This document shows, one piece after another, positions 1 to 64,000 of a DNA stretch of 64,000 nucleotides. The notes under the pieces were generated by a model. The model had not been told where the DNA came from. It did no database searches and saw only the letters and a list, made by a program, of their open reading frames with translations. How positions within the stretch are numbered: position 1 is the stretch's first letter; every line of letters starts with the position of its first letter. This stretch comes from Oceanibacterium hippocampi. GTDB taxonomy: Bacteria > Pseudomonadota > Alphaproteobacteria > Sneathiellales > Sneathiellaceae. A program made the translations under genes and the position numbers. Where the stretch lies: NCBI RefSeq assembly GCF_900172325.1, contig NZ_FWFR01000001.1:2000335-2064334 (forward strand). Direction: 5' to 3'.

Positions 1-852
1 GGGCCCTGCGCCGAGGCGCTAGCCCGGGCCGGGGTCGCCCGTGTCGTCCATGCCCTCCGCGACCCGGACCCCCGGGTCGACGGCGGCGGGGCGGCGCTGC
101 TGCGGGCCGCCGGAATCGCGGTCGAGGAGGGCGTGGGAGAGGCCGCCGCGCGGCGCCTCAATGCCGGGTTCCTGAGCCGCCTCGGCCGGGGCCGCCCGCT
201 CATCACGCTCAAGCTTGCGACCAGCCTCGACGGACGGATCGCCGCGGCCGGCGGCGAGAGCCGCTGGATCACCGGCCCGGCGGCACGGGCCCACGGCCAC
301 GCACTCCGCGCCAGCCACGACGCGATCCTGGTCGGCGCCGGAACGGCCCGGGCCGACGATCCGTCGCTCGACTGCCGGCTGCCCGGCATGGCGGCGCGTT
401 CGCCGCTCCGGATTGTCATCGCCGGCGCCGGCCCGCTCGACGGCGCGGCGAAACTTCGTGCCACGGCGGCCGAGCGTCCGACCTGGCTGATCGTTGCCGC
501 GGGGGCCGAGGGCCGTTTCGCCGACTGGGCCGGCGCGGGGGCGGACCTGCTGCCGGTCGCCGCCGGCGCCGACGGCCGGCCCGATGCCGGCGCGGCGCTC
601 GCCGCGCTCGGCCTGCGCGGCCTGACACGCCTGCTCGTCGAGGGTGGGGCCGGCCTTGCCGCGTCTCTGCTCCGGGCCGGGCTGGTCGATCGCCTGGCCT
701 GCTACCGGGCGCCGATGCTGATCGGCGGGGACGGGCTCGCGGCAAGCGAAGCGCTCGGAATCGGCCGTCCCGGCGAGGCGCCGCGCTGGCGCCGGACCGG
801 GCTTCGCGCGCTGGGCGACGATCTACTGGAAACTTTCGACGCAGCGGATTAA
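1..852 (+). CDS. ribD: RibD, bifunctional riboflavin deaminase/reductase (5' truncated by window)
   Basis: The frame is open from base 1, so the gene begins before the window; 283 residues are visible. RibD deaminates the pyrimidine product of GTP cyclohydrolase II and then reduces its ribosyl group, an early step of cytosolic riboflavin synthesis. The first visible residues (GPCAEAL, then a run like AGVARVV) match the end of the zinc deaminase domain, including one Cys ligand at residue 3. The His-Ala-Glu part of the active site lies outside the window. The reductase domain follows, from about residue 60 (RPLITLKLATSLDGRI, then SRWITG and ARADDPSL). It is the first gene of a tight rib operon, ending 10 bases before ribE. 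A GTG at 133 is only an internal codon. Confidence 0.95.
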   Translation, partial: GPCAEALARAGVARVVHALRDPDPRVDGGGAALLRAAGIAVEEGVGEAAARRLNAGFLSRLGRGRPLITLKLATSLDGRIAAAGGESRWITGPAARAHGHALRASHDAILVGAGTARADDPSLDCRLPGMAARSPLRIVIAGAGPLDGAAKLRATAAERPTWLIVAAGAEGRFADWAGAGADLLPVAAGADGRPDAGAALAALGLRGLTRLLVEGGAGLAASLLRAGLVDRLACYRAPMLIGGDGLAASEALGIGRPGEAPRWRRTGLRALGDDLLETFDAAD

Positions 853-862
853 GTAGGGCCCC

Positions 863-1456
863 ATGTTTACTGGCATCATTACCGATGTCGGGCGGGTGCG
901 GGGGATCGAACGGAACGGCGACAGCCGGGTCACGATCGGCACCGCGTTCGACACCGACAGCATCGAACTCGGCGCCTCCATCGCCTGTTCCGGCGTCTGC
1001 CTGACCGTGGTCGGCAAGGGCGAGGACTGGTTCGCCGTGGACGTCTCGTCGGAAACCCTGCGCTGCACCGCGCTCGGCGCCTGGTCGGAGGGCAGCCCGG
1101 TCAACCTGGAACGGGCGCTGAAGGTCGGCGACGAGCTGGGCGGCCATGTCGTCACCGGCCATGTGGACGGCCTGGCGACGCTGGTCTCGCGCGAGCCGGA
1201 AGGCGGGTCGATCCGCCTGACCTTCGAGGCGCCGGCCGAACTCGCCCGTTATATCGCGCGGAAGGGCTCGGTCTGCCTCGACGGCGTGTCGCTGACCGTC
1301 AACGACGTCGACGGCGCCCGCTTCGGCATCAACATCATTCCCCATACCCAGTCGCGGACCACCTTCGGCGAGATCGCCGTCGGCGATACGGCGAACCTGG
1401 AAATCGACATCCTGGCGCGCTATGTCGCCCGGCTCGGCGAGGCGAACGGCGCATGA
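863..1456 (+). CDS. ribE: Riboflavin synthase, alpha chain
   Basis: The product dismutates two molecules of 6,7-dimethyl-8-ribityllumazine to riboflavin plus the pyrimidine that RibH reuses. The 197-residue length is normal. The N-terminus MFTGIITDVG is the family signature, and the two lumazine-binding repeats are visible: IACSGVCLTV in the first half and VCLDGVSLTVN in the second. GHVVTGHVDG sits between them. The start is the ATG at 863, 10 bases after ribD. The stop overlaps the next start (ATGA), so translation is probably coupled to ribBA. Confidence 0.97.
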   Translation: MFTGIITDVGRVRGIERNGDSRVTIGTAFDTDSIELGASIACSGVCLTVVGKGEDWFAVDVSSETLRCTALGAWSEGSPVNLERALKVGDELGGHVVTGHVDGLATLVSREPEGGSIRLTFEAPAELARYIARKGSVCLDGVSLTVNDVDGARFGINIIPHTQSRTTFGEIAVGDTANLEIDILARYVARLGEANGA

Positions 1457-2571
1457 CGGCATACAGAGAGTTCCTGTCGCCTCCCGAGGAGATCATCGAG
1501 GATGCGCGGAACGGCCGGATGATCGTCCTCGTCGACGCGGAGGACCGCGAGAACGAGGGCGACCTCGTGATCCCGGCGCAGATGGCGACGCCGGAAGCGA
1601 TCAATTTCATGGCCAAGTACGGGCGCGGCCTGGTCTGCCTGGCGATGACGCGGGAACGGGTCGAGCAACTCGGCCTGCCGCTGATGGCGAAGGACAACAT
1701 GTCCCGCCACCAGACCGCCTTCACGATCTCGATCGAGGCCCGCGAGGGCGTGACCACCGGGATCTCGGCGGCCGACCGGGCGCGCACCATCGCCGTCGCG
1801 ATCGACGGCTCGCAGGGCGCCGAGGCGATCGCCACCCCCGGACATGTCTTTCCGCTGATGGCCCGTGACGGCGGCGTGCTGCGGCGGGCCGGCCATACCG
1901 AGGCGGCGGTCGACATCGCCCGCCTCGCCGGGCTGATCCCGGCCGGCGTGATCTGCGAGATCATGAACGACGACGGCACCATGGCGCGGCTGCCGGACCT
2001 GGTGCAGTTCGCCCAGTTCCACAATCTGAAGGTCGGTACCATCGCCGACCTGATCGCCTACCGGCGGCGCCACGACAGCCTGATCAAGCGCGAGCTGGAA
2101 AGCGACTTCCACAGCCACTACGGTGGCGACTGGAAGATGATCGTCTATACCAACATGCCGGAATATGCCGAGCATGTGGCGCTGGTGAAGGGCGACATCT
2201 CGGGCCCGGAACCGGTAATGGTCCGCATGCACGCGCTGAACGTCCTGACCGACGTGCTCGGCGACCGCGGCGCGGCGGAGGGCCAGCTCGCCAGGGCGAT
2301 GGCGACGATCGGCCGGGCCGGGCGCGGGGTCGTCGTGCTGATCCGCGAGCCACGCGCGACCGCGCTTTCGGACCGGGTGCGGATGAAGATCGGCGAACCG
2401 CCGAAGGTCCCGGCCGAGCTTCGCGACTATGGCATCGGGGCGCAGATACTGATCGACCTCGGGGTCAGCCGGATGGTGCTGCTCTCGAACACGGCGCGAA
2501 CCATCGTCGGTCTCGACGGCTACGGCCTCTCGATCGTCGCGCAGCGCCCCATCGAAGAAAACGGGAAGTGA
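1453..2571 (+). CDS. ribBA: RibBA-type protein: DHBP synthase with degenerate GTP cyclohydrolase II domain (RibBX-like)
   Basis: Residues 1-205 are 3,4-dihydroxy-2-butanone-4-phosphate synthase, which makes the four-carbon unit for lumazine from ribulose 5-phosphate. DRENEGD (31-37) and RAGHTEA (about 145-151) are intact. Residues from about 210 to 372 align in length with GTP cyclohydrolase II, but the zinc site is gone. Where the family has a Cys after the His-Ser-Glu start and a Cys-x-Cys pair, this protein reads RMHALNVLTDVLGDRGAAEG with no cysteine. The EGRGIGL nucleotide-binding loop is replaced by REPRATALS. The second domain is therefore probably not catalytic, as known for RibBX proteins, and a separate RibA would be needed elsewhere. 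It overlaps ribE by four bases and ends 4 bases before ribH. Confidence 0.93.
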   Translation: MTAYREFLSPPEEIIEDARNGRMIVLVDAEDRENEGDLVIPAQMATPEAINFMAKYGRGLVCLAMTRERVEQLGLPLMAKDNMSRHQTAFTISIEAREGVTTGISAADRARTIAVAIDGSQGAEAIATPGHVFPLMARDGGVLRRAGHTEAAVDIARLAGLIPAGVICEIMNDDGTMARLPDLVQFAQFHNLKVGTIADLIAYRRRHDSLIKRELESDFHSHYGGDWKMIVYTNMPEYAEHVALVKGDISGPEPVMVRMHALNVLTDVLGDRGAAEGQLARAMATIGRAGRGVVVLIREPRATALSDRVRMKIGEPPKVPAELRDYGIGAQILIDLGVSRMVLLSNTARTIVGLDGYGLSIVAQRPIEENGK

Positions 2572-2575
2572 AGTC

Positions 2576-3040
2576 ATGGCCGATGCGCCGCATATCCTCA
2601 TCGTCGAGGCTCGCTACTACGACGATATCTCGGACGCCCTGCTTGCCGGCGCGCAGCAGGCGCTGGCCGAGGCGGGTGCCACCACCGAGGTGATCACGGT
2701 GCCCGGCGCGCTGGAGATCCCTGCCGTCGTCCGCTTCGCGATCCGCGCCATGGACCTGGTCGGCGGGCGCCGTCGCTACGACGGTTACGTCGCGCTCGGC
2801 TGCGTGATCCGGGGCGAGACCTCTCATTACGACATCGTCGCCGGTGAAAGCGCGCGCGGCCTGCAGGAGCTTGCCCTGAATTTCTCGATCGCCATCGGCA
2901 ACGGCATCATCACCGTGGAGAACAGCGACCAGGCCTGGGCCCGCGCCGCCGTCGACCGCGGCAACAAGGGCGGCTTCGCGGCCAACGCGACGCTCGCGAT
3001 GCTGGACGTGAAACGCCGTCTCGGCCTGTTCCCGCGATGA
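2576..3040 (+). CDS. ribH: 6,7-dimethyl-8-ribityllumazine synthase
   Basis: It condenses dihydroxybutanone phosphate with the ribitylamino-pyrimidine to make the lumazine used by riboflavin synthase. The product is 154 residues, the usual size. Family marks are VEARYYDDISDALL near the N-terminus, VPGALEIP in the middle, the conserved GCVIRGET.H.D motif and ENSDQAWARA near the C-terminus. The start is ATG at 2576, four bases after ribBA, preceded by a GGGAAGTGAAG purine stretch. The stop overlaps the nusB start as ATGA, which fits the standard alphaproteobacterial rib-nusB operon. Confidence 0.97.
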   Translation: MADAPHILIVEARYYDDISDALLAGAQQALAEAGATTEVITVPGALEIPAVVRFAIRAMDLVGGRRRYDGYVALGCVIRGETSHYDIVAGESARGLQELALNFSIAIGNGIITVENSDQAWARAAVDRGNKGGFAANATLAMLDVKRRLGLFPR

Positions 3041-3534
3041 GCGACGACAGCGCAGCCCTGACCCGAGACCGCCGCCGGATCGCCCGCCTGAATGCCGTCC
3101 AGGCGCTCTACCAGATCGAGATCGCCGAGCTCGATGCCGAGGCGGTGATCGCGGAGTTCATCGCCCATCGGCTCGGCTACCAGGGCGAGGACCGCGATGT
3201 CGAGGACGGCCCGAACGACGGCGAGCCGGACTGGTTCCGGGACGTGGTGAACAGCGTGACCGAGCGCCTGGCCGAACTCGACGGGCTGATCGACGGCGCG
3301 CTCGACAAGGGTCGCAACGTCGGCCGCCTGGAGCCGATCATGCGGGCGCTGCTGCGAGCCGCGATCTACGAGCTGGTGGCCCGCATCGACGTGCCGGCGC
3401 GGGTGGTCGTGAACGAGTATGTCGACGTTGCGCACGCCTTTTTCAGCGGCAACGAACCGGCCTTCGCGAACGGCGTCATCGATCGTATCGCGCATCAGGT
3501 ACGGGTTCAGGAATTCGGTAAGAAACATCACTGA
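3037..3534 (+). CDS. nusB: Transcription antitermination factor NusB
   Basis: NusB binds boxA RNA with NusE (S10) and promotes antitermination at rRNA operons. The product is 165 residues. The family pattern is clear: RIARLNAVQALYQIEIA at the N-terminus and LRAAIYELV..IDVPARVVVNEYVDVA in the C-terminal half, followed by FANGVIDRIA. An acidic insert around residues 50-65 (GYQGEDRDVEDGPNDGEP) is longer than in enterobacterial NusB but common in alphaproteobacteria. The start overlaps ribH by four bases. The 3' end overlaps the reading frame of thiL. Confidence 0.95.
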   Translation: MSDDSAALTRDRRRIARLNAVQALYQIEIAELDAEAVIAEFIAHRLGYQGEDRDVEDGPNDGEPDWFRDVVNSVTERLAELDGLIDGALDKGRNVGRLEPIMRALLRAAIYELVARIDVPARVVVNEYVDVAHAFFSGNEPAFANGVIDRIAHQVRVQEFGKKHH

Positions 3535-4519
3535 AGAGACTGGAAAGATAACCGAATTCGGACTTATAGAGCGCTATTTCGCGCCCCTGTCCGAGGCCGC
3601 GCCCGGGGCCATGATGCTGCGCGACGACGCCGCGCTCATCCCCGGCCGGGCCGGTGTCGACACGGTCTGCACGGCCGACATGCTGGTCGCCGGCGTGCAT
3701 TTCCTGGCCGACGACCCGCCCGCCGACATCGCCCGCAAGATGCTTCGCGTCAACCTGTCCGACCTTGCCGCGATGGGCGCCGAGCCGCATGGATACCTGC
3801 TCTCCATCGCCTTTCCGGCGGCCCCGGAGGCGGCCTGGATGGAGGCCTTCAGCGCCGCCCTTGCCGAGGACCAGGCGCGCTTCCGCGTGACCCTGCTGGG
3901 CGGCGACACCGTCTCGACTTCCGGCCCCCTGACGCTCAACGTCACGGCGCTCGGCCATGTCCCGCACGGCCAGGCCCTCACCCGTGGCGGCGCCCGCCCG
4001 GGTGACCGGGTCGCGGTTTCCGGAACCGTCGGCGATGCCGGGCTGGCCCTGCTGCATCTGCTCGGGCGGGTCGAACCCTTCGCCGCGGAGGTGGCGGAGC
4101 CGCTTATGGCCCGCCTGCGCCGGCCGGAGCCGCGGCTGGCCCTCGGGCGGCGGCTCCGTGGCGTGGCGAGCGCCTGCCTTGACCTGTCGGACGGCCTGTT
4201 CGCCGATCTCGGCCATATCGCCGAGGTATCGGGCGTCGCGATCGTTCTCGACGCCTCTTCCGTGCCGTTTTCGCCGGCGGCCCGGCGCGTGCTGGCCGAC
4301 CGCCCCGAGCTGCTCGGCGCGGCGATCTCGGGCGGCGACGACTACGAGCTGGCCTTTACCATACCGGCCGGGACCGAGGCGGCGCTGGCCGGGATCGCCG
4401 CGGAATGCGGGGTCGAACTGACCGCGATCGGCGTGGTCGAAAGCGGGCAGGGGGTCCGGGTCCGCGGCGCGGACGGCCAGGATATGGCTTTGGGATCAGG
4501 CGGTTGGCGCCATTTCTGA
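3419..4519 (+). CDS. thiL: Thiamine-monophosphate kinase ThiL (start uncertain)
   Basis: ThiL phosphorylates thiamine monophosphate to the active diphosphate. Family motifs are LRDDAALIPG at the nucleotide/metal site, VCTADMLVAGVHFLAD, RVNLSDLAAMGAEPHGYLLS, LLGGDTVST, CLDLSDGLFADLGHIAE and ISGGDDYELAFT. The family normally begins just before EFGLIERYFAPL, at about 3548. Between 3428 and that point the frame holds no ATG, GTG or TTG. The only canonical choices are ATG 3419 or TTG 3428, both deep inside nusB and adding about 40 foreign-looking residues, or ATG 3611, which cuts a conserved helix. An ATA at 3548 behind a purine-rich stretch gives the usual 323 residues. Identity is certain and the start is not. 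Confidence 0.93.
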   Translation: MSTLRTPFSAATNRPSRTASSIVSRIRYGFRNSVRNITEETGKITEFGLIERYFAPLSEAAPGAMMLRDDAALIPGRAGVDTVCTADMLVAGVHFLADDPPADIARKMLRVNLSDLAAMGAEPHGYLLSIAFPAAPEAAWMEAFSAALAEDQARFRVTLLGGDTVSTSGPLTLNVTALGHVPHGQALTRGGARPGDRVAVSGTVGDAGLALLHLLGRVEPFAAEVAEPLMARLRRPEPRLALGRRLRGVASACLDLSDGLFADLGHIAEVSGVAIVLDASSVPFSPAARRVLADRPELLGAAISGGDDYELAFTIPAGTEAALAGIAAECGVELTAIGVVESGQGVRVRGADGQDMALGSGGWRHF

Positions 4520-4622
4520 TGGATTCGCATGTGAGGCATGCGTTTCTGTGAATTGTTTGTGACGCGTCAATCCCGTAGCGTTAAGTTCTTCATTTGGTTC
4601 GTCCGCTTTCACGGAGATCTGC

Positions 4623-5183
4623 ATGCTTGCAATGCAGTATTCATTGCGTCTCCCGCGCGACCACGACATCGATTGGGTAAATCAGCGAGTCGAAAGACGC
4701 ACCCGCCTTTTTCAAGGCTTCGAGGGTCTGTTACACAAGTCCTACCTGTATTCTCCAGAAGAAAGCGTTTACGCGCCGCTCTATATTTGGAGCAATACCG
4801 AAGCGGCCCGGCGGTTTTTGTTCAACGGCCTTTTCGACAGCGCGGTCGAAAGCTTCGGCCGCCCCCGTGTCCGTACCTGGAGTGTCCTCAATTTCGGCTA
4901 CGGCAACCGCGACAACACGGTCGGTTATGCCTTTTGCGCCTTCGACAAGGTGACGAGCGACGATCAGCTCGCCGAGGTCGAGGGCCGCGAGCTGGCCCGC
5001 CACAGCGACCGCCTGCAGCGCCCCGGTCTCTACGCCCACTGGGTCGGCATCGATACCGACCGCTGGGAAGTGGCCCGCTTCAGCCTCTGGCGCGACAAGG
5101 AATCGGCGGTTCCGCCGGACGCCGATTGCGTCTACGGATACAAGGTCCTGCACGTGGACGAACCGCATTCGCTGAGCGCCTGA
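4623..5183 (+). CDS. DUF4865-family protein
   Basis: A 186-residue cytosolic protein of unknown role. The N-terminus MLAMQYSLRLPRDHDID and the pattern of a GFEGLLHKSYL segment followed by YAPLYIWSNTEAARRFLFNGLF match what I recall of the DUF4865 family, a small uncharacterised family sometimes called putative monooxygenase-like. No signal peptide or membrane segment is visible. The start could also be the second Met at 4632. It stands alone, 103 bases after thiL and with its own short leader, so it is probably a single-gene unit. Function cannot be inferred from its neighbours. Confidence 0.75.
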   Translation: MLAMQYSLRLPRDHDIDWVNQRVERRTRLFQGFEGLLHKSYLYSPEESVYAPLYIWSNTEAARRFLFNGLFDSAVESFGRPRVRTWSVLNFGYGNRDNTVGYAFCAFDKVTSDDQLAEVEGRELARHSDRLQRPGLYAHWVGIDTDRWEVARFSLWRDKESAVPPDADCVYGYKVLHVDEPHSLSA

Positions 5184-5243
5184 ACGGCATGCCGGATGCG
5201 TGCCTTAATCACCCCTTAACCATCGCCGCTGCATCGTTCGACC

Positions 5244-5747
5244 GTGTTTCGAACGACGAGGAACGTGGTGCCGGCCAACAGGATCATCATAGCCGCGGTT
5301 GCCGCCATCGTGATGTCGGCGGATGGCCGGGCGATGGAACCCGTCCCGTCAGGGCATGCGCCGATGCCGCCGGACCCGATCCTGCTCGCCTCCTCGCCGG
5401 CGGCGAAGCCGGCCGAGCCGCCGGGCGTCGACGAACCGGCCTTCGTCCGCCTGCAGCCGTTCAGCGTCGCGATCTGGAAGCACAAGCGGGTCACCCACCA
5501 GGTCTTCCTGACGCTGACGATCGATGTCGCCGACGAGGACGCGGTCGAACATGTCCGGGCGATGCGTCCCCGCCTCCGCGATGCCTTCATCCGCGAACTG
5601 AACATGGGCTCGATCATGCGGGCCGAGGGCGACGGGCTGGACTACGACGGGCTCGGCAATCGGCTGACCGCGGTCGCCAAGCGGCTCCTGGGCGACGCGG
5701 TCGTCAACCGGGTCCTGATCGCGGACGCGCTCTCGACCGCAAGCTGA
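5244..5747 (+). CDS. Secreted or membrane-anchored protein with FliL-like domain
   Basis: Unknown function. The product has up to 167 residues and starts with GTG at 5244; GTG codons at 5265 and 5268 are alternatives. A hydrophobic stretch (RIIIAAVAAIVMSADGRA) looks like a signal peptide or anchor. After a Pro/Ala-rich linker comes FVRLQPFSVAIWKHKRVTHQVFL, LTIDVAD, RPRLRDAFIRELN, RLTAVAKRLLGD and VVNRVLI. This order resembles the periplasmic domain of FliL and small FliL-like proteins that many alphaproteobacteria carry away from flagellar genes. No flagellar gene is nearby, so a motor role is not supported here. It may be cotranscribed with the MFS gene that starts 43 bases later. Confidence 0.6.
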   Translation: MFRTTRNVVPANRIIIAAVAAIVMSADGRAMEPVPSGHAPMPPDPILLASSPAAKPAEPPGVDEPAFVRLQPFSVAIWKHKRVTHQVFLTLTIDVADEDAVEHVRAMRPRLRDAFIRELNMGSIMRAEGDGLDYDGLGNRLTAVAKRLLGDAVVNRVLIADALSTAS

Positions 5748-5790
5748 GCGGCAGCGCCGCGGCGAGCCGCCTGTTCAGGGCGGTCACGGC

Positions 5791-6984
5791 GTGAGCCGCT
5801 ACGCCGGCTTCGCGCGCAACATCGCGTTGCTCGCCTCGGGCCAGGGGCTCGGGAACAGCATGATGTCGATCCTGATCGCGGTCAGCGGCCTGGTCGGCTA
5901 CGCGCTTGCCGACGACAAGGGGCTTGCGACCCTGCCGGTCAGCCTGACCGTCGCCGGGACCGCGCTTGCGACCGTTCCCGCCTCCTTCCTGATGGCCCGC
6001 ATCGGCCGCCGCTTCGGCTTCATGTTCGGCGCCACGCTCGGCATGTGCGGTGCCCTGGTCGCGGCCTGGGGCATCCATACGGGATCGTTCTGGGTTTATT
6101 GCGCGGGCTGCCTCTGCCTTGGCACCAACGCCGCCTTCAACCAGTATTTCCGCTTTGCCGCGGCCGAGTGCGCCGAGCCCGACCGGCGTCCGCGGGCGAT
6201 CTCGCTGGTCATGGCGGGCGGTATCGTCGCCGGTTTCGCCGGGCCGGAAATCGCCAAGCATACCCGCGACCTGATGGTGCCTTTCGTCTTCCAGGGCACG
6301 CTGATCGCGGTCTTCGGCCTGTGCGCCGTGAATTTCCTGCTCGCCGCCTTCCTGAAGCTCCCGGAGCGGACGGCGGAGGAGGCGGGCGGGCCGCAACGGC
6401 CGCTGGCCACGATCATGCGCCAGCCGGTCTTCCTGGCCGCCGTCGCGTCCGGGATGATGGGCTATGGCGCGATGAGCCTGCTGATGACGGCGACGCCGCT
6501 CGCCATGGTCGCCTGCGGCCATGTCTTCGACGACGCGGCGACGGTGATCCAGTGGCATGTGGTGGCGATGTTCGGGCCGAGCTTCTTCACCGGCAGCCTG
6601 ATCGTCCGTTTCGGGGTTTTGCGGATCATCGGGACCGGGATCGCGCTCGGCCTGGTCTGCGTCGCGGTTGCCCTCTCGGGTCTCTCGGTCGCGCATTTCT
6701 GGTTCACCCTGGTGCTGCTCGGGCTCGCCTGGAACTTCATGTTCATCGGCGGTACCGCGCTGCTCACCGAGAGCTACACTCCGGCCGAGCGGGCCAAGGT
6801 GCAGGCGACCAACGAATTCATCGTGTTCGGCACGGTCGCGACCGCCTCGCTCTCGTCGGGGCAGCTGCTCGACCAGTTCGGCTGGACGGCGGTCGGCACG
6901 GCGGCCTTGCCGCTCTATGCGATCGCGGCCATGGCGGTTCTCTGGCTGAGCCTCTCCGGTCGCCATCGGCCGCAGCGCGCGTGA
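5791..6984 (+). CDS. MFS transporter
   Basis: A 397-residue major facilitator superfamily permease with about 12 hydrophobic segments. The cytoplasmic loop between helices 2 and 3 carries the MFS signature (LMARIGRRFGFMFGA). A shorter second-half equivalent is GSLIVRFGVLRIIGTGIALG. The Asn-Phe-Asn-type middle (LGTNAAFNQYFRFAAAE) and the ITRP-like RPRAISLVMAGGIVAGF stretch recall the YCR023c-like/fucose-permease-like branch. The substrate is unknown. The start is GTG at 5791. A weak GC-rich inverted repeat follows the gene around 6989-7012. Confidence 0.85.
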   Translation: MSRYAGFARNIALLASGQGLGNSMMSILIAVSGLVGYALADDKGLATLPVSLTVAGTALATVPASFLMARIGRRFGFMFGATLGMCGALVAAWGIHTGSFWVYCAGCLCLGTNAAFNQYFRFAAAECAEPDRRPRAISLVMAGGIVAGFAGPEIAKHTRDLMVPFVFQGTLIAVFGLCAVNFLLAAFLKLPERTAEEAGGPQRPLATIMRQPVFLAAVASGMMGYGAMSLLMTATPLAMVACGHVFDDAATVIQWHVVAMFGPSFFTGSLIVRFGVLRIIGTGIALGLVCVAVALSGLSVAHFWFTLVLLGLAWNFMFIGGTALLTESYTPAERAKVQATNEFIVFGTVATASLSSGQLLDQFGWTAVGTAALPLYAIAAMAVLWLSLSGRHRPQRA

Positions 6985-7178
6985 GCCGGAAGCCCGGTGT
7001 TTCCGGGGCTTTGGCCTTGCGCGGGCTGGGCAACTCTGGCATAAACCGGCCGGCTTCCGGTCGCATCGCCAGAGTGGGGAAGGTGCGTGTTCCGCCGGTC
7101 GTCGTTGCTGTTGTCGCGAATAATCGACGCCGGGGGCATTTCACCGGCTATCCATAAATATCAGAGGGGTCGAAAACA

Positions 7179-9281
7179 ATGTCCGAAGCGTTGTGGTTCC
7201 CAATTGTGTGTGGCGTGCTGGCGCTACTCTACGGAGCATATGCCAGCCGTGCCGTGCTGTCCGCCTCGGCCGGCACGAAACGCATGCAAGAAATCGCAGC
7301 CGCGATCCAGGAAGGTGCCTCGGCGTATCTCAATCGCCAGTATCTGACGATCGGTCTCGTCGGCATCGTGATCTTCCTGGTGATCAGCTTCGGCCTGTTC
7401 GACATCATGGTCGGCCTCGGCTTCGCGATCGGCGCGATCCTGTCGGGCGCCGCCGGCTATATCGGCATGAACGTCTCGGTGCGGGCCAACGTACGCACGG
7501 CCGCGGCGGCCCAGAAGGGCCTGAAAGAGGGTCTCGACATCGCCTTCAAGGCGGGCGCCATCACCGGTCTCCTGGTGGTCGGCCTGGCGCTGCTCGCGGT
7601 CGCCGGCTACTACGCCGTCCTGGTTTCGATCGGCGCTGAAGGCCGCGCCATGGTCGACCCGCTGGTTGCCCTCGGCTTCGGCGCCTCGCTGATCTCGATC
7701 TTCGCCCGTCTCGGCGGCGGCATCTTCACCAAGGGCGCCGACGTCGGCGCCGACCTCGTCGGCAAGGTCGAAGCCGGCATCCCTGAGGACGACCCCCGCA
7801 ACCCGGCCGTGATCGCCGACAACGTCGGCGACAACGTCGGCGACTGTGCCGGCATGGCCGCCGACCTGTTCGAGACCTATGCCGTGACCACGGTCGCGAC
7901 GATGGTGCTTGCCTCGATCTACTTCGTCGGCAACGGCGCCCTGCTGATCTATCCGCTGCTGATCGGCGGCGCCTGCATCATCACCTCGATCATCGGCACC
8001 TTCTTCGTGCGCCTCGGCGCCAGCCAGAATATCATGGGCGCCCTCTACAAGGGCTTCATCGTGACCGCCGTGCTTTCGGCGCTGGCGCTTCTGCCGATCA
8101 CCGCCTGGGCCGTCGGCCTCGACAGCGAATTCACGATCGGCGTCAAGTCCTTCACCGGCTGGAGCCTGTTCTGGTGCGGCGTCACCGGCCTGGTCGTCAC
8201 TGGCCTGCTGGTCTGGGTGACCGAGTATTACACCTCGACCGAATACCGCCCGGTCCGCTCGATCGCGCGTGCGTCCGAAACCGGCCATGGCACCAACGTG
8301 ATCCAGGGCCTGGCGATCTCGATGGAGGCGACCGCGATCCCGGCGATCATCATCGTTGCCGGCATCATCGTGTCCTACAATCTTGCCGCGCTCTTCGGCA
8401 TCGCCATCGCGGTCACGACCATGCTGGCGCTGGCCGGCATGGTGGTCGCGCTCGACGCCTACGGCCCGGTCACCGACAATGCCGGCGGCATTGCCGAGAT
8501 GGCGGACATGGACGAGGGCGTCCGCAAGATCACCGACGCGCTCGACGCGGTCGGCAACACCACGAAGGCGGTCACCAAGGGCTATGCGATCGGCTCGGCC
8601 GGTCTCGGCGCGCTGGTGCTGTTCGCCGCCTATACCGAGGACCTCGCCTACTTCTCCAAGAATGTCGCCGAATTTCCCTATTTCGAGGGGGTGATGGTGA
8701 ACTTCTCGCTGGCCAATCCGTATGTCGTCGTCGGCCTGCTGCTCGGCGGCATGCTGCCCTATCTCTTCGGCGCCATGGGCATGACCGCCGTGGGCCGCGC
8801 GGCCGGTTCGGTCGTGGTCGAGGTGCGGCGTCAGTTCCGCGAGATCCCGGGCATCATGGAAGGCACCGCGAAGCCGGATTACAGCCGCGCCGTGGACATG
8901 CTGACCAAGGCGGCGATCAAGGAAATGGTGATCCCCTCGCTGCTGCCGGTGCTGGCCCCGATCGTCGTCTACTACGTGATCCTCGGGATCGCCGACAAGT
9001 CGGCCGCCTTCTCCTGCGTCGGCGCGATGCTGCTCGGCGTGATCGTCACCGGCCTGTTCGTCGCGATCTCGATGACGGCGGGCGGCGGCGCCTGGGATAA
9101 CGCCAAGAAGTACATCGAGGACGGCCATCACGGCGGCAAGGGCACCGATGCCCACGCCGCTGCGGTGACCGGCGACACGGTCGGCGATCCCTACAAGGAC
9201 ACCGCCGGACCGGCCGTCAACCCGATGATCAAGATCACCAACATCGTCGCCCTGCTGCTGCTCGGCATGCTGGCGCACTGA
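7179..9281 (+). CDS. hppA: Membrane-bound proton-translocating pyrophosphatase
   Basis: This integral membrane enzyme couples hydrolysis of pyrophosphate to proton export. It has 700 residues and about 16 membrane segments. The catalytic core [19 protein letters not shown] (from about residue 188) and the [18 protein letters not shown] stretch are intact. The C-terminal counterpart [14 protein letters not shown] is also present. Residues 459-464 read GNTTKA. In this family a Lys here marks potassium-independent enzymes, whereas potassium-dependent ones have Ala, so this is predicted to be the K+-independent H+ type. A GAGGGG ribosome-binding site precedes ATG 7179. It stands alone with a strong terminator downstream. 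Confidence 0.97.
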
Positions 9282-9357
9282 GCCGTGACCGGCCGGTCCG
9301 GGCCGTCAGGTCCGGGCTGGCCCGCCCGGGTTCATCCGGGAACGGAAGCGAAAATGG

Positions 9358-9390
9358 AAAGGCCCCGCCGGTTGTCCGGCGGGGCCTTTT
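9358..9390 (+). terminator. Rho-independent terminator of hppA
   Basis: A 14-base stem (AAAGGCCCCGCCGG paired with CCGGCGGGGCCTTT) has a four-base TTGT loop and runs into TTTT. It lies about 75 bases after the hppA stop. The A-rich left arm and T-rich right arm also make it usable on the minus strand, where it could serve the convergent bamE gene. Confidence 0.9.
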
Positions 9391-9450
9391 CGTTGTCCTG
9401 GTCGCTGTCCGTCCCGTCGCGCCCGGGTCAGGCGGGGAGGGAACTTGCGG

Positions 9451-9942
9451 TCAGCCGCCCGGCGGCTGCGGGCCGCGCGGCGGGCCGGCGCTGTTGCCGC
9501 TGTTGGCATTGTTGAAGCGTCCGAAATTGCCGACGAGCTGCTCGAGGATGCCGAGCTGCTTGCCATGGGTCACCGTCTCGCGCTCGACCAGCTCGATCTC
9601 GCGGCGGTCCTCCATGCCGAACTGCTTCACTTCCGACACCGTGTCGCTGCCATTGAAGGAGACGACGACGACCTTCTGGTCGATGACCTTCGGCTCGAGA
9701 AAGGCGAAGCGCTCGGTGCGCCGGCTGATGTAATACCAGGCATCGCCGGCCTCGGTGAAGGTCGAGGTGCTGGACGGGAAGCCGAGCATCCGGCTGACCT
9801 CGTCGCGTGTCGTCACGCCGGGCTTGATCGCCTCGACCTGCTCCATGTCGAGGACGAAGCCGCGAACCGTCTGTTCGGAGGTGCAGGCGCCGAGCGCGAG
9901 GGCGCCGGCGACAAGGCAGAGAACGGGGCGAAGGATGGGCAT
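9451..9942 (-). CDS. bamE: Outer membrane assembly lipoprotein BamE (SmpA/OmlA)
   Basis: BamE is a small lipoprotein partner of BamA in outer membrane protein insertion. The product is 163 residues from ATG 9942, preceded by AGAGGAAC. The signal peptide ends in the lipobox LGAC. The SmpA/OmlA core is present: GFVLD, IKPGVTTRDEVSRMLGFPSS and DAWYYISRRTERFAFLEPKVIDQKVVVVSFN. The C-terminus is an Asn/Gly/Pro-rich tail (NNANSGNSAGPP) after GILEQLVGNFGRF, longer than in enterobacteria. It is transcribed divergently from the ubiquinol-cytochrome c chaperone gene, the usual alphaproteobacterial order. Confidence 0.9.
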   Translation of the reverse strand: MPILRPVLCLVAGALALGACTSEQTVRGFVLDMEQVEAIKPGVTTRDEVSRMLGFPSSTSTFTEAGDAWYYISRRTERFAFLEPKVIDQKVVVVSFNGSDTVSEVKQFGMEDRREIELVERETVTHGKQLGILEQLVGNFGRFNNANSGNSAGPPRGPQPPGG

Positions 9943-10086
9943 GTTCCTCTTCTGCGCCGGCAGGATGCTTGACCTCACAGCGCAAGCTCGTAAGTTCTGC
10001 GGTGCAAGATGGCACCGCCATCCGGCAATTGTCAATTCCGGCAGCGGCGGACGTGCCGAATTGCCGCGCCCACGTGACGGACCCTT

Positions 10087-10704
10087 ATGGCATTTTCCAA
10101 TCCCTTCCGGAAGTCGCCGCTGAAGAGCGCGGCCTATCGCCTGTATGGCGAGATCGTGGAGCAGGCCCGGGATCCGGGCTTCTACCGGAATGCCGCGGTC
10201 GACGACAGCGTCGAGGGCCGCTTCGCGATGATCGTCCTGCACCAGTTCCTGGTGCTCCGGCGGCTCAAGGGGGAGGGCGAGACGGCCGAGACCCTGGCCC
10301 AGCACCTGTTCGACATCATGGTCGACGACCTCGACAGGTCGCTCCGCGAAATGGGTGTCGGCGATCTCGGCGTCGGCAAGCGGGTGAAGAAATTGGCGCA
10401 GCGTTTCTACGGCCATGTCGCTTCCTATGACGAGGCGCTGCAGGCGTCCGGGGATGCGGCGCTGGCTGCGGCTCTTGGTCGCAATCTCTATCAGCTCGAT
10501 GACGACGCGGACGCGGCGGCGGGATCGCCGGCCGGCCCCGGCGTCGCGGCAGGTCCGGCGGCACTGGCAATCCCGGCGATGGTCGCCTATGTCAGGCGCG
10601 AGGCGGCGCGGCTCGAGGGACGCGCGATCGAGGCGATTGCCACAGACGGACCCGATTTCGGCGCGCCGCCGGAGGTTCCCGCCGACGCTCGCGACAACGG
10701 CTGA
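10087..10704 (+). CDS. Ubiquinol-cytochrome c chaperone family protein (CBP3-like)
   Basis: The family is related to mitochondrial CBP3/UQCC1, which helps assemble cytochrome b of complex III. The product has 205 residues, with MAFSNPFRK at the start. The conserved core is AAYRLYGEIVEQARDPGFYRN, then DSVEGRFAMIVLHQFLVLRRLKGEGE, LAQHLFDIMVDDLDRSLREMGVGD and GKRVKKLAQRFYGH. The last 60 residues are a lower-complexity Ala-rich region. No signal peptide is seen, so it should act at the cytosolic face. The position between bamE and DUF177 is typical of alphaproteobacteria. Confidence 0.9.
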   Translation: MAFSNPFRKSPLKSAAYRLYGEIVEQARDPGFYRNAAVDDSVEGRFAMIVLHQFLVLRRLKGEGETAETLAQHLFDIMVDDLDRSLREMGVGDLGVGKRVKKLAQRFYGHVASYDEALQASGDAALAAALGRNLYQLDDDADAAAGSPAGPGVAAGPAALAIPAMVAYVRREAARLEGRAIEAIATDGPDFGAPPEVPADARDNG

Positions 10705-10850
10705 AAACCGCGCCGTCCGGGATGGCGCGGGGGATCGCACGGGCGCGCGGAGCGCGCGCGAAAGGCGTTGACCCGGTCATGCGTAGGCCCTATTTTCCCG
10801 CCTTCCGACCGTGCGATCAGGCGGACGAACCTGCTCTAGCGGAGGATGCA

Positions 10851-11423
10851 ATGACTGAACAGCCGGCCATGGGCGCCTTGCAACGCGTCGTCGACGTGTC
10901 GGGTTTGCGGGCGGCGCCGCTGACGGTTTCCGTCAAGGTGTCGGACGGTGAACGCGAGGCGCTGGCCAGGGAACTCGGGATCGAGGCGATCACGGCGCTG
11001 TCCGCGCAGGGCGAGATCCGACGGGCGGCGGGCGGCATTGTCCATCTCTCGCTTCTGGTCGAGGCGGAGGTCGTGCAGCTTTGCGGCGTCAGTCTCGAGC
11101 CCGTGCCGGAGCGGGTCGAGGAACAGGTCGAACTGGATTTTGCGCCGCCGGACGCATCGGGCGATAATCGGCAGCGGGAGGTCTTCGTCGATCCCGACGA
11201 GATCGAGCCGCCGGATCCGCTGATCGACGGCAAGATCGATCTCGGCGCGGTCGTGAGCGAGCATGTGGCACTGGGATTGAACCCCTATCCGCGCAAGGAG
11301 GGGGTCGAGATCCCGGCCGAGTTCGTTGTCGGCGACGACGACGAGGACGGAGAGGACGGGCAGGTCGAGGACGGCCGACGCGGTCCCTTCGCGGTGCTGG
11401 CCAACCTGAAGGCCAGGGATTGA
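10851..11423 (+). CDS. DUF177 (YceD-like) protein
   Basis: DUF177 proteins sit upstream of rpmF in most bacteria, and in plants and E. coli they are linked to 23S rRNA maturation. The product is 190 residues from ATG 10851, chosen because GGAGG lies six bases upstream. An open frame extends back to 10722 but has no good signal. The core has LVEAEVVQLCGVSLEPVPERVEEQVELDF (one conserved Cys), VDPDEIEPPDPLIDGKIDLGAVVSEHVALGLNPYPRK and a very acidic linker (VGDDDEDGEDGQVED). It ends with PFAVLANLKARD, a common C-terminal pattern. It is followed 74 bases later by rpmF. Confidence 0.9.
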   Translation: MTEQPAMGALQRVVDVSGLRAAPLTVSVKVSDGEREALARELGIEAITALSAQGEIRRAAGGIVHLSLLVEAEVVQLCGVSLEPVPERVEEQVELDFAPPDASGDNRQREVFVDPDEIEPPDPLIDGKIDLGAVVSEHVALGLNPYPRKEGVEIPAEFVVGDDDEDGEDGQVEDGRRGPFAVLANLKARD

Positions 11424-11497
11424 ACTTGCGCCCCTTGGCGGGCGCCGTTAGAACGAACGCCGCCGGTCAGGCGGCTGTGAATAGAGAGAAGTAAGTC

Positions 11498-11683
11498 ATG
11501 GCTGTACCCAGAAAGAAGACTACCGTTTCCAAGCGTAACATGCGGCGTTCGCATGACGCTTTGAAGGGCGCGAGCTACGCGGAATGCACGAACTGCGGCG
11601 AAACCAAGCGGCCTCACCATATCTGCCCCTCCTGCGGGCACTATGGCGACCGCGAGGTGGTCGAGGCCAGCGGCACCGTTTGA
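11498..11683 (+). CDS. rpmF: 50S ribosomal protein L32
   Basis: The product is 61 residues. [22 protein letters not shown] is the L32 N-terminus. The zinc-binding pattern is complete, with CTNCG followed by CPSCG, so this is the Cys4 zinc form rather than a zinc-independent paralog. An AGAGAAGTAAGTC stretch precedes ATG 11498. It lies in the usual DUF177-rpmF-plsX-fabH cluster that links ribosome and fatty-acid/phospholipid synthesis. Confidence 0.97.
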
Positions 11684-11720
11684 TTGGCGCGGGCGTGCAA
11701 CGCGGCGCTGACATAGCACG

Positions 11721-12827
11721 ATGAGCGAGCCCATCGTCATCGCCCTTGATGGCATGGGGGGCGACGAGGCCCCCGGTGCAGTCATCGAGGGGATGGATAT
11801 CGCGCGCGTTCGCTTCCCGAACGTGCGCTTCCTGCTGTTCGGCGACGAGGCGCTGCTGCGCGGCCCGGTCGAGGCCCGCGAGGGCCTTTCCGGGATCTGC
11901 GAGATTCGCCATACGAGCGAGCGTGTCTCGGCCGAGGCGAAGCCCAGCCAGGCGCTTCGCAAGGGCCGCAAGACGAGCATGCGGCTGGCCATCGACGCGG
12001 TCCGCGACGGCGAAGCCAAGGGCGTGGTCTCGGGCGGCAATACCGGCGCGCTGATGGCCATGGCGAAATTCTCGCTGAAGATGCTGCCGGGGATCGACCG
12101 GCCGGCGCTGGCCTCGTTCCTGCCGACCCAGCGCGGCGAGAGCGTGATGCTGGACCTCGGCGCCAACGTGCAGTGCGATTCCGAGAATCTGGTGCAGTTC
12201 GCGGTCATGGGTGCCGATTTCGCGCGCGCCGTGCTGGGCCGCCGGCGGCCCACCGTCGGGCTGCTCAACGTTGGCATCGAGGAACTCAAGGGCAACGACA
12301 GTATCCGCGCCGCCGGCGACGTGCTGCGCCAGTTTCCCAATGCCGCCTTCGACTACCAGGGTTTCATAGAGGGTGACGACATCACCGCCGGCACGGTCGA
12401 TGTCGTGGTCACCGACGGCTTCACGGGCAATGTCGCGCTGAAGACCGTCGAAGGTGCGGGCAAGATGATGCAGAGCTATCTGCGCATCGCCTTCGAGAGT
12501 TCCTGGCTGTCCCGGCTCGGCTACCTGCTGGCCCGGCGCAGCCTGCGCAGCCTTGGCGAGCGGATCGACCCGCGGCGCTACAACGGCGGGGTCTTCCTCG
12601 GCCTCAACGGGGTCTGCGTGAAGAGTCACGGAGGCACCGACGCGGTCGGCTTCGCGCAGGCGATCGGCGCGGCCGTCGACATGGTTTCGGAAAAGATGAT
12701 CGATCACATAATCGCCGACTTCCGGCATCTCGACATGAGCGCCGGGGAGGCCGACCCGTCGGCGGGCGCAGTGCCGGTGGCTGTGGAAGGAAGCGGCAAA
12801 CCGGGGGCGCAGGCAGTTGCGGAATAA
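11721..12827 (+). CDS. plsX: Phosphate acyltransferase PlsX
   Basis: PlsX converts acyl-ACP to acyl-phosphate, the first step of phosphatidic acid synthesis through PlsY. The product is 368 residues. Motifs are [18 protein letters not shown] at the N-terminus, [64 protein letters not shown] and [17 protein letters not shown]. The C-terminal 25 residues are Ala/Gly/Pro-rich and probably disordered. The final codons overlap the TTG start of fabH by 11 bases, suggesting coupled translation. Confidence 0.97.
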
Positions 12828-13800
12828 CATACGGCGGTCAGTCATCCGGGGGTGTGGCGCCTATCTGCCGGAACGGGTCCTGACGAACGAGGAACTGGCA
12901 TCGCGCCTCGATACCTCGGACGAGTGGATCGTTTCGCGCACCGGCATCCGCCAGCGTTACATCGCGGCGGAGGGCGAGCTGACCTCCGATCTGGCGACCC
13001 GCGCGGCCGAGGAGGCGCTCGCCGCCTCCGGCATCGCGGTCGACGATATCGACCTGATCATTCTCGCCACGGCAACGCCGGACGAGACCTTCCCGGCAAC
13101 CGCGACGACGGTGCAGCGCAATCTCGGCCTGCGCCGAGGCGCCGCCTTCGACATCCAGGCGGTCTGCTCGGGCTTCATCTTCGCGCTCGCGACCGCCGAC
13201 AACTTCATCCGTGCCGGCCAGGCAGAGCGTGCTCTGGTGATCGGCGCCGAGACCTTCTCCCGGATCCTCGACTGGGAGGATCGCTCGACCTGCGTGCTGT
13301 TCGGCGACGGGGCCGGGGCCGTGGTCGTCGAGGCGGCGGACGGCAACGGCGGCTCGGACGACCGGGGCGTGCTCGCGACCTGCCTGCATACCGACGGCGT
13401 CCATCACGACTATCTCTATGTCGATGGCGGGCCGTCCTCGACCCAGAAGGTCGGCCATCTCCGCATGGCCGGGCGCGAGGTCTTCCGCCACGCGGTCGTC
13501 AATCTGGCCGAGGTCGTCAACGAGGTCCTGGAGGCGACCAACCTCACGGCCGACGCGATCGACTGGCTGGTGCCCCATCAGGCGAACAAGCGGATCATCG
13601 ACAGCACCGCCCGCAAGCTCGGGCTGGCCCCGGAAAAGGTCGTGCTGACCGTCGACCGGCATGGCAACACCTCGGCCGCGTCGGTGCCGCTGGCGCTCGC
13701 GGAAGCGGCCGCCGACGGCCGGATTCAGGAGGGTCAGTTGGTGCTGATGGAGGCGATGGGCGGCGGCTTTGCCTGGGGCGGCGCGCTGGTTCGCTGGTAA
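12817..13800 (+). CDS. fabH: 3-oxoacyl-ACP synthase III (KAS III)
   Basis: FabH starts fatty-acid synthesis by condensing acetyl-CoA with malonyl-ACP. The product is 327 residues. The catalytic triad is visible: Cys117 in [11 protein letters not shown], His254 in VPHQANKRI and Asn284 in HGNTSAAS. The N-terminus reads [20 protein letters not shown]. The only reasonable start is the TTG at 12817, inside the end of plsX; no ATG or GTG precedes the conserved N-terminus in this frame. The gene is the usual partner of plsX. Confidence 0.96.
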
Positions 13801-13866
13801 GCGGCCGGGTCACGCCGGGCCGGTCGGCGACGGAATACTTAAAGGTTTAATGCTATCCCTCTGATA

Positions 13867-13895
13867 TTGACACGTTTTTCCGGGAGGTCTAATCT
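13867..13895 (+). promoter_or_regulatory. Possible sigma-70 promoter of ihfA
   Basis: TTGACA at 13867 and TAATCT at 13890 are separated by 17 bases and lie about 30 bases before the ihfA start. The -35 box is perfect and the -10 box is weak. A small inverted repeat (CCGGGAG and CTCCGG) overlaps the spacer and -10 region, which could be a site of autoregulation, but this is inference only. Confidence 0.45.
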
Positions 13896-13922
13896 CCGGG
13901 ACCGGTAAGAACAAGGTGCAAT

Positions 13923-14237
13923 ATGTCGGGGAAAACGGTCACGAGGGCGCAGCTTGCAGAGGCTGTCTATCAGGAAGTCGGATTGTCGCGGAACGAATCG
14001 GCCGATCTGGTCGAATCCCTGCTCGATGAAATCGCCGACGAACTGATCGAAGGGGAGTCGGTCAAGATCTCCTCATTCGGAAGCTTTCAGGTCCGTTCCA
14101 AGGGCGGCCGGGTCGGCCGCAATCCGAAAACCGGGGAAGAGGTGCCGATCCAGCCGCGTCGCGTGCTGGTGTTCCGGCCCTCACATGTGCTGAAGGATCG
14201 CATCAACGCCGCCTTCGGTCGTCGGCAGGAAGGCTGA
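13923..14237 (+). CDS. ihfA: Integration host factor subunit alpha
   Basis: IHF-alpha pairs with IHF-beta to bend DNA at specific sites in promoters, origins and attachment sites. The product has 104 residues with a standard HU/IHF fold. [19 protein letters not shown] opens it, and [21 protein letters not shown] then [20 protein letters not shown] contain the beta-arm with its intercalating Pro. The extension to HVLKDRIN matches the alpha rather than the beta subunit. It is followed 2 bases later by the MerR gene, a pairing seen widely in alphaproteobacteria. Confidence 0.95.
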
Positions 14238-14239
14238 AG

Positions 14240-14746
14240 ATGGCAAAGCTCGCGACACAGCAAGGCGGCCGCGCGGCCGTCGAGACGGACAGCACCACGG
14301 CGCGGCGCGGGCGGAAGTCGCCCGACGCCTTCCGCACGATCAGCGAAGTGGCCGACGAACTGGACGTGCCGCAGCATGTCCTGCGCTTCTGGGAGAGCAA
14401 GTTCGCCCAGGTGAAGCCGATGAAGCGCGGCGGTGGCCGGCGCTATTACCGGCCGTCCGATATCGATCTCCTGCGCCGGATCCGCGACCTGCTCTACAAG
14501 GAAGGTTTCACGATCCGGGGTGTCCAGAAGGTGCTGCGCGAACATGGCGCGCAGCCGGCCGCCGATCCGCATGAACTGGCCAACCAGGCCGCCGCCAAGG
14601 TCGGCGGCGAGGCCGAGGGCGGCCGCCCGGCGGCGGCGACCCGGGCCGCCGTGCCACTGGCCGGCGACCAGCTCGAGATGCTGCAGCAGATCATGGACGA
14701 GCTGACCTCGATCCGCAGCTATCTTCACAAGGAAACAAAGCGCTAA
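14240..14746 (+). CDS. MerR-family transcriptional regulator
   Basis: The product is 168 residues. The winged-helix DNA-binding region runs from about residue 34 to 105: [25 protein letters not shown], then [36 protein letters not shown]. The rest is an Ala/Gly-rich linker and a short C-terminal helix ([18 protein letters not shown]) that probably dimerises. There are no cysteines, so it is not a metal-sensing MerR. It is the conserved partner of ihfA in alphaproteobacteria, and its target is not known. Confidence 0.92.
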
Positions 14747-14821
14747 ACGGCGTTTTTAAGGCAAGGTTCGAGTATCCAGCCGGGTTGCCGGAAGGCAAGT
14801 CGAGGCGGATGCCTTCGGCCA

Positions 14822-14850
14822 TTGCGAAGGCCAGACGGGGTCGCTATAGT
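14822..14850 (+). promoter_or_regulatory. Putative sigma-70 promoter of tRNA-Pro
   Basis: TTGCGA at 14822 and TATAGT at 14845 are 17 bases apart, and the expected start point lies about 20 bases before the mature tRNA end. This is consistent with a stand-alone tRNA transcription unit. Confidence 0.5.
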
Positions 14851-14875
14851 CCGACGCCCGAGACGGACCCGGTCG

Positions 14876-14952
<77 letters not shown>

Positions 14953-15068
14953 GGGTCCGCCACGGGCTGCGAGGCACGCGTCCCGCCACCTCTCCCAAAG
15001 ATCATTCCCCTGAGCGTCCGACCTCCCGGGCCGGGCGGCCTCACGCCGGCCGCACAGCCGCTCCGGCG

Positions 15069-15440
15069 TCAGCCGGTCCGATCCGGGTACAGGCCCAGGG
15101 ACATCAGCAATTTCCGGACCCTCTCGTCGGTCAGCAGGTAGAAGGCGTTCCGGCCCGCCCGGCGTCGTGTCACGATGCCATGCTGCCGCAGGACCCCGAG
15201 ATGCTGGGAAATCGTCGATTGCCGGAACCCGGTCGCCTTCTGCAGATCGGCGACGTTGCGCTCCTGCTCGGCGAGCAGGACGATCAGCGTCAGGCGCTCG
15301 CCGCGGGTGAACAGCATCAGCCAGTCGGATGCGTCGGGGGCCCCTTCCTGTGCCAGGCGCAGGGCCCGTGTCCTGGTGAGGCGTGTCGTGCCGGGCGGAA
15401 CCGTTCGTTTCCGGGATCGCGGCATCGCGCGGTCGACCAT
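15069..15440 (-). CDS. ArsR-family winged-helix regulator
   Basis: The product is 123 residues. The ArsR/SmtB fold is clear from about residue 45: ERLTLIVLLAEQERNVADLQKATGFRQSTISQHLGVLRQHGIV, then TRRRAGRNAFYLLTDERV. A basic N-terminal tail precedes it. There is no cysteine anywhere, which excludes the thiol-based arsenic, cadmium or sulfide sensing of SmtB/ArsR/BigR types. A perfect 12-base palindrome lies 20 bases upstream of its start and suggests autoregulation. The divergent neighbour is ctaA, so it may also control heme A synthesis, but that is inference. Confidence 0.9.
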   Translation of the reverse strand: MVDRAMPRSRKRTVPPGTTRLTRTRALRLAQEGAPDASDWLMLFTRGERLTLIVLLAEQERNVADLQKATGFRQSTISQHLGVLRQHGIVTRRRAGRNAFYLLTDERVRKLLMSLGLYPDRTG

Positions 15441-15459
15441 GTGAATTGAATGAGGAATC

Positions 15460-15471
15460 GGTTGTACAACC
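15460..15471. promoter_or_regulatory. Palindromic operator candidate between arsR-type gene and ctaA
   Basis: GGTTGTACAACC is a perfect 12-base palindrome, and imperfect symmetry continues into flanking AATC/GATT. It lies in the 122-base divergent intergenic region, 20 bases from the ArsR-type start, where ArsR regulators usually bind. Confidence 0.5.
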
Positions 15472-15562
15472 TGTATCGATTTGCCGTCAAGCGCACCGCG
15501 ACGGGGCGCCGCAGGGTGCCGCTTCCGATTGAATATCCGGCCCGGCCGGATATCTTCTCCGC

Positions 15563-16696
15563 ATGTCCATGAACGTCATCTCAGGGGTGGGCGCGCCTCC
15601 GGTCCGCGCCGCGACCGCGGCCGCCGATCGTCGGATTGCCCGCTGGCTGTTCCTCGTCGCGCTGCTGGTCTTCGCCATGCTGGTGCTGGGCGGGGTCACG
15701 CGGCTCACCAATTCCGGATTGTCGATGGTCGAATGGCGGCCGGTGACCGGCTGGCTGCCGCCGCTCGGCGAGCAGGCCTGGCAGGAGGAATTCGCCAAGT
15801 ACCGGACCTCGCCCGAGTATCGGAAGGTCAACGCGGGCATGTCGCTCGACGCCTTCAAGCAGATCTACGCCTTCGAGTACGGCCATCGCCTGCTCGGGCG
15901 GCTGATCGGGCTCGCGTTCTTTCTGCCGTTCCTCTGGTTCCTGATCCGCGGACAGGTCGCGCGACCGCTCGCCGTCCGGCTGGCCGGGATCTTCCTCCTC
16001 GGCGGGCTTCAGGGCGGCATGGGCTGGTTCATGGTGAAAAGCGGCCTGGTCGATCACCCGGACGTCAGCCACTATCGCCTGACGGCCCATCTGGCGCTCG
16101 CCATCGCGATTCTGGGCGCGCTGCTCTGGACTGCCTGGGGCCTGATCGGACGCCCGGCGGAAGATGGCGATCCGTCGGCGCGGAGGGCGCTCGCGCCGCT
16201 CGCGCGTCTCCTGCTCGGGCTCGTTTTCCTGCAGATCCTGCTCGGCGGGCTGGTCGCCGGAATCAATGCCGGGCTGCTCTATAACGAATGGCCGCTGATG
16301 GGCGACGGGCTGATACCGGAAGATGTCTGGTCGCTGTCTCCCTGGTATCTCAATCCGCTGGAGAATCACGCGACCGTGCAGTTCGATCACCGGCTGGTCG
16401 CCTATCTGATCGCCGCGCTGGCTGTCTGGCTCTGGCTGCGGGCCCGGCGCCTCGACCTGCCGGCCGACCTGGGACTTGGCCTTCGCCTGTTCTGGCTGAC
16501 CTTCGCCCTTCAGTTCTGCCTCGGCATCGCGACCCTGCTTGCGCAGGTGCCGGTCTCGCTCGGCGCCCTCCACCAGGCCGGCGGGGCACTGACCTTCGCG
16601 GCCGCGCTCTACCTGGTGCATCGTTCGCGCGATGCCGTCGGCAACGTACGCGGGACGGCCGCGCCGGCGGGCGGCCCGGGCCCGGTCCGGCCATGA
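15563..16696 (+). CDS. ctaA: Heme A synthase, COX15/CtaA family
   Basis: This membrane enzyme oxidises heme O to heme A for cytochrome aa3-type oxidases. The product has 377 residues with eight predicted membrane helices. The expected histidines are in place: FEYGHRLLGRLIGL, SHYRLTAHLALA, VQFDHRLVAYL and ALHQAGGALTF. LGGVTRLTNSGLSMVEWRPVTG is the COX15-type N-terminal signature, placing it in the long alphaproteobacterial/mitochondrial class. The start is ATG 15563, with ATG 15569 as an alternative. The stop overlaps cutA by four bases. No other cox genes are in the window. Confidence 0.95.
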   Translation: MSMNVISGVGAPPVRAATAAADRRIARWLFLVALLVFAMLVLGGVTRLTNSGLSMVEWRPVTGWLPPLGEQAWQEEFAKYRTSPEYRKVNAGMSLDAFKQIYAFEYGHRLLGRLIGLAFFLPFLWFLIRGQVARPLAVRLAGIFLLGGLQGGMGWFMVKSGLVDHPDVSHYRLTAHLALAIAILGALLWTAWGLIGRPAEDGDPSARRALAPLARLLLGLVFLQILLGGLVAGINAGLLYNEWPLMGDGLIPEDVWSLSPWYLNPLENHATVQFDHRLVAYLIAALAVWLWLRARRLDLPADLGLGLRLFWLTFALQFCLGIATLLAQVPVSLGALHQAGGALTFAAALYLVHRSRDAVGNVRGTAAPAGGPGPVRP

Positions 16697-17028
16697 CCGA
16701 GGCGCTCCGCCTGCTCTATGTCACCACCGCCGACGCGGAGGAGGCGCGATCGATTGGCCGCGCCGCGGTCGAGGCAGGGCTCGCCGCCTGTGCCAACGTG
16801 TTGCCGGCGATGACCTCGATCTACCGCTGGCAGGGCGCGGTCGAGGAGGCGGGCGAGGCGGTGCTGATCCTGAAGACCCGGGCGGCGCTGGTGGCGGCGG
16901 CGACCGACCTCATCCGCGAGCGGCACAGCTACGATCTGCCCTGCGTCGTCGCCTTGCCGATCGTGGGCGGCAACCGGGGCTTCCTCGACTGGATCGTCGC
17001 CGAGACGGGTCCCCGGGATGCTCGCTAG
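16693..17028 (+). CDS. cutA: Divalent-cation tolerance protein CutA
   Basis: CutA forms small trimers with a ferredoxin-like fold and has been linked to copper tolerance, although its role is unclear. The product is 111 residues. LLYVTTADAEEARSIGRAAVEAGLAACANVLPAMTSIYRWQGAVEE is the family core, ending in PCVVALPIVGGNRGFLDWI. The start is the ATG at 16693 inside the ctaA stop (ATGA). Its stop lies inside the start region of the VOC gene. The three genes ctaA-cutA-VOC are likely one transcript. Confidence 0.93.
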   Translation: MTEALRLLYVTTADAEEARSIGRAAVEAGLAACANVLPAMTSIYRWQGAVEEAGEAVLILKTRAALVAAATDLIRERHSYDLPCVVALPIVGGNRGFLDWIVAETGPRDAR

Positions 17029-17431
17029 GCTCGACCACCTGGTGCTCACCGTCGCCGATCTCGAGGCGACCCGCGCCTTTTATTGCGACCTGCTCGGCAT
17101 GGAACCCCGGCGCTTCAAGGGCGGCCGGCTGGCGCTTCATTTCGGCGACGCCAAGATCAACCTGCACCAGGCCGGGCGCGAGTTCGAACCGAAGGCGGCG
17201 AGGCCGACCCCGGGCTCGGCCGATCTCTGCTTCATCGCGGCCTGCCCGCTCGACGAGGTCAGGTCGCGGCTTGCCGCCGCCGGCGTCGCGGTCGAGGCGG
17301 GGCCGGTCGCGCGGACCGGCGCGCTCGGCACGATGACCTCGATCTATCTGCGCGATCCGGACGGCAACCTGGTCGAAATATCTGAATACGATCAGTGCCG
17401 CGTCCGAGGGTTACATTCGCCCCGCCTGTAG
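17018..17431 (+). CDS. VOC (glyoxalase/bleomycin-resistance) family protein
   Basis: A 137-residue metal-dependent-fold protein. Two beta-alpha-beta-beta-beta modules are visible: LDHLVLTVADLEATRAFYCDLLGMEPRRF and, in the second half, GSADLCFIAACPLDEVRSRLAAAGV, ending YLRDPDGNLVEISEY. Candidate metal ligands are His6, His in LNLHQ-like INLHQ and the terminal Glu of NLVEI. The substrate is not predictable. It overlaps cutA by 11 bases. Confidence 0.9.
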   Translation: MLARLDHLVLTVADLEATRAFYCDLLGMEPRRFKGGRLALHFGDAKINLHQAGREFEPKAARPTPGSADLCFIAACPLDEVRSRLAAAGVAVEAGPVARTGALGTMTSIYLRDPDGNLVEISEYDQCRVRGLHSPRL

Positions 17432-17504
17432 TATGGAACGCTTCACAAGAGCTTTGCCGCGAATCGCTTTTGGCGCCCCGCGGCTCTCGTGCTATGGGTG
17501 AATC

Positions 17505-18701
17505 ATGAAGCGCTATGCCAATCAGTGCGTGATCCTGTTCGGCGGCATCGCCCACAGCTACGCCCATCTCTTCACCCTCCTGTTCGCCACCGTCGTGCTG
17601 GGGATGGAGGGGATGTGGGGGCTGAGCTATGCCGAGCTGTTCGCGCTCGCGGTGCCGGCGACGGTGATGTTCGGGGTCGGCGCGCTGCCGGCCGGCTGGA
17701 TCGCCGACCGCTGGAGCGCGACCGGCATGATCGTCGTCTTCTTTCTCGGCATTGGCGCCTCGGCGGTCATCGTCGGCCTCGCCGACAGCCCGTTCCAGGT
17801 CGCGGCCGGGCTGACCCTGCTTGGCACCTTCGCCTCGATCTATCACCCGGTCGGGATTCCCTGGCTGGTCGCCCATGCGGCGAATCCGGGCCGCGCGCTC
17901 GGGATTTCCGGGGTCTTCGGCTCGCTCGGGACGGCCGGCGCGGCGCTGGTCGCCGGCTTCCTCGTCGCCCATGGCGGCTGGCGCATCGCCTTCCTGGTCC
18001 CGGGCGCCGTGGCGCTCGGCTCCGGCGTGCTGTTCCTGCTCGCCGACCGCTCCGGCTGGTTCGACGCGACCCGGCATGCGGCAGCGTCCTCCGCGCCGGT
18101 CTCGAAGGGCGATACGCGGCGCGTCTTCGCCGTGCTTGCGGTCACCGTGCTCTGTTCCGGGCTAATCTTCCAGTCGACAGCCTTCGCGCTGCCGAAGATC
18201 TTCGAGGAGCGGCTGAGCGATTTCGTCAACGGCAACGTGCTCGGGATCGGCGGTCTCGTCACCGCCTGCTATCTTCTGAGCGCGCTCACCCAGATCATCG
18301 GCGGCGAACTGGCCGACCGCTACTCGCTGCGCAGCATCTACTGGTCGGTGCAACTCCTCCAGCTGCCGGTGATCGCGGTCGCCTTCATGCTGCACAATCC
18401 GGCGCTGGTCGCGGTCGCGGCGCTGATGATCGGTTTCAACGTCGCCGGCCAGCCGGCCGAGAACGCGCTGCTTGCCCGTCATACGCCGGAAGCCTGGCGG
18501 GGCAGGGCCTTCGGGGCCAAGTTCGTGCTGACGCTGGGCGTCAGCGCCCTCGGCGTGGCGCTGATCCCGGTGATCCATGCCATGACCGGGCGGCTCGACT
18601 ACCTGTTCATCGCACTGTTCGCCTTCGCGGCGATCGCCGCCCTGGCCGCCTATCGCCTGCCGCGCCCGGCCGCGATCCCCGCCGCGGTCCCGGCCGAATA
18701 G
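17505..18701 (+). CDS. MFS transporter
   Basis: A 398-residue permease with 12 hydrophobic segments. Loop 2-3 reads ALPAGWIADRWSATGMIV, the MFS signature form. Segment 5 has LGISGVFGSLGTAGAALVAGF. HSYAHLFTLLFATV at the N-terminus with a conserved His pair resembles the fosmidomycin-resistance (Fsr)-like branch, but the substrate is unassigned. It is a single gene 73 bases after the VOC gene. Confidence 0.85.
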   Translation: MKRYANQCVILFGGIAHSYAHLFTLLFATVVLGMEGMWGLSYAELFALAVPATVMFGVGALPAGWIADRWSATGMIVVFFLGIGASAVIVGLADSPFQVAAGLTLLGTFASIYHPVGIPWLVAHAANPGRALGISGVFGSLGTAGAALVAGFLVAHGGWRIAFLVPGAVALGSGVLFLLADRSGWFDATRHAAASSAPVSKGDTRRVFAVLAVTVLCSGLIFQSTAFALPKIFEERLSDFVNGNVLGIGGLVTACYLLSALTQIIGGELADRYSLRSIYWSVQLLQLPVIAVAFMLHNPALVAVAALMIGFNVAGQPAENALLARHTPEAWRGRAFGAKFVLTLGVSALGVALIPVIHAMTGRLDYLFIALFAFAAIAALAAYRLPRPAAIPAAVPAE

Positions 18702-18781
18702 GGTTCGCGCTTTTTCCGCGACGGATTCCCGGCCCGCCATCGTTGAAGTTCCTGTAGACCCCCTTCTGCAAGGAGACGACG

Positions 18782-19270
18782 ATGCACCCGAAAACACTTG
18801 CCCTAGTCCTCGCCGCGACCCTCGCGCTGCCGCTTGCCGCGACCTCCGCGATTGCCCATGGCCATATGGGCGGCCACAAGGGTGGGCACGGCTGGGCCAA
18901 GGCGGCGATGACCGCGGCGGATGCCGACAAGGACGGCAAGGTCACGCTCGAGGAAGCCAAGGCGCTCGGCGCCGAGCGCTTCAAGGCCGCCGACGCGGAC
19001 GGCGACGGCAACATGACGCCGGAGGAATTCGCCAATTATGTCGAGCAGCGCCGGGCCGAACGCATGAAGCGGCATTTCGATCGCCAGGACCTGAACGGCG
19101 ACGGCGTGATCTCCGAAAGCGAGTTCGCCGACCTCGCGACCATGCGCTTCGGCCGCATGGACCGGAACCGCGACGGCGTGCTGAGTGCCGAGGATGCCCG
19201 TCGGCACGGCATGAAGAACATGAAGGAGATGCACGAGAAGCATCACCCGGACGACTCGAAGTCCGAATAG
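18782..19270 (+). CDS. Secreted EF-hand protein, four calcium-binding loops
   Basis: The product is 162 residues. A signal peptide (LALVLAATLALPLAATSAIAHG) is followed by a His/Gly-rich stretch (HGHMGGHKGGHGW). Four EF-hand loops follow: DADKDGKVTLEE, DADGDGNMTPEE, DLNGDGVISESE and DRNRDGVLSAED, all with the D-x-[DN]-x-D-G pattern and a terminal Glu or Asp. It should bind calcium in the periplasm, and the His-rich segment may bind other metals. It sits 25 bases before an ECF sigma gene and probably belongs to the same unit. Confidence 0.92.
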   Translation: MHPKTLALVLAATLALPLAATSAIAHGHMGGHKGGHGWAKAAMTAADADKDGKVTLEEAKALGAERFKAADADGDGNMTPEEFANYVEQRRAERMKRHFDRQDLNGDGVISESEFADLATMRFGRMDRNRDGVLSAEDARRHGMKNMKEMHEKHHPDDSKSE

Positions 19271-19295
19271 GCCGCCCTGTTTTCCCGTTGCCCGC

Positions 19296-20003
19296 ATGTC
19301 AGGTTATGCCGACAGGATGGACGCGCTAGAATCCGCCGCGATGGCGGACCGACAGCCCGAGGATCCCGGAACGCGGGAAAGCGACGACGCGAGAGCGAGC
19401 GACGCGGCGCTGATGCGCCGTGTCGCCGCCGGCGATCAGGCGGCCTCGCGTGCCCTCGTCATGGCCGAGCTGCCGCGCATTCATGCCCTGGCGACACGCC
19501 TGCTGGGCGACAGCCACGAGGCCGAGGATGTCAGCCAGGAAGCCTTCCTGAGGCTCTGGAAACAGGCGGCGGACTGGCGGCCGGAGGCCCGTGTCGGGAC
19601 ATGGCTTTACCGGGTGGCACGCAATCTCTGCGTCGACCGGATGCGGCGGCGGGGCAGCGAGGCGGCCCGGCCCGGTGACGACGACGGCACGCTTGAACGG
19701 CTTGCCGATCCGGCGCCGGACCCGGCCGAACGCTATCGCCAGGGCGAACTCGGCCGCGAGATCGATGCCGCGCTCGGCCGGCTCCCGGAACGTCAGGCAA
19801 GCGCGATGCATCTGGTACATTATCTCGAGTTCGGCAATATCGAGGCGGCGAAGGCGATGCAGGTCAGCGTCGAGGCATTGGAATCGCTGCTCTCGCGGGC
19901 CCGGCGAACGCTTCGGGACAGGCTCGGCCATCTGCGTGACGAGTTCGGTCCGGACCGGGACCGGGAAGGCCGCGAGGGCGGACGCAAAGGAGACAGGACA
20001 TGA
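19296..20003 (+). CDS. ECF-type RNA polymerase sigma factor
   Basis: The product is 235 residues. Region 2 is LPRIHALATRLLGDSHEAEDVSQEAFLRLWKQAADW, followed by RVGTWLYRVARNLCVDRMRRR. Region 4 is IDAALGRLPERQASAMHLVHYLEFGNIEAAKAMQVSVEALESLLSRARRTLRDRL. The N-terminal 35 residues before region 2 are acidic and vary in the family. The gene order of EF-hand protein, sigma, one-TM protein and periplasmic metal-sensor-like protein resembles CnrYXH-type surface signalling. Its stop overlaps the next start by four bases. Confidence 0.93.
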   Translation: MSGYADRMDALESAAMADRQPEDPGTRESDDARASDAALMRRVAAGDQAASRALVMAELPRIHALATRLLGDSHEAEDVSQEAFLRLWKQAADWRPEARVGTWLYRVARNLCVDRMRRRGSEAARPGDDDGTLERLADPAPDPAERYRQGELGREIDAALGRLPERQASAMHLVHYLEFGNIEAAKAMQVSVEALESLLSRARRTLRDRLGHLRDEFGPDRDREGREGGRKGDRT

Positions 20004-20482
20004 CCGACAGGAGCGGCAGCGACGATTCCGCCATGGCGGCCGGACAACTCCGGCGCGTGATCGAGCTGCTGGACGCCTATGGTGCCGATCCGGCCCGCTG
20101 GCCGGCTGCCGAGCGCGGCCTGGCCCGCCTGCTGGAGTCCGGCCAGCCGACCGTGGAGGCTCATCGCGCGGCGGCGGCACGTCTCGACCGTCGACTCGAC
20201 GAGGCGGCATTCTTCGCGCCTGGTCCGGCCCCGTCAGCCGCGCTCTACGGTGCCGTTCTGGCGCGTGCGCCGGGGGCCCGGTTCGGCACCCGTCTGGCGG
20301 CGCTGTGGCCCTTCGGTCCGATCTGGCGACCGGCCGCGGGCCTGCTCATGGCGGCACTGCTCGGCCTCACGATCGGCGTTGCCAGTCCGCCGGCGAGCGA
20401 CGAAGGCGTCGTCTATGTCACGGCCGCCGCCGATCTCGAGACCCTGGCCTATGGCGGGCTTGCTTCGTGGGAGGATAACTGA
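20000..20482 (+). CDS. Single-TM protein, candidate anti-sigma factor
   Basis: The product is 160 residues and matches no family I can name. The N-terminal cytosolic half is helical and has LRRVIELLDAYGADPARWPAAERG, a pattern I associate with proteins next to ECF sigma genes. One membrane helix is predicted around residues 113-132 (WRPAAGLLMAALLGLTIGVA), followed by a short periplasmic tail. This topology and its position between the sigma factor (4-base overlap) and the periplasmic sensor (1-base overlap) support an anti-sigma role by inference only. Confidence 0.65.
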   Translation: MTDRSGSDDSAMAAGQLRRVIELLDAYGADPARWPAAERGLARLLESGQPTVEAHRAAAARLDRRLDEAAFFAPGPAPSAALYGAVLARAPGARFGTRLAALWPFGPIWRPAAGLLMAALLGLTIGVASPPASDEGVVYVTAAADLETLAYGGLASWEDN

Positions 20483-20946
20483 TGCCCGGTCCGAAGACCC
20501 GCTACCTGGCAGTGGCCCTGGTGCTCTCGGTTGCCGTCAACCTGCTGCTCGGCGGCCTCGCGGCCGGTCACTGGCTGCGGGCCCACGACCATGGCGACCG
20601 GCACCGCGGCGGGCCGCATTTCCTGGAACGGCTGGAAAGCAAGCTGGACGGGAAGGATCGGCAGGCGCTCGACAGGCTGCAGGCGGTGCGCGATCCGGTC
20701 GTCGATGAACGGATCGATGCCCTGCGCGCGGCGCGGCGCGATTTCCAGGCGGCCCTTGCCGCCGAGCCCTTCGACCGGGCGACGGTCGCCGCCGCGCAGG
20801 CAGAGATGCGCGCACGATCGCTGGCCGCCCAGCAGGCGATCCACGAAACCATGCTCGACGTCATGGAGGTGCTCAGTCCGGAAGGACGCGAGCTCTATCG
20901 TGAAACAATGACGCGGCCGCGCCGGCATGGCGGGCCGCGTCCCTGA
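20482..20946 (+). CDS. Periplasmic heavy-metal-sensor-like protein (CnrX/Spy-like fold)
   Basis: The product is 154 residues. An N-terminal membrane anchor (YLAVALVLSVAVNLLLGGLAAGHW) is followed by a His/Asp-rich stretch (HDHGDRHRGGPH) and then long helices typical of the Metal_resist/CnrX group: FLERLESKLDGKDRQALDRLQAVRDPV, ALRAARRDFQAALAAEPFDRATVAAA and VMEVLSPEGRELYRE. In CnrYXH this type of protein senses nickel or cobalt and passes the signal to the membrane anti-sigma factor. Here the metal is unknown. It ends the four-gene set. Confidence 0.8.
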   Translation: MPGPKTRYLAVALVLSVAVNLLLGGLAAGHWLRAHDHGDRHRGGPHFLERLESKLDGKDRQALDRLQAVRDPVVDERIDALRAARRDFQAALAAEPFDRATVAAAQAEMRARSLAAQQAIHETMLDVMEVLSPEGRELYRETMTRPRRHGGPRP

Positions 20947-20970
20947 TCGACCGGTTCGGTCGTCGTCCCG

Positions 20971-22257
20971 TCAGGTCTTCGCGAGTGCCTGGTCGAGATC
21001 GGCGATGATGTCGTCGACCGCTTCCAGCCCGATCGAGAGCCGGACCACGTCCGGCCCGGCGCCGGCGGCGGCGAGCTGCTCCTCGGAAAGCTGCCGATGG
21101 GTGGTCGAGGCGGGGTGGATGATCAGGCTCCGCACGTCGCCGATATTGGCGAGATGAGAGAACAGCTCGACATTCTCGACCAGCTTCACGCCGGCCTCGT
21201 AGCCGCCCTTGACGCCGAAGGTGAAGACCGCCCCGGCGCCGCGCGGCAGGTACTGTCTGGCCAGCTTGTTGTAACGATCGCCCGGCAGGCCGGCATAGTT
21301 GACCCAGGCGACCTTGTCATGGCCGGCGAGGTGCTTCGCCACCGTCAGGGCATTGCTGCAATGCCGGTCCATGCGCAGGCTCAGCGTCTCGATCCCGTTC
21401 AGGATCAGGAAGGCGTTGAAGGGCGACAGCGCCGGGCCGAGGTCACGCAGGCTGAGCGCGCGGGCGGCGATGCCGAAGGCCATGTCGCCGAAGGTCTCGT
21501 GAAAGACCATGCCGTGATAGGCCGGGCTCGGCTTCGAGATGGCCGGGAACTTGTCGGAAGCCGACCAGTCGAAGCGGCCGGCCTCGACGATTATGCCGCC
21601 GATCGTGGTGCCGTTGCCGCACAGGAACTTGGTCAGCGAATGGACGACGATATCGGCGCCGTGATCGATCGGCCGGCACAGGTAGGGGGTCGCCAGCGTG
21701 TTGTCGACGATCAGCGGGACGCCGCCGCCGTGGGCGACCGCGGCGATCGCGGCGATGTCGGAGACCACGCCGCCCGGATTGGCCAGGCTCTCGATGAACA
21801 CCGCCCGCGTGCGGTCGGTGAGCGCCTTGCGGATATTCTCGGGATCGTCCACGTCGACGAAGGTGACCTTCCAGCCGAATTTCCGGAACGAGACCGAAAG
21901 CTGCGTGATCGAGCCGCCGTAGAGCCGGTTGGAGGCGATGATCTCGTCGCCCGGTTCCATCAGCACGTGGAACGCGACCATCTGCGCGGCGTGGCCCGAG
22001 GCGACGGCGAGCGCGGTGCGGCCGCCTTCGAGAGCGGCGAGCCGTTCCTCCAGCACCGCGTTGGTCGGGTTGGTCAGGCGGGAATAGATGTTCCCGAATT
22101 CCTGCAGGTTGAAGAGCGAGGCGGCGTGATCGACGTCGTCGAAGACGAAGGACGCGGTCTGGTAAATCGGCGTCGCCCGCGAACCCGTCGTCGGGTCGGG
22201 CGCCGCGCCCGCATGAATGGCCAGTGTGTCGAAGCCTGGTGCCTTGTCCGCGCTCAT
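20971..22257 (-). CDS. metY: O-acetylhomoserine sulfhydrylase (aminocarboxypropyltransferase)
   Basis: This PLP enzyme makes homocysteine from O-acetylhomoserine and sulfide. The product is 428 residues, the usual MetY length. Motifs are FDTLAIHAGAAPDPTTGSRATPIYQTASFVF, IYSRLTNPTNAVLEERLAALEGG, FIESLANPGG, VDNTLATPYLCRPIDHGADIVVHSLTK (the Lys binds PLP) and GNGTTIGGIIVE. The extra length and the GNGTTIGG form separate it from MetB/MetC. It overlaps the upstream CoA-binding gene by four bases. No SAM riboswitch-like leader is visible directly upstream, because the gene is internal to an operon. Confidence 0.95.
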   Translation of the reverse strand: MSADKAPGFDTLAIHAGAAPDPTTGSRATPIYQTASFVFDDVDHAASLFNLQEFGNIYSRLTNPTNAVLEERLAALEGGRTALAVASGHAAQMVAFHVLMEPGDEIIASNRLYGGSITQLSVSFRKFGWKVTFVDVDDPENIRKALTDRTRAVFIESLANPGGVVSDIAAIAAVAHGGGVPLIVDNTLATPYLCRPIDHGADIVVHSLTKFLCGNGTTIGGIIVEAGRFDWSASDKFPAISKPSPAYHGMVFHETFGDMAFGIAARALSLRDLGPALSPFNAFLILNGIETLSLRMDRHCSNALTVAKHLAGHDKVAWVNYAGLPGDRYNKLARQYLPRGAGAVFTFGVKGGYEAGVKLVENVELFSHLANIGDVRSLIIHPASTTHRQLSEEQLAAAGAGPDVVRLSIGLEAVDDIIADLDQALAKT

Positions 22258-22742
22258 CTTTCGATCCTTTTTCTTCGTTTGCTTGATATGACGTTGCTGT
22301 TGACCCCGAGCCAGCCGATCTCGCCGTTCAGGCGACCGAACTCGATTTTCGGGCAGCGGTTCATGACGACCTTCAGACCGGCAGCCTCGACGAGGCGCGC
22401 GGCCTCGTCATTGATGACGCCGAGCTGCATCCACAGGATCTTCGCGCCGATCCGGATCGCATCCTCGGCGATCGGCACCATGGCGTCGGAATTGCGAAAG
22501 CAATCGACCATGTCGACCGGCTCCGGGATGTCGCCAAGCGTGGCATAGACCGTCTCGCCCAGGATCTCGCCGCCGGCCTGTCCCGGATTGACTGGGATCA
22601 CCTTGTAGCCGCGCTTCTGCAGGTACTTCATGGCGAAATGGCTCGGCCGCTTCCAGTTGGCCGATGCGCCGACCATGGCGATCGTCCGTGTCGTGCCGAG
22701 AATGTCGCGGATATAGTCGTCCGCGTAGGATTCGTGATTCAT
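22254..22742 (-). CDS. CoA-binding domain protein
   Basis: The product is 162 residues with a single Rossmann-type CoA-binding domain like YccU. The N-terminal motif TRTIAMVGASANWKRPSHFAMKYLQKRGYKVIPVNPGQ is the nucleotide-binding loop, followed by GETVYATLGDIPEPVDMVDCFRN and ILWMQLGVINDEAARLVEAAGLKVVMNRCPKIE. The second half carries a conserved Cys. Such proteins often sit beside metY in alphaproteobacteria, and here it overlaps metY by four bases. The biochemical role is unknown. Confidence 0.92.
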   Translation of the reverse strand: MNHESYADDYIRDILGTTRTIAMVGASANWKRPSHFAMKYLQKRGYKVIPVNPGQAGGEILGETVYATLGDIPEPVDMVDCFRNSDAMVPIAEDAIRIGAKILWMQLGVINDEAARLVEAAGLKVVMNRCPKIEFGRLNGEIGWLGVNSNVISSKRRKRIER

Positions 22743-22752
22743 CGCAATGTCC

Positions 22753-23544
22753 TCAGCGGCCTTCCCAGCGGGGCGGGCGCTTCTCGAGAAAGGCCGAGAT
22801 CCCTTCGCCGGCGTCGCGTGCCAGCATGTTCCGGGTCATCACCTCGCTGGCATAGTCATAGGCGTCGCTGACGCCGAGTTCCAGCTGGCGATAGAAGGCT
22901 TCCTTGCCGATCTTGAGCGTGAGCGGCGATTTCTCCGCGATCTGCCGGGCAAGCGCCAGCGTCTCGTCTTCCAGCCTCGCGGCTTCGACGACCCGGTTGA
23001 CCAGGCCGAAGTCCCGCGCCGTGGCCGCGTCGATCATGTCGCCGGTCAGCAGCATTTCCATCGCCTGCTTGCGGCCGACATTGCGCGACAGCGCGACCAT
23101 CGGCGTCGAGCAGAACAGGCCGATATTGACGCCCGGCGTGGCGAAGCGCGCGTCCGCCGCGGCGACCGCGAGGTCGCAGCTCGCGACAAGCTGGCAACCC
23201 GCCGCCGTGGCCGTTCCCTGGACGCGGGCGATGACCGGCTTCGGATGGCGGAGCACCGCCAGCATCATGTCGCTGCATTGCCGGAACAGGGTCCGGTAGC
23301 CGTCGACCCCCTCGATGGCGCGGACCTCGGCGAGGTCGTGGCCGGCGGAGAAGGCGGTGCCGCTGGCGGCGATGACGACGACCCGGACGCTGTCGTCCGC
23401 TTCGAGGTCCCGCAGGGCGTCGTGGATTGCCGCGATCAGCGCGCCCGAAAGCGCATTTCTCTGGCGCGGGCGATTGAGCGTCAGGGTCGCGATGCCGTCG
23501 CGGTTGTCGCGCAGGAGGCTCTCTTCATTCTGGGCGGTCGGCAC
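22753..23544 (-). CDS. Enoyl-CoA hydratase/isomerase family protein
   Basis: The product is 263 residues from GTG 23544. An open frame reaches back to 23619 but adds residues unlike the family. The crotonase fold is clear: IATLTLNRPRQRNALSGALIAAI, then AFSAGHDLAEV and the oxyanion-hole region VQGTATAAGCQLVASCDLAVAAADARFATPGVNIGLFCS. The Ala/Gly loop has CQL in place of the more usual GGxxxA form. The catalytic Glu pair of true hydratases is not clearly present, since GVNIGLFCST replaces P E.xxG. It may therefore be an isomerase-like member. Probably the first gene of the unit with the CoA-binding protein and metY. Confidence 0.9.
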   Translation of the reverse strand: MPTAQNEESLLRDNRDGIATLTLNRPRQRNALSGALIAAIHDALRDLEADDSVRVVVIAASGTAFSAGHDLAEVRAIEGVDGYRTLFRQCSDMMLAVLRHPKPVIARVQGTATAAGCQLVASCDLAVAAADARFATPGVNIGLFCSTPMVALSRNVGRKQAMEMLLTGDMIDAATARDFGLVNRVVEAARLEDETLALARQIAEKSPLTLKIGKEAFYRQLELGVSDAYDYASEVMTRNMLARDAGEGISAFLEKRPPRWEGR

Positions 23545-23758
23545 GGCGGACCCTCTCGGCTGGTGGCGGCAGGGTTGCGCTCGGATCGCGAAATCGGCGG
23601 AGCGTCGCCCTGCGCGCAATATAGCGCCTGGCCGAAACCGATCAACGCCGCCGCCGCACAGCTTCCCGAACCGGTGAATCTGTAAATTATTGTAACAGTA
23701 CGCGTGGCTCGCTGCGGCAAGGGTCTTCTAACATACTGAAAAATATGGAACATTACTC
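23545..23758. other. Intergenic region upstream of the first PEP-CTERM gene
   Basis: The 306 bases between the hydratase and the first PEP-CTERM gene contain no credible gene. They are clearly more AT-rich than their surroundings from about 23680. An imperfect symmetric segment, CTGTAAATTATTGTAACAG at about 23674-23692, lies some 70 bases upstream of the sigma-54 promoter and could be an enhancer site for a response regulator. That is a guess from position. Confidence 0.4.
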
Positions 23759-23774
23759 TGGCACGGGACTTGCT
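23759..23774 (+). promoter_or_regulatory. Sigma-54 (-24/-12) promoter of first PEP-CTERM gene
   Basis: TGGCAC, five bases, then TTGCT, an exact match to the sigma-54 core TGGCAC-N5-TTGCW. It leaves a leader of about 65 bases before the ATG at 23851. The second paralog has the same element at the same distance, which makes chance unlikely. Confidence 0.85.
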
Positions 23775-23850
23775 AACGAGATGGGCGAGTAGTTCGGGTG
23801 CAGTTTGCCCCTCACGTTGAAACGAATTTTTCCCGTATTCGGAGAGTACA

Positions 23851-24456
23851 ATGAACTGGTTGAAATCTGGTCTCGCCGCCGCCGGCCTCGTCGCCGGTCT
23901 CGCCTTCGCCGGCACGGCCTCGGCCACGGTGAGCTTCGATCTCGCCGGCGCGCCTGCGTCCAGTGTGACGATCAGCAATCACAGCTGCATCGGTCTCGGC
24001 TGCACGACCCCGACCGCCTCGATCCTCGGCTCGCTCGACAGCCAGGTCTTCGATCTCGAGGTCGGCGAAAGCAAGTCCGTCAACTTCTTCGACATCTCGG
24101 TCGGTGGCTTCCTCTCGGCCGGCTCCTTTGACGTTGCCGCGACGCTCGCCTTCGATGCGCCTTCGGTCGCCGGCGGCGCCGGTTCCGGCAGCGGCGGCTA
24201 TGCGACGTTCCTCGGTGTCGTCTCTGGCGGTGTTCTGACCTGGGATACGCAGCCGGGCACGCTGACCGATGCCGACGGCAACATGTTCTCGGTGGTCTTC
24301 AGCAACATCCTCGAGGGTGGCCTGGGCAACACCGCGACCGTCAAGGCGACGATCAAGCTGCTCCAGGAAGCGGAAGTTCCGGAGCCGGCCGCGCTGGGCC
24401 TGCTTGGCCTCGGCCTGCTCGGTCTCGGCATCGCGCGTCGCCGCAAGGCCGCGTAA
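23851..24456 (+). CDS. PEP-CTERM sorting domain protein, copy 1
   Basis: A 201-residue exported protein. The signal peptide is GLAAAGLVAGLAFAGTASA. The mature part is rich in Gly, Ser, Ala and Thr and predicted beta-rich, with one Cys pair in HSCIGLGCT. The C-terminus is a complete exosortase sorting signal: VPEP at residues 176-179, a Leu/Gly transmembrane stretch and a basic tail ending RRRKAA. Such proteins are cleaved by exosortase and released to the surface or extracellular matrix. The exosortase genes are not in the window. Copy 2 follows at 24751 with near-identical ends. Confidence 0.93.
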   Translation: MNWLKSGLAAAGLVAGLAFAGTASATVSFDLAGAPASSVTISNHSCIGLGCTTPTASILGSLDSQVFDLEVGESKSVNFFDISVGGFLSAGSFDVAATLAFDAPSVAGGAGSGSGGYATFLGVVSGGVLTWDTQPGTLTDADGNMFSVVFSNILEGGLGNTATVKATIKLLQEAEVPEPAALGLLGLGLLGLGIARRRKAA

Positions 24457-24479
24457 CACAGCCGACATCGGTTGATGAG

Positions 24480-24545
24480 ACGGCGGCGCCCCTGGCGCCG
24501 CCGTTTTCGTTTCTGCCATGCGGCGCCCCTGGCGCCGCCGCTCTC
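24480..24545 (+). repeat. Hairpin pair after PEP-CTERM copy 1 (first one a terminator)
   Basis: Two copies of a GC hairpin with core GGCGCC-CCT-GGCGCC, at 24480-24507 and 24520-24541. The first has an 11-base stem (ACGGCGGCGCC) and ends in TTTTCG, a good rho-independent terminator 24 bases after the stop. The second lacks a T-run. The same unit, with the spacer TTTCTGCCATG, recurs after copy 2. Confidence 0.85.
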
Positions 24546-24657
24546 GTATTTCGACTTGAAGCGATCCACCCCGCGAGAATGTAAAGATTCCCAACAGTTT
24601 TACGGGACCTCGCAACCGCCATCGCGCCAAGTTGTTGATTTTCCACGCATCGAGTCT

Positions 24658-24673
24658 TGGCACGCAATTTGCT
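24658..24673 (+). promoter_or_regulatory. Sigma-54 (-24/-12) promoter of second PEP-CTERM gene
   Basis: TGGCAC, five bases, then TTGCT, identical in core to the element upstream of copy 1. There are 77 bases to the ATG at 24751, against 76 for copy 1. The bases in between differ markedly between the copies, so the promoter core has been retained selectively. Confidence 0.85.
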
Positions 24674-24750
24674 GATATTCAGGGCATGAGGTGGCGAGCG
24701 CATCGCCCTTCGACCGAATTCTGAACCGATTTATTGTCAGGGAGAATGTC

Positions 24751-25359
24751 ATGAACTGGATGAAAACTGGCCTCGCCACCGCCGGCCTCGTCGCCGGCCT
24801 CGCCTTCGCCGGAACGGCTTCCGCCACGGTAAGCTTCGATCTCGCCGGCGCGCCCGCGTCCAGTGTCACCATCAGCAATCACAGCTGCATCGGTCTCGGC
24901 TGCACCGCGCCGACCGCCTCGATCCTCGCCTCGCTCGACAGCGAAGTCTTCGATCTGGAAGTCGGCGATAGCAAGACCGTCAACTTCTTCAAGATCTCCG
25001 TTTCCGGCTTCCTTACCGGCGGAACCGCCGACATCGCGGCCACCCTTGCCTTCGACGCGCCGACCGGTACCGGCGGCGCCACCGGCTCGGGCAACGGCTC
25101 CTACGCGACCTTCCTGGGTCTGATCTCGGGCGGCACCGTGACCTGGACGACCCAGCCGGGCACGCTGACCGACTCCGACGGCAATTCCTTCTCGGTGGTC
25201 TTCAGCAACATCCTCGAGGGTGGCCTGGGCAACAGCACCAAGGTCAAGGCGACGATCACCCTGCTTGAGGAAGCGGAAGTTCCGGAGCCGGCCGCGCTCG
25301 GCCTGCTCGGCCTCGGCCTGCTCGGTCTCGGCATCGCGCGTCGCCGCAAGGCCGCGTAA
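24751..25359 (+). CDS. PEP-CTERM sorting domain protein, copy 2
   Basis: The product is 202 residues from ATG 24751, behind AGGGAGAATGTC. An open frame reaches 24691 but would destroy the signal peptide. It is a clear duplicate of copy 1: the signal peptide, the SFDLAGAPASSVTISNHSCIGLGCT block and the C-terminal VPEP (177-180) plus Leu/Gly helix and basic tail are nearly identical. The middle, about residues 75-125 with Thr-Gly-Gly-rich linkers, has diverged. Ligand and function are unknown; the family is known from exopolysaccharide and floc-forming bacteria. It carries its own sigma-54 promoter and terminator. Confidence 0.93.
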   Translation: MNWMKTGLATAGLVAGLAFAGTASATVSFDLAGAPASSVTISNHSCIGLGCTAPTASILASLDSEVFDLEVGDSKTVNFFKISVSGFLTGGTADIAATLAFDAPTGTGGATGSGNGSYATFLGLISGGTVTWTTQPGTLTDSDGNSFSVVFSNILEGGLGNSTKVKATITLLEEAEVPEPAALGLLGLGLLGLGIARRRKAA

Positions 25360-25382
25360 CACAGCCGACATCGGTTACGGAG

Positions 25383-25545
25383 ACGGCGGCGCCCCTGGTG
25401 CCGCCGTTTTCTTTTCTGCCATGCGGCGCCCCTGGCGCCGCCATTCTCGTTTCTGCCATGCGCGGCGCCCCTGGCGCCGCCGCTCTCGTTTCTGCTCTGC
25501 CATGCGGCGCCCCTGGCGCCGCCGCTCTCGTTTCTGCCATGGGGC
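25383..25545 (+). repeat. Array of four GC hairpins after PEP-CTERM copy 2
   Basis: Four hairpins at about 25383-25410, 25423-25442, 25462-25482 and 25504-25524, spaced 39-42 bases apart. All share the core GCC-CCT-GGCGCCGCC and the spacer TTTCTGCCATG; a fifth unit survives only as its spacer near 25531. The first has a C-to-T change that still pairs as G-U and ends in TTTTCTTTT, so it is the functional terminator. The others look like copies made by slippage or unequal exchange. Confidence 0.85.
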
Positions 25546-25647
25546 CGCCGTCTCCCTTTCCCGTTCCGCGATCCACGTCGGGCTTGGCCCGAACGGGGCG
25601 GGCTCGCTATAACGACCTTGCAGGCGTGATGTAAGGGAGTAACCGGC

Positions 25648-26076
25648 GTGGCGGTGATGGACGTCAAGATGCTCGAACGCTTCATGCGCGAGCAGTTTCC
25701 CCAGATGGATCACATGGGCATGCGGATCGAGGCGGCGGGCGGTCGCTCGGCTCGGATCCACCTGCCGGTCGACAATCGCCACCTGCGGCCGGGCGGCACC
25801 ATTTCCGGCCCGACGATGATGGCGTTGTCCGATTGCGCGATGTATCTGGCGATCCTGGCCGAACTCGGGCCGGTGGCGCTCGCGGTCACGAGCAACCTCA
25901 ACATCTCCTTCCTGCGCAAGCCGCCGGCCGGCGATATCGTCGCCGAGGCGCGCATTCTCAAGCTCGGCCGGCGACTGGCCACGGGGACGGTGGAGATCCA
26001 CAGCGTCGGCGATCCGGACGCGGTCGCCTTCGCGACCCTCACCTACGCGATCCCGGCGGCGGGGGCGGCGGCCTGA
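25648..26076 (+). CDS. PaaI-family hotdog thioesterase
   Basis: The product is 142 residues with GTG start at 25648 after AAGGGAGTAACC. The 4HBT/PaaI core is [26 protein letters not shown], where the Asp is the usual catalytic acid, followed by [32 protein letters not shown]. It acts on an acyl-CoA of unknown chain length. Genes of this family precede rplM-rpsI in many alphaproteobacteria. Confidence 0.92.
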
Positions 26077-26115
26077 AGCGGACCGGCGGGGGTTCTTCGG
26101 GATCGGTCCGAAATT

Positions 26116-26133
26116 GCGGTATCATGATACCGC
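26116..26133. promoter_or_regulatory. Perfect 18-base palindrome upstream of the rplM promoter
   Basis: GCGGTATCATGATACCGC is fully symmetric, with a central ATCATGAT. It lies 36 bases upstream of the rplM -35 box and about 40 bases after the thioesterase stop. It could be an operator or, as RNA, a small hairpin for the upstream gene. There is no T-run, so a terminator is unlikely. Confidence 0.5.
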
Positions 26134-26168
26134 GACGATAAACCATTTGAAACTATGCGCTATTTCGC

Positions 26169-26198
26169 TTGACGGCGCGCGAAGGCGACGCGTATATA
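26169..26198 (+). promoter_or_regulatory. Sigma-70 promoter of rplM-rpsI
   Basis: TTGACG at 26169 and TATATA at 26193 with 18 bases between, a strong alphaproteobacterial-type promoter. The leader to the rplM ATG is about 65 bases. Confidence 0.7.
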
Positions 26199-26269
26199 GC
26201 GCCGCAACAAGGGGTCGCTCGCGGCCCCTTCGCGTCTTTCAACAGGCACAACCGCCAAATGGGGTCCCC

Positions 26270-26734
26270 ATGAAGACCTATTCAGCGAAGCCCGGCGACA
26301 TCGAGCGCAAATGGCTTCTGATCGACGCCGAGGACGTGGTCCTCGGTCGTCTCGCCGTGATCGTCGCCGATCGCCTCCGTGGCAAGCACAAGGCCATGTA
26401 TACCCCGCATATGGATTGCGGCGATCATGTCATCGTGGTCAATGCGGACAAGATCCGGCTAACCGGCCGCAAGCGGACCGACAAGGTCTACTATCGCCAC
26501 ACCGGCCATCCCGGCGGCATCAAGAGCACGACCCCGGAGAAGATCCTGGAAGGGAAATTCCCGGAGCGGGTCGTGCTGAAGGCGGTACAGCGGATGATCC
26601 CGCGCGGTCCGCTCGGCCGTGACCAGTTCGGCAAGCTTCGCGTCTATGCCGGCGCCGAACATCCGCACGAGGCCCAGCAGCCCGAGGTCCTCGACCTCGG
26701 TGCGCTGAACGCGAAGAACAAGAGGAGTGCCTGA
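26270..26734 (+). CDS. rplM: 50S ribosomal protein L13
   Basis: The product is 154 residues from ATG 26270. The open frame upstream from 26114 crosses the promoter and is not coding. [30 protein letters not shown] is the L13 N-terminus, with [26 protein letters not shown] and [38 protein letters not shown] following. It is two bases from rpsI, the universal pair. Confidence 0.97.
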
Positions 26735-26736
26735 GC

Positions 26737-27231
26737 ATGGCCGATGAAGCACAGTCGCTCGAGGACCTGAAGGGTCTGACCGGCGTCGAAGGCGAGGCGA
26801 CGGTGGCTGACGAAGCCGTCACCTACGAGCCGAAGATCGATCCGCAGGGCCGTTCCTATGCCACCGGCAAGCGCAAGGACGCGGTCGCCCGCGTCTGGAT
26901 CAAGCCGGGCTCCGGCCGGGTCACCGTCAACGGCCGCGACCAGGAAGTCTATTTCGCCCGTCCGGTGCTGCGCATGCTGCTCAACCAGCCGTTCGAGATC
27001 GCCGGCCGCAACGGCCAGTATGACGTGGTCTGCACCGTCAAGGGCGGCGGGCTGTCCGGCCAGGCCGGCGCGGTCCGTCACGGCATCTCCAAGGCGCTGA
27101 CGCATTACGAGCCGACGCTCCGCGGCGCGCTGAAGGCGGAGGGCTTCCTCACCCGCGACGCGCGTACCGTCGAGCGGAAGAAGTACGGCCGCGCCAAGGC
27201 CCGCCGTTCCTTCCAGTTCTCGAAGCGCTGA
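26737..27231 (+). CDS. rpsI: 30S ribosomal protein S9
   Basis: The product is 164 residues. The S9 core is [29 protein letters not shown] through [19 protein letters not shown] and the C-terminal [17 protein letters not shown], whose last Arg contacts P-site tRNA. The first 40 residues are an acidic extension ([20 protein letters not shown]), common in Rhodospirillales. It is co-transcribed with rplM and followed by a terminator. Confidence 0.97.
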
Positions 27232-27265
27232 GGCCGGTCCTCAACGATCCTTCGGGGTTATCGGG

Positions 27266-27293
27266 AAAAGCGCAGCCTCCGGGCTGCGCTTTC
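27266..27293 (+). terminator. Rho-independent terminator of rplM-rpsI
   Basis: An 11-base stem AAAGCGCAGCC with GGCTGCGCTTT closes a TCCG tetraloop and is followed by CTTCG. It lies 35 bases after the rpsI stop and can also work on the opposite strand for the convergent cyclase gene. Confidence 0.9.
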
Positions 27294-27321
27294 TTCGTTC
27301 GGGAGCCTGTCTCCGGCCGCC

Positions 27322-29094
27322 TCAGTCCGGCAGGCCGGCGAGGCGCAGGTCGGCGACGACCCGCTCGACCCCGAGACCGTTCGCGAACAGGTAGCGTTCC
27401 TGCAGCGTCGCCAGCCGGGTGTCGGGCGCGATCTCGAGCAGCCGGCGGACGGTCGCTCGCGCTTCCTCAGCCCGGCCGAGCCTGACCAGGCAGAGTGCCA
27501 GCGTCGTCAGGCCGGGCGAGAAGACGGGATTGGCCTCCAGCGCCCGGCGGGCACAGGCCAGCGCCGCGTCATGTTCGCCCGAGGCCAGGTGGGCCGCGGC
27601 CAGTGCGCTTTCGGGGATATGGCGCAGCGGGTCGAACGGGCTGAGCCGGAGCGAAAGCCGGGCGTGCTCGGCGCTGGTGTCGGGGCGGCCGAGGATCATG
27701 TTCACCAGGGCGCCGACATTGTGCGCGATGGCCGAGCTCGGGTTGCGCTCCAGCGCGCGTTCGACCATCACCAGCGCGCTTTCATGGCGTTGGCCGAGGG
27801 CGCTGAACGCCAGCGCGGCTAGGGCGAGCGCGGTGGAATCGTCGGTCCTCGCCGCCGCGACCGCTTCCGCGTGTTCGAGCGCCGCCAGCCGGTCGGCCGG
27901 CGCCCGACCGCCCCAGAGATAGCGTTGCTGCAGGCAGAAGGCGGCGACGCCATGCGCTTCCGCATAGCCCGGATCGAGGGCGATTGCCTGTTCGAGCAGC
28001 GACAGCCCGGCATCGCGGCTGGCCGGCGTGAAGATATAGGATTGTTCCAGCCCGCGCAGATAGAGATCGTAGGCGTCGAGATTGTCCGGGCGCTTGCGCT
28101 TGGCCCGCTCGATCTCGGCCTGGCGCACCGAGGGCTCGATGGCGGCGACGACGCCCGCCGTGATCCGGTCCTGCAGGTCGAAGACGTCGTCGAGGGCGCC
28201 CGAGAAGCGATCGGCCCAGAGATGGCCGCCGCTTTCCGCCTCGATAAGCTGGGCGGAGATGCGCACGTTGTTGCCGGACTTGCGGACACTGCCCTCGACC
28301 ACGTAGCGGACCGCGAGTTCCCGGCCGACCAGGCGGATGTCGGATGACTTGCCCTTGTAGGCGAAGCTCGAATTGCGGGCGATCACGGTCAGCCAGCGGA
28401 GCCGCGCGAGGCCGGTGATGATCTCGTCCACCATGCCGTCGGCGAAATAGTCCTGGTCCGGATCGCCGCTCATGTTGGTGAACGGCAGGACGGCGATTGA
28501 CGGCCTCTCCGACTGTGGCAACGGCGCGGCCGCTGCGGTGGCGGCCGCGGCCGGTGCCGCCGCCCCGTCGCGGGCCCAGCGCCAGGCCCGCACGGGCCGG
28601 TCGAAATTCTTGAGCATCCGGTCGCCGAGATCGGCGAAGACAAGCCCGCTCCGATCGCGGATCTGTTCGTGAACCGAGTCCGAGATGCAGATGCCGCCGG
28701 GCTCGGCGATGCCCTCGAGCCTGGACGCGACGTTCACGCCGTCGCCCTGCAGGTCATCGCCGTCTACCACCACGTCGCCGAGATTGACGCCGACGCGGAA
28801 CCGGATCGGCGCCGTCGCGGTCCCCGGGGCGCAGCGTTCGGCCAGCGCCTGCTGGATCTCGACGGCCGCGCGGACAGCCTCGACCACGCTCGGGAAGACC
28901 GCGAGAAGGCCGTCGCCCATCAGCTTGAAGATCCGCCCGTCATGCCCGGTTATCACCGGATCGATGATCCCGTTGCGCAGGTCGCCGAGCGCGGCGAGCG
29001 TCGCCTCCTCGTCGGCGCGGACGAGCCGGGAATAGCCGACCACGTCGGCGGCCAGGATCGCCGCCAATCGCCTTGCAACGCGCGCCGTGGCCAT
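27322..29094 (-). CDS. Class III adenylate cyclase with TolB-like and TPR regions
   Basis: The product is 590 residues. Residues 8-170 are a class III cyclase domain: ILAADVVGYSRLV with the first metal Asp, FKLMGDGLLAVF with the substrate Lys and second metal Asp, and LQGDGVNVASRLE with the base-specifying Asp and the transition-state Asn/Arg. It is therefore predicted to be an active adenylate cyclase. Residues 195-330 form a TolB N-terminal-like domain (IAVLPFTNMSGDPDQDYFADGMVDEI). Residues 350-590 are tetratricopeptide repeats. No membrane segment is seen. This architecture is common in alphaproteobacteria with expanded cAMP signalling; the input signal is unknown. Confidence 0.93.
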   Translation of the reverse strand: MATARVARRLAAILAADVVGYSRLVRADEEATLAALGDLRNGIIDPVITGHDGRIFKLMGDGLLAVFPSVVEAVRAAVEIQQALAERCAPGTATAPIRFRVGVNLGDVVVDGDDLQGDGVNVASRLEGIAEPGGICISDSVHEQIRDRSGLVFADLGDRMLKNFDRPVRAWRWARDGAAAPAAAATAAAAPLPQSERPSIAVLPFTNMSGDPDQDYFADGMVDEIITGLARLRWLTVIARNSSFAYKGKSSDIRLVGRELAVRYVVEGSVRKSGNNVRISAQLIEAESGGHLWADRFSGALDDVFDLQDRITAGVVAAIEPSVRQAEIERAKRKRPDNLDAYDLYLRGLEQSYIFTPASRDAGLSLLEQAIALDPGYAEAHGVAAFCLQQRYLWGGRAPADRLAALEHAEAVAAARTDDSTALALAALAFSALGQRHESALVMVERALERNPSSAIAHNVGALVNMILGRPDTSAEHARLSLRLSPFDPLRHIPESALAAAHLASGEHDAALACARRALEANPVFSPGLTTLALCLVRLGRAEEARATVRRLLEIAPDTRLATLQERYLFANGLGVERVVADLRLAGLPD

Positions 29095-29267
29095 GCCGAC
29101 CGCTTTCCTTGCCCGGGTCCCGGCGCGAGTCTATGCGGGGCGGGCAGGGGAGTCCATCGACGCCGGATGGCGATCGCGCCTTGACGCAGCGGCGCGCCGT
29201 TGGCTTATTGGCGGCGGCGTCTCACGCTTCGTCGGGACGCCGCTTTTGATGGAAGAGGATCAAGGTC

Positions 29268-30320
29268 GTGTCGATCGGCGGAAACAGGCTCAATGTCGGC
29301 GTGCTCGGCGCCTCGGGCTATACCGGGGCGGAACTGCTCAGGCTCCTGGTCACCCATGACGGCGTGAACATCGCCGCGCTGACCGCCGACCGACGCGCCG
29401 GCCAGCCGATCGAGGCGGTCTTTCCCCATCTCGGCGGTCTCGGCCTGCCGACGCTGGTCGCCAACGACGAGGTCGACTGGTCGGCCATGGATGTCGCCTT
29501 CTGCTGCCTGCCGCACGGCACCACGCAGGAGATCATCGCCGCGCTGCCGGAACATCTGAAGATCGTCGACCTGTCGGCTGACTTCCGGCTCCGCGACATC
29601 GCCACCTACGCGGAATGGTACGGCCACGAGCACCGGGCGCCGGCGCTGCAAAGCGATGCCGTCTACGGGCTCACCGAGGCCTACCGGGACGAGATCGCGC
29701 GGGCCCGGCTGGTCGCCGCGCCGGGCTGCTATCCGACCGGGGCGCTGCTGCCGCTGATTCCGCTGCTCGAGGCCGGGCAGATCGTCATCGACGAGATCAC
29801 GATCGATGCCAAGTCGGGCACCACCGGCGCCGGGCGCGCGGCGAAGGAGGGGATGCTGTTCTCCGAGGTCGGCGAGGGCTTCAGCGCCTATGGCATCGCC
29901 GGTCATCGTCACATGCCGGAGATGGAGCAGGAACTGAGCGTTGCCGCGGGCCAGCCGGTCACCATCGGCTTCACGCCGCACCTGGTGCCGATGAGCCGGG
30001 GCATTCTCTCGACGATCTACGTGCGTCTCCGGGACGGGGCGAGTGCCGACGACCTGCGCGCCACGCTCGACGCGCGCTACGCGGACGAGCCCTTCGTGCG
30101 CGTCCTGCCGGCGGGCTTCGCGCCCGCGACCCAGCATGTCCGGGGCTCCAACCATTGCCTGATCGGCGTCCATGCGGATCGCCGGCCGGGCCGGGCGGTA
30201 CTGGTCTCGGCGATCGACAACCTGACCAAGGGATCCTCCGGCCAGGCGGTGCAGGACATGAACATCATGTATGGCCTCGACGAACGCCGCGGCCTCGGCC
30301 AGGCGCCGCTGTTCCCGTGA
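29268..30320 (+). CDS. argC: N-acetyl-gamma-glutamyl-phosphate reductase
   Basis: ArgC reduces N-acetylglutamyl phosphate in arginine synthesis. The product is 350 residues with GTG start at 29268. Motifs are NVGVLGASGYTGAELLRLL (NADP loop), VAFCCLPHGTTQEI, VDLSADFRL, YGLTEAYRDEIARARLVAAPGCYPTGALLPL with the catalytic Cys, and HRHMPEMEQEL. The stop overlaps the carbonic anhydrase start (GTGA), so the two are coupled. Confidence 0.96.
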   Translation: MSIGGNRLNVGVLGASGYTGAELLRLLVTHDGVNIAALTADRRAGQPIEAVFPHLGGLGLPTLVANDEVDWSAMDVAFCCLPHGTTQEIIAALPEHLKIVDLSADFRLRDIATYAEWYGHEHRAPALQSDAVYGLTEAYRDEIARARLVAAPGCYPTGALLPLIPLLEAGQIVIDEITIDAKSGTTGAGRAAKEGMLFSEVGEGFSAYGIAGHRHMPEMEQELSVAAGQPVTIGFTPHLVPMSRGILSTIYVRLRDGASADDLRATLDARYADEPFVRVLPAGFAPATQHVRGSNHCLIGVHADRRPGRAVLVSAIDNLTKGSSGQAVQDMNIMYGLDERRGLGQAPLFP

Positions 30321-30871
30321 GCGGCGGGACGGATGCGGCCCCGGTGCCGTCGCCGCTGATCCTGCCGTGGCGCGGCAAGCGCCCGCTCATCGCCGCCGAT
30401 GCCTTCATCGCGCCGTCGGCGAACATCATCGGCGATGTCGAGATCGGCGCCGGGTCGAGCGTCTGGTTCAACGTCGTGATCCGCGCCGACGTGCACTATG
30501 TCCGGATCGGCGCCAACAGCAACGTCCAGGACGGCAGCGTCATCCACGTCACGACCGATCGCCATCCGACGATCATCGGCGACAACGTGCTGGTCGGCCA
30601 TCTCTGCATGCTGCACGGCTGCCGGATCGAGGATGGCGGCTTCGTCGGCATGAACGCGACGGTGATGGACGATGCCGTCGTCGAAAGCGGCGCCATGGTC
30701 GCCGCGGGCTCCCTGGTCACGCCGGGCACGCGGGTCGAGGCGGGCGGCCTATGGGGCGGCCGTCCGGCGAAGCGGCTGCGCGACCTGCGGCCCGAGGAGA
30801 TCGCCAACCTGACCTCCGGCGCCGAGCATTACGCCGAACTCGCGGCCCGCTACCGGGACCAGCTCGGCTGA
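30317..30871 (+). CDS. Gamma-class carbonic anhydrase-like protein
   Basis: The product is 184 residues from GTG 30317, inside the argC stop. It is a left-handed beta-helix protein with hexapeptide repeats: IAPSANIIGDVEIGAGSSVWFNVVIRADVHYVRIGANSNVQDGSVIHVT. Potential zinc His residues are in GSVIHVTTDRHPT, LVGHLCMLHGC and the conserved Asn/Gln positions. It belongs to the YrdA/CaiE-like gamma carbonic anhydrase family, and several members lack strong activity. It follows argC directly. Confidence 0.93.
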   Translation: MSGGTDAAPVPSPLILPWRGKRPLIAADAFIAPSANIIGDVEIGAGSSVWFNVVIRADVHYVRIGANSNVQDGSVIHVTTDRHPTIIGDNVLVGHLCMLHGCRIEDGGFVGMNATVMDDAVVESGAMVAAGSLVTPGTRVEAGGLWGGRPAKRLRDLRPEEIANLTSGAEHYAELAARYRDQLG

Positions 30872-30914
30872 CCCCCCGGCTTCCTGTGCCGGGTGACTCG
30901 CTTCCGCTCGCGGA

Positions 30915-30936
30915 CCTCTCACAGTGAAGTGAGAGG
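30915..30936. promoter_or_regulatory. Inverted repeat ahead of the NPC-repeat cytochrome gene
   Basis: CCTCTCAC and GTGAGAGG form a perfect 8-base inverted repeat around a six-base centre (AGTGAA), 72 bases upstream of the cytochrome start. There is no T-run, so it is more likely an operator or leader hairpin than a terminator. Confidence 0.45.
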
Positions 30937-31007
30937 AGTTGAGAAGACCGCGCCCGATGGGCCTTCTAGGATTCCGGGCATGGTTTTCTCATCGCGGGAG
31001 GCGTCGG

Positions 31008-32045
31008 ATGCACGGATTTCGGAACAAATTGCTCACCACCACCTTCATTCCCCTGATCGCGGGGCTGGGCGGAGTCGTTGCCGTCGCCGCGATCGGTCCG
31101 CAGGCGATCGCCGCCGGGCAGGACCGCGCGGCCAATCCGCCGGCGGCGGCCCGTCCGGCCGATGCCGGCGCGCGGTCGCTCCTGGTCGCTGCGGCCTGCA
31201 ACCCCTGCGCGGCGAAGAGCGCCTGTAACCCCTGCGCGGCAAAGAACCCCTGTGCCGCGAAGAACGCCTGCAACCCCTGTGCGGCGAAGAACCCCTGCGC
31301 CGCCTCGGCCTGCAATCCGTGCAATCCATGCGCGGCCGGCGGTGCTGCCGTCTCGGCGGCCTGCAACGTGCCGCGCCTGATGAAGGCGGCGCTCGCCAAC
31401 CCGTGCGCGGCGAAGAATCCCTGTGCGGCGAAGGGGGCCTGCAATCCGTGCGCGGCGAAGGGCGCCTGCAATCCCTGCGCGGCGAAGAATCCCTGTGCCG
31501 CGTCGGCCTGCAACCCGTGCAATCCCTGCGCGGCGGCGGAAGAGGTCGAGATCAGCAATGCCGAGGCGGTCGCGGTTTACGACTGCCTGCGGGCGGAAAT
31601 GAAGGCCGGCTATGTCAAGTCGGGCGATGCGGTCGCGGTGCAGTACACGTCCTGGAAGAATTTCTCCATCGCGCCCTATCCCTCGGCGACCCATGGCGGA
31701 CGCTTCGTCAACAACTACGCCAACGGGGTCGGCCAGGAGGCCTACGGCAAGTACGAGGATGTCGGCACCATGCCGGCCGGATCGGTGCTGGCCAAGGACA
31801 GCTTCACCGTCATGCCGGACGGCAAGGTCGCGGCCGGGCCGCTTTTCCTGATGGAGAAGATGCCGGCCGGTTTCAACGCGGCGAGCCATGACTGGAAATA
31901 TTCCATGATCATGCCGACCGGCCAGGTCGCCGGCGTGACCAACGGCGCGGGCAGCCAGACCGTGCAGTTCTGTTACGAATGCCACGTCGCGATGGAGGAC
32001 CAGGATGACTTGTTCTTCATGCCGGAAGAGATGCGTGTAAACTGA
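31008..32045 (+). CDS. Cytochrome P460-family protein with N-terminal Cys-rich NPC-repeat domain
   Basis: The product is 345 residues from ATG 31008, after GGGAGGCG; an open frame from 30939 has no good start. A signal peptide/anchor covers residues 1-37. Residues 64-174 hold 22 cysteines in 111 residues, as 14 Asn-Pro-Cys units arranged CNPCAAK, NPCAAK, SACNPCAAK and ACNPCNPC. The block is internally duplicated, with a spacer (NVPRLMKAALA) between halves. Residues 180-345 are a cytochrome P460 domain (SWKNFSIAPYPSATHGGRFVNNYANG, MPAGSVLAKDSF) with a heme c site CYECH at 322-326. It is exported and probably redox active. The role of the repeat is unknown. A paralog without the repeat follows 66 bases later. 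Confidence 0.85.
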   Translation: MHGFRNKLLTTTFIPLIAGLGGVVAVAAIGPQAIAAGQDRAANPPAAARPADAGARSLLVAAACNPCAAKSACNPCAAKNPCAAKNACNPCAAKNPCAASACNPCNPCAAGGAAVSAACNVPRLMKAALANPCAAKNPCAAKGACNPCAAKGACNPCAAKNPCAASACNPCNPCAAAEEVEISNAEAVAVYDCLRAEMKAGYVKSGDAVAVQYTSWKNFSIAPYPSATHGGRFVNNYANGVGQEAYGKYEDVGTMPAGSVLAKDSFTVMPDGKVAAGPLFLMEKMPAGFNAASHDWKYSMIMPTGQVAGVTNGAGSQTVQFCYECHVAMEDQDDLFFMPEEMRVN

Positions 32046-32111
32046 ATGGGGCGGTTCGGCCGGTCCGGGCGACAGGCCCGGGCCGGCGACCCCGCCGACA
32101 GGAGGCGCCCG

Positions 32112-32759
32112 ATGCGCTCTGTGCGCGGAAGTGTCGGTTACTGGGCTCTCGTACTCGCGGCCTCTGTTTTCCTGGCCGGCTTCGCAAGTCTTGCCGTGGC
32201 CCAGGACGATGACGCGGCCTTCGGGATCCATGAGCATTTCAGGCTGGACGATCCGGCAGATCTCGACGATGCGGCGGCGGAGGCGATCTACCGCGAACTC
32301 GTCGACGACCTCGCCGAACGGTATGGCCGTTCGGAGGATGCGACGGCCCGCGACTACCGCGACTGGCGGCGCTTCAACCGGGCGCCATACCGTTCCGCCA
32401 CCCATGGCGAGCGTTTCGTCAACAATTACGGCAACGGGATCGCCGAGGGGCCCTATGCCCGGGCCGAGCGCGGGGTGGCCATGCCGGCCGGCTCCGTGCT
32501 GGCGAAGGACAGCTTCTCCGTGACCGCCGACGGGACGGTGCTGCCGAGCGCCTTCTTCATCATGGAGAAGATGGCGCCGGGCTTCGCGCCGAAGAACGGT
32601 GACTGGCGCTACGCGATGATCCTGCCCGACGGCTCGGTGCTCGGCGATACAAACGGCGACAACGGCGCCGAGATGCGCTTCTGCGCCGACTGTCACGTGG
32701 CCCGCAAGGCCTACGACTACCTCTTCTTCATGCCGAAACGCGTCCGCCAGGTCGACTGA
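32112..32759 (+). CDS. Cytochrome P460-family protein, repeat-less paralog
   Basis: The product is 215 residues from ATG 32112, preceded by AGGAGGCGCCCG. A signal peptide (VLAASVFLAGFASLAVAQ) leads to an acidic linker and then a P460 domain very like that of its neighbour: FNRAPYRSATHGERFVNNYGNG, MPAGSVLAKDSFSV, FFIMEKMAPGF and DWRYAMILPDGSVLGDTNG. The heme c motif is CADCH at 191-195. P460 proteins include hydroxylamine- or NO-reacting heme proteins and the related c-prime-beta cytochromes. The crosslinking Lys cannot be placed with confidence here. It is probably co-transcribed with the NPC-repeat gene. Confidence 0.85.
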   Translation: MRSVRGSVGYWALVLAASVFLAGFASLAVAQDDDAAFGIHEHFRLDDPADLDDAAAEAIYRELVDDLAERYGRSEDATARDYRDWRRFNRAPYRSATHGERFVNNYGNGIAEGPYARAERGVAMPAGSVLAKDSFSVTADGTVLPSAFFIMEKMAPGFAPKNGDWRYAMILPDGSVLGDTNGDNGAEMRFCADCHVARKAYDYLFFMPKRVRQVD

Positions 32760-32883
32760 CGGCCACGCCGGGCGACGGCGAAAAACGACGCCGGGTCGTT
32801 CAACGGATCCGGAAAAGGCGATATCGTCGCCGCTTCGGGCGCTCATCCGGGCCGGCCCGTCACCCTCTATTGTCCGTGAACCG

Positions 32884-34074
32884 ATGACAGAACGGCGCGC
32901 CATTCTCTGCCTGGCCCTTGGCCAGACCATCTTCTGGGCTGGGACATTCTACCTGTTCCCGGCCCTGCTGCTGCGCTGGGAAAGCGCGCTCGGCTGGTCG
33001 AAGACGACGCTGACCGGTGCCTTCGCCGGTGCCGTCGTGGTCTCGGCGCTGTGTTCGCCGATTGCCGGGCGGCTGATCGATCGCGGCCGGGGCCCGGCGA
33101 TGATGGCCTTGTCGGGGCTTGCCGGCGCGCTGCTGATCGGATCGCTGGCGCTTGCCGGAGAGGTCTGGCAGTTCGTCGCGATCTGGCTGCTGATCGGTAT
33201 CGCGATGTCGGGGTCACTCTACGAACCCTGTTTCGCGCTTGTGACGCGCGCCTCGGGCGAACTCGCGCGGCGCCGGATCACCCTGATCACCCTGATCGCC
33301 GGTTTTGCCGGCACGCTTTCCTTCCCGCTCAACCATGTCGTCGCGGAATGGGGCGGCTGGCCGGCGGCGGTGCTGGTTTTCGCCGCCCTGATGGCGCTGA
33401 TCGGCGTGCCCGCGACCTGGCTCGGCGCCCGTTACCTCGAGGCGGGCCGACCGGCGGACGCGGATTCCCTGCCGCTCACGGCGGAGGAGGCGGCCGCCCG
33501 GCCATTCCTGCGGCGGCCGGCCTTCTGGCTGCTGGCCGCCGCCTTCTCGCTGCTGGTCATGACGCATAGCGTCATATTGAGCCACCTGCTGCCGATCCTT
33601 GCCGACCGGGGGCTGGCTGTCTCGCAGGCGGTGTTGGCCGCCTCGATGATCGGGCCGATGCAGGTCGCCGGGCGGCTCGCCGTGGTCGCCTTCGAGCGCC
33701 ATATCGGCACCCGGTCCATCACCGTCGCCTGCTTCCTCGCGGTCGTCGTCGGCGTGCTCTGCCTGATCGGCGCGGTGGCCGTACCGTTCCTGGTGGCGTT
33801 GTTCGTGCTGCTGCACGGCAGCGGCTTCGGCGTCACCAGCATCATGAAGCCGGTGACGACCCGCGATATCCTGGGCTCGCGCAATTTCGGCATGATGAAC
33901 GGCGCGCTTGCCGTGCCCTACCTGACCGCGGCGGCGCTGGCGCCCTTCGTCGGATCGCTGATCTGGGAGGCGGGCGGCTACACCCTCGTCCTCGAGGTCG
34001 TTACGGCGACCGCGCTCGCCGGGCTGGTCTGCTACCTGCTGGCCAGCCGTGCGCCGGCCGTCAGCGGACCTTGA
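32884..34074 (+). CDS. MFS transporter
   Basis: The product is 396 residues with 12 hydrophobic segments. Loop 2-3 reads SPIAGRLIDRGRGPAMMALSG, the MFS signature. GSLYEPCFALVTRASGELARRRITLITLIAGFAGTLSFP in the first half is typical of the oxalate/formate-antiporter-like or monocarboxylate-type subgroup. The substrate is not known. It has no clear functional link to the upstream cytochromes, which end 124 bases earlier. Its last 14 bases overlap the end of the convergent phaC. Confidence 0.85.
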   Translation: MTERRAILCLALGQTIFWAGTFYLFPALLLRWESALGWSKTTLTGAFAGAVVVSALCSPIAGRLIDRGRGPAMMALSGLAGALLIGSLALAGEVWQFVAIWLLIGIAMSGSLYEPCFALVTRASGELARRRITLITLIAGFAGTLSFPLNHVVAEWGGWPAAVLVFAALMALIGVPATWLGARYLEAGRPADADSLPLTAEEAAARPFLRRPAFWLLAAAFSLLVMTHSVILSHLLPILADRGLAVSQAVLAASMIGPMQVAGRLAVVAFERHIGTRSITVACFLAVVVGVLCLIGAVAVPFLVALFVLLHGSGFGVTSIMKPVTTRDILGSRNFGMMNGALAVPYLTAAALAPFVGSLIWEAGGYTLVLEVVTATALAGLVCYLLASRAPAVSGP

Positions 34075-35854
34075 CGTAGGATCCCGGCGCGTCCTCGATC
34101 GCCTTCAGGCCACCTTCGCCCGGGATCCGGGCCGGCACCTTCGGCCCCGACTTGCGCGACAGCCAGCGGTCCCAGTCCTCCCACCAGGAGCCCGGCTTCT
34201 CGGTCGCGTCGGCGAGCCACTCCTCGGCCGTCGCGTATTTCTTGCGGCTGTCGTTGATCCAGTGCTGGTACTTCTTCGCCGACGGCGGGTTGATGACGCC
34301 GGCGATGTGGCCGGAACCGGCGAGCATGAAGCGGACCGGGCCGGAATAGAGCCCGGTCGCCCGGAAGACCGAGGTATAGGGCGCGATATGGTCTTCCTTG
34401 CTGGCCTGCAGGTAAATCGGGATCCTGATCTTGCCGAGGTCGATCGGCACGCCTTCGATCTCCAGCGCGCCCGGTTTCGACAGCAGGTTCTTCTGGTACA
34501 TGTTGCGCAGATAGTAGGAATGCAGCTCCTTCGGCATCCGCGTGGCGTCCGCGTTCCAGAACAGCAGGTCGAAGGGGAAGGGGTCCTTGCCGAGCAGGTA
34601 GTTGTTGACCACGAACGACCAGATCAGGTCGTTGGCGCGCAACATGTTGAAGGTCGAGGCCATCGCCGAGGCGTCGAGATAGCCCTGCTCCTTCATCTGC
34701 TCCTCGATGGCGCGGATCTGTTCCTCGTCGATGAAGACCGATAGCTCGCCCGGTTCCGAGAAATCGACCTGTGCGGCGAAGAAGGTGCAGGCGGTGATCC
34801 GTTTCTGCTCGGTCGCCGCCAGGTAGGCGAGCGTCGTCGCCATCAGCGTGCCGCCGATGCAGTAGCCGATCGCCGTCACTTCCTTCTCGCCGATCGCTTC
34901 CTCGATGGCGTCGAGCGCCGCCAGGATGCCGCCCTTCATGTAGTCGGCGAAGCTGCGCTCGGCGAGCGCCGTGTCCGGATTGACCCAGGAGATGACGAAC
35001 ACGGTGTAGCCCTGGTCGGCGGCCCAGCGGATGAAGGAATTGTCGGCCCGGAGATCGAGGATGTAGAACTTGTTGATCCAGGGCGGCACGATCAGCAACG
35101 GCTTCCTGTAGACCTTCTCGGTCCGCGGGGCATATTGCAGGAGCTGCATCAGTTCGTTCTGGTAGATGACCTTGCCTTCGGTCACGGCGACATTCTCGCC
35201 GATCCGGAAGGCTTCCATGTCGGTCATCTTGATGTTGAGCTTTCCGGTCCCCCGGTCGAGATCCCCGAGCAGGTTGTCGAGCCCCTTGACCAGGTTCTCG
35301 CCGTTGCTCTCGAGGGTCGCCTTGAGCACCTCGGGGTTGGTCATGACGAAGTTTGTCGGGGCCATCGCATCGACGAACTGCCGGGTATAGAAATCGACCT
35401 TCTTGGCGGTCTTCTCGTCCAGCCCCTCGACATTGTTGACCGTGTTCTGCATCCAGCGCGCGGTGAGCAGGTAGGACTGCTTGATGAAGTCGAAGATCTG
35501 GTTCTCGTCCCATTCCGGGTTCCGGAAGCGCTTGTCGCCCTTGGCCGGTTCCGCAACCGCCTCGGCCTCGCCGCCGAGCATGCGGTTGGCGGTCTGCTGC
35601 CAGAGTTCCAGGTAGCTCGTCCAGAGACCGAACTGGGCCTCGAAGATCCGGCTCGGATCGGCCATCATCTTAGTGGTCATCTCGAGGAAGGCGCCGCCGA
35701 TATTGAGGGGATCGCTGGCGCTGTCGCCGCGGGCCTGTTGACGCTCGAGGAACTCGGTTACAAGTTCCTGGCTCTTGGCCGCAATCTTCACCATATTGCG
35801 TGAAAATTCACCGGGGTCGGGAAGCTGGAAATTCTCGCCTAGGTTTTGGCTCAC
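34061..35854 (-). CDS. phaC: Class I poly(3-hydroxyalkanoate) synthase
   Basis: PhaC polymerises hydroxyacyl-CoA into storage granules. The product is 597 residues from GTG 35854, preferred because AAGGAG lies seven bases upstream; a TTG at 35860 is too close. The lipase-like box GYCIGG holds the catalytic Cys at about residue 332. Other marks are DPLNIGGAFLEMTTKMMADPSRI, VDFYTRQFVDAMAPTNFVMTNPEVL, LLIVPPWINKFYILDL, FVISWVNPD and the C-terminal GSGHIAGVINPP with the catalytic His. The length and the N-terminal domain are class I. No phaA, phaB or phasin gene is adjacent. Confidence 0.96.
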   Translation of the reverse strand: MSQNLGENFQLPDPGEFSRNMVKIAAKSQELVTEFLERQQARGDSASDPLNIGGAFLEMTTKMMADPSRIFEAQFGLWTSYLELWQQTANRMLGGEAEAVAEPAKGDKRFRNPEWDENQIFDFIKQSYLLTARWMQNTVNNVEGLDEKTAKKVDFYTRQFVDAMAPTNFVMTNPEVLKATLESNGENLVKGLDNLLGDLDRGTGKLNIKMTDMEAFRIGENVAVTEGKVIYQNELMQLLQYAPRTEKVYRKPLLIVPPWINKFYILDLRADNSFIRWAADQGYTVFVISWVNPDTALAERSFADYMKGGILAALDAIEEAIGEKEVTAIGYCIGGTLMATTLAYLAATEQKRITACTFFAAQVDFSEPGELSVFIDEEQIRAIEEQMKEQGYLDASAMASTFNMLRANDLIWSFVVNNYLLGKDPFPFDLLFWNADATRMPKELHSYYLRNMYQKNLLSKPGALEIEGVPIDLGKIRIPIYLQASKEDHIAPYTSVFRATGLYSGPVRFMLAGSGHIAGVINPPSAKKYQHWINDSRKKYATAEEWLADATEKPGSWWEDWDRWLSRKSGPKVPARIPGEGGLKAIEDAPGSYVKVR

Positions 35855-36031
35855 CCTCAAGCTCCTTTTGACGGTCCTGGATACAAAGGGTCTGGCCCTA
35901 TCGCTCCGCCGTCAATTATATAATTCTCGCCATTGGCGTAATGAAGTCCGCCCGGGTCGCCGGGCCGGCAACATTTCGAGTAGTATTGCCGGGCAAAGGG
36001 TGTCCCCGCAGCCCCGCGAGAGGAACGAACG

Positions 36032-37426
36032 ATGCGAATGACCTTGCGACAGGAACCCGACGCGGCCGTGTCCCGCAGCCGGATCGGCGCCTATCCGGCC
36101 ATGTTCGCCCTGACCATTCTGCTGGGCGCCTGCTCGTATGTTCCCGACTGGGCCAACCCGGTTGCGATTTACGACAATATCACAACCGACGGGCCGGAAG
36201 TTGCCGATGCGGAGGCCGATGCGAGCGTGCCCGGCGAATCGAAGGAGTTCCCGGATCTCCGCTCGGTGCCCGAGCGGCCGGCCGAGACCTCGACGGCGGC
36301 CGAACGCCGCACGCTTGCCGAGGGCCTGGTCGCCGATCGCGACAATGCCCGTTACACGGACGAGGTGCTGCGTGCCGATACGGAGGCCGCCGTTGCCGGA
36401 TCGAAGCCGGCCAGCCGGATGGCGGAAACGCCGGCCGCACAGCAGCAGTTGCCAGAGGTGACCGCGCCGAGGCCCGCCGCCCTGCAGGACCTGCCCGCCG
36501 CCGCGCCGCAGATGCCGGTCGCGACCGACACCCTGGCCGCGCCGCGCAGCCCGACGCCGATGATCAGCCAGATGGCAGGCAGCGGCACAGCCGCCGCGAC
36601 GACAGCGACCGCCGGCGCTGCCGCCACGGCCGCGACGACGGCCGCGGGGACAGCCGCGACGACCGCAGCGGCCGCGGGCTCGGTCGTGCCGGCCGCCCCG
36701 ACGCCACCGCAGGTGGCGCCGCCGGTCGGCGGCAGGGCCATTGCGCCGCCGCCCGTGACGGCGCCGTCGATGCCGCCGGCCCCGACCACGGTCGCGCGCG
36801 CGCCGTCAGCCCCGAGCTATCCCGCGGCGCAGCCGCAAGCCACGGCGCCGACGCAGGCGCCGGCCGTGAGCGCGACAGGGAACGTGCTCGAGGACGTCTA
36901 CAACAGCCAGCTCGCCGCGTCGTCGGCGGGCGCGACCACGCTGCCGCCCAATATCGCCTTCGACCCGAACCGCGCGACGGTCCCGGGTGGCGCCCAGGCT
37001 CCGGCGAGCTTCGCCTTCGACGCCGGGGCGACGGCCGGTGCGGCCTCGGGCTCGTCCGACGGCGGTTCCTGGCCGGGCAATCCGGAAGCGGTGATCAAGT
37101 TCGGCGACGGATCGACCCGGCTCGGCAACGGCGACCGTGCCAGGATCGCGGTGGTCGCGGAAAAGCTCGGCCAGTATGCCGGTTACGTGCGGGTCGTCGG
37201 CCATGCCTCCAGTCGGACCCGGAACATGTCGATCGAAGAGCACATGATGGTCAATTTCAGGATGTCGATGGCGCGTGCCCGCGCCGTCGCCCAGGTCCTG
37301 GCCGAGGCGGGCGTCGATCCGGCGCGCATCCTGATCGAGGCCAAGGGCGATTCCGAGCCGGTCTATTACGAAGCCATGCCGAGCGGCGAGGCGGAAAATC
37401 GCCGTGTTGAAATCTTCTTCGACTAA
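36032..37426 (+). CDS. OmpA-family lipoprotein
   Basis: The product is 464 residues. A signal peptide ends in the lipobox LGAC with Cys34. A long central region (about residues 85-330) is Ala/Pro/Thr-rich and probably disordered (TAAATTATAGAAATAAT-like runs). The C-terminal 115 residues are an OmpA peptidoglycan-binding domain: AVIKFGDGSTRLGNGDRARI, VRVVGHASSR, MSMARARAVAQVLAEAGVDPARILIEAKGDSEPVY and ENRRVEIFFD. The anchor and the peptidoglycan-binding end suggest a cell-envelope tether. It is divergent from phaC and shares a 177-base intergenic region with it. Confidence 0.88.
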   Translation: MRMTLRQEPDAAVSRSRIGAYPAMFALTILLGACSYVPDWANPVAIYDNITTDGPEVADAEADASVPGESKEFPDLRSVPERPAETSTAAERRTLAEGLVADRDNARYTDEVLRADTEAAVAGSKPASRMAETPAAQQQLPEVTAPRPAALQDLPAAAPQMPVATDTLAAPRSPTPMISQMAGSGTAAATTATAGAAATAATTAAGTAATTAAAAGSVVPAAPTPPQVAPPVGGRAIAPPPVTAPSMPPAPTTVARAPSAPSYPAAQPQATAPTQAPAVSATGNVLEDVYNSQLAASSAGATTLPPNIAFDPNRATVPGGAQAPASFAFDAGATAGAASGSSDGGSWPGNPEAVIKFGDGSTRLGNGDRARIAVVAEKLGQYAGYVRVVGHASSRTRNMSIEEHMMVNFRMSMARARAVAQVLAEAGVDPARILIEAKGDSEPVYYEAMPSGEAENRRVEIFFD

Positions 37427-37548
37427 CGGCTTGGAAGGAATGGCCGTTTTCGGCTAGAAAACGGCTCCCGACGAGGTTGTCGCGTGCCGGCCGCAGGGAC
37501 CGGAACCGTCGGGCCACGGCCGGCCCGGCCCCGAACTGGAACAGATCC

Positions 37549-38766
37549 ATGGACGTCGACTTTCACCGTATCAAGCGCCTGCCGCCCTATGTCTTCGAAG
37601 AGGTCAACCGCATGAAGGCGGCGGCCCGGGCGCGCGGCGAGGACATCATCGATTTCGGCATGGGCAATCCGGACGCGGCGACGCCTGCCCATATCGTCGA
37701 AAAGCTGGTCGAGACCGTGCGCGACGGCCGCACGCACCGCTATTCGACCAGCCGCGGCATTCCGGGCCTCCGGCGCGCCAACGCGGCCTATTACGCGCGC
37801 CGCTTCGGCGTCGAGATCGACCCCGACAGCGAGACCATTGTCACGCTCGGCTCGAAGGAGGGACTTGCCAACCTGGCGATGGCGATCACCGGTCCCGGCG
37901 ACGTCATCCTGGTGCCGAACCCGAGCTACCCGATCCATCCCTACGGCTTCATGATCGCCGGCGGCGTGATCCGCCACGTGGAGATCGGCCCGAACACCGA
38001 CTTCCTTGCCAATATCGAGCGCGCGGCGCGCCATTGCGTGCCGGCGCCGGTCGCGCTGGTGATCAATTTCCCGTCGAACCCGACGGCGATGACGGTCGAT
38101 CTCGACTATTACGCCGAACTGGTCGATTTCGCCCGGCGCCGCAATCTCTACATCCTCTCCGACGTCGCCTATGCCGAGATCTATTTCGGCGCCCCGCCGC
38201 CCTCGATCCTGCAGGTGCCCGGCGCGCGCGACGTTGCCGTCGAATTCACCTCGCTCTCCAAGACCTATTCGATGCCGGGCTGGCGGATCGGCTTCGCGAC
38301 CGGCAACAAGGCGCTGATCGCGGCCCTGACCCGCATCAAGTCCTATCTCGACTACGGCGCCTTCACGCCGATCCAGGTGGCCGCGACGGCGGCGCTGAAC
38401 GGCCCGCAGGATTGCGTCGCCGAGGCCCGCAACCGCTACCGGGAGCGCCGCGACGTGCTGATCCAGGGGCTGGCCGCTGCCGGCTGGGACGTGCCGTCGC
38501 CCGAGGCGACGATGTTCGCCTGGGCGCCGATCCCGGAACCGTTCCGTCATCTCGGCAGCCTCGAATTCTCCAAGCTGCTGCTGCGCGAATGCGGGGTCGC
38601 GGTCGCCCCGGGGCTCGGCTTCGGCGAATATGGCGACGACCATGTCCGCATCGCGCTGGTCGAGAACGAGCAGCGCATCCGGCAGGCGTGCCGCAGCATC
38701 AGGCGATTTCTCGGCTCCGGCGGGACGGGGACGACCTCTGACAGGGAACGGGTACTGGCGTCGTGA
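37549..38766 (+). CDS. alaC: PLP-dependent aminotransferase, AlaC/LL-DAP aminotransferase-like
   Basis: The product is 405 residues from ATG 37549; the frame is open earlier but begins in the OmpA 3' region. Class I aminotransferase fold: IIDFGMGNPDAATPAHI, YSTSRGIPGLRRANAAYY, LGSKEGLANLAMAITGPGD and the PLP Lys in TSLSKTYSMPGWRIGF. The order before hom, glpX and recJ is conserved in alphaproteobacteria, where this gene is often labelled LL-diaminopimelate aminotransferase but behaves more like alanine transaminase AlaC. The stop overlaps hom by four bases. Confidence 0.88.
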   Translation: MDVDFHRIKRLPPYVFEEVNRMKAAARARGEDIIDFGMGNPDAATPAHIVEKLVETVRDGRTHRYSTSRGIPGLRRANAAYYARRFGVEIDPDSETIVTLGSKEGLANLAMAITGPGDVILVPNPSYPIHPYGFMIAGGVIRHVEIGPNTDFLANIERAARHCVPAPVALVINFPSNPTAMTVDLDYYAELVDFARRRNLYILSDVAYAEIYFGAPPPSILQVPGARDVAVEFTSLSKTYSMPGWRIGFATGNKALIAALTRIKSYLDYGAFTPIQVAATAALNGPQDCVAEARNRYRERRDVLIQGLAAAGWDVPSPEATMFAWAPIPEPFRHLGSLEFSKLLLRECGVAVAPGLGFGEYGDDHVRIALVENEQRIRQACRSIRRFLGSGGTGTTSDRERVLAS

Positions 38767-40055
38767 CGAAAACGGTAGGGGTAGGGATCGCCGGCCTCGG
38801 CACGGTCGGTGCCGGGGTCGTGGAACTGTTGCGGAAGAACGGCGACCGGATCGCCCGGCGCTGCGGCAGCAGGATCGAGGTTGCCGCCGTCTCGGCGCGC
38901 GACCGGGCCCGCGACCGGGGCGTCGATCTCGCGGGCGTGACCTGGCATGACGACGCGGCGGCGCTGGCCGCCGACCCGGCGGTCGATATCGTGCTCGAGC
39001 TGATCGGCGGCTCCGACGGCATCGCCCGGGCCGTGATCGACGCGGCGATCGCCGCCGGCAAGCCGGTGGTCACCGCCAACAAGGCGCTGCTCGCGCTGCA
39101 CGGCTCGGAGATCGCCGAGGCGGCCGAGGCGGCCGGTATCGCGCTCGCCTACGAGGCCGCCGTCGCCGGTGGCATTCCAATCGTCAAGGCGATGCGGGAA
39201 GGGCTGGCGGCGAACCGCATCAGCCGCGTCTACGGCATTCTGAACGGGACCTGCAACTATATCCTGACCGAGATGGCGGCGAGCGGCCGGGACTTCAACG
39301 ACATCCTGGCCGATGCCCAGCGGCTCGGCTTTGCCGAGGCCGATCCGACCTTCGACGTCGAGGGCATCGATGCCGCGCACAAGTTGGCGATCCTGACCAG
39401 CATCGCCTTCGGTTCGGCGGTCAATTTCGAGGCCGTCCATATCGAGGGAATCGCCAATGTCGCGGCGACCGACATCGCCTATGCCCGCGAGCTCGGCTAC
39501 GTGATCAAGCTGCTCGCGATCGCCCGGCAGACGCCGAACGGGATCGAGCAGCGGGTCCATCCCTGCATGGTGCCGGCCGAGGCGGCGATCGCCAAGATCG
39601 ACGGCGTGTTCAACGCGGTGGTGGCCGACGGCGATTTCGTCGACAGCACCGTCTATGTCGGGCGCGGCGCCGGCGCCGGGCCGACCGCGTCGGCCGTGGT
39701 CGCCGACGTGATCGACATCGTGGCCGGACGCCAGGCGCCGATCTTCGGCGTGCCGAGCGCCGACATGAGCCGCTTCGAGGCGGTGCCGATGGCCCGCCAT
39801 GTCGGTTGCTACTATGTCCGCCTCGTGGTTTATGACCGGCCGGGCGTGATCGCCGAGATTTCCGCCGTGCTCCGCGACGAGCGGATCTCGATCGACAGCC
39901 TGCTGCAGCGCGGCCGTTCGGAGAACGAGCCGGTCCCTGTGGTGATGCTGACGCACGAGACGGAGGAGGCGGCGATGCTGCGCGCGCTGGAGGCCTTCCG
40001 GCGGATCGAGAGCGTGATCGAGCCGCCGCGCATCATTCGTATCGAAGAGTTTTGA
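38763..40055 (+). CDS. hom: Homoserine dehydrogenase
   Basis: Hom reduces aspartate semialdehyde to homoserine, the branch point for threonine and methionine. The product is 430 residues with GTG start at 38763. The Rossmann loop is VGIAGLGTVGAGVVELL. VTANKALLALHGSEIAEAAEAAGIALAYEAAVAGGIPIVKAMREGLAANRISRVYGILNGTCNYILTEM is the catalytic region. Residues 350-425 are an ACT domain (YYVRLVVYDRPGVIAEISAVLRDERISIDSLLQRG), which suggests feedback control, typically by threonine. Confidence 0.96.
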   Translation: MTKTVGVGIAGLGTVGAGVVELLRKNGDRIARRCGSRIEVAAVSARDRARDRGVDLAGVTWHDDAAALAADPAVDIVLELIGGSDGIARAVIDAAIAAGKPVVTANKALLALHGSEIAEAAEAAGIALAYEAAVAGGIPIVKAMREGLAANRISRVYGILNGTCNYILTEMAASGRDFNDILADAQRLGFAEADPTFDVEGIDAAHKLAILTSIAFGSAVNFEAVHIEGIANVAATDIAYARELGYVIKLLAIARQTPNGIEQRVHPCMVPAEAAIAKIDGVFNAVVADGDFVDSTVYVGRGAGAGPTASAVVADVIDIVAGRQAPIFGVPSADMSRFEAVPMARHVGCYYVRLVVYDRPGVIAEISAVLRDERISIDSLLQRGRSENEPVPVVMLTHETEEAAMLRALEAFRRIESVIEPPRIIRIEEF

Positions 40056-40106
40056 ACTGAAATGCCGACTTCCCGGACGGGAAGCGGCCGGGAGAGGGAA
40101 GAGAAC

Positions 40107-41060
40107 ATGTCTGTATCGCCACTGGGCCGCAATCTGACCCTTGAGATCGTGCGGGTGACCGAGGCCGCCGCCCGGGCCGCCCACGCCCAGGTCGGGTTTG
40201 GCGACGAGAAGGCGGCCGACCAGGCCGCCGTCGACGCCATGCGGACCGCGCTCAACTCGGTCAATATCCGGGGCACGGTGGTGATCGGCGAAGGCGAGCG
40301 CGACGAGGCGCCGATGCTCTATATCGGCGAGGAGGTCGGCACCGGCGAGGGGCCCGAGGTCGACATCGCCCTCGACCCGCTGGAGGGCACCACGCTGACC
40401 GCCAAGGCCGGGCCGAACGCGCTTGCCGTGATCGCGGTCGCCGAGAAGGGGCATTTCCTCAACTCGCCGGACGTCTACATGGAGAAGATCGCCGTCGGCG
40501 GCGGCCTGCCGGAAGGGGTCGTCGATCTCGATCGCTCGCCGGCCGAGAACATGCGCGCGCTCGCCAAGGCCAAGGGCGTCGAGGTCGGCGACCTGACGGC
40601 CTGCATCCTCGACCGGCCGCGCCACGGCGACATGATCGCGTCGGTGCGCGAGACCGGCGCCCGGGTCAAGCTGATCAGCGACGGCGATGTCGCCGGGGTC
40701 ATCTGGACCTCCGACCCCGAGACCCAGATCGACATCTACATGGGTATCGGCGGCGCCCCGGAGGGCGTGCTCGCCGCCGCCGCGCTGCATTGCATCGGCG
40801 GCCAGATGCAGGGCCGTCTGGTGTTCCGCAACGATGACGAGCGCGGCCGCGCGCACCGCATCGGGATCACCGACCTCGACCGCAAGTACAGCCGCGAGGA
40901 ACTCGCTTCCGGCGACGTGATCTTCGCCGCCACCGGGGTCACCGACGGCTCCATGCTCAAGGGCGTGCGGCGCGACAACGGCTTCGTCTATACCGACACC
41001 CTGGTCATGCGCTCGATCTCGGGCACCGTGCGCTGGATCAAGGCGAGGCAGAAGATCTGA
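40107..41060 (+). CDS. glpX: Class II fructose-1,6-bisphosphatase
   Basis: GlpX removes the 1-phosphate from fructose 1,6-bisphosphate in gluconeogenesis. The product is 317 residues from ATG 40107, after GGGAAGAGAAC. Motifs are VVIGEGERDEAPMLYIGEEVG and DIALDPLEGTTLTAKAGPNALAVIA (metal and phosphate ligands), DRPRHGDMIASVRETGARVKLISDGDVAG and GIGGAPEGVLAAAAL. It lies between hom and recJ in the conserved alphaproteobacterial order. Confidence 0.96.
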   Translation: MSVSPLGRNLTLEIVRVTEAAARAAHAQVGFGDEKAADQAAVDAMRTALNSVNIRGTVVIGEGERDEAPMLYIGEEVGTGEGPEVDIALDPLEGTTLTAKAGPNALAVIAVAEKGHFLNSPDVYMEKIAVGGGLPEGVVDLDRSPAENMRALAKAKGVEVGDLTACILDRPRHGDMIASVRETGARVKLISDGDVAGVIWTSDPETQIDIYMGIGGAPEGVLAAAALHCIGGQMQGRLVFRNDDERGRAHRIGITDLDRKYSREELASGDVIFAATGVTDGSMLKGVRRDNGFVYTDTLVMRSISGTVRWIKARQKI

Positions 41061-41067
41061 GGTGCCG

Positions 41068-42867
41068 ATGGCGCCGCCTGTCGAGGTTTCTTCCGCGCCT
41101 GCCTTTCTCGGTGTCGAGCAGTCGCTGACCGGCCGCCGCTGGCGCAGCCGGCTCGCCGACGACCGGCTCGGCATGGCGATCGCCCAGGCGATCGACGTGC
41201 CCGAGGTGATCGGCCGCGTGCTCGCCGGCCGGGGGGTCGACCGGGATGACGCGTCCGACTATCTCGACCCGACCCTGAAGGGCCTGCTGCCCGATCCGGC
41301 CCGCTTCCACGACATGGAGGCGGCTGCCGCCCGTCTCGCCGCGGCGGTGGTCAAGGGCGAGACGATCGCGATCTTCGGCGATTACGACGTCGACGGGGCG
41401 ACCTCCTCGGCGCTGCTCTGGCGTTACCTGGACGCCGTCGGCGCCCGCCCGCTGGTACATATTCCCGATCGCCTGCGCGAAGGCTACGGCCCGAACGCGC
41501 CGGCGATGCTCTCGCTTGCAGGGAAGGGCGCGCGGATCGTCGTCACCGTCGATTGCGGAACCGTCGCCCATGCCCCGCTCGAGGCGGCCGCCGAGGCCGG
41601 GCTCGAGGTCATCGTCGTCGACCATCACCTGGCCGAGCCGGCGCTGCCCCGGGCACTCGCGGTGATCAACCCGAACCGGCTCGACGAGGAGCCGGGCTAC
41701 GGCCAGCTTGCCGCCGTCGGCGTCGCCTTCATGCTGGTCGTGGCGCTCAACCGGGCGCTTCGCGCGGCCGGCCATTTCGGTGCCGCCAGGGCCGAGCCGA
41801 ACCTGCTGCAATGGCTCGACCTCGTGGCCCTCGGCACGGTCTGCGATGTCGTTCCGCTGACCGGGATCAACCGGGCGCTGGTCCGCCAGGGCCTGAAGGT
41901 CATGGCCCGCCGGAACAACTGCGGGATCGCCGCGCTGGCCGATGTCGCCGGCCTTTCCGAGGCGCCCGGGACCTATCATGTCGGCTTCCTGATCGGCCCC
42001 CGGGTCAATGCCGGCGGCCGGGTCGGCCGGTCCAGCCTGGGCGTCGAGATCCTGACCACGGAAGACCCCATGGAGGCGGCCGCGCTCGCCCGCGAGCTCG
42101 ACCGGCTGAACGGCGAACGGCGCGATATCGAGGCGGGGATCGAGAGCGCCGCGATCGGCATGGTCGAGGCGGCGGGCGACGATCCCGGGCCGATCGCCAT
42201 TGCCGCCGGCGAGGGCTGGCACCCGGGCGTGATCGGTATCGTCGCATCGCGGCTCAAGGATCGCTTCCGCCGCCCGGCGCTGGTCATCGCCCTCGACGGC
42301 GAGGTCGGGCGGGGCTCGGGCCGGTCGGTGCCGGGCGTCGATCTCGGTGCGGCCGTGACCGCGGCGCGACAGGCCGGCCTGCTGGTCAATGGCGGCGGCC
42401 ACGCGATGGCGGCCGGACTGACGGTTGCCCGCGACCGTGTGCCGGCGCTGCGCGAATTCCTTGCCGAACGCCTCTCGGCGCAGGTCGGCGAAGCCCGCCA
42501 GGCAGCCAGCCTCGGTTTCGACGGCGCGCTCCGCTGCGGCGGGGCAACCGTCGACTTCATCGATCTTCTGGCCCAGGCCGGGCCGTTCGGCGCGGGTAAT
42601 CCGGAGCCGCGATTCGCGCTTCCCGACGTCACCATCGTACGCGCCGACATCGTCGGCGAACGGCATGTCCGCTGCGTGCTTGCCGGCGCCGATGGCGGCC
42701 GGCTGGCCGGCATCGCCTTTCGCAGCATCGACGGTCCGCTCGGACCGGCGCTGCTCGGCAGCAAGGGCCGCCGGCTGCATCTCGCCGGGCATCTGCGGGC
42801 CGATACCTGGCGCGGCGAACGGCGCCTGCAATTCACCATCGAGGACGCGGCCTTCGCCGCCGGTTGA
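41068..42867 (+). CDS. recJ: Single-stranded-DNA-specific exonuclease RecJ
   Basis: RecJ degrades single-stranded DNA 5' to 3' in recombination and mismatch repair. The product is 599 residues from ATG 41068, chosen because GAGG lies five bases upstream; a GTG at 41062 would put the site inside the coding region. DHH-family motifs are FGDYDVDGATSSALL, VTVDCGTVAH, VDHHLAEPALPRALAVINPN, IGPRVNAGGRVG and GWHPGVIGIVASRLKDRF. The DHHA1 end reads VNGGGHAMAAGLTVARD. The C-terminal OB-type region includes NPEPRFALPDV. Confidence 0.96.
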   Translation: MAPPVEVSSAPAFLGVEQSLTGRRWRSRLADDRLGMAIAQAIDVPEVIGRVLAGRGVDRDDASDYLDPTLKGLLPDPARFHDMEAAAARLAAAVVKGETIAIFGDYDVDGATSSALLWRYLDAVGARPLVHIPDRLREGYGPNAPAMLSLAGKGARIVVTVDCGTVAHAPLEAAAEAGLEVIVVDHHLAEPALPRALAVINPNRLDEEPGYGQLAAVGVAFMLVVALNRALRAAGHFGAARAEPNLLQWLDLVALGTVCDVVPLTGINRALVRQGLKVMARRNNCGIAALADVAGLSEAPGTYHVGFLIGPRVNAGGRVGRSSLGVEILTTEDPMEAAALARELDRLNGERRDIEAGIESAAIGMVEAAGDDPGPIAIAAGEGWHPGVIGIVASRLKDRFRRPALVIALDGEVGRGSGRSVPGVDLGAAVTAARQAGLLVNGGGHAMAAGLTVARDRVPALREFLAERLSAQVGEARQAASLGFDGALRCGGATVDFIDLLAQAGPFGAGNPEPRFALPDVTIVRADIVGERHVRCVLAGADGGRLAGIAFRSIDGPLGPALLGSKGRRLHLAGHLRADTWRGERRLQFTIEDAAFAAG

Positions 42868-43003
42868 CCGGCGCTCCCCGTCGCCCGAAGGGCGGACGCG
42901 CTGCACATGACGAAAGGGTAAAGAACGGGCAGTTTCGCGCGGTTCTTCCGGCAGGCTTGATTTCCACGCGGATTGCCTTTATTTCCCACCCCGTGGCCAC
43001 GAG

Positions 43004-43078
43004 GACCCCATCGTCTAGTGGTTAGGACGTCGGCCTTTCACGCCGAAAACACGGGTTCGAGTCCCGTTGGGGTCGCCA
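43004..43078 (+). tRNA. tRNA-Glu (anticodon TTC)
   Basis: The gene is 75 nt with an encoded CCA. The acceptor stem GACCCCA pairs with TGGGGTC. The anticodon stem TCGGC/GCCGA encloses CTTTCAC, giving anticodon TTC. The T-arm is ACGGG-TTCGAGT-CCCGT, and the discriminator is G. It stands between recJ and a cyclase gene. Confidence 0.97.
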
Positions 43079-43273
43079 CTTTCTCCGCTGCGCGGAAACG
43101 CCCTTCCTTCGAAATTCCTGACCCGCGAAACCGGCCCCGCAAGGGGCGGCCGTCCGCGGCCTGGTCCGGCTTTCGGTCGCATGCCGGCCGACGCAAGGAG
43201 TGCTATGCGCCCCGTTCACGCGGGTGTATGTTTCGCGAAGAATTCTCCCGATCGGTGATTTCCCGGATTTCAC

Positions 43274-44020
43274 ATGGACCGCTTGTCGCGCATTTGCCGT
43301 GGTTGCTGGGACCAGATGCATGTGCCGATCCCGATACGGGGACCCCTGGCGGTGCCGTTCCGCATCGTCGGAATCTCCCGCAGCAGGATGAACCCCAATA
43401 TCTGCACGATCTGCGAGCGGGCCTTCCGGCGCGTCCAGAAGCAGAAGCATATCTCCACTGTCGCGACCATCCTGTTCGCCGACATCCGCGGTTACACGCG
43501 GCTTTCCGAGCGGCTCGAGCCGCTCGAACTGAGCGAGATCGTCAGCGCCTTCCACGACCAGTGCGCACGCGGCATCTGGGCCCACGACGGTATCGTCAAC
43601 AAGCAGATGGGCGACGGGCTGATGGCGATCTTCAATTTCCCGATCAAGGTCGAGGCCCATGCCGAGGCGGCGATCGCCGCGGCGCTCGATATCCAGCGGC
43701 TCTGCAAGGCGGAACTGTCGCGTCTGGCCGCGCGCCTCGATCTGCCGCCGGGGGAGACGGTCGGCGTCGGCGTCGGCATTCACAGCGGAAAGGTCGAGAT
43801 CGGCGAATTCTCGACCGATCACAGCGAATTCACCGCCATCGGCGGTACGGTCAATCTCGCGTCGCGACTGGAATCCGCGGCGGCGGCTGGCGAGGTGATC
43901 GTTTCCTCGGAATGCGCCGCCCTGGCGCCGCAACTGGCCGGCGGCGCCGTCGCGCGCCCGCTGACCCTCAAGGGTATCGAGCAGCCGCTGCTGGGCCATG
44001 TGATCGCCGCCGCGGCCTGA
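43274..44020 (+). CDS. Short class III adenylate/guanylate cyclase-domain protein
   Basis: The product is up to 248 residues. An internal ATG at 43388, beginning MNPNICTICERAF, may be the true start, because that Cys-x-x-Cys motif is usually at the N-terminus of such proteins as I know them. The cyclase domain follows: TVATILFADIRGYTRLSERLEP has the first metal Asp, VNKQMGDGLMAIFNF the substrate Lys and second metal Asp, and TAIGGTVNLASRLE the Asn/Arg pair. The residue that normally specifies the base (Asp in GDTVN) is Gly here, so activity or specificity may be altered. There is no membrane segment. Confidence 0.85.
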   Translation: MDRLSRICRGCWDQMHVPIPIRGPLAVPFRIVGISRSRMNPNICTICERAFRRVQKQKHISTVATILFADIRGYTRLSERLEPLELSEIVSAFHDQCARGIWAHDGIVNKQMGDGLMAIFNFPIKVEAHAEAAIAAALDIQRLCKAELSRLAARLDLPPGETVGVGVGIHSGKVEIGEFSTDHSEFTAIGGTVNLASRLESAAAAGEVIVSSECAALAPQLAGGAVARPLTLKGIEQPLLGHVIAAAA

Positions 44021-44023
44021 GCG

Positions 44024-44545
44024 TCAGTAGGAAAAGACGGTCACCATGAACAGCCGGTCGACCGTGCGGCCGTCCGTGGACAGCGGCATGTTGACGCTCT
44101 CGGCGGCCAGGAAGTCCTTCCCGGCATGCTGCGCCGTGCCGGTGACCCGGATCGGCCGGCAATGGTCCATGGCCCATTGCGGCGCCTCGGTAAGCGCGGC
44201 CTTGATCGCCGGCGGGTAGATGTCGTCTCAGTAGCAGCCGCTGCAATCGCGGCCGAGGGTCTGCGTGATATGGGTGCCGATCAGCCGCCAGCGGAAGCGC
44301 GCGGGCGGTCCCTGCTCGATGTCGAGAAGCAGGACGTGGGGCAGGATCGCGCGCGGGAGCATCAGCGGATCGATATCCTTCGGCGCCGGCATCGGCCGCG
44401 CGCCGCACAAGGATCGCCAGGCGTCGAGACCGAGGGCAAGAATCGGGTTGGCGATCTGCAAGTCGGGATCGAGCCCGGAGCGGATCAGGTTTGCCGCGAC
44501 AGTATCGGTTGGTCGTTCGGTTTCGTACGCATGCAGTTTATTCAT
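44024..44545 (-). pseudogene. PAS_5-type PAS-domain gene interrupted by an in-frame TGA
   Basis: From ATG 44545, with AAGGT seven bases upstream, the frame reads a PAS_5-like protein: LHAYETERPTDTV, RARPMPAPKDIDPLMLPRAILPHVLLLDIE-type core and RFRWRLIGTHITQTLGRDCSGCY. A TGA at 44230-44228 stops it after 105 residues. In the same frame, without any shift, the rest of a PAS domain follows: DDIYPPAIKAALTEAPQWAMDHCRPIRVTGTAQHAG, then FLAAESVNMPLSTDGRTVDRLFMVTVFSY and a stop at 44024. The whole is 174 codons, normal for PAS_5. At the TGA position relatives usually have an aromatic or Leu, so a TGG-to-TGA change is the simple explanation. Confidence 0.8.
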
Positions 44546-45183
44546 GACTGTACCTTCTGTTGCCGAAACGGACTCTTGACGGGTTCGGGCCAAGGTTTCA
44601 GGACATTAACAAACAATTCAGCATAATTTTATTTTTGCGTGGTTGTATTGGATCAAAGTTGTGGCATTGGTGGCCTGTGTTTGCGCCGACATGATCGGGC
44701 CATGTCGTCTTCGCCGCGCTTGCCGCCACCACAGATTTTCGCGCAGGCCCGTGTCACGGCAGGGACAGCGGAGCGGCGGGACTGGATCGCCCCGCCGATC
44801 TCCGTTAGTCTGGTGTCGGCTCTGCGATATTGACTGTCGCCTTGGTATACGCCGTTGGCGCGACGAATTGCGGACACTTACACGTCAGGCGGGGTTATCC
44901 GGCGCTAGCCGGGTGCAACCGCAGGCAGATGGCCGACAGGCCCCGGTAGCGGTCGCGGAATGGTTCCGATCGCCGGGAGATCGGCCCGAGGGGAGGGTGC
45001 GAACACAACTCGCATTACCGTGACCCGCCATCACGCGTCGACGACGGCGTGCATCCGTTTCCCGAAAGTTACCGGGTGGCCGATGAAGATCTGGTGTGGT
45101 CGACAGGAAATCCGGCTGACATGCCGCGCCATCGGGCGAGGCGCGTCGGCGGAAATGAAAAACTTTACAGAGGAGGTCATCGT
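44546..45183. other. Long intergenic region upstream of the oligopeptide-binding gene
   Basis: About 640 bases without a convincing gene. Short open frames occur on both strands, but none has a recognisable product, a good ribosome-binding site or coding-like composition. The first 80 bases, near the PAS start, are AT-rich and probably contain that gene's promoter. A CCGGC-GCTA-GCCGG hairpin lies at about 44899-44912. A TTGACT at 44830 has no -10 box at normal spacing. The end carries AGAGGAGG for the next gene. Confidence 0.5.
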
Positions 45184-46830
45184 ATGTCTGAGACCAAGGA
45201 AAGTTCCAATATCCTGAAGCTGAAGGAGCAGCTTGCCGACGGCAAGATCGAGCGCCGCGAGTTCCTGCGCTATTCCACGCTCCTCGGCCTTTCGGCGGGT
45301 GCCGCCTATGCCTTTGCCGGCAAGGTTGGCGGCCTTCCCTTTGCCAGCCCCGCGCAGGCGGCGATTCCCAAGGGCGGCACGATCCGCATCTCGATGCGCG
45401 TGCTCGACGTCAAGGACCCGCACACCTTCTCCTGGGTGCAGGATTCCAACGTCACCCGCCAGGTCTGCGAATATCTGACCAAGACTGGCACCGACAATGT
45501 CACGCGTCCCTACCTGGCGGAAAGCTGGACGGTGAGCGACGACCTGCTGACCTGGGACTTCAAGATGCGCCAGGGCGTGAAGTGGCATAGCGGGCGCGAG
45601 TTCACGGCCGAAGACGCGGTCTGGAACCTGAAGCGGATGCTCGATCCGGCGACCGGCTCCTCCGTGGTCGGCCTGATGCAGGGCTACCTGATGAAAGAGG
45701 AGGACGGCAAGTCCGTGCTCTGGGACGCGAACGCGATCGAGCTCGTCGATTCGCATACGCTCCGGCTCAATCTCAAGGAAGCCCAGGTCGCGGTGCCGGA
45801 GCATCTGTTCCATTATCCGGCGCTGATCCTCGATCCGGAAGGCGGCGGAACCTTCGGTGTCGGCTCGAACGGCACGGGTCCGTTCGAACTGGTCGAACAC
45901 GAGATCGGCGTGAAGTCGGTCCTCAAGGCGCGCAGCGACTACTGGGGCGACGGCCCGTATCTCGACACCGTCGAGTTCATCGATCTCGGCGATGACCCGT
46001 CGGCGGCGATCAACGCGCTTGCTTCCAAGCAGGTCGACGGCATCTTCGAGGGCGACGTCAGCCAAATCGATGCCTTCAAGGCGATTCCGCACCTGGAAGT
46101 CTACCAGGCGGTGACCGCGCAGACCGGCGTGGCGCGCATGCATTCCGACGTGAAGCCCTTCGACGATCCGAAGGTGCGCAAGGCGATGCGGCTTGCGATC
46201 GATACCCCGCGCTGCCTCGAACTCGGCCATCGCGGTCTCGGCGCGCCGGGCGAGCATCACCATGTCAGCCCGGTCCATCCGGACTATGCCAAGCTCGAGT
46301 TCATGAAGCGTGATGTCGAGGCCGCGAAGAAGCTGCTTGCCGACGCCGGCTATCCGGACGGCATCGATGTCGAGATCGCGGTCAAGAAGGACCCGGCATG
46401 GGAGCTGATCGCCGTTCAGGCGATGGTCGAGCAGTGGAAGGATGCCAACATCCGCGTCGCCATCAACGTGATGCCGTCGGCCCAGTACTGGGATATCTGG
46501 ACCAAGGTGCCGTTCGGCTTCACCAACTGGACCCATCGTCCGCTCGGCTTCATGGTGCTCGGCCTCGCCTATCGTACCGGCGTGCCGTGGAACGAATCGA
46601 ACTATTCCAATCCGGAGTTCGATGCGCTCCTGACCCAGGCCGAGGGCGTTCTCGACGTCGAGAAGCGCCGCGATCTCATGGCCCAGCTCGAGACCATCAT
46701 GCAGGAGGACGGGCCGATCGTGCAGCCGCTCTGGCGTTCGGTGTTTGTGGCCTATGACAAGAAGGTCAAGGGCTTCAAGATGCATCCGACCCTCTATCTC
46801 TTCATGAACGAGATCGGCATGGAGGCCTGA
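45184..46830 (+). CDS. Oligopeptide/dipeptide ABC transporter substrate-binding protein, Tat-type signal
   Basis: The product is 548 residues from ATG 45184, preceded by AGAGGAGG eight bases away; an open frame from 45049 is not supported. The N-terminus has a twin-arginine signal (ERREFLRYSTLLGLSAGA) ending before AAIPKGG. The SBP_bac_5 fold follows: PYLAESWTVSDDLLTWDFKMRQGVKWHSGREFTAEDAVWNLKRM, GTGPFELVEH, HSDVKPFDDPKVRKAMRLAID and SNPEFDALLTQAEGVLDVEKRRDLMAQLETIMQEDGPIVQPLW. It should bind peptides or similar ligands in the periplasm. No permease or ATPase genes are adjacent, so it is an orphan here. Confidence 0.93.
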   Translation: MSETKESSNILKLKEQLADGKIERREFLRYSTLLGLSAGAAYAFAGKVGGLPFASPAQAAIPKGGTIRISMRVLDVKDPHTFSWVQDSNVTRQVCEYLTKTGTDNVTRPYLAESWTVSDDLLTWDFKMRQGVKWHSGREFTAEDAVWNLKRMLDPATGSSVVGLMQGYLMKEEDGKSVLWDANAIELVDSHTLRLNLKEAQVAVPEHLFHYPALILDPEGGGTFGVGSNGTGPFELVEHEIGVKSVLKARSDYWGDGPYLDTVEFIDLGDDPSAAINALASKQVDGIFEGDVSQIDAFKAIPHLEVYQAVTAQTGVARMHSDVKPFDDPKVRKAMRLAIDTPRCLELGHRGLGAPGEHHHVSPVHPDYAKLEFMKRDVEAAKKLLADAGYPDGIDVEIAVKKDPAWELIAVQAMVEQWKDANIRVAINVMPSAQYWDIWTKVPFGFTNWTHRPLGFMVLGLAYRTGVPWNESNYSNPEFDALLTQAEGVLDVEKRRDLMAQLETIMQEDGPIVQPLWRSVFVAYDKKVKGFKMHPTLYLFMNEIGMEA

Positions 46831-46856
46831 CCGCCAGGTATTCCCTGCGGGGCAGG

Positions 46857-46885
46857 TGGGGCGGCGCCTTGGCGCCGCCCCATTT
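46857..46885 (+). terminator. Rho-independent terminator after the peptide-binding protein gene
   Basis: A 12-base stem TGGGGCGGCGCC with GGCGCCGCCCCA and a two-base TT centre, followed by TTTCGTTT. It lies 27 bases after the stop. It is similar in form to the hairpins after the PEP-CTERM genes. Confidence 0.88.
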
Positions 46886-46966
46886 CGTTTGCACCCTCGG
46901 TTGCCGGTCCGAAGCGCGTATCGGGTGCGGGGAAGCGCTTGTCCCGGCAGCATTGCGGACAACACT

Positions 46967-48916
46967 ATGTTAAACGGGGGCCGGATTTTTCCGACGACGC
47001 CGCGGGTCGGGAAAGCCTTCGCGAAAATCGACCGCCGTGGCCGGAGACGTTCGATCCTGTCGTTCTGCGAGGCGATATACCGGCAATCGGCACGGGCCGG
47101 GATCCTGGTCCTGCTCGTCCTCGCCGTTCCGCTGACCCTTCCTGCCGGGGTTGCTGCCGCCTATGAGGTCGAGATCGTCGGCGTCGACGACGCGGCGCTG
47201 CAGGACCGGCTGCTCGCGGCCTCCTATCTGAACGAACGGCGGGAGGAGCCGCCGGCCAGCGTCCCGGCGCTGATCCGCCGGGCCGAGCAGGAACGGGAGC
47301 GGCTGGACGCGGTACTGCGCTCCGAGGGCTATTACGCGGGCGCCGTCGTGGTCCAGGCGGATGGCATCGAGGTCGGCAGGGGACAGGCCGGGAATCTTGC
47401 GGCGAACCCGGAAACGCTGGTGGTCGGGGTTGCAACCGGGCCGCTTTACCGGATCGTCTCGGTGGTCACGGACGGCATGCCGGCAACGGTTGCCGAGAGC
47501 TTCGCGATGCCGCTCGAGGTCGGTGCGCCGGCCCGCGCCGCCGACATCCTCAATGCCGAGACCGAGGTCGAGCAGGCGATGAACGACGCCGGCTATGCCT
47601 TTGCGACTATGGGTAAAAGAACGGTCGTGGTCGATCACGCAACGACCGATGTCACGGTTCGTTACGTGGCCGAGCCCGGCCAGCGCATCCGCTTCGGCGA
47701 TCTGCAGGTCAAGGGCCGACGGGCGGTCGACGCCTCGCTGCTGCGGGGGCGGGCGACCTGGGAGCACGGTGATTACTACAGCCCGGCGAAACTCGCGGCC
47801 TACCGGCGCGACTTGCAGGCACTCGATGTCTTCGATTCGATCAAGGTCAATCTCGATCCGCCGGAGGGCGAGGGTGAGGAGGAGCCCGAGGCGACGGCCG
47901 ATGTGCTGTTGACCGTCAGCGAGACGCCGCGCCGTTTCGTCGGCTTCGGCGGCGATTTCTCGACCGGCGAGGGTTTCGGCGTCAACGCCTTCTGGGGCCA
48001 CCGCAACCTGTTCGGCGGCGCCGAGCGGCTGAAGATCAGCGGCCGCCTGTCGCGGATCGCGGCGGAGGGGAGTGCCGGTCTCGACGATATGGACTATCTG
48101 CTGGAATCGCTGCTGACCAAGCCGGATTTCCTGATGCCGAAGCAGCAGCTCGAGATCCGCGCCAGCACCCTGCTCGAACATCCCGACGCCTTTACCCGGC
48201 GGGCGACGGAGGCGCAGGTCGCGGTCGCCCGCCCGCTCGGCCGATACTGGAACGGGCGGCTCGGCACCTCGCTGGAATATTCCCAGCTCGAGGACGAGAA
48301 CGAGACGAACGACTTCCTGCTGCTCGGCCTGCCGGCGACGCTCCGCTTCGACAACACCGACAGCCTGCTCGATCCGAGCCGCGGGTTGCGTTCCAGCCTG
48401 ACCGGCACGCCCTATCTCGTGCTCGCCGGCGCCGACGACCATTTCGCCAGGCTGACCTGGCGGAACAGCAGCTACCTCAAGCTCGCCAACGAACCCTCGA
48501 TGATCCTTGCCGGGCGCGCGACGGTCGGCGTGCTGGTCGGCGCCGACCGCGCCGCGGTCCCGGCCGACAAGCGGCTCTTTGCCGGCGGCGGCGGCTCGAT
48601 CCGCGGCTACGGCTTCCAGGAGGTCGGGCCGAAGGATTCGGGCGGGACGCCGATCGGCGGCCGGTCGCTGGTCGAAGCCGGGCTCGAGCTGCGCATGCGC
48701 TTCGGCGACTACGGGATCGTGCCCTTCGTCGATGCCGGCAACGTCTACAACAACCAGTTCCCGGATCTCGACGGCGGCCTGAAATGGGCGGCCGGCGTGG
48801 GCATCCGCTACTACACCGATTTCGGCCCGCTGCGGCTCGATGTCGGCCTGCCGCTCAACCCGGAGGACGATGACGAGCCGTTCGCCGTCTATGTCAGCAT
48901 CGGGCAGGCTTTCTGA
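46967..48916 (+). CDS. tamA: Autotransporter/translocation assembly protein TamA (BamA/TamA family)
   Basis: An outer membrane beta-barrel protein that works with TamB in envelope biogenesis. The product is 649 residues from ATG 46967. A basic N-terminus and hydrophobic stretch (GILVLLVLAVPLTLPAGVAAA) form the signal peptide. POTRA-type repeats follow, e.g. YEVEIVGVDDAALQDRLLAAS, LDAVLRSEGYYAGAVVVQADG and RFGDLQVKGRRAVDASLLRGR. The last 350 residues are a surface-antigen barrel, with GFGVNAFWGHRNLFGGAERL, the VRGY-type IRGYGFQEVGP motif and FVDAGNVYNNQF. It overlaps tamB by one base. Confidence 0.93.
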   Translation: MLNGGRIFPTTPRVGKAFAKIDRRGRRRSILSFCEAIYRQSARAGILVLLVLAVPLTLPAGVAAAYEVEIVGVDDAALQDRLLAASYLNERREEPPASVPALIRRAEQERERLDAVLRSEGYYAGAVVVQADGIEVGRGQAGNLAANPETLVVGVATGPLYRIVSVVTDGMPATVAESFAMPLEVGAPARAADILNAETEVEQAMNDAGYAFATMGKRTVVVDHATTDVTVRYVAEPGQRIRFGDLQVKGRRAVDASLLRGRATWEHGDYYSPAKLAAYRRDLQALDVFDSIKVNLDPPEGEGEEEPEATADVLLTVSETPRRFVGFGGDFSTGEGFGVNAFWGHRNLFGGAERLKISGRLSRIAAEGSAGLDDMDYLLESLLTKPDFLMPKQQLEIRASTLLEHPDAFTRRATEAQVAVARPLGRYWNGRLGTSLEYSQLEDENETNDFLLLGLPATLRFDNTDSLLDPSRGLRSSLTGTPYLVLAGADDHFARLTWRNSSYLKLANEPSMILAGRATVGVLVGADRAAVPADKRLFAGGGGSIRGYGFQEVGPKDSGGTPIGGRSLVEAGLELRMRFGDYGIVPFVDAGNVYNNQFPDLDGGLKWAAGVGIRYYTDFGPLRLDVGLPLNPEDDDEPFAVYVSIGQAF

Positions 48917-51900
48917 TGATGCGTCGCCGACTGATCCGTATCCTGCTCATCGTCCTGGTCCTGCTGGTTCCGCTCGGCGTGACCGTCGTGGCCCTGCTCG
49001 ACAGCGACTATGCCCGGCGGAAGGCGATCGCGCTGGCCGTCGACGCGGCGGCCGAGGCCGGCGTCAGGCTGGAAATCGACGCGCTCGACTGGTCGCTCGG
49101 CGGCCGCTTCAGCGTCACCGGCTTGCGTCTGGCCGATGGCAGGGGGCCATTCCTCAGCCTCGACCGCCTCGACCTTGATTGGCGGCCCGGGGCGCTGCTC
49201 GACCGCCGCGTCGAGGTCGGGCGGCTGGCGCTCGGCAATCTCGATATCCTGCGCGCGCCGGAGCTGCCGCCCGCCGAACCGGCGCCGGCCGAGCCCGCTG
49301 GCGATGGCGGCCTGCTGCCGGAACTTCCCGTCGATATCGTGCTGGAGAGCCTGACGGCCGAGCGGATCGGCTTCGGCGAGCCCCTGTTCGGGCAGGCGAT
49401 GGCGATCGACCTCGATGCCTCGGCCAGCCTGCTCCGGGCGCTGCCGGAGATGACGGCGACGGTGCGCAGCAAGGTCATCGAAGGGGGCGAGGGGACACTC
49501 GCCCTCGATCTCGGCTTCGCGCCGGCCACCGACCGGCTCCAGCTCTCGCTCGATCTCGCCGAACCGGAGAACGGGATCGTCGCCGGCCTGCTGGCGCTCG
49601 ACGGGCGTCCGCCGGTGTCGCTCGCCGTCACGGGCAACGGGTCGCTTTCGGACTGGACCGGGGATATCGCGCTCGCGGCAGGCCCGGACCTTGCCCTTGA
49701 CGGGCCGCTGAGCATCCGCGCGGTCGAAGGCGGGGCGCATCGGCTGGTGCTGACCGGCAGGGGGCGCGTGGCCGCCCTGCTGCCGCCTGAGGCCCTCGAG
49801 GCGGCAGGCGAGGTCCGCTCGCTCTCGCTTGCCGCGACCGTCGACGACGCCGGCGCCGCGCGGGAAATCGTCCTGTCGCTCGATCTTCCAGCTGGACAGC
49901 TCCGGCTTTCCGGGGCTGTCGATCCGACGGCCGGCGATCTCGACATGCGCTACAGCCTGCTGCTGCCCGACGGGGCAGCGCTTGCCGATCTCACCGGGGG
50001 CGCCGTCTTCCGCGACGGCCGCCTCGACGGCCATGCGGGCGGCACGATCTCGTCGCCGTCCGTCGAGGCCCGGATGACGCTCGGTTCACCGGGGCTTGAC
50101 AGCATGGCAGCCGACAGCGTCAGGCTCGACCTGCAGGCGACGACCGGCCAGGACGGCGCGCTTGCCTTCACGCTGGCCGGTGTGATCGCGCGCCCGACGC
50201 TCGGCGATCCGGCGCTCGATCCGCTGCTGGCCGATGGCGTCACCCTCGACGCGGCCGGGTCGCTCGATGGCGCCTATCAGCAGTTGCGGCTCGAGCGGAT
50301 CGCGCTTCAGGCCGCCGCGGCGACGCTCGGCGGCGAGGGTGAACTGGCGCTCGACAGCGGCGAGGGACGCATCTCGGCCCGTCTTGATGCACCCACGCTC
50401 GACCGCTACGCTGCGCTTGCCGGGATCGCGCTCAGCGGCGCCGGCGGCCTCGACATCGGCGCCGATCTCGGCGACTTCGGGGCGACCGGATCGGCCGATA
50501 TCCGCTACCGCCTCGCGCCGCTGAAGCTCGGCATCCCGGAGGCAGACCGCCTGCTCGTGAAGGGCGCGAGCGGGAGCGCGCGCGCCGCCTGGCAGGCCGA
50601 CGGGGCGGTCGACCTGTCTTCCCTTTCACTCGATCTGGACGGTCTGTCGCTGACCGCCGACGGTCGTCTCGCGGCCGACGGGGCGCTCAAGGCGAAGGCC
50701 GACATCGCGCTAAGCGACCTTGCCCGGCTCAGGATCGACGGGCTTGCCGGGCGGCTCGACATCGCCGCGACCGCGAGCGGCACGATCGAGGCGCCGACCG
50801 CGCGGGTCGTGCTTTCCTCGCCGGAACTCGTCTACGGGGCGGAGCGCCTGCAGGCGCTGAAGGCAACCGTCACCGGCGCATTGCCGGCGGATGGGCCGTC
50901 CGCCAACCTGGATCTCGCCGCGCGGCTTCGCGATCAGGAGATAACCGCGCGGGGCGACCTGCGTACCGGCAAGGACGGGCGCATCTCCGTGGACGCTGTC
51001 CGCGTCAGCCTGCCGGGTACCGATATCGAGGCCGAGTTGCAGCTCGATCCGGAGACCATGCTGGCGTCCGGCGATGTGCGCATCCGCGCCTCTGACCTGA
51101 CGCCGGCCGGTCGCCTCGCCGGACTCGATATCGGCGGCCGGCTGGGGGCCGACATCCTGCTCACCGCCGACGGCCGCCAGGGCCTCGGTTACGGCCTCCG
51201 CGCCGAGGATCTGCGGTTGGAAGGCGAAAGCGTTCTGACCGTGGGCTCGATCGAATCGAGCGGCGCGGTCGGCGACCTGCTGGCCCTCGACGGCATCGAT
51301 GCTTCGGCGAGCCTGCGCGACCTCGATGCCGGCGGCGCGCGGATCGCGGAGGCGGAAGCCTCGGTTGCCGGCGCGCTCAGCGCAGTGAGCTTCCGGGCCT
51401 CGGCCAGCGGCGAGGCGGAAATGCCCTTCCGGGTCGAGACGGCGGGCCGCTACGGGGCTGTCGACACCGGCCAACAGGTTGACATCGCGCAGTTCTCGGG
51501 TGCCTTCGGCAGTATCGACTTCGCCGCCGGCAAGCCCTTCCGGCTGACCATGGGCGGCAGCGGCGACGGCGGCGCGGCGACCGATCTCGCCCTCGACGGC
51601 CTGCTCCTCGACGTCGGCGGCGGCCGGCTCGGCGCCGATCTCGCGCTCGCGGGCGAGAAAGCCTCCGGCGCCATCCGCATCGACGCCCTGCCGCTCGGGT
51701 TGCTCGCGGCCTTCGATCCGCCGGTGATCCCGAAAGGGACCCTGACGGCGCGTCTCGATCTGGACGGCCTTGTCGCCGCGCCGGTTCTCGACGGCGAGGT
51801 GCGGGTCGCCGGCCTGATCGTCGAGGCGCTGGAGGACAGCGGCGCCCGGCCGCTCGACCTGACGCTCCGTTTCGGCTATCGCGACCGCCTGCTCGAGGCG

Positions 51901-53301
51901 GCGATCGAGGGTGGTGGCGGCGCGGCGCTCGATATCAACGGCAAGGCGACGCTGGGCGCCGACCTGACGCTCATGCCGTTCGCCTTCACGCCGCGTGACG
52001 ACGGTCAACTGGCCGGCGACATCCGCGCCAGCTCGGACCTTGCCGAACTGAGCGTCTGGATCTTCCCGGAGGACCGGCGCGTCGGCGGCCGTCTCGATCT
52101 CGATGCGCGGGTTCGCGGAACTGCCGGCACGCCGATCGTGGAGGGTCGTCTTGCCCTTGCCGACGGCGTGTTCGAGGATTCCCTGCTCGGCCTCCGGATC
52201 GATGACATCACGGTTGCCGCGACCGGTTCCGGCGACCGTCTCGAACTGACGACGCTCGGCGCGACGACGCCGAACGGCGGCACGATCGGCGGCGAGGGGT
52301 CGCTGGTTCTGGGCTCGGACGGGGTCTGGACGAGTGCGCTGAAGCTCCGCGCCGACAAGGCCCAGCTCGCCGCCCTCGACATCGCCACCGTCGTCGCCAG
52401 TGCCGATCTCGGTCTGGATGGCCGGCTCGACGCGCTGGAACTGGCGGGGACGGTGACGATCGACAGCGCCGAGATCCGTATTCCCGAGACGCTGCCGGTC
52501 GACATCCCGACGGTCGAGATCCGGGAAGTGAACAACGGCACGCCGGTCAACGAGCCGACGCCGGAGGAAGAGGGCGCCGTGGCGATGACGGCCGCGCTCG
52601 ACGTCAAGGTTCTGGTCCCGCAGGGGGTCTTTGTTCGCGGCCGCGGCATCGATGTCGAGTTCGGCGGTGAGATCGATGTCGGCGGTACCACCGCCGACCC
52701 GTCGGCGAGCGGGGCACTCGGGCTCCGGCGCGGCACGATGGATCTGCTGGGCCGTTCCTTCACCTTCGACAAGGGCACGATCAGCTTCGAGAATGCGCCG
52801 GCCGAAGAACCGGAAGTCGATATCGAGGCGTCGGCCGGCGACCAGAGCTTCAAGGCGATCGTCTCGGTGACCGGGCCGGTCTCGAAGCCGGAGATCGCGG
52901 TCAGCTCGGAGCCCGAACTGCCACAGGACGAGGTGATCGCCCGGCTCCTGTTCGGCAAGAGTGCGGGCGAACTCTCGGCCCTCGAGGCCGCCCAGCTCGC
53001 CGCGTCGGCCGCCAAGCTCGCCGGAGTCGGCGGTGGCGGCCGCGATTACGTGGGCGACGTCCGCGACCGGCTCGGTCTCGACGTGCTGCGCTTCTCCGGC
53101 GGCGATGCGGGCGGCGGCCCGGCGGTCGAGGCCGGACGCTATGTCGCCGACGGGGTCTTCGTCGGCGTCAAGCAGGGCGCCGAGGCGGGCTCCAGCAAGG
53201 TGACGGTCGAGGTCGAGGTGACGCCCAACATCACGGTCGAGAGCAGCGTCGGCGCGCAGTCCCAGGGCAACGTCGGCGTCCGCATGGAATGGGACTATTG
53301 A
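48916..53301 (+). CDS. tamB: Translocation and assembly module protein TamB (DUF490)
   Basis: A giant inner-membrane-anchored periplasmic protein thought to bridge to the outer membrane and move lipids or proteins. The product is 1461 residues. The N-terminal anchor is LIRILLIVLVLLVPLGVTVVALL. The middle is a long run of Ala/Asp/Gly/Leu-rich beta repeats, as in AsmA-like lipid-transfer proteins. The C-terminal DUF490 part reads GTMDLLGRSFTFDKGTISFENAPAEEPEVDIEAS, VSGPVSKPEIAVSSEPELPQDEVIARLLFGKS and ends in VGAQSQGNVGVRMEWDY. It is directly coupled to tamA. Confidence 0.95.
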   Translation: MMRRRLIRILLIVLVLLVPLGVTVVALLDSDYARRKAIALAVDAAAEAGVRLEIDALDWSLGGRFSVTGLRLADGRGPFLSLDRLDLDWRPGALLDRRVEVGRLALGNLDILRAPELPPAEPAPAEPAGDGGLLPELPVDIVLESLTAERIGFGEPLFGQAMAIDLDASASLLRALPEMTATVRSKVIEGGEGTLALDLGFAPATDRLQLSLDLAEPENGIVAGLLALDGRPPVSLAVTGNGSLSDWTGDIALAAGPDLALDGPLSIRAVEGGAHRLVLTGRGRVAALLPPEALEAAGEVRSLSLAATVDDAGAAREIVLSLDLPAGQLRLSGAVDPTAGDLDMRYSLLLPDGAALADLTGGAVFRDGRLDGHAGGTISSPSVEARMTLGSPGLDSMAADSVRLDLQATTGQDGALAFTLAGVIARPTLGDPALDPLLADGVTLDAAGSLDGAYQQLRLERIALQAAAATLGGEGELALDSGEGRISARLDAPTLDRYAALAGIALSGAGGLDIGADLGDFGATGSADIRYRLAPLKLGIPEADRLLVKGASGSARAAWQADGAVDLSSLSLDLDGLSLTADGRLAADGALKAKADIALSDLARLRIDGLAGRLDIAATASGTIEAPTARVVLSSPELVYGAERLQALKATVTGALPADGPSANLDLAARLRDQEITARGDLRTGKDGRISVDAVRVSLPGTDIEAELQLDPETMLASGDVRIRASDLTPAGRLAGLDIGGRLGADILLTADGRQGLGYGLRAEDLRLEGESVLTVGSIESSGAVGDLLALDGIDASASLRDLDAGGARIAEAEASVAGALSAVSFRASASGEAEMPFRVETAGRYGAVDTGQQVDIAQFSGAFGSIDFAAGKPFRLTMGGSGDGGAATDLALDGLLLDVGGGRLGADLALAGEKASGAIRIDALPLGLLAAFDPPVIPKGTLTARLDLDGLVAAPVLDGEVRVAGLIVEALEDSGARPLDLTLRFGYRDRLLEAAIEGGGGAALDINGKATLGADLTLMPFAFTPRDDGQLAGDIRASSDLAELSVWIFPEDRRVGGRLDLDARVRGTAGTPIVEGRLALADGVFEDSLLGLRIDDITVAATGSGDRLELTTLGATTPNGGTIGGEGSLVLGSDGVWTSALKLRADKAQLAALDIATVVASADLGLDGRLDALELAGTVTIDSAEIRIPETLPVDIPTVEIREVNNGTPVNEPTPEEEGAVAMTAALDVKVLVPQGVFVRGRGIDVEFGGEIDVGGTTADPSASGALGLRRGTMDLLGRSFTFDKGTISFENAPAEEPEVDIEASAGDQSFKAIVSVTGPVSKPEIAVSSEPELPQDEVIARLLFGKSAGELSALEAAQLAASAAKLAGVGGGGRDYVGDVRDRLGLDVLRFSGGDAGGGPAVEAGRYVADGVFVGVKQGAEAGSSKVTVEVEVTPNITVESSVGAQSQGNVGVRMEWDY

Positions 53302-53395
53302 GCGGCGCCAGGCGCAGCCCGGTACAGGCAGCGGAAAGGCTTGGTTAACGATTGCGGGCGATAGTGGTAGCGGGCCCAGGAAAGGGTATCGGACC

Positions 53396-53731
53396 ATGCG
53401 CCACGAACTTGACAGCTTTCAGCACGAACTCGACGAACAGCGGCTGTTCCAGCAATTCGAACAGGGCATTCGCGGCGCCAACAGCAAGGCCATCGGCGAG
53501 ACGATCGGCCGGATCGATGCCGAACGCTTCCTCGCGGTCGCCGTCAAGGTGTCGGAACTCCGTGCCGCCTATCTCGCCAAGGTGGTCGCCCTCGGCGCCG
53601 CCACCCCGGAGGCGACCGGCGCCTTGCTCGACGAGCTCCGGGCCGCCCGCGGCAACTATGTCGAGGCGCTCGAGGGCTTCGGCGCGCTCCGCCATGCGCT
53701 GAAGCGCGGCTATTTCGAACTCAAGGGCTGA
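53396..53731 (+). CDS. Small uncharacterised helical protein
   Basis: The product is 111 residues and I do not recognise the family. It has no signal peptide or membrane segment and no Cys. Long amphipathic helices are likely (SFQHELDEQRLFQQFEQGIRG, then IDAERFLAVAVKVSELRAAYLAKVVALG, and TGALLDELRAARGNYVEALEGFGALRHALKRG). An AAGG-type site (GGAAAGGGTATCGG) precedes ATG 53396. It lies 95 bases after tamB and before a convergent protease gene, so a link to TamB is possible but not shown. Confidence 0.65.
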   Translation: MRHELDSFQHELDEQRLFQQFEQGIRGANSKAIGETIGRIDAERFLAVAVKVSELRAAYLAKVVALGAATPEATGALLDELRAARGNYVEALEGFGALRHALKRGYFELKG

Positions 53732-53739
53732 CGACCGGC

Positions 53740-54591
53740 CTATTTTCCTGCAAGGCCGGTATCGCCCGCCGTCGCCGGGAACGGCAGGCGGCTGTCCTGT
53801 TGCCAGTCGAGGCCCGGCAACGCCGCCTCGGCGCGGCTGACCGGCACCGCCGTGCCGACGCTGCCGCCGGTCGCCCCGGCACGGCCGTTCGAGACGCCGG
53901 CGACCCGGTAATCGCCGTCATGATGCCAGAGCAGCGGGGCGCCGGAATCGCCCGGCATGCTCGGGCAGCGATGGGCAATGAGTTCGAGGCCGCTAACGAA
54001 GCCCGGCAGTTCGCAATCGTCGGCCAGCGAGAGCGCGTGGCGCCGCACCCGGGGATAGCCGGCGAGCGCGAAGGCGCCGCCTTCGCGCGCCGCGGCCAAG
54101 TTCCGGCGTTCCAGGCGCGCGAGGCCCAGATAGCCGAGTTTGCGGCCGAGCGGGGCGTCCAGCGTGAGGATCGCCCAGTCGGCGGGGAAATGGACAACCG
54201 CTTCCATGCGGGCCGGGTCGAAATCCTTGCCTTGCCCGGTGCGGTAACTGGCGGCGCGGGCATGCGCGCTGTAGTCGCCGCGCTGGTAGCCGGCGACGAA
54301 ATGTACCGATTCCGGCGGATACCAGCGTCCGGTGCGGCGATTGAACAGGCAATGGGCAGCGGTCAGCACCAGCCGTTCGCCGATCAGGGTGCCGGTGCAA
54401 TGGCCCTGGCCGGACAGGTTGACCCGGCCGATCGTTCGCCATGGCCAGGCGCCGGCATCGACCACCGGCCGCGCCTGGACCCCGGCGACGTCCTCGCCGA
54501 GCCCCGCGGCGCCGGCCGGCGCCGGCCCGGAAAGGGCAAGGACGAGCGTGAGACAGAAGAGGGCCGCGCCGGAAACGAGCCGTCGCGACAC
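53740..54591 (-). CDS. Trypsin-like serine protease, secreted
   Basis: The product is 283 residues from GTG 54591; an open frame back to 54783 runs into the radical SAM gene and is not coding. A signal peptide (GAALFCLTLVLALSGPAPAGAA) precedes an S1-type peptidase: CTGTLIGERLVLTAAHCLFN with the catalytic His, PADWAILTLDAPLG with the Asp, and RCPSMPGDSGAPLLWHHDG with the Ser. Three Cys pairs are plausible. The C-terminus has no PDZ domain. It starts 17 bases after the radical SAM gene on the same strand, so the two may be one transcript. Confidence 0.9.
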   Translation of the reverse strand: MSRRLVSGAALFCLTLVLALSGPAPAGAAGLGEDVAGVQARPVVDAGAWPWRTIGRVNLSGQGHCTGTLIGERLVLTAAHCLFNRRTGRWYPPESVHFVAGYQRGDYSAHARAASYRTGQGKDFDPARMEAVVHFPADWAILTLDAPLGRKLGYLGLARLERRNLAAAREGGAFALAGYPRVRRHALSLADDCELPGFVSGLELIAHRCPSMPGDSGAPLLWHHDGDYRVAGVSNGRAGATGGSVGTAVPVSRAEAALPGLDWQQDSRLPFPATAGDTGLAGK

Positions 54592-54607
54592 GGCGCGCCC
54601 GGCGCCG

Positions 54608-55474
54608 TTACTCGGCGGCGTCCGAGGTGATCGGCTCCTCGACGCGGAATTCCTTCTTCCAGTCCATGGTCTTTTCCTGGACATAGACGGGATTGGCCGG
54701 GCACATGCCGCAGATCGGCTCTTCCTCGCGGGTGAGGAAATCCTCGAACTCGGCGTCGCTGCCTTCCAGTCCCAGGCTGTCATAGCGGGCGTAGTCGCGC
54801 CATTGCGGGTGATCGGTCAGGCCGAATTTCTTCAGCTGCATCGGCAGATAGGCGATCGGCGGGCATTTCCAGAGCCGGTTCTCGTGAATCTGCGGGCAGA
54901 AGCGGCAGGGACATTTCTCCCAGCTCTGGCGCGGATTCTTGTCGTCGAACGGGCGCATCGTCGAGCCGACGCCCTTGTAATAATGGCTCCAGACGTCGGT
55001 CCGGTCGTTGTGGAACAGGTTAACGCCGGTCTTCTCGCCGTGGATGTTCAGCGCGTCCTCGAACTCCCGGACCCGCTTCATGTAGGTCGGGTCCTTCGAG
55101 TGGATGGTCAGCGCGACGCGGGTGTTGGTCGCGGTCAGCGCCTCGATCAGGCCCTCGTGGCGATGCAGGAAATAGCCGTTCGTGGTGAGCTGGCGGGTCG
55201 CGTCGGGCCAGAGCTCGGCCGCGTAGTAGATCATCGGCACGAGCTGCTGGTTGAGCGTCGGTTCGCCGCCCAGCAGGCGGAACTTGCGCGGCGTGACGCG
55301 CTCGGCCCAGCTGCTCAGCCAGTCCTTGTACTGATCCAGCGAGAGTTCGCCCTTGTGATTATAATTGCTGTAGTGCCGACAGCCGTCGCAATGCAAGTTA
55401 CAGGCATGGGTGATGTGGATTTCAAGCGCCTTGATCTCAAACCGGCCATCCTTCCTGCCCACCAGGATACTCAT
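54608..55474 (-). CDS. Radical SAM protein with C-terminal cysteine cluster
   Basis: The product is 288 residues from ATG 55474, preceded by AAGGAGAACGGC. The 4Fe-4S site is CNLHCDGC (residues about 26-33) in the CxxxCxxC arrangement. FRLLGGEPTLNQQLVPMIYY has the GGEP motif that holds SAM, and RQLTTNGYFL follows. The C-terminal part has CPCRFCP, WKCPP and ICGMCP, enough Cys for at least one auxiliary cluster in a SPASM-like layout. The substrate is unknown. There is no obvious precursor peptide or transporter nearby. The gene is divergent from the quinone reductase and precedes a secreted protease. Confidence 0.85.
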   Translation of the reverse strand: MSILVGRKDGRFEIKALEIHITHACNLHCDGCRHYSNYNHKGELSLDQYKDWLSSWAERVTPRKFRLLGGEPTLNQQLVPMIYYAAELWPDATRQLTTNGYFLHRHEGLIEALTATNTRVALTIHSKDPTYMKRVREFEDALNIHGEKTGVNLFHNDRTDVWSHYYKGVGSTMRPFDDKNPRQSWEKCPCRFCPQIHENRLWKCPPIAYLPMQLKKFGLTDHPQWRDYARYDSLGLEGSDAEFEDFLTREEEPICGMCPANPVYVQEKTMDWKKEFRVEEPITSDAAE

Positions 55475-55705
55475 GCCGTTCTCCTTGTCACTTGCCGGTA
55501 CGCCGGCTTACAGGCCGCTCGCCGAAGCGCGTCGCGGCTTTCCAGAACCCGACCATTATCATATGGCATTGCCATTTGACATCATCGTTCCGGGGTTTTT
55601 TCGCGCCCCGAACCGGGCCAGCGTCCGGCTGAGATAGTGCAATGGGGCCGGCGGGTCAAACCGTGATCTTCGGCACCGCCCGACAGGATCCATCAGGAGG
55701 AACAT

Positions 55706-56695
55706 ATGCGCGCCGCATGGTACGAAAAGCCGGGCAAGGCGGAGGAGGTTCTGATCGTCGGCGAATTGCCCGATCCGGAACCCGGCCCCGGCGAGGTCCG
55801 CGTACGGATCCGCCATTCCGCGGTGAACCCGACCGACGTGAAGCGTCGCCAGACCGGTCGCGACCTGAAAGGCCACGATCGCATCGTGCCGAACAATGAC
55901 GGTGCCGGCGTCGTCGACGCGGTCGGGCCGGGGGTTTCCTCGGCCCGGATCGGCGAGCAGGTCTGGATCTTCGGCGCCCAGGCCGGCCGGGCCGGCGGGA
56001 CCGCCGCCGAGTGGACCGTGCTGCCGTCGCGCCAGGCGATCGCGCTGCCGGCCGGCGCGGGACTGGAACTCGGCGCCTCGCTCGGCGTCCCGGCGGTCAC
56101 CGCGCACGCCACGCTCGCCGCCGGTGGCGGCGTCAGGGCGGGCGAGAAGGTGCTGGTCACCGGTGCCGCCGGGCGTGTCGGGCGCATGGCCGTGCGCATG
56201 GCGCTCCGCCAGGGTGCGGAGGTCGCGGCCACCGTGCGCCGGGACGGCGACCGGGCGGAGCTGGCACCCCTGCCACCCGGGCGGGTCTTTCTCGCCGACG
56301 ATCCGGATCTCGCCGCGAAGGTACGGAATGCCCTCGGCGGCCGTGTCGAGCGCCTGGTCGATGTCGCCTTCGGCAGCAACCTGCCGGTCGCGGCCTCGCT
56401 GATCGCGGCCAACGGGGTCATCGCGACCTATGCCTCGGATGCCGCCCCGGAACCGTCGCTGCCGTTCCACAGCCTGATGTATCTCGGCGTCTCGATTCAC
56501 ATGATCGCGATCTACGCGCTGCCGAAGGCGGCGCAGGACAGGGCCTTCGCGGCGGTCACCGAGGCACTGATCGCCGGCGACCTCGATTGCCGGGTCGGTG
56601 CCCGGTTTTCCCTGGATCAGATCGCCGCCGCCCACCGGGCGATCGAGGAAGGTCGGATACGGGGTAGCGTACTGGTCGATTTTTCTGCCCAGTGA
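55706..56695 (+). CDS. NADPH:quinone reductase/zinc-free alcohol dehydrogenase family protein
   Basis: The product is 329 residues with the medium-chain dehydrogenase fold. MRAAWYEKPGKAEEVLIVGELPDPEPGPGEVRVRIRHSAVNPTDVKRR is the usual N-terminus. The NADP loop is VTGAAGRVGRMAVRMALRQGAEVAATVRR. The Cys/His zinc ligands of true alcohol dehydrogenases are absent, as in the QOR group. HPTDVK and VSSARIGEQVWIFGAQAGRAGGTAAEW support quinone/enone reduction. It stands alone, with AGGAGGAAC before its ATG. Confidence 0.92.
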   Translation: MRAAWYEKPGKAEEVLIVGELPDPEPGPGEVRVRIRHSAVNPTDVKRRQTGRDLKGHDRIVPNNDGAGVVDAVGPGVSSARIGEQVWIFGAQAGRAGGTAAEWTVLPSRQAIALPAGAGLELGASLGVPAVTAHATLAAGGGVRAGEKVLVTGAAGRVGRMAVRMALRQGAEVAATVRRDGDRAELAPLPPGRVFLADDPDLAAKVRNALGGRVERLVDVAFGSNLPVAASLIAANGVIATYASDAAPEPSLPFHSLMYLGVSIHMIAIYALPKAAQDRAFAAVTEALIAGDLDCRVGARFSLDQIAAAHRAIEEGRIRGSVLVDFSAQ

Positions 56696-56754
56696 GTGCT
56701 AAAATGGGATGTCCGTCGGGGAGGGCGGTCGGCCGCGCGGTCTCGCGGGCGTTC

Positions 56755-56786
56755 GAGAATGAGTTTGCAGGTGATAATCATTCTCA
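56755..56786. promoter_or_regulatory. Fur-box-like operator upstream of an unknown gene
   Basis: TGATAATCATTCTCA at 56772-56786 matches the Fur 7-1-7 pattern TGATAAT-N-ATTATCA at all but one position. GAGAATG at 56755-56761 is the exact reverse complement of CATTCTC at 56779-56785, so a second, overlapping half-site is present. It ends 22 bases before ATG 56808. Iron repression by Fur or a relative is predicted. Confidence 0.65.
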
Positions 56787-56807
56787 ATAGTCTTCCCTGG
56801 CTGGATT

Positions 56808-57362
56808 ATGGCCAAGTCATTCCGCGAGAGTTCGATGTCTGCCGTTGCCCCGAGTAGAGTTGCCTTTCCCGCCTCCGATGTCGACGCGCTCAGCGACAAC
56901 GAGCGGCTGCTGATCCGGTCATTCCGGCACTGGATCATCGGTTTCCTGAGCCGCGACAGCCAGCAGATGTCGCTGGCCCGGCAAAGCTACCTGCCGCGCC
57001 TGGGCGAGGCCTCCTCGCGGGCCGCGCGGGACGCCATGCAGATGCTGGTGCGCAGCCTCGCCGGGGCCGCCTCGCGCCGTATTTCCTATGCGCCGCCAAG
57101 CTGCGCCGTGCTGTCGGATGACGAGCAGCGGCTTCTCCGCCTCGTCTCGGCCTGCCAGGAAGGCAACGGCAACAAGGCGGAGGCGACGATCGTCGAACTG
57201 ACCGGCAGCGGCCCGGCCGCGCCGGTCCTGGCCGCCGCTAGCTGTCTCGCTGCGGTGCTGCACGACAACGACATGCTGCTGCCGCGCTATCCGGACACCG
57301 GGACGGGCTATTGCCCGCCGTCCGACGAGTACGTCTTCGCCGCCAGGGCCACCCTGCACTGA
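56808..57362 (+). CDS. Uncharacterised protein behind a Fur-box-like site
   Basis: The product is 184 residues and I do not recognise the family. The start may instead be the Met at 56835 (MSAVAPSR), which has a purine-rich GCGAGAG upstream. It has no signal peptide or membrane helix. The sequence is helical and Ala-rich, with conserved-looking stretches DNERLLIRSFRHWIIGFLSRD, CAVLSDDEQRLLRLVSACQEGN and AAASCLAAVLHDND. Three Cys are spread over the second half. The Fur-box-like element at 56755-56786 suggests expression under iron limitation. It is convergent with the M42 peptidase gene, only 32 bases away. Confidence 0.7.
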   Translation: MAKSFRESSMSAVAPSRVAFPASDVDALSDNERLLIRSFRHWIIGFLSRDSQQMSLARQSYLPRLGEASSRAARDAMQMLVRSLAGAASRRISYAPPSCAVLSDDEQRLLRLVSACQEGNGNKAEATIVELTGSGPAAPVLAAASCLAAVLHDNDMLLPRYPDTGTGYCPPSDEYVFAARATLH

Positions 57363-57394
57363 CGCCTTCCGGGTCGCGCCCCGATCCCGGGTTT

Positions 57395-58522
57395 TCAGTC
57401 GTCGGTCGCGACGCCCTCGATGAGCGGGAATTCCGACTGCGGGCCGAGCGCCATTTCCTCCTTCGCGAACATCGGCGGGGCCAGCATGTAGGCGGCGAGC
57501 AGGCGGGCGATCGCAATCAGCGAATCGCGATGGGTCCTCTCGTAGCCGTGGCTTGCGTCGAGGGCGAAGCAGAGCAGCGCGGTGCGGATGTCGTTGCCGG
57601 CCTCGAGCGCGGCGGCCGCGTCGCTCCGGTAATGCAGGAAGACGTCGCGCGAGTAGGGGATGTCGTGCGACTGGCAGAGCGATTCGAGGAACAGCGTCAG
57701 GTTGCGGTCGAAGGGGCCGCTCGAATCCTTCATCGCGATCGTCGCGCCATATTCGGAGGTGTACTGGCCCGGTGCGATGGTGCCGTTGTCGATCGCCACC
57801 ATTTCCGCCACCTCGCCATGCAGGACGTTGCTTGCGCCGACGCCCACTTCCTCGGAGATGGTGAACAGGAGATGTGAATCGACCGCCGGGGTGATGCCCG
57901 ACCGCTGGACGGCGCTGGCGGCCGCCAGCAGACTGGCGACACCGGCCTTGTCGTCCAGGTGGCGGGCGTTGATGAAGCCTTCCGGCGAGAATTCCGGCAC
58001 CGAATCGATGGCGACGAAATCGCCGACCCGGATGCCCAATCGGGCGATGTCTTCCTCGCTGTGGCAGCGGGCGTCGATGCGGATTTCCAGGTTGCCCCAG
58101 TCCGACGGCTGGCTGTCGATCTCGGTGTCGTAGGTGTGGCCCGAGGCTTTCAGCGGCAGGATCGTCCCGCGATATTGCAGGCCGTCCTCGCAATGGATGC
58201 TGACCCGGGCGCCCTCGGCGAAGCGCGCCGACCAGGTGCCGATCGGCACGACCCTGAGCCGCCCGTTCGGCTTCATCCCCTTGACCATCGCGCCAAGCGT
58301 GTCGAGATGCGCCGCGATCGCCCTGGTCGGGCCTTCGCCCTTGCCCCGGACCGTCGCCCGGATGGCGCCGCGGCGGGTCAGCTCGTAGGGGATGTCGAGC
58401 ATGTCGAGCTCGTGGCAGGTCTGGCGCACGATCGCATCGGTCATGCCGCTCGGGCTCGGGCAGGCGAGCAGGCTTTCCAGCACATGCTGCAGATATCCGG
58501 CGTCGATTTCGTAGTCGCTCAC
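57395..58522 (-). CDS. M42-family peptidase of the NAGGN osmoprotectant system
   Basis: The product is 375 residues from GTG 58522; the longer open frame upstream is a shadow of the ligase gene. M42 metal ligands are in AAHLDTLGAMVKGM (His), RHLDDKAGVASLLAA (Asp), TISEEVGVGASN (Glu pair), VAIDNGTIAPG (Asp) and DASHGYERTH (His). It is a fixed third member of the N-acetylglutaminylglutamine amide operon, probably involved in turnover or processing of the dipeptide. Start and previous stop overlap as GTGA. Confidence 0.93.
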   Translation of the reverse strand: MSDYEIDAGYLQHVLESLLACPSPSGMTDAIVRQTCHELDMLDIPYELTRRGAIRATVRGKGEGPTRAIAAHLDTLGAMVKGMKPNGRLRVVPIGTWSARFAEGARVSIHCEDGLQYRGTILPLKASGHTYDTEIDSQPSDWGNLEIRIDARCHSEEDIARLGIRVGDFVAIDSVPEFSPEGFINARHLDDKAGVASLLAAASAVQRSGITPAVDSHLLFTISEEVGVGASNVLHGEVAEMVAIDNGTIAPGQYTSEYGATIAMKDSSGPFDRNLTLFLESLCQSHDIPYSRDVFLHYRSDAAAALEAGNDIRTALLCFALDASHGYERTHRDSLIAIARLLAAYMLAPPMFAKEEMALGPQSEFPLIEGVATDD

Positions 58523-60297
58523 GCGGCGCTCCCCTTGTCCTGTCTGGGCTGTGTCCGCGATTGCGGGAACAGCAGGTCCACGAAACGCTCGACGGTCGGC
58601 TGCGGCTCGTGATTGGCGAGGCCTGGCCGTTCGTTCGCCTCGATGATGACGTAATCGGGTTCGCGATGGTTCGTGACCATGAAGTCCAGTCCGACAACCG
58701 GCATGTCGAGCGCCCGCGCGGCGCGGACGGCGGCGTCGGCGAGCGCCGGATGGAGCTGTTCGGTCACGTCGTGGATCGTGCCCCCGGTATGCAGGTTGGC
58801 GGCCTTGCGCACGACGATCGCCTCGTTGGCCGGCGGCACATCCTCGAGCGTGTAGCCGGCGAGGCGGACGCAGCGCTCGGTTTCCTCGTCGAGCGGGATG
58901 GCGCTCTCGCCGTCGGTCGCGGCGGCACGGCGCCGGCTCTGTTTCTCGATCAGGTCGCGGACGCTGTGCCGGCCGTCGCCCTCGATCCGCGCCGGGCGGC
59001 GGATCGCGGCGGCCACCACCCTGTGGTCGATGACGACGACGCGAAGATCCTCGCCGTCGACGAACTGCTCGAGTACCGGGCAGTCGCTGAGCGCGCAGAC
59101 CTCCTTCAGGGCATCCGCCAGTCCCTCTTCGGTCGAGATGTCGACGAAGACGCCGCGGCCCTGCTCGCCACGGGCCGGCTTGACGACGATCCGGCCATGC
59201 CGTTCCAGGAAGGCCGTGTTCTCCGCCGGGTCGCCGGCGACGATCTGTTCCGGCACCGTGAGGCCGGCCTTCGCCAGGACCCGCCGGGTCACCGTCTTGT
59301 CGTCGCAGCGGCTCATCGCGACCGCGCTGGTCAGCTCGCTCAGGGCTTCCCGGCAGGTGATCGAGCGGCCGCCATAGGTCAGCCGGAAGAAGCCGCCGGC
59401 GCCGTCGAGGACCTCGACGCCGATGCCGCGCCGCCGGGCCTCGTCGACGATGATCCGGGCATAGATGTTGAGGTCCTCGTCCTGGGCCGGGCCGATGAAG
59501 AGCTTCTCGTTGATCGGGTTCTTGCGCTTCAGGCAATAGACCGGGACCTGCTCGAAGCCGAGCTTGCCGTAAAGCGCGATCGCCTCGGCATTGTCATGCA
59601 TCACCGAGAGATCCATGAAGCTCCGCCCGCGCGCCTTGAAATGGCTGGCGAGGCGGATCACCAGGGCGCCGCCGATACCCGGCCGGCGGGCCTGCGGGTC
59701 GACGGCGAGCGCCCACAGGCTGGCGCCGTTGTCCGGATCGCCGAAGGCAGCGCGGTGATCGACGCCGGTGACGACGCCGACAATCTGGCCGTCGGCGATA
59801 TCCTCGGCGACCAGGATGACGACGGTCTCGGAATCCCGCTGCGACCAGTAGAAGCCGGCGTCGGCCGGCACCATCCGGCGGCTCAGGTAGATGCGGTTGA
59901 TCGCCGCTTCCTCGGCCTCGCTGGCCAGCGGGCGGATGACGATGCCGGACAGTGCCTCGTGCGGCCCGTCGAAACGGCGGAGCGGCAGGCGATAGGTCAG
60001 CGACGGGTCGATGAACAGCGACTGCGGCGCATGCGAGAGCACAACATGCGGTTCGCGGATGTAGAGCGCGACGTCCCGGCGGCCCTTTTCCTCGGCGTCG
60101 AGCGCCGCGGCGAGCCGGGCCGGATCGTCGAAGGTCTGGCCGAAGATCAGCCGGCCCCAGCCGCACTCGATGGCGACCTCGCGCGGCATGGCGCCGTCGC
60201 CGGCATGTTCGGGCCGCGCCCCCCAGTGCTTGAGCGAGGCCATGTGCCGGACGTCCAGCGGATCCCGTTCCTCGGCGTTCTGCGCCATCATCGTCAT
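58519..60297 (-). CDS. ngg: N-acetylglutaminylglutamine synthetase (GNAT/ATP-grasp fusion)
   Basis: The enzyme joins and acetylates two glutamines in NAGGN synthesis. The product is 592 residues from ATG 60297; ATG 60291 is equally good, since GGAGG is eight bases upstream of it. Residues 100-300 are a GNAT acetyltransferase (SLWALAVDPQARRPGIGGALVIRLASHFKARGR). Residues 330-580 are an ATP-grasp ligase (VKPARGEQGRGVFVDI, PVLEQFVDGEDLRVVVID, LHTGGTIHDVTEQL and GLDFMVTNHREPDYVIIEANERPGL). This fusion together with asnO and the M42 gene is diagnostic for the NAGGN osmolyte pathway. It is 14 bases after asnO. Confidence 0.93.
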   Translation of the reverse strand: MTMMAQNAEERDPLDVRHMASLKHWGARPEHAGDGAMPREVAIECGWGRLIFGQTFDDPARLAAALDAEEKGRRDVALYIREPHVVLSHAPQSLFIDPSLTYRLPLRRFDGPHEALSGIVIRPLASEAEEAAINRIYLSRRMVPADAGFYWSQRDSETVVILVAEDIADGQIVGVVTGVDHRAAFGDPDNGASLWALAVDPQARRPGIGGALVIRLASHFKARGRSFMDLSVMHDNAEAIALYGKLGFEQVPVYCLKRKNPINEKLFIGPAQDEDLNIYARIIVDEARRRGIGVEVLDGAGGFFRLTYGGRSITCREALSELTSAVAMSRCDDKTVTRRVLAKAGLTVPEQIVAGDPAENTAFLERHGRIVVKPARGEQGRGVFVDISTEEGLADALKEVCALSDCPVLEQFVDGEDLRVVVIDHRVVAAAIRRPARIEGDGRHSVRDLIEKQSRRRAAATDGESAIPLDEETERCVRLAGYTLEDVPPANEAIVVRKAANLHTGGTIHDVTEQLHPALADAAVRAARALDMPVVGLDFMVTNHREPDYVIIEANERPGLANHEPQPTVERFVDLLFPQSRTQPRQDKGSAA

Positions 60298-60311
60298 CTC
60301 CTCCGGCGCCG

Positions 60312-62084
60312 TCAGAGCCCGTGTTCCTGCAACCACATCTCCAGCATGCCGACCTGCCAGAGCTTCGAGCCCTGCAGCGGGGTGATATGCGCGCTGGGCT
60401 CCTCGAGCAGCCGGTCGACATATTCGGCGTTGAACAGCTTCCGCTCCCGCGCCCGGTCGCTGGTCACCGCGTCGCGGACGAAATCGAGATAGGGGCCCTG
60501 CAGATGCTTGAGCGCGGGCACCGGGAAATAGCCCTTCGGCCGGTCGATGACCGCGGCCGGGATGACGTCGCGGGCAAGTTCCTTGAGGATCCACTTGCCG
60601 CCGTCGCGGATCTTGTGTTCGGCCGGGATGTGGCCGGCCAGCTCGACCAGTTCATGGTCGAGGAACGGCACCCGCGCCTCCAGCCCCCAGGCCATTGTCA
60701 TGTTGTCGACCCGCTTCACCGGGTCGTCGACCAGCATCACCGTGGTGTCGAGACGCAGCGCCTTGTCGATCGCCCGGTCGGCGCCCGGCAGGCCGAAATG
60801 ACCGGCGACATAGGCGCGGCTGAAATCCTCGTCCTGGCGATCGGGATGGACCGCCTCGAGGAATTCGCCATGGCCGCGGTCGAAGAAGACCGAGGCATAG
60901 TCGGAGACCGGGTCGTTGCTGTCCATCAGCGGTGGATACCAGTGATAGCCGCCGAAGACCTCGTCGGCGCCCTGGCCGCTCTGCACCACCTTGAGATGCT
61001 GGGAGACCTCGGCGGCGAGCACGAAGAAGCCGATATTGTCGTGGCTGACCATCGGTTCCGACATCGCCTGGAAGGTCCGGGGCAGGGTCTCGAGAACCCT
61101 GTCGGTGGGCACGAAGATCTGGTGATGCTCTGTGCCGAAATGCTGCGCGATCAGGTCGGAATAGCGGAACTCGTCGCCCTTCTCGCCGCCGGCGGCCTCG
61201 AAGCCGACGGAGAAGGTGTTCAGCCCCTGCTGCCCGGCCTCGGCGAGCAGGCCGACGATGAGGCTCGAATCGACGCCGCCGGAAAGCAGCACGCCGACCG
61301 GCACGTCGGCCACCATGCGGCGCGAGACGGCGAGCCGGAGCGCTTCGCCCAGGCGTTCCTTCCATTCCTCCGCCGAGGTCGCGAGATCGGCGGAATCCTG
61401 TTCAAAGGCGAGCGACCAGTATTGCCGGCTGCGGTGGGTGCCGTCCGCCTCGTAGCGCATGAGCGTGCCGGGCGGCACCTTGCGGATGCCGGCGAGGATC
61501 GTGAAGGGGGCCGGGACGACGGCGTGGAAGCTCATGTAGAAATGCAGCGCCACCGGGTCGATCCCGGTATCGACCTCGCCGGCGGCGAGCAGGGCCGGCA
61601 GCGACGAGGCGAAGCGCAGGCCGTCCGGCCGGCCGGCGATATAGAGCGGCTTGATCCCGAGCCGGTCGCGGGCGAGCGTCAGACGGCCGCTGTCGCGCTC
61701 CAGCATGGCGAAGGCGAACATGCCGTTCAGGCGCGCCACGCTGTCCTCGCCCCAGGCATGCCAGGCCTTCAGGATGACCTCGGTGTCGCTGTTCGAGAAG
61801 AAGCGGTAGCCCTTGCCCTCGAGCGTCTCGCGAAGCTCCCGGTAATTGTAGATGCAGCCGTTGAAGACCAGCGTCAGGCCGAGGTCCGGATCCGACATGG
61901 GCTGCTGGCCGTGGTCGCTCAGGTCGATGATCTTCAGCCGGCGGTGACCGAGGGCGACCCGGCCATGGGCGACGATTCCGGCATCTTCCGGGCCGCGCGC
62001 GGCCATTCGCTCCATCATCCGCCCGACGGCGTCCGTCGAGGCAATTGCCCCGTCAAATCGCAAGTCGCCACAAATTCCGCACAT
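60312..62084 (-). CDS. asnO: Asparagine synthase-like amidotransferase of NAGGN synthesis
   Basis: It amidates the N-acetylglutaminylglutamine dipeptide. The product is 590 residues and begins MCGICGDLRF, with Cys2 as the Ntn glutaminase nucleophile. DGCIYNYRELRETLEGKGYRFFSNSDTEVILKAWHAWGED and RDRLGIKPLYI belong to the class II glutaminase. The synthase half has the PP-loop SGGVDSSLIVGLLAEAG and GADEVFGGY. The C-terminus reads LYLDFVRDAVTSDRARERKLFNAEYVDRLLEE, as in AsnO. It is the first gene of the minus-strand operon asnO-ngg-M42. Confidence 0.93.
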   Translation of the reverse strand: MCGICGDLRFDGAIASTDAVGRMMERMAARGPEDAGIVAHGRVALGHRRLKIIDLSDHGQQPMSDPDLGLTLVFNGCIYNYRELRETLEGKGYRFFSNSDTEVILKAWHAWGEDSVARLNGMFAFAMLERDSGRLTLARDRLGIKPLYIAGRPDGLRFASSLPALLAAGEVDTGIDPVALHFYMSFHAVVPAPFTILAGIRKVPPGTLMRYEADGTHRSRQYWSLAFEQDSADLATSAEEWKERLGEALRLAVSRRMVADVPVGVLLSGGVDSSLIVGLLAEAGQQGLNTFSVGFEAAGGEKGDEFRYSDLIAQHFGTEHHQIFVPTDRVLETLPRTFQAMSEPMVSHDNIGFFVLAAEVSQHLKVVQSGQGADEVFGGYHWYPPLMDSNDPVSDYASVFFDRGHGEFLEAVHPDRQDEDFSRAYVAGHFGLPGADRAIDKALRLDTTVMLVDDPVKRVDNMTMAWGLEARVPFLDHELVELAGHIPAEHKIRDGGKWILKELARDVIPAAVIDRPKGYFPVPALKHLQGPYLDFVRDAVTSDRARERKLFNAEYVDRLLEEPSAHITPLQGSKLWQVGMLEMWLQEHGL

Positions 62085-62466
62085 AATAACGATCCCGCCA
62101 CATCACAGTAATAATCGTGTCAATCTTTCCAAACGAAAGCGTACGAAGCGCTCTCGAAGAAAGACGTCCTGAAAAATGCGCAGAACAGTTCACTGAACAT
62201 CGCGCATGGATGAACGGATTTGACGACGATAAAGTTCCACCGAAGAGCTGCGATTTTCGGACGCGCCCCGGTGACCGGTATGGGGTGGAAGATCGTGATT
62301 TTTTATTGAAATGGTAGTGTTGAATATATACGCTTGTTCATCTTCACACTATGAATCCGTTTCGAACGCTTGGATGTCGGCAGGTGCGATCGCGCGCGCG
62401 AAGCGTCGGCGCCGCGTCCGAACGGCGCGGGGCGGGGCATCCGGCCGTGGCCGTGGTTGGCGGCCG
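62085..62466. other. AT-rich intergenic region between asnO and glnS
   Basis: The 382 bases contain no convincing gene. A 66-codon open frame on plus (62117-62317) has no recognisable product or good start and is not called. The tract at 62100-62360 is much more AT-rich than the genome around it. On the minus strand, TATATT near 62323-62328 is a candidate -10 box for the NAGGN operon. An inverted repeat GCGCCG/CGGCGC lies at 62409-62428, downstream of glnS on that strand, but it has no T-run. Confidence 0.55.
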
Positions 62467-64000
62467 TCAGCCGCCCTTTGACTGGATCTTTGCCCAGCTG
62501 TCGCGCAGGCCGACCGTGCGGTTGAAAACCGGACGGCCGTCCGCCGTCGTCTCCGGATCGCGGCAGAAATAGCCGAGCCGCTCGAACTGGACGGCCTTGC
62601 CGACGGTGCTCTCGGCGAGCGAGGGCTCGAGCCGGCAATCGTTCAGCACGACCAGCGAATCGGGATTGAGGTCGGCCAGGTAGTCGCCCTCGGCGCCGGG
62701 GTCGGGGCGGTTGAACAGATGGTCGTAGAGCCGTACGTCCGCGCGAACGGCATGGCTGGCGGAGACCCAGTGCAGGGTGCCCTTGACCTTGCGGCCGTCC
62801 GGGGCGTCGCCGCCCTTGGTCGCCGGATCGTAGGTGCAGCGCAGTTCGACGATTTCCCCGGCCGCATCCTTCACGACCCTGGTGCAGGTCAGAAAATAGG
62901 CGTAGCGAAGCCGGACCTCGCGTCCCGGGGCGAGCCGGAAGAACTTGCGCGGCGGATCCTCCATGAAATCGTCGCGCTCGATATAGAGTTCGCGCGAGAA
63001 CGGCACCTCGCGGCTTCCGGCCTCCGGATCGTTGGGGTTGTTGATGGCGGTCAGGGTCTCGGTCTCGCCTTCCGGGTAATTCTCGATCACGACCTTGAGC
63101 GGGTTGAGCACCGCCATGCGCCGCTCCGCCGAATTGTTCAGCGTTTCCCGGATGCAGTAATCGACGAAGGACATCTCGACCGTGCTGTCCGACTTGGTGA
63201 CGCCGACCTTGTGCGCGAGGTCGCGGAGCGCCTCGGGCGGGACCCCGCGCCGCCGCATGGCCGAGAGTGTCGGCATCCGCGGATCGTCCCAGCCGCTGAC
63301 GTGGCCTTCCTCGACAAGCTGGATCAGCCGGCGCTTGGAGAGCACGGTATGGGTCAGCTTGAGGCGCGCGAATTCATACTGCCGGGGCCGGCTCGGGGTC
63401 GGCAGGTTCTCGATCAGCCAGTCGTAAAGCGGGCGGTGATCCTCGAATTCGAGCGTGCAGACCGAATGGGTGATCCCTTCGATCGCATCCGACTGGCCGT
63501 GCGCGAAATCGTAGGTCGGGTAGATGTGCCAGGCGGTCCCGGTGCGCGGATGCGGCGCGTTCAGGATGCGGTAGAGGACCGGGTCGCGAAGATTGATGTT
63601 GCCCGACGTCATGTCGATCCGCGCCCGCAGCACGCGGGCGCCGTTCGGGAATTCGCCGGCGCGCATGCGGCGGAAGAGGTCGAGATTCTCCGCCACGCCG
63701 CGGTCGCGGTAGGGGCTTTCGCGGCCGGGTTCGGTCAGGGTGCCGCGGTACTCACGGATCTGCTCCGCGTCGAGATCGTCGACATAGGCCTTGCCGGCGC
63801 TGATCAGATGCTCGGCCCAGGCATAGAGCTGCTCGAAATTGTCGGAGGCGAAGTAGAGATGCTCGCCCCAGTCGAAGCCGAGCCAGGCGACGTCCGCCTT
63901 GATCGCCTCGATATAGCGCGCTTCCTCCTTCGTCGGATTGGTGTCGTCGAAGCGGAGATGGCAGCGTCCGCCGAAACTCTCGGCGATCCCGAAGTTGAGG
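62467..64000 (-). CDS. glnS: Glutaminyl-tRNA synthetase (5' part outside window)
   Basis: GlnS charges tRNA-Gln. The frame is open to the window edge, and 510 residues are visible. The Rossmann part has the NTMGL-family-type [32 protein letters not shown], then [88 protein letters not shown] and the KMSKS equivalent VLSKRRL follow. The anticodon-binding beta-barrels run to the end (IQSKGG). Many alphaproteobacteria lack GlnS and use GatCAB instead, so its presence is of note. It is transcribed toward, but separated from, the NAGGN operon. Confidence 0.95.

Follow-up and report, generated by a model that had tools for sequence, protein, structure and literature searches.

The window analyzed here is a 64,000-nt stretch of the Oceanibacterium hippocampi genome. 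At 31008-32045 on its forward strand lies a gene for a 345-residue protein (P0001) in which a signal-like start precedes two cysteine-repeat blocks and, at the C-terminus, a cytochrome P460 domain; a second P460 gene and a transporter gene come next (Table 1). The first-pass annotation had counted 22 cysteines in residues 64-174, mostly in Asn-Pro-Cys (NPC) units, and our recount gave the same result: this region holds 22 of the 25 cysteines of the entire protein, with 14 NPC and 9 CNPC motifs and not a single Phe, Trp, Tyr or His. When the residues of P0001 were shuffled 10,000 times, the most cysteine-rich 111 residues contained 11.9 cysteines on average and in no shuffle more than 19. Tandem arrays were also present in the gene at the DNA level, with TRF rows between 31194-31303 and 31416-31487. 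The repeat of P0001 had zero matches in Pfam or NCBIfam at E values up to 1, in keeping with the earlier remark that such a repeat has no characterized function; a relative at another locus, L130, passes the Pfam cut-off for Cornifin. The signal peptide that had been proposed is consistent with the start of the protein as judged by eye, in a region to which AlphaFold2 gave low confidence.

Table 1. Features of P0001 and of the genes downstream of it, in window coordinates.
Feature	Position	Strand	Remarks
Putative signal peptide of P0001	31008..31115	+	About residues 1-36; basic start, hydrophobic core, A-x-A end; by eye
Cys repeat block 1	31197..31331	+	Residues 64-108, 11 Cys; tandem repeat
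Spacer, predicted ordered	31338..31397	+	Residues 111-130; contains C119, CNVPRL
Cys repeat block 2	31398..31529	+	Residues 131-174, 10 Cys; tandem repeat
Cytochrome P460 domain of P0001	31545..32042	+	Residues 180-345; PF16694 at 213-336
Lys263	31794..31796	+	Invariant in 40/40 aligned P460 domains; aligned with Lys70
CYECH c-type heme site	31971..31985	+	Residues 322-326 of P0001
Second cytochrome P460 gene, lacking the Cys repeat	32112..32759	+	Start by eye; AGGAGG before ATG
MFS transporter, downstream	32884..34074	+	PF07690, E = 4.2e-24

We modeled P0001 with AlphaFold2 from an alignment of 26 sequences. Block 1 was predicted to be disordered, with a pLDDT of about 32-43, and block 2 lay mostly below 50. 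The division into two blocks stood, but the 11-residue spacer first placed between them did not, as the gap from C108 to C133 spans 24 residues and has C119 inside it. Nor does this gap look like the plain linker it had been taken for: residues 111-130 reached a pLDDT of 82-93, with a predicted strand at 115-120 and a helix at 122-130, and they carry a C-x-[VIL]-P motif that recurred in 46 of 50 fusions. Because the repeat flanks the spacer on both sides in 42 of the 50, we regard the two-block layout around the conserved spacer as old; the suggested expansion by internal duplication fits the units within a block. On the basis of the model and the spacer motif, P0001 can be described as a P460 domain that carries two flexible arms with a predicted ordered spacer between them, the repeats being predicted to form disordered, thiol-rich segments. 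A regular three-residue repeat fold was considered and set aside, since by eye the distance between units departs in places from multiples of three, and the model shows disorder instead.

The 8 NPCAAK units of P0001 differ from one another at third codon positions only, and we rejected this as evidence of selection because the units had been chosen for their identical protein sequence, which makes the comparison circular. Protein-level selection was observed in one set of small relatives, 11 NPC peptides encoded beside a disulfide-oxidoreductase gene, in whose repeat pS was 0.86 and pN 0.10; these values support constraint and do not measure it, because alignment of a repeat favors matched cysteines. 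Cysteine was invariant in 10 of the 11 conserved cysteine columns of these peptides. The cysteines are thus conserved between species, a point on which the metal-binding idea of the first-pass annotation had been made to depend.

The assignment of the C-terminal half to the P460 family, with a CxxCH heme site, was upheld by a PF16694 match above its cut-off (E = 6.5e-8, 33.4 bits against 27). Foldseek matched the model to cytochromes P460 and c'-beta (7ead, 9hrk, 7s5o and 6hiu, E about 5e-6 to 7e-6), and most pLDDT block means of the P460 part exceeded 85, dropping to 70 and 69 over residues 321-340, near the CxxCH. In an alignment of 40 P460 domains, two of them from the window, both cysteines and the histidine of the heme site were invariant in 40 of 40. 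A profile alignment with a probability of 73% placed Lys263 opposite Lys70 of Nitrosomonas europaea P460, a correspondence of residue identity only, and in the same alignment the segment of the distal carboxylate (Glu96) fell at a gap. Lys70 is the heme-crosslinking residue according to the available text of a 2025 review of P460 proteins (PMC11928373), in which the terms "fusion", "fused" and "metallothionein" are absent. P0001 thus shares PF16694, the CxxCH, the fold and the aligned crosslink lysine with cytochromes P460 and c'-beta, and differs from them in its two repeat arms and ordered spacer. The second P460 gene also matched PF16694 (E = 6.7e-9, run on 32109-32759), and its product shares 48% identity with residues 180-343 of P0001. 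The MFS transporter scored 153.6 bits against the NCBIfam model ArsK, under the cut-off of 400; we count it as part of the neighborhood, with an unproven tie to the repeat.

We scanned the GTDB species genomes for the sequence ACNPCAAK and obtained at least 120 loci, most of them pieces of up to 8 kb and some from the same genome, so that all counts given for them describe the matches listed and not prevalence. A repeat frame was present in 104 of the 120 matched loci listed. Most of the other 16 look like chance matches; L095 and L102 resemble cut-down real peptides, and in L108 the match sits at a contig end. Among the 104 repeat loci listed, a P460 domain overlapped the repeat frame in 55 and was lacking in 49. 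Complete open reading frames of 71-147 residues accounted for 37 of those 49, and the other 12 were longer, cut by the end of the locus, or cytochrome fusions. The 37 small free forms are Lys-rich, and by eye most have a signal-like start. Hosts of the listed loci were mainly Alphaproteobacteria, with seven loci in Gammaproteobacteria and some assigned just to "Proteobacteria"; Sneathiella chungangensis and S. litorea are two of the hosts with a species name. Within the GTDB family of O. hippocampi, 21 of 25 genomes matched P0001, some of them through a small repeat peptide alone, and O. hippocampi itself has a free NPC peptide of 83 residues (L033:8885-9136) on C16, the contig that also carries the P0001 gene. 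An extreme fusion, at L169:3401-5725, runs to 774 residues with 110 cysteines and 39 NPC units and ends in the P460 domain.

A second kind of heme fusion was found in the gammaproteobacterial loci, where a cytochrome c domain has the repeat on one flank or on both. In L130 this domain belongs to the SoxA/TsdA type (PF21342, 37.5 bits), and the repeat was likewise joined to a PF21342 domain, above cut-off, in L288, L289 and L291 from other classes of the phylum; L283 matched only CCP_MauG, below its cut-off. The PF21342 test covered these five loci and left out L129, L284 and L097. One set of 14 regions in the analysis includes six from genomes reached through their repeat. The survey of fusions called for at the outset, carried out with a sequence pattern in place of an HMM, places the repeat on P460 domains, on SoxA/TsdA cytochrome c domains, or free-standing. 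The SoxA/TsdA-type fusions indicate that the NPC arm is also borne by a heme domain unrelated to P460. We conclude that P0001 belongs to a family of Asn-Pro-Cys-repeat proteins, putatively exported, that occur as free peptides or as c-heme fusions. A literature search, with thin coverage of subscription journals, returned no relevant paper on the NPC repeat or on P460 fusions, including searches that paired P460 with cysteine-rich or formylglycine-generating.

The strongest clue on P0001 is the pair of genes that recur near the repeat, one for a DUF6969 protein and one for an FGE-like protein. By HMM, DUF6969 was found within 3 kb of 45 of the 104 repeat loci among the matches listed. Its absence from the other 59 is explained in part by the shortness of most of the pieces; 16 of the 104 listed loci extend 2.5 kb on both sides, and 9 of these 16 have DUF6969. 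The repeat and DUF6969 also occurred together at the level of whole genomes. In the family of O. hippocampi, 20 genomes had both the repeat and DUF6969, 4 had neither, and the single genome with the repeat only (G013) is 65% complete. In a sample of 387 alphaproteobacterial genomes, DUF6969 was present in 96 and the exact CNPCAAK pattern in 39; 34 genomes had both, 5 the repeat only, 62 DUF6969 only and 286 neither, for an odds ratio of 31, with Fisher values that are too small and overstate the evidence because the genomes are related and not independent. In three of the repeat-only exceptions (G129, G295 and G385) the pattern occurs just once or twice, at scattered places, possibly by chance, and two (G271 and G405) may be real. 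DUF6969 was present in all six genomes behind the seven gammaproteobacterial repeat loci.

The DUF6969-positive genomes that lack the exact repeat were sampled with a looser pattern. NPCxxxNPC was found in 14 of the first 40 of these 62 genomes, compared with 2 of 40 genomes negative for both (at least 2.2 Mb), although four of the 14 (G076, G103, G215 and G218) had a single match each. We also inspected 20 DUF6969 regions from pattern-negative genomes by eye, passing over antisense and out-of-frame ORFs, and saw a Cys-repeat protein in 8 (L241, L242, L244, L248, L252, L254, L255 and L256) and none nearby in 12. Two secreted-looking Cys repeats of other types directly adjoin DUF6969, an AEGC type at L252:5679-5975 and a CSPCG type at L254:6015-6290. 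In genome G674, one DUF6969 gene stands beside an NPC-cytochrome fusion (L288), and a second comes after the gene of a GAKCGAK peptide, which itself lies directly downstream of MNIO (PF05114) and DUF2063 genes (L293). This last context links DUF6969 to Cys-rich, presumably exported peptides beyond the NPC type.

Across 37 DUF6969 sequences the invariant residues include E49, H52, D57, D60, Y69, H70, H72, E76, H79, H81, H114, N133 and W135. The model of the protein had a pLDDT of 93, and by eye a signal peptide was not evident. Structure searches against the PDB produced no convincing match: the lowest E value from Foldseek was 0.64, and VIA-align reached at most a Z of 4.3, over 56 residues. 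The best E value of the sequence against solved structures was 0.15. Assignment to a known fold was thus unsupported by Foldseek and VIA-align, though failure to match is no proof that the fold is new. Our literature search found no relevant paper on DUF6969, with subscription journals again thinly covered. We consider DUF6969 most likely to be the best candidate for a putative cytosolic step in which the repeat would be matured or loaded before export.

Also by HMM, the FGE-like gene lay within 3 kb of 31 of the 104 repeat loci, together with DUF6969 in 28, and FGE-DUF6969 pairs less than 300 bp apart numbered 21, all among the matches listed. The O. hippocampi genome has the two genes side by side (L227) on contig C7, apart from the repeat genes on C16, and the pair in Sneathiella genomes has a cytochrome c gene, recognized by eye, next to it. 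At L241 an FGE-like gene stands beside a P460 gene with GAC repeats. The FGE-like protein matched PF03781 (E = 4.7e-43, L169) and, in the PDB, ToxD, OvsA, EgtB and FGE, and its start is signal-like by eye. Near the C-terminus a CxxC motif (GCG[VI]CR) was present in 25 of 26 sequences, the remaining one ending with its locus. PF03781 and a conserved cysteine pair near the C-terminus are common to this protein and the FGE/SUMF1-fold oxidases, but in canonical FGE the catalytic cysteines are more widely spaced than in the CxxC of the partner. Because of this spacing, and because the FGE substrate site CxPxR occurs zero times in P0001, we did not class the partner as a formylglycine-generating enzyme. 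Canonical formylglycine formation was itself a weak candidate, given the absence of CxPxR from P0001, the small number of cysteines in a C-N-P context (9 of 22 in the P0001 repeat, 43% across 50 fusions) and the presence of the FGE-like gene next to GAC repeats at L241. The FGE-like protein is likely the best candidate for a maturation step that would take place in the periplasm.

We also clustered the genes within 4 kb of 113 listed loci, after 5 duplicates were dropped, and assigned each neighbor family on one or two members. DUF6969 was found at 43 of these loci, a mixed histidine-kinase cluster at 32 and the FGE/SUMF1-like cluster at 26. Wherever they occurred, two neighbors lay upstream of small NPC peptides: a VTT/TMEM64-type membrane protein, at 17 loci, and, at 16, a pyridine nucleotide-disulfide oxidoreductase bearing a CVPSK motif. 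The pair, as at L033:6507-8759, may be a thiol-handling unit. YeeE/YedE Sulf_transp genes (domain confirmed on L036) and cytochrome c genes were each near 7 of the 113 listed loci, and an MsrB-like neighbor was seen by eye at 7. At L292 a YeeE gene, a 77-residue NPC peptide, DUF6969 and a rhodanese stand in a row. Twelve listed loci, including L036:8543-9037, encode a protein of roughly 165 residues that looks secreted and in which CQF and SCPLNxT motifs are conserved; the two members run had no Pfam family above cut-off, and the protein is possibly cupredoxin-like. By eye, no copper pump or copper regulator was recognized among the neighbor clusters of the listed loci, and a plastocyanin-like neighbor was confined to one small group (L073, L104 and L122; Pfam on L104).

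Known systems offer several points of comparison. In the available text of PMC12452194 and PMC12538549, bufferins (Buf1, Buf2 and EGKCG) are Cys-rich exported precursors with Sec signals, repeated Cys motifs and a dedicated modifying enzyme alongside. The small NPC peptides have signal-like N-termini by eye, and the GAKCGAK/MNIO/DUF2063 context of L293 resembles the EGKCG clusters in the parts of these papers that were available. According to the accessible portion of PMC12452194, FGEs are copper enzymes and rare bufferin fusions of Buf1, Cytochrom_C and FGE-sulfatase domains exist; such fusions have in common with the NPC system a Cys-rich exported domain (putatively so in the NPC case), a c-type heme and an FGE domain. 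Unlike in bufferins, the partner at NPC loci is DUF6969, and the terms DUF6969 and P460 are absent from the available text of PMC12452194. No MNIO cluster was found among the recurring neighbors of the listed NPC loci. As a general partner, MNIO (DUF692, PF05114) was rejected: it was present in 9 of the 25 family genomes, where it does not track the repeat, and in O. hippocampi it lies on contig C7, the repeat genes being on C16. The NPC system is therefore closest to bufferins, yet is not a bufferin by the MNIO criterion.

Metallothioneins contain 15-30% cysteine, are Lys-rich, lack aromatic residues and are disordered without metal. The arms of P0001 are similar, with about 20% cysteine, many lysines and no aromatics, but the protein differs in its signal-like start, heme fusion, greater length and NPC/AAK repeat, and it matched no metallothionein family in Pfam or NCBIfam. 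Cornifin (SPRR) is a Pro/Cys-rich repeat protein of cornified envelopes; it is matched above cut-off by L130 and has no match in P0001. We read the Cornifin resemblance of L130 and of the 83-residue L033 peptide as shared Pro/Cys-rich composition.

Our preferred reading is that P0001 is a c-heme protein whose disordered thiol arms hold a soft metal, with Cu(I) as the first candidate, and we give it a probability of about 0.43. The NPC arms, outside the inner membrane, would hold the metal as metallothionein-like thiolate clusters. DUF6969 would act on the repeat before export as a dedicated maturation or loading factor, and the FGE-like protein, with its signal-like start and conserved CxxC, would act on it outside. 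Because the arms are tethered to a c-type heme, we suggest that the heme shifts their cargo or thiols between redox states; the heme domain might oxidize or reduce that cargo, or sense its state. The 22 cysteines in 111 residues without aromatics, the existence of free peptides, and the DUF6969 and FGE-like partners count for a metal. Its best outside support comes from the bufferin-cytochrome c-FGE fusions, which belong to a copper-linked system in the available text of PMC12452194. Counting against it are the YeeE/YedE, rhodanese (L292) and SoxA/TsdA domains, which point to sulfur, and the 62 of 96 DUF6969 genomes, in the sample of 387, that are without the exact repeat. The failure to recognize a copper pump or regulator by eye among the neighbor clusters of the listed loci, the restriction of plastocyanin-like neighbors to one small group, the 59 of 104 listed loci without DUF6969 within 3 kb and the 12 of 20 DUF6969 regions without a Cys-repeat protein weigh against it too. 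A broader proposal, to which we hold only tentatively, is that these genes form a second, MNIO-independent system for functional Cys-rich exported peptides, in which DUF6969, as a metalloenzyme with a fold not seen before, would modify or metallate the NPC-repeat cysteines before export, the FGE-like protein would finish the process in the periplasm, and the arm would be a cofactor reservoir for the fused c-heme.

If the arms were instead sulfur carriers, their cysteines would hold thiosulfate, persulfide or sulfane sulfur, and the heme would load or discharge them oxidatively. The fusion of the repeat to PF21342 domains in four loci fits this idea, as do the YeeE/YedE genes near 7 of 113 listed loci, the joint presence of YeeE and rhodanese at L292, and the disulfide oxidoreductase that precedes the small peptide in 16 listed loci. 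Against it, SoxY carries sulfur on a single terminal cysteine, quite unlike arms with dozens of cysteines, and by eye we recognized no soxY, soxZ or soxB among the recurring neighbors of the listed loci. We also know of no sulfur chemistry for P460. In the available text of PMC11928373 the P460 proteins are known for hydroxylamine and NO chemistry, and overall we judge a sulfur carrier rather unlikely. That same chemistry is the starting point for a thiol sink, in which the P460 domain would make or bind NO or HNO from hydroxylamine and the arms would trap it as S-nitrosothiols or disulfides, shielding the envelope. The P460 fold with its aligned and invariant crosslink lysine speaks for such a sink, and so do the P460 domains in 55 of 104 repeat loci among the matches listed and the MsrB-like neighbors in 7. 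It is harder to reconcile with a repeat that is also found free, or attached to a heme domain other than P460 that has the same partners, and the distal carboxylate of hydroxylamine oxidation could not be placed in our alignment; we think it unlikely.

The arms might instead have no metal or redox role and crosslink molecules through disulfides into a sheet or gel, as a structural surface or matrix protein. Their repetitive sequence and widely varying length, up to the 774 residues and 110 cysteines of L169, would suit this function, as would the Cornifin (PF02389) matches of L130 (40.1 bits against a cut-off of 34.8) and, below cut-off, of the free O. hippocampi peptide (26.6 bits). The tight link to DUF6969 and to heme domains argues the other way, P0001 has no Cornifin match, and the Lys-rich free forms of 71-147 residues in 37 listed loci resemble soluble peptides, which together leave a structural protein improbable. 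The tandem DNA repeats also raise the question of an artefact, a low-complexity product of slippage with no function. This we consider very improbable in view of the excess of pS over pN in the related small peptides, the recovery of at least 104 repeat loci in at least two classes, and the co-occurrence of the repeat with its partners.

Taken together, the NPC repeat and its partners suggest a route, so far little known, by which metals or reactive species of sulfur or nitrogen would be handled outside the inner membrane. Action of DUF6969 on the cysteines would account for the presence of the same thiol arm on two unrelated heme domains and would tie P460 chemistry to the handling of metal or sulfur in the periplasm. 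DUF6969 is a common partner, found in 96 of the 387 sampled alphaproteobacterial genomes and in 22 of a 397-genome sample drawn across the phylum, with which the first sample shares genomes and in which 8 of the 22 positives lie outside Alphaproteobacteria. If it acts on cysteines, an enzyme family without a recognized fold would join those known for peptide maturation.

Elsewhere in the window, two adjacent paralogous genes at 23851-24456 and 24691-25359 encode secreted-looking proteins that end in VPEPAALGLLGLGLLGLGIARRRKAA and by eye resemble PEP-CTERM-type anchored proteins. Just after them, at 25386-25545, are about four copies of a GC-rich repeat of 37-42 bp with a GGCGCCCCTGGCGCC core.
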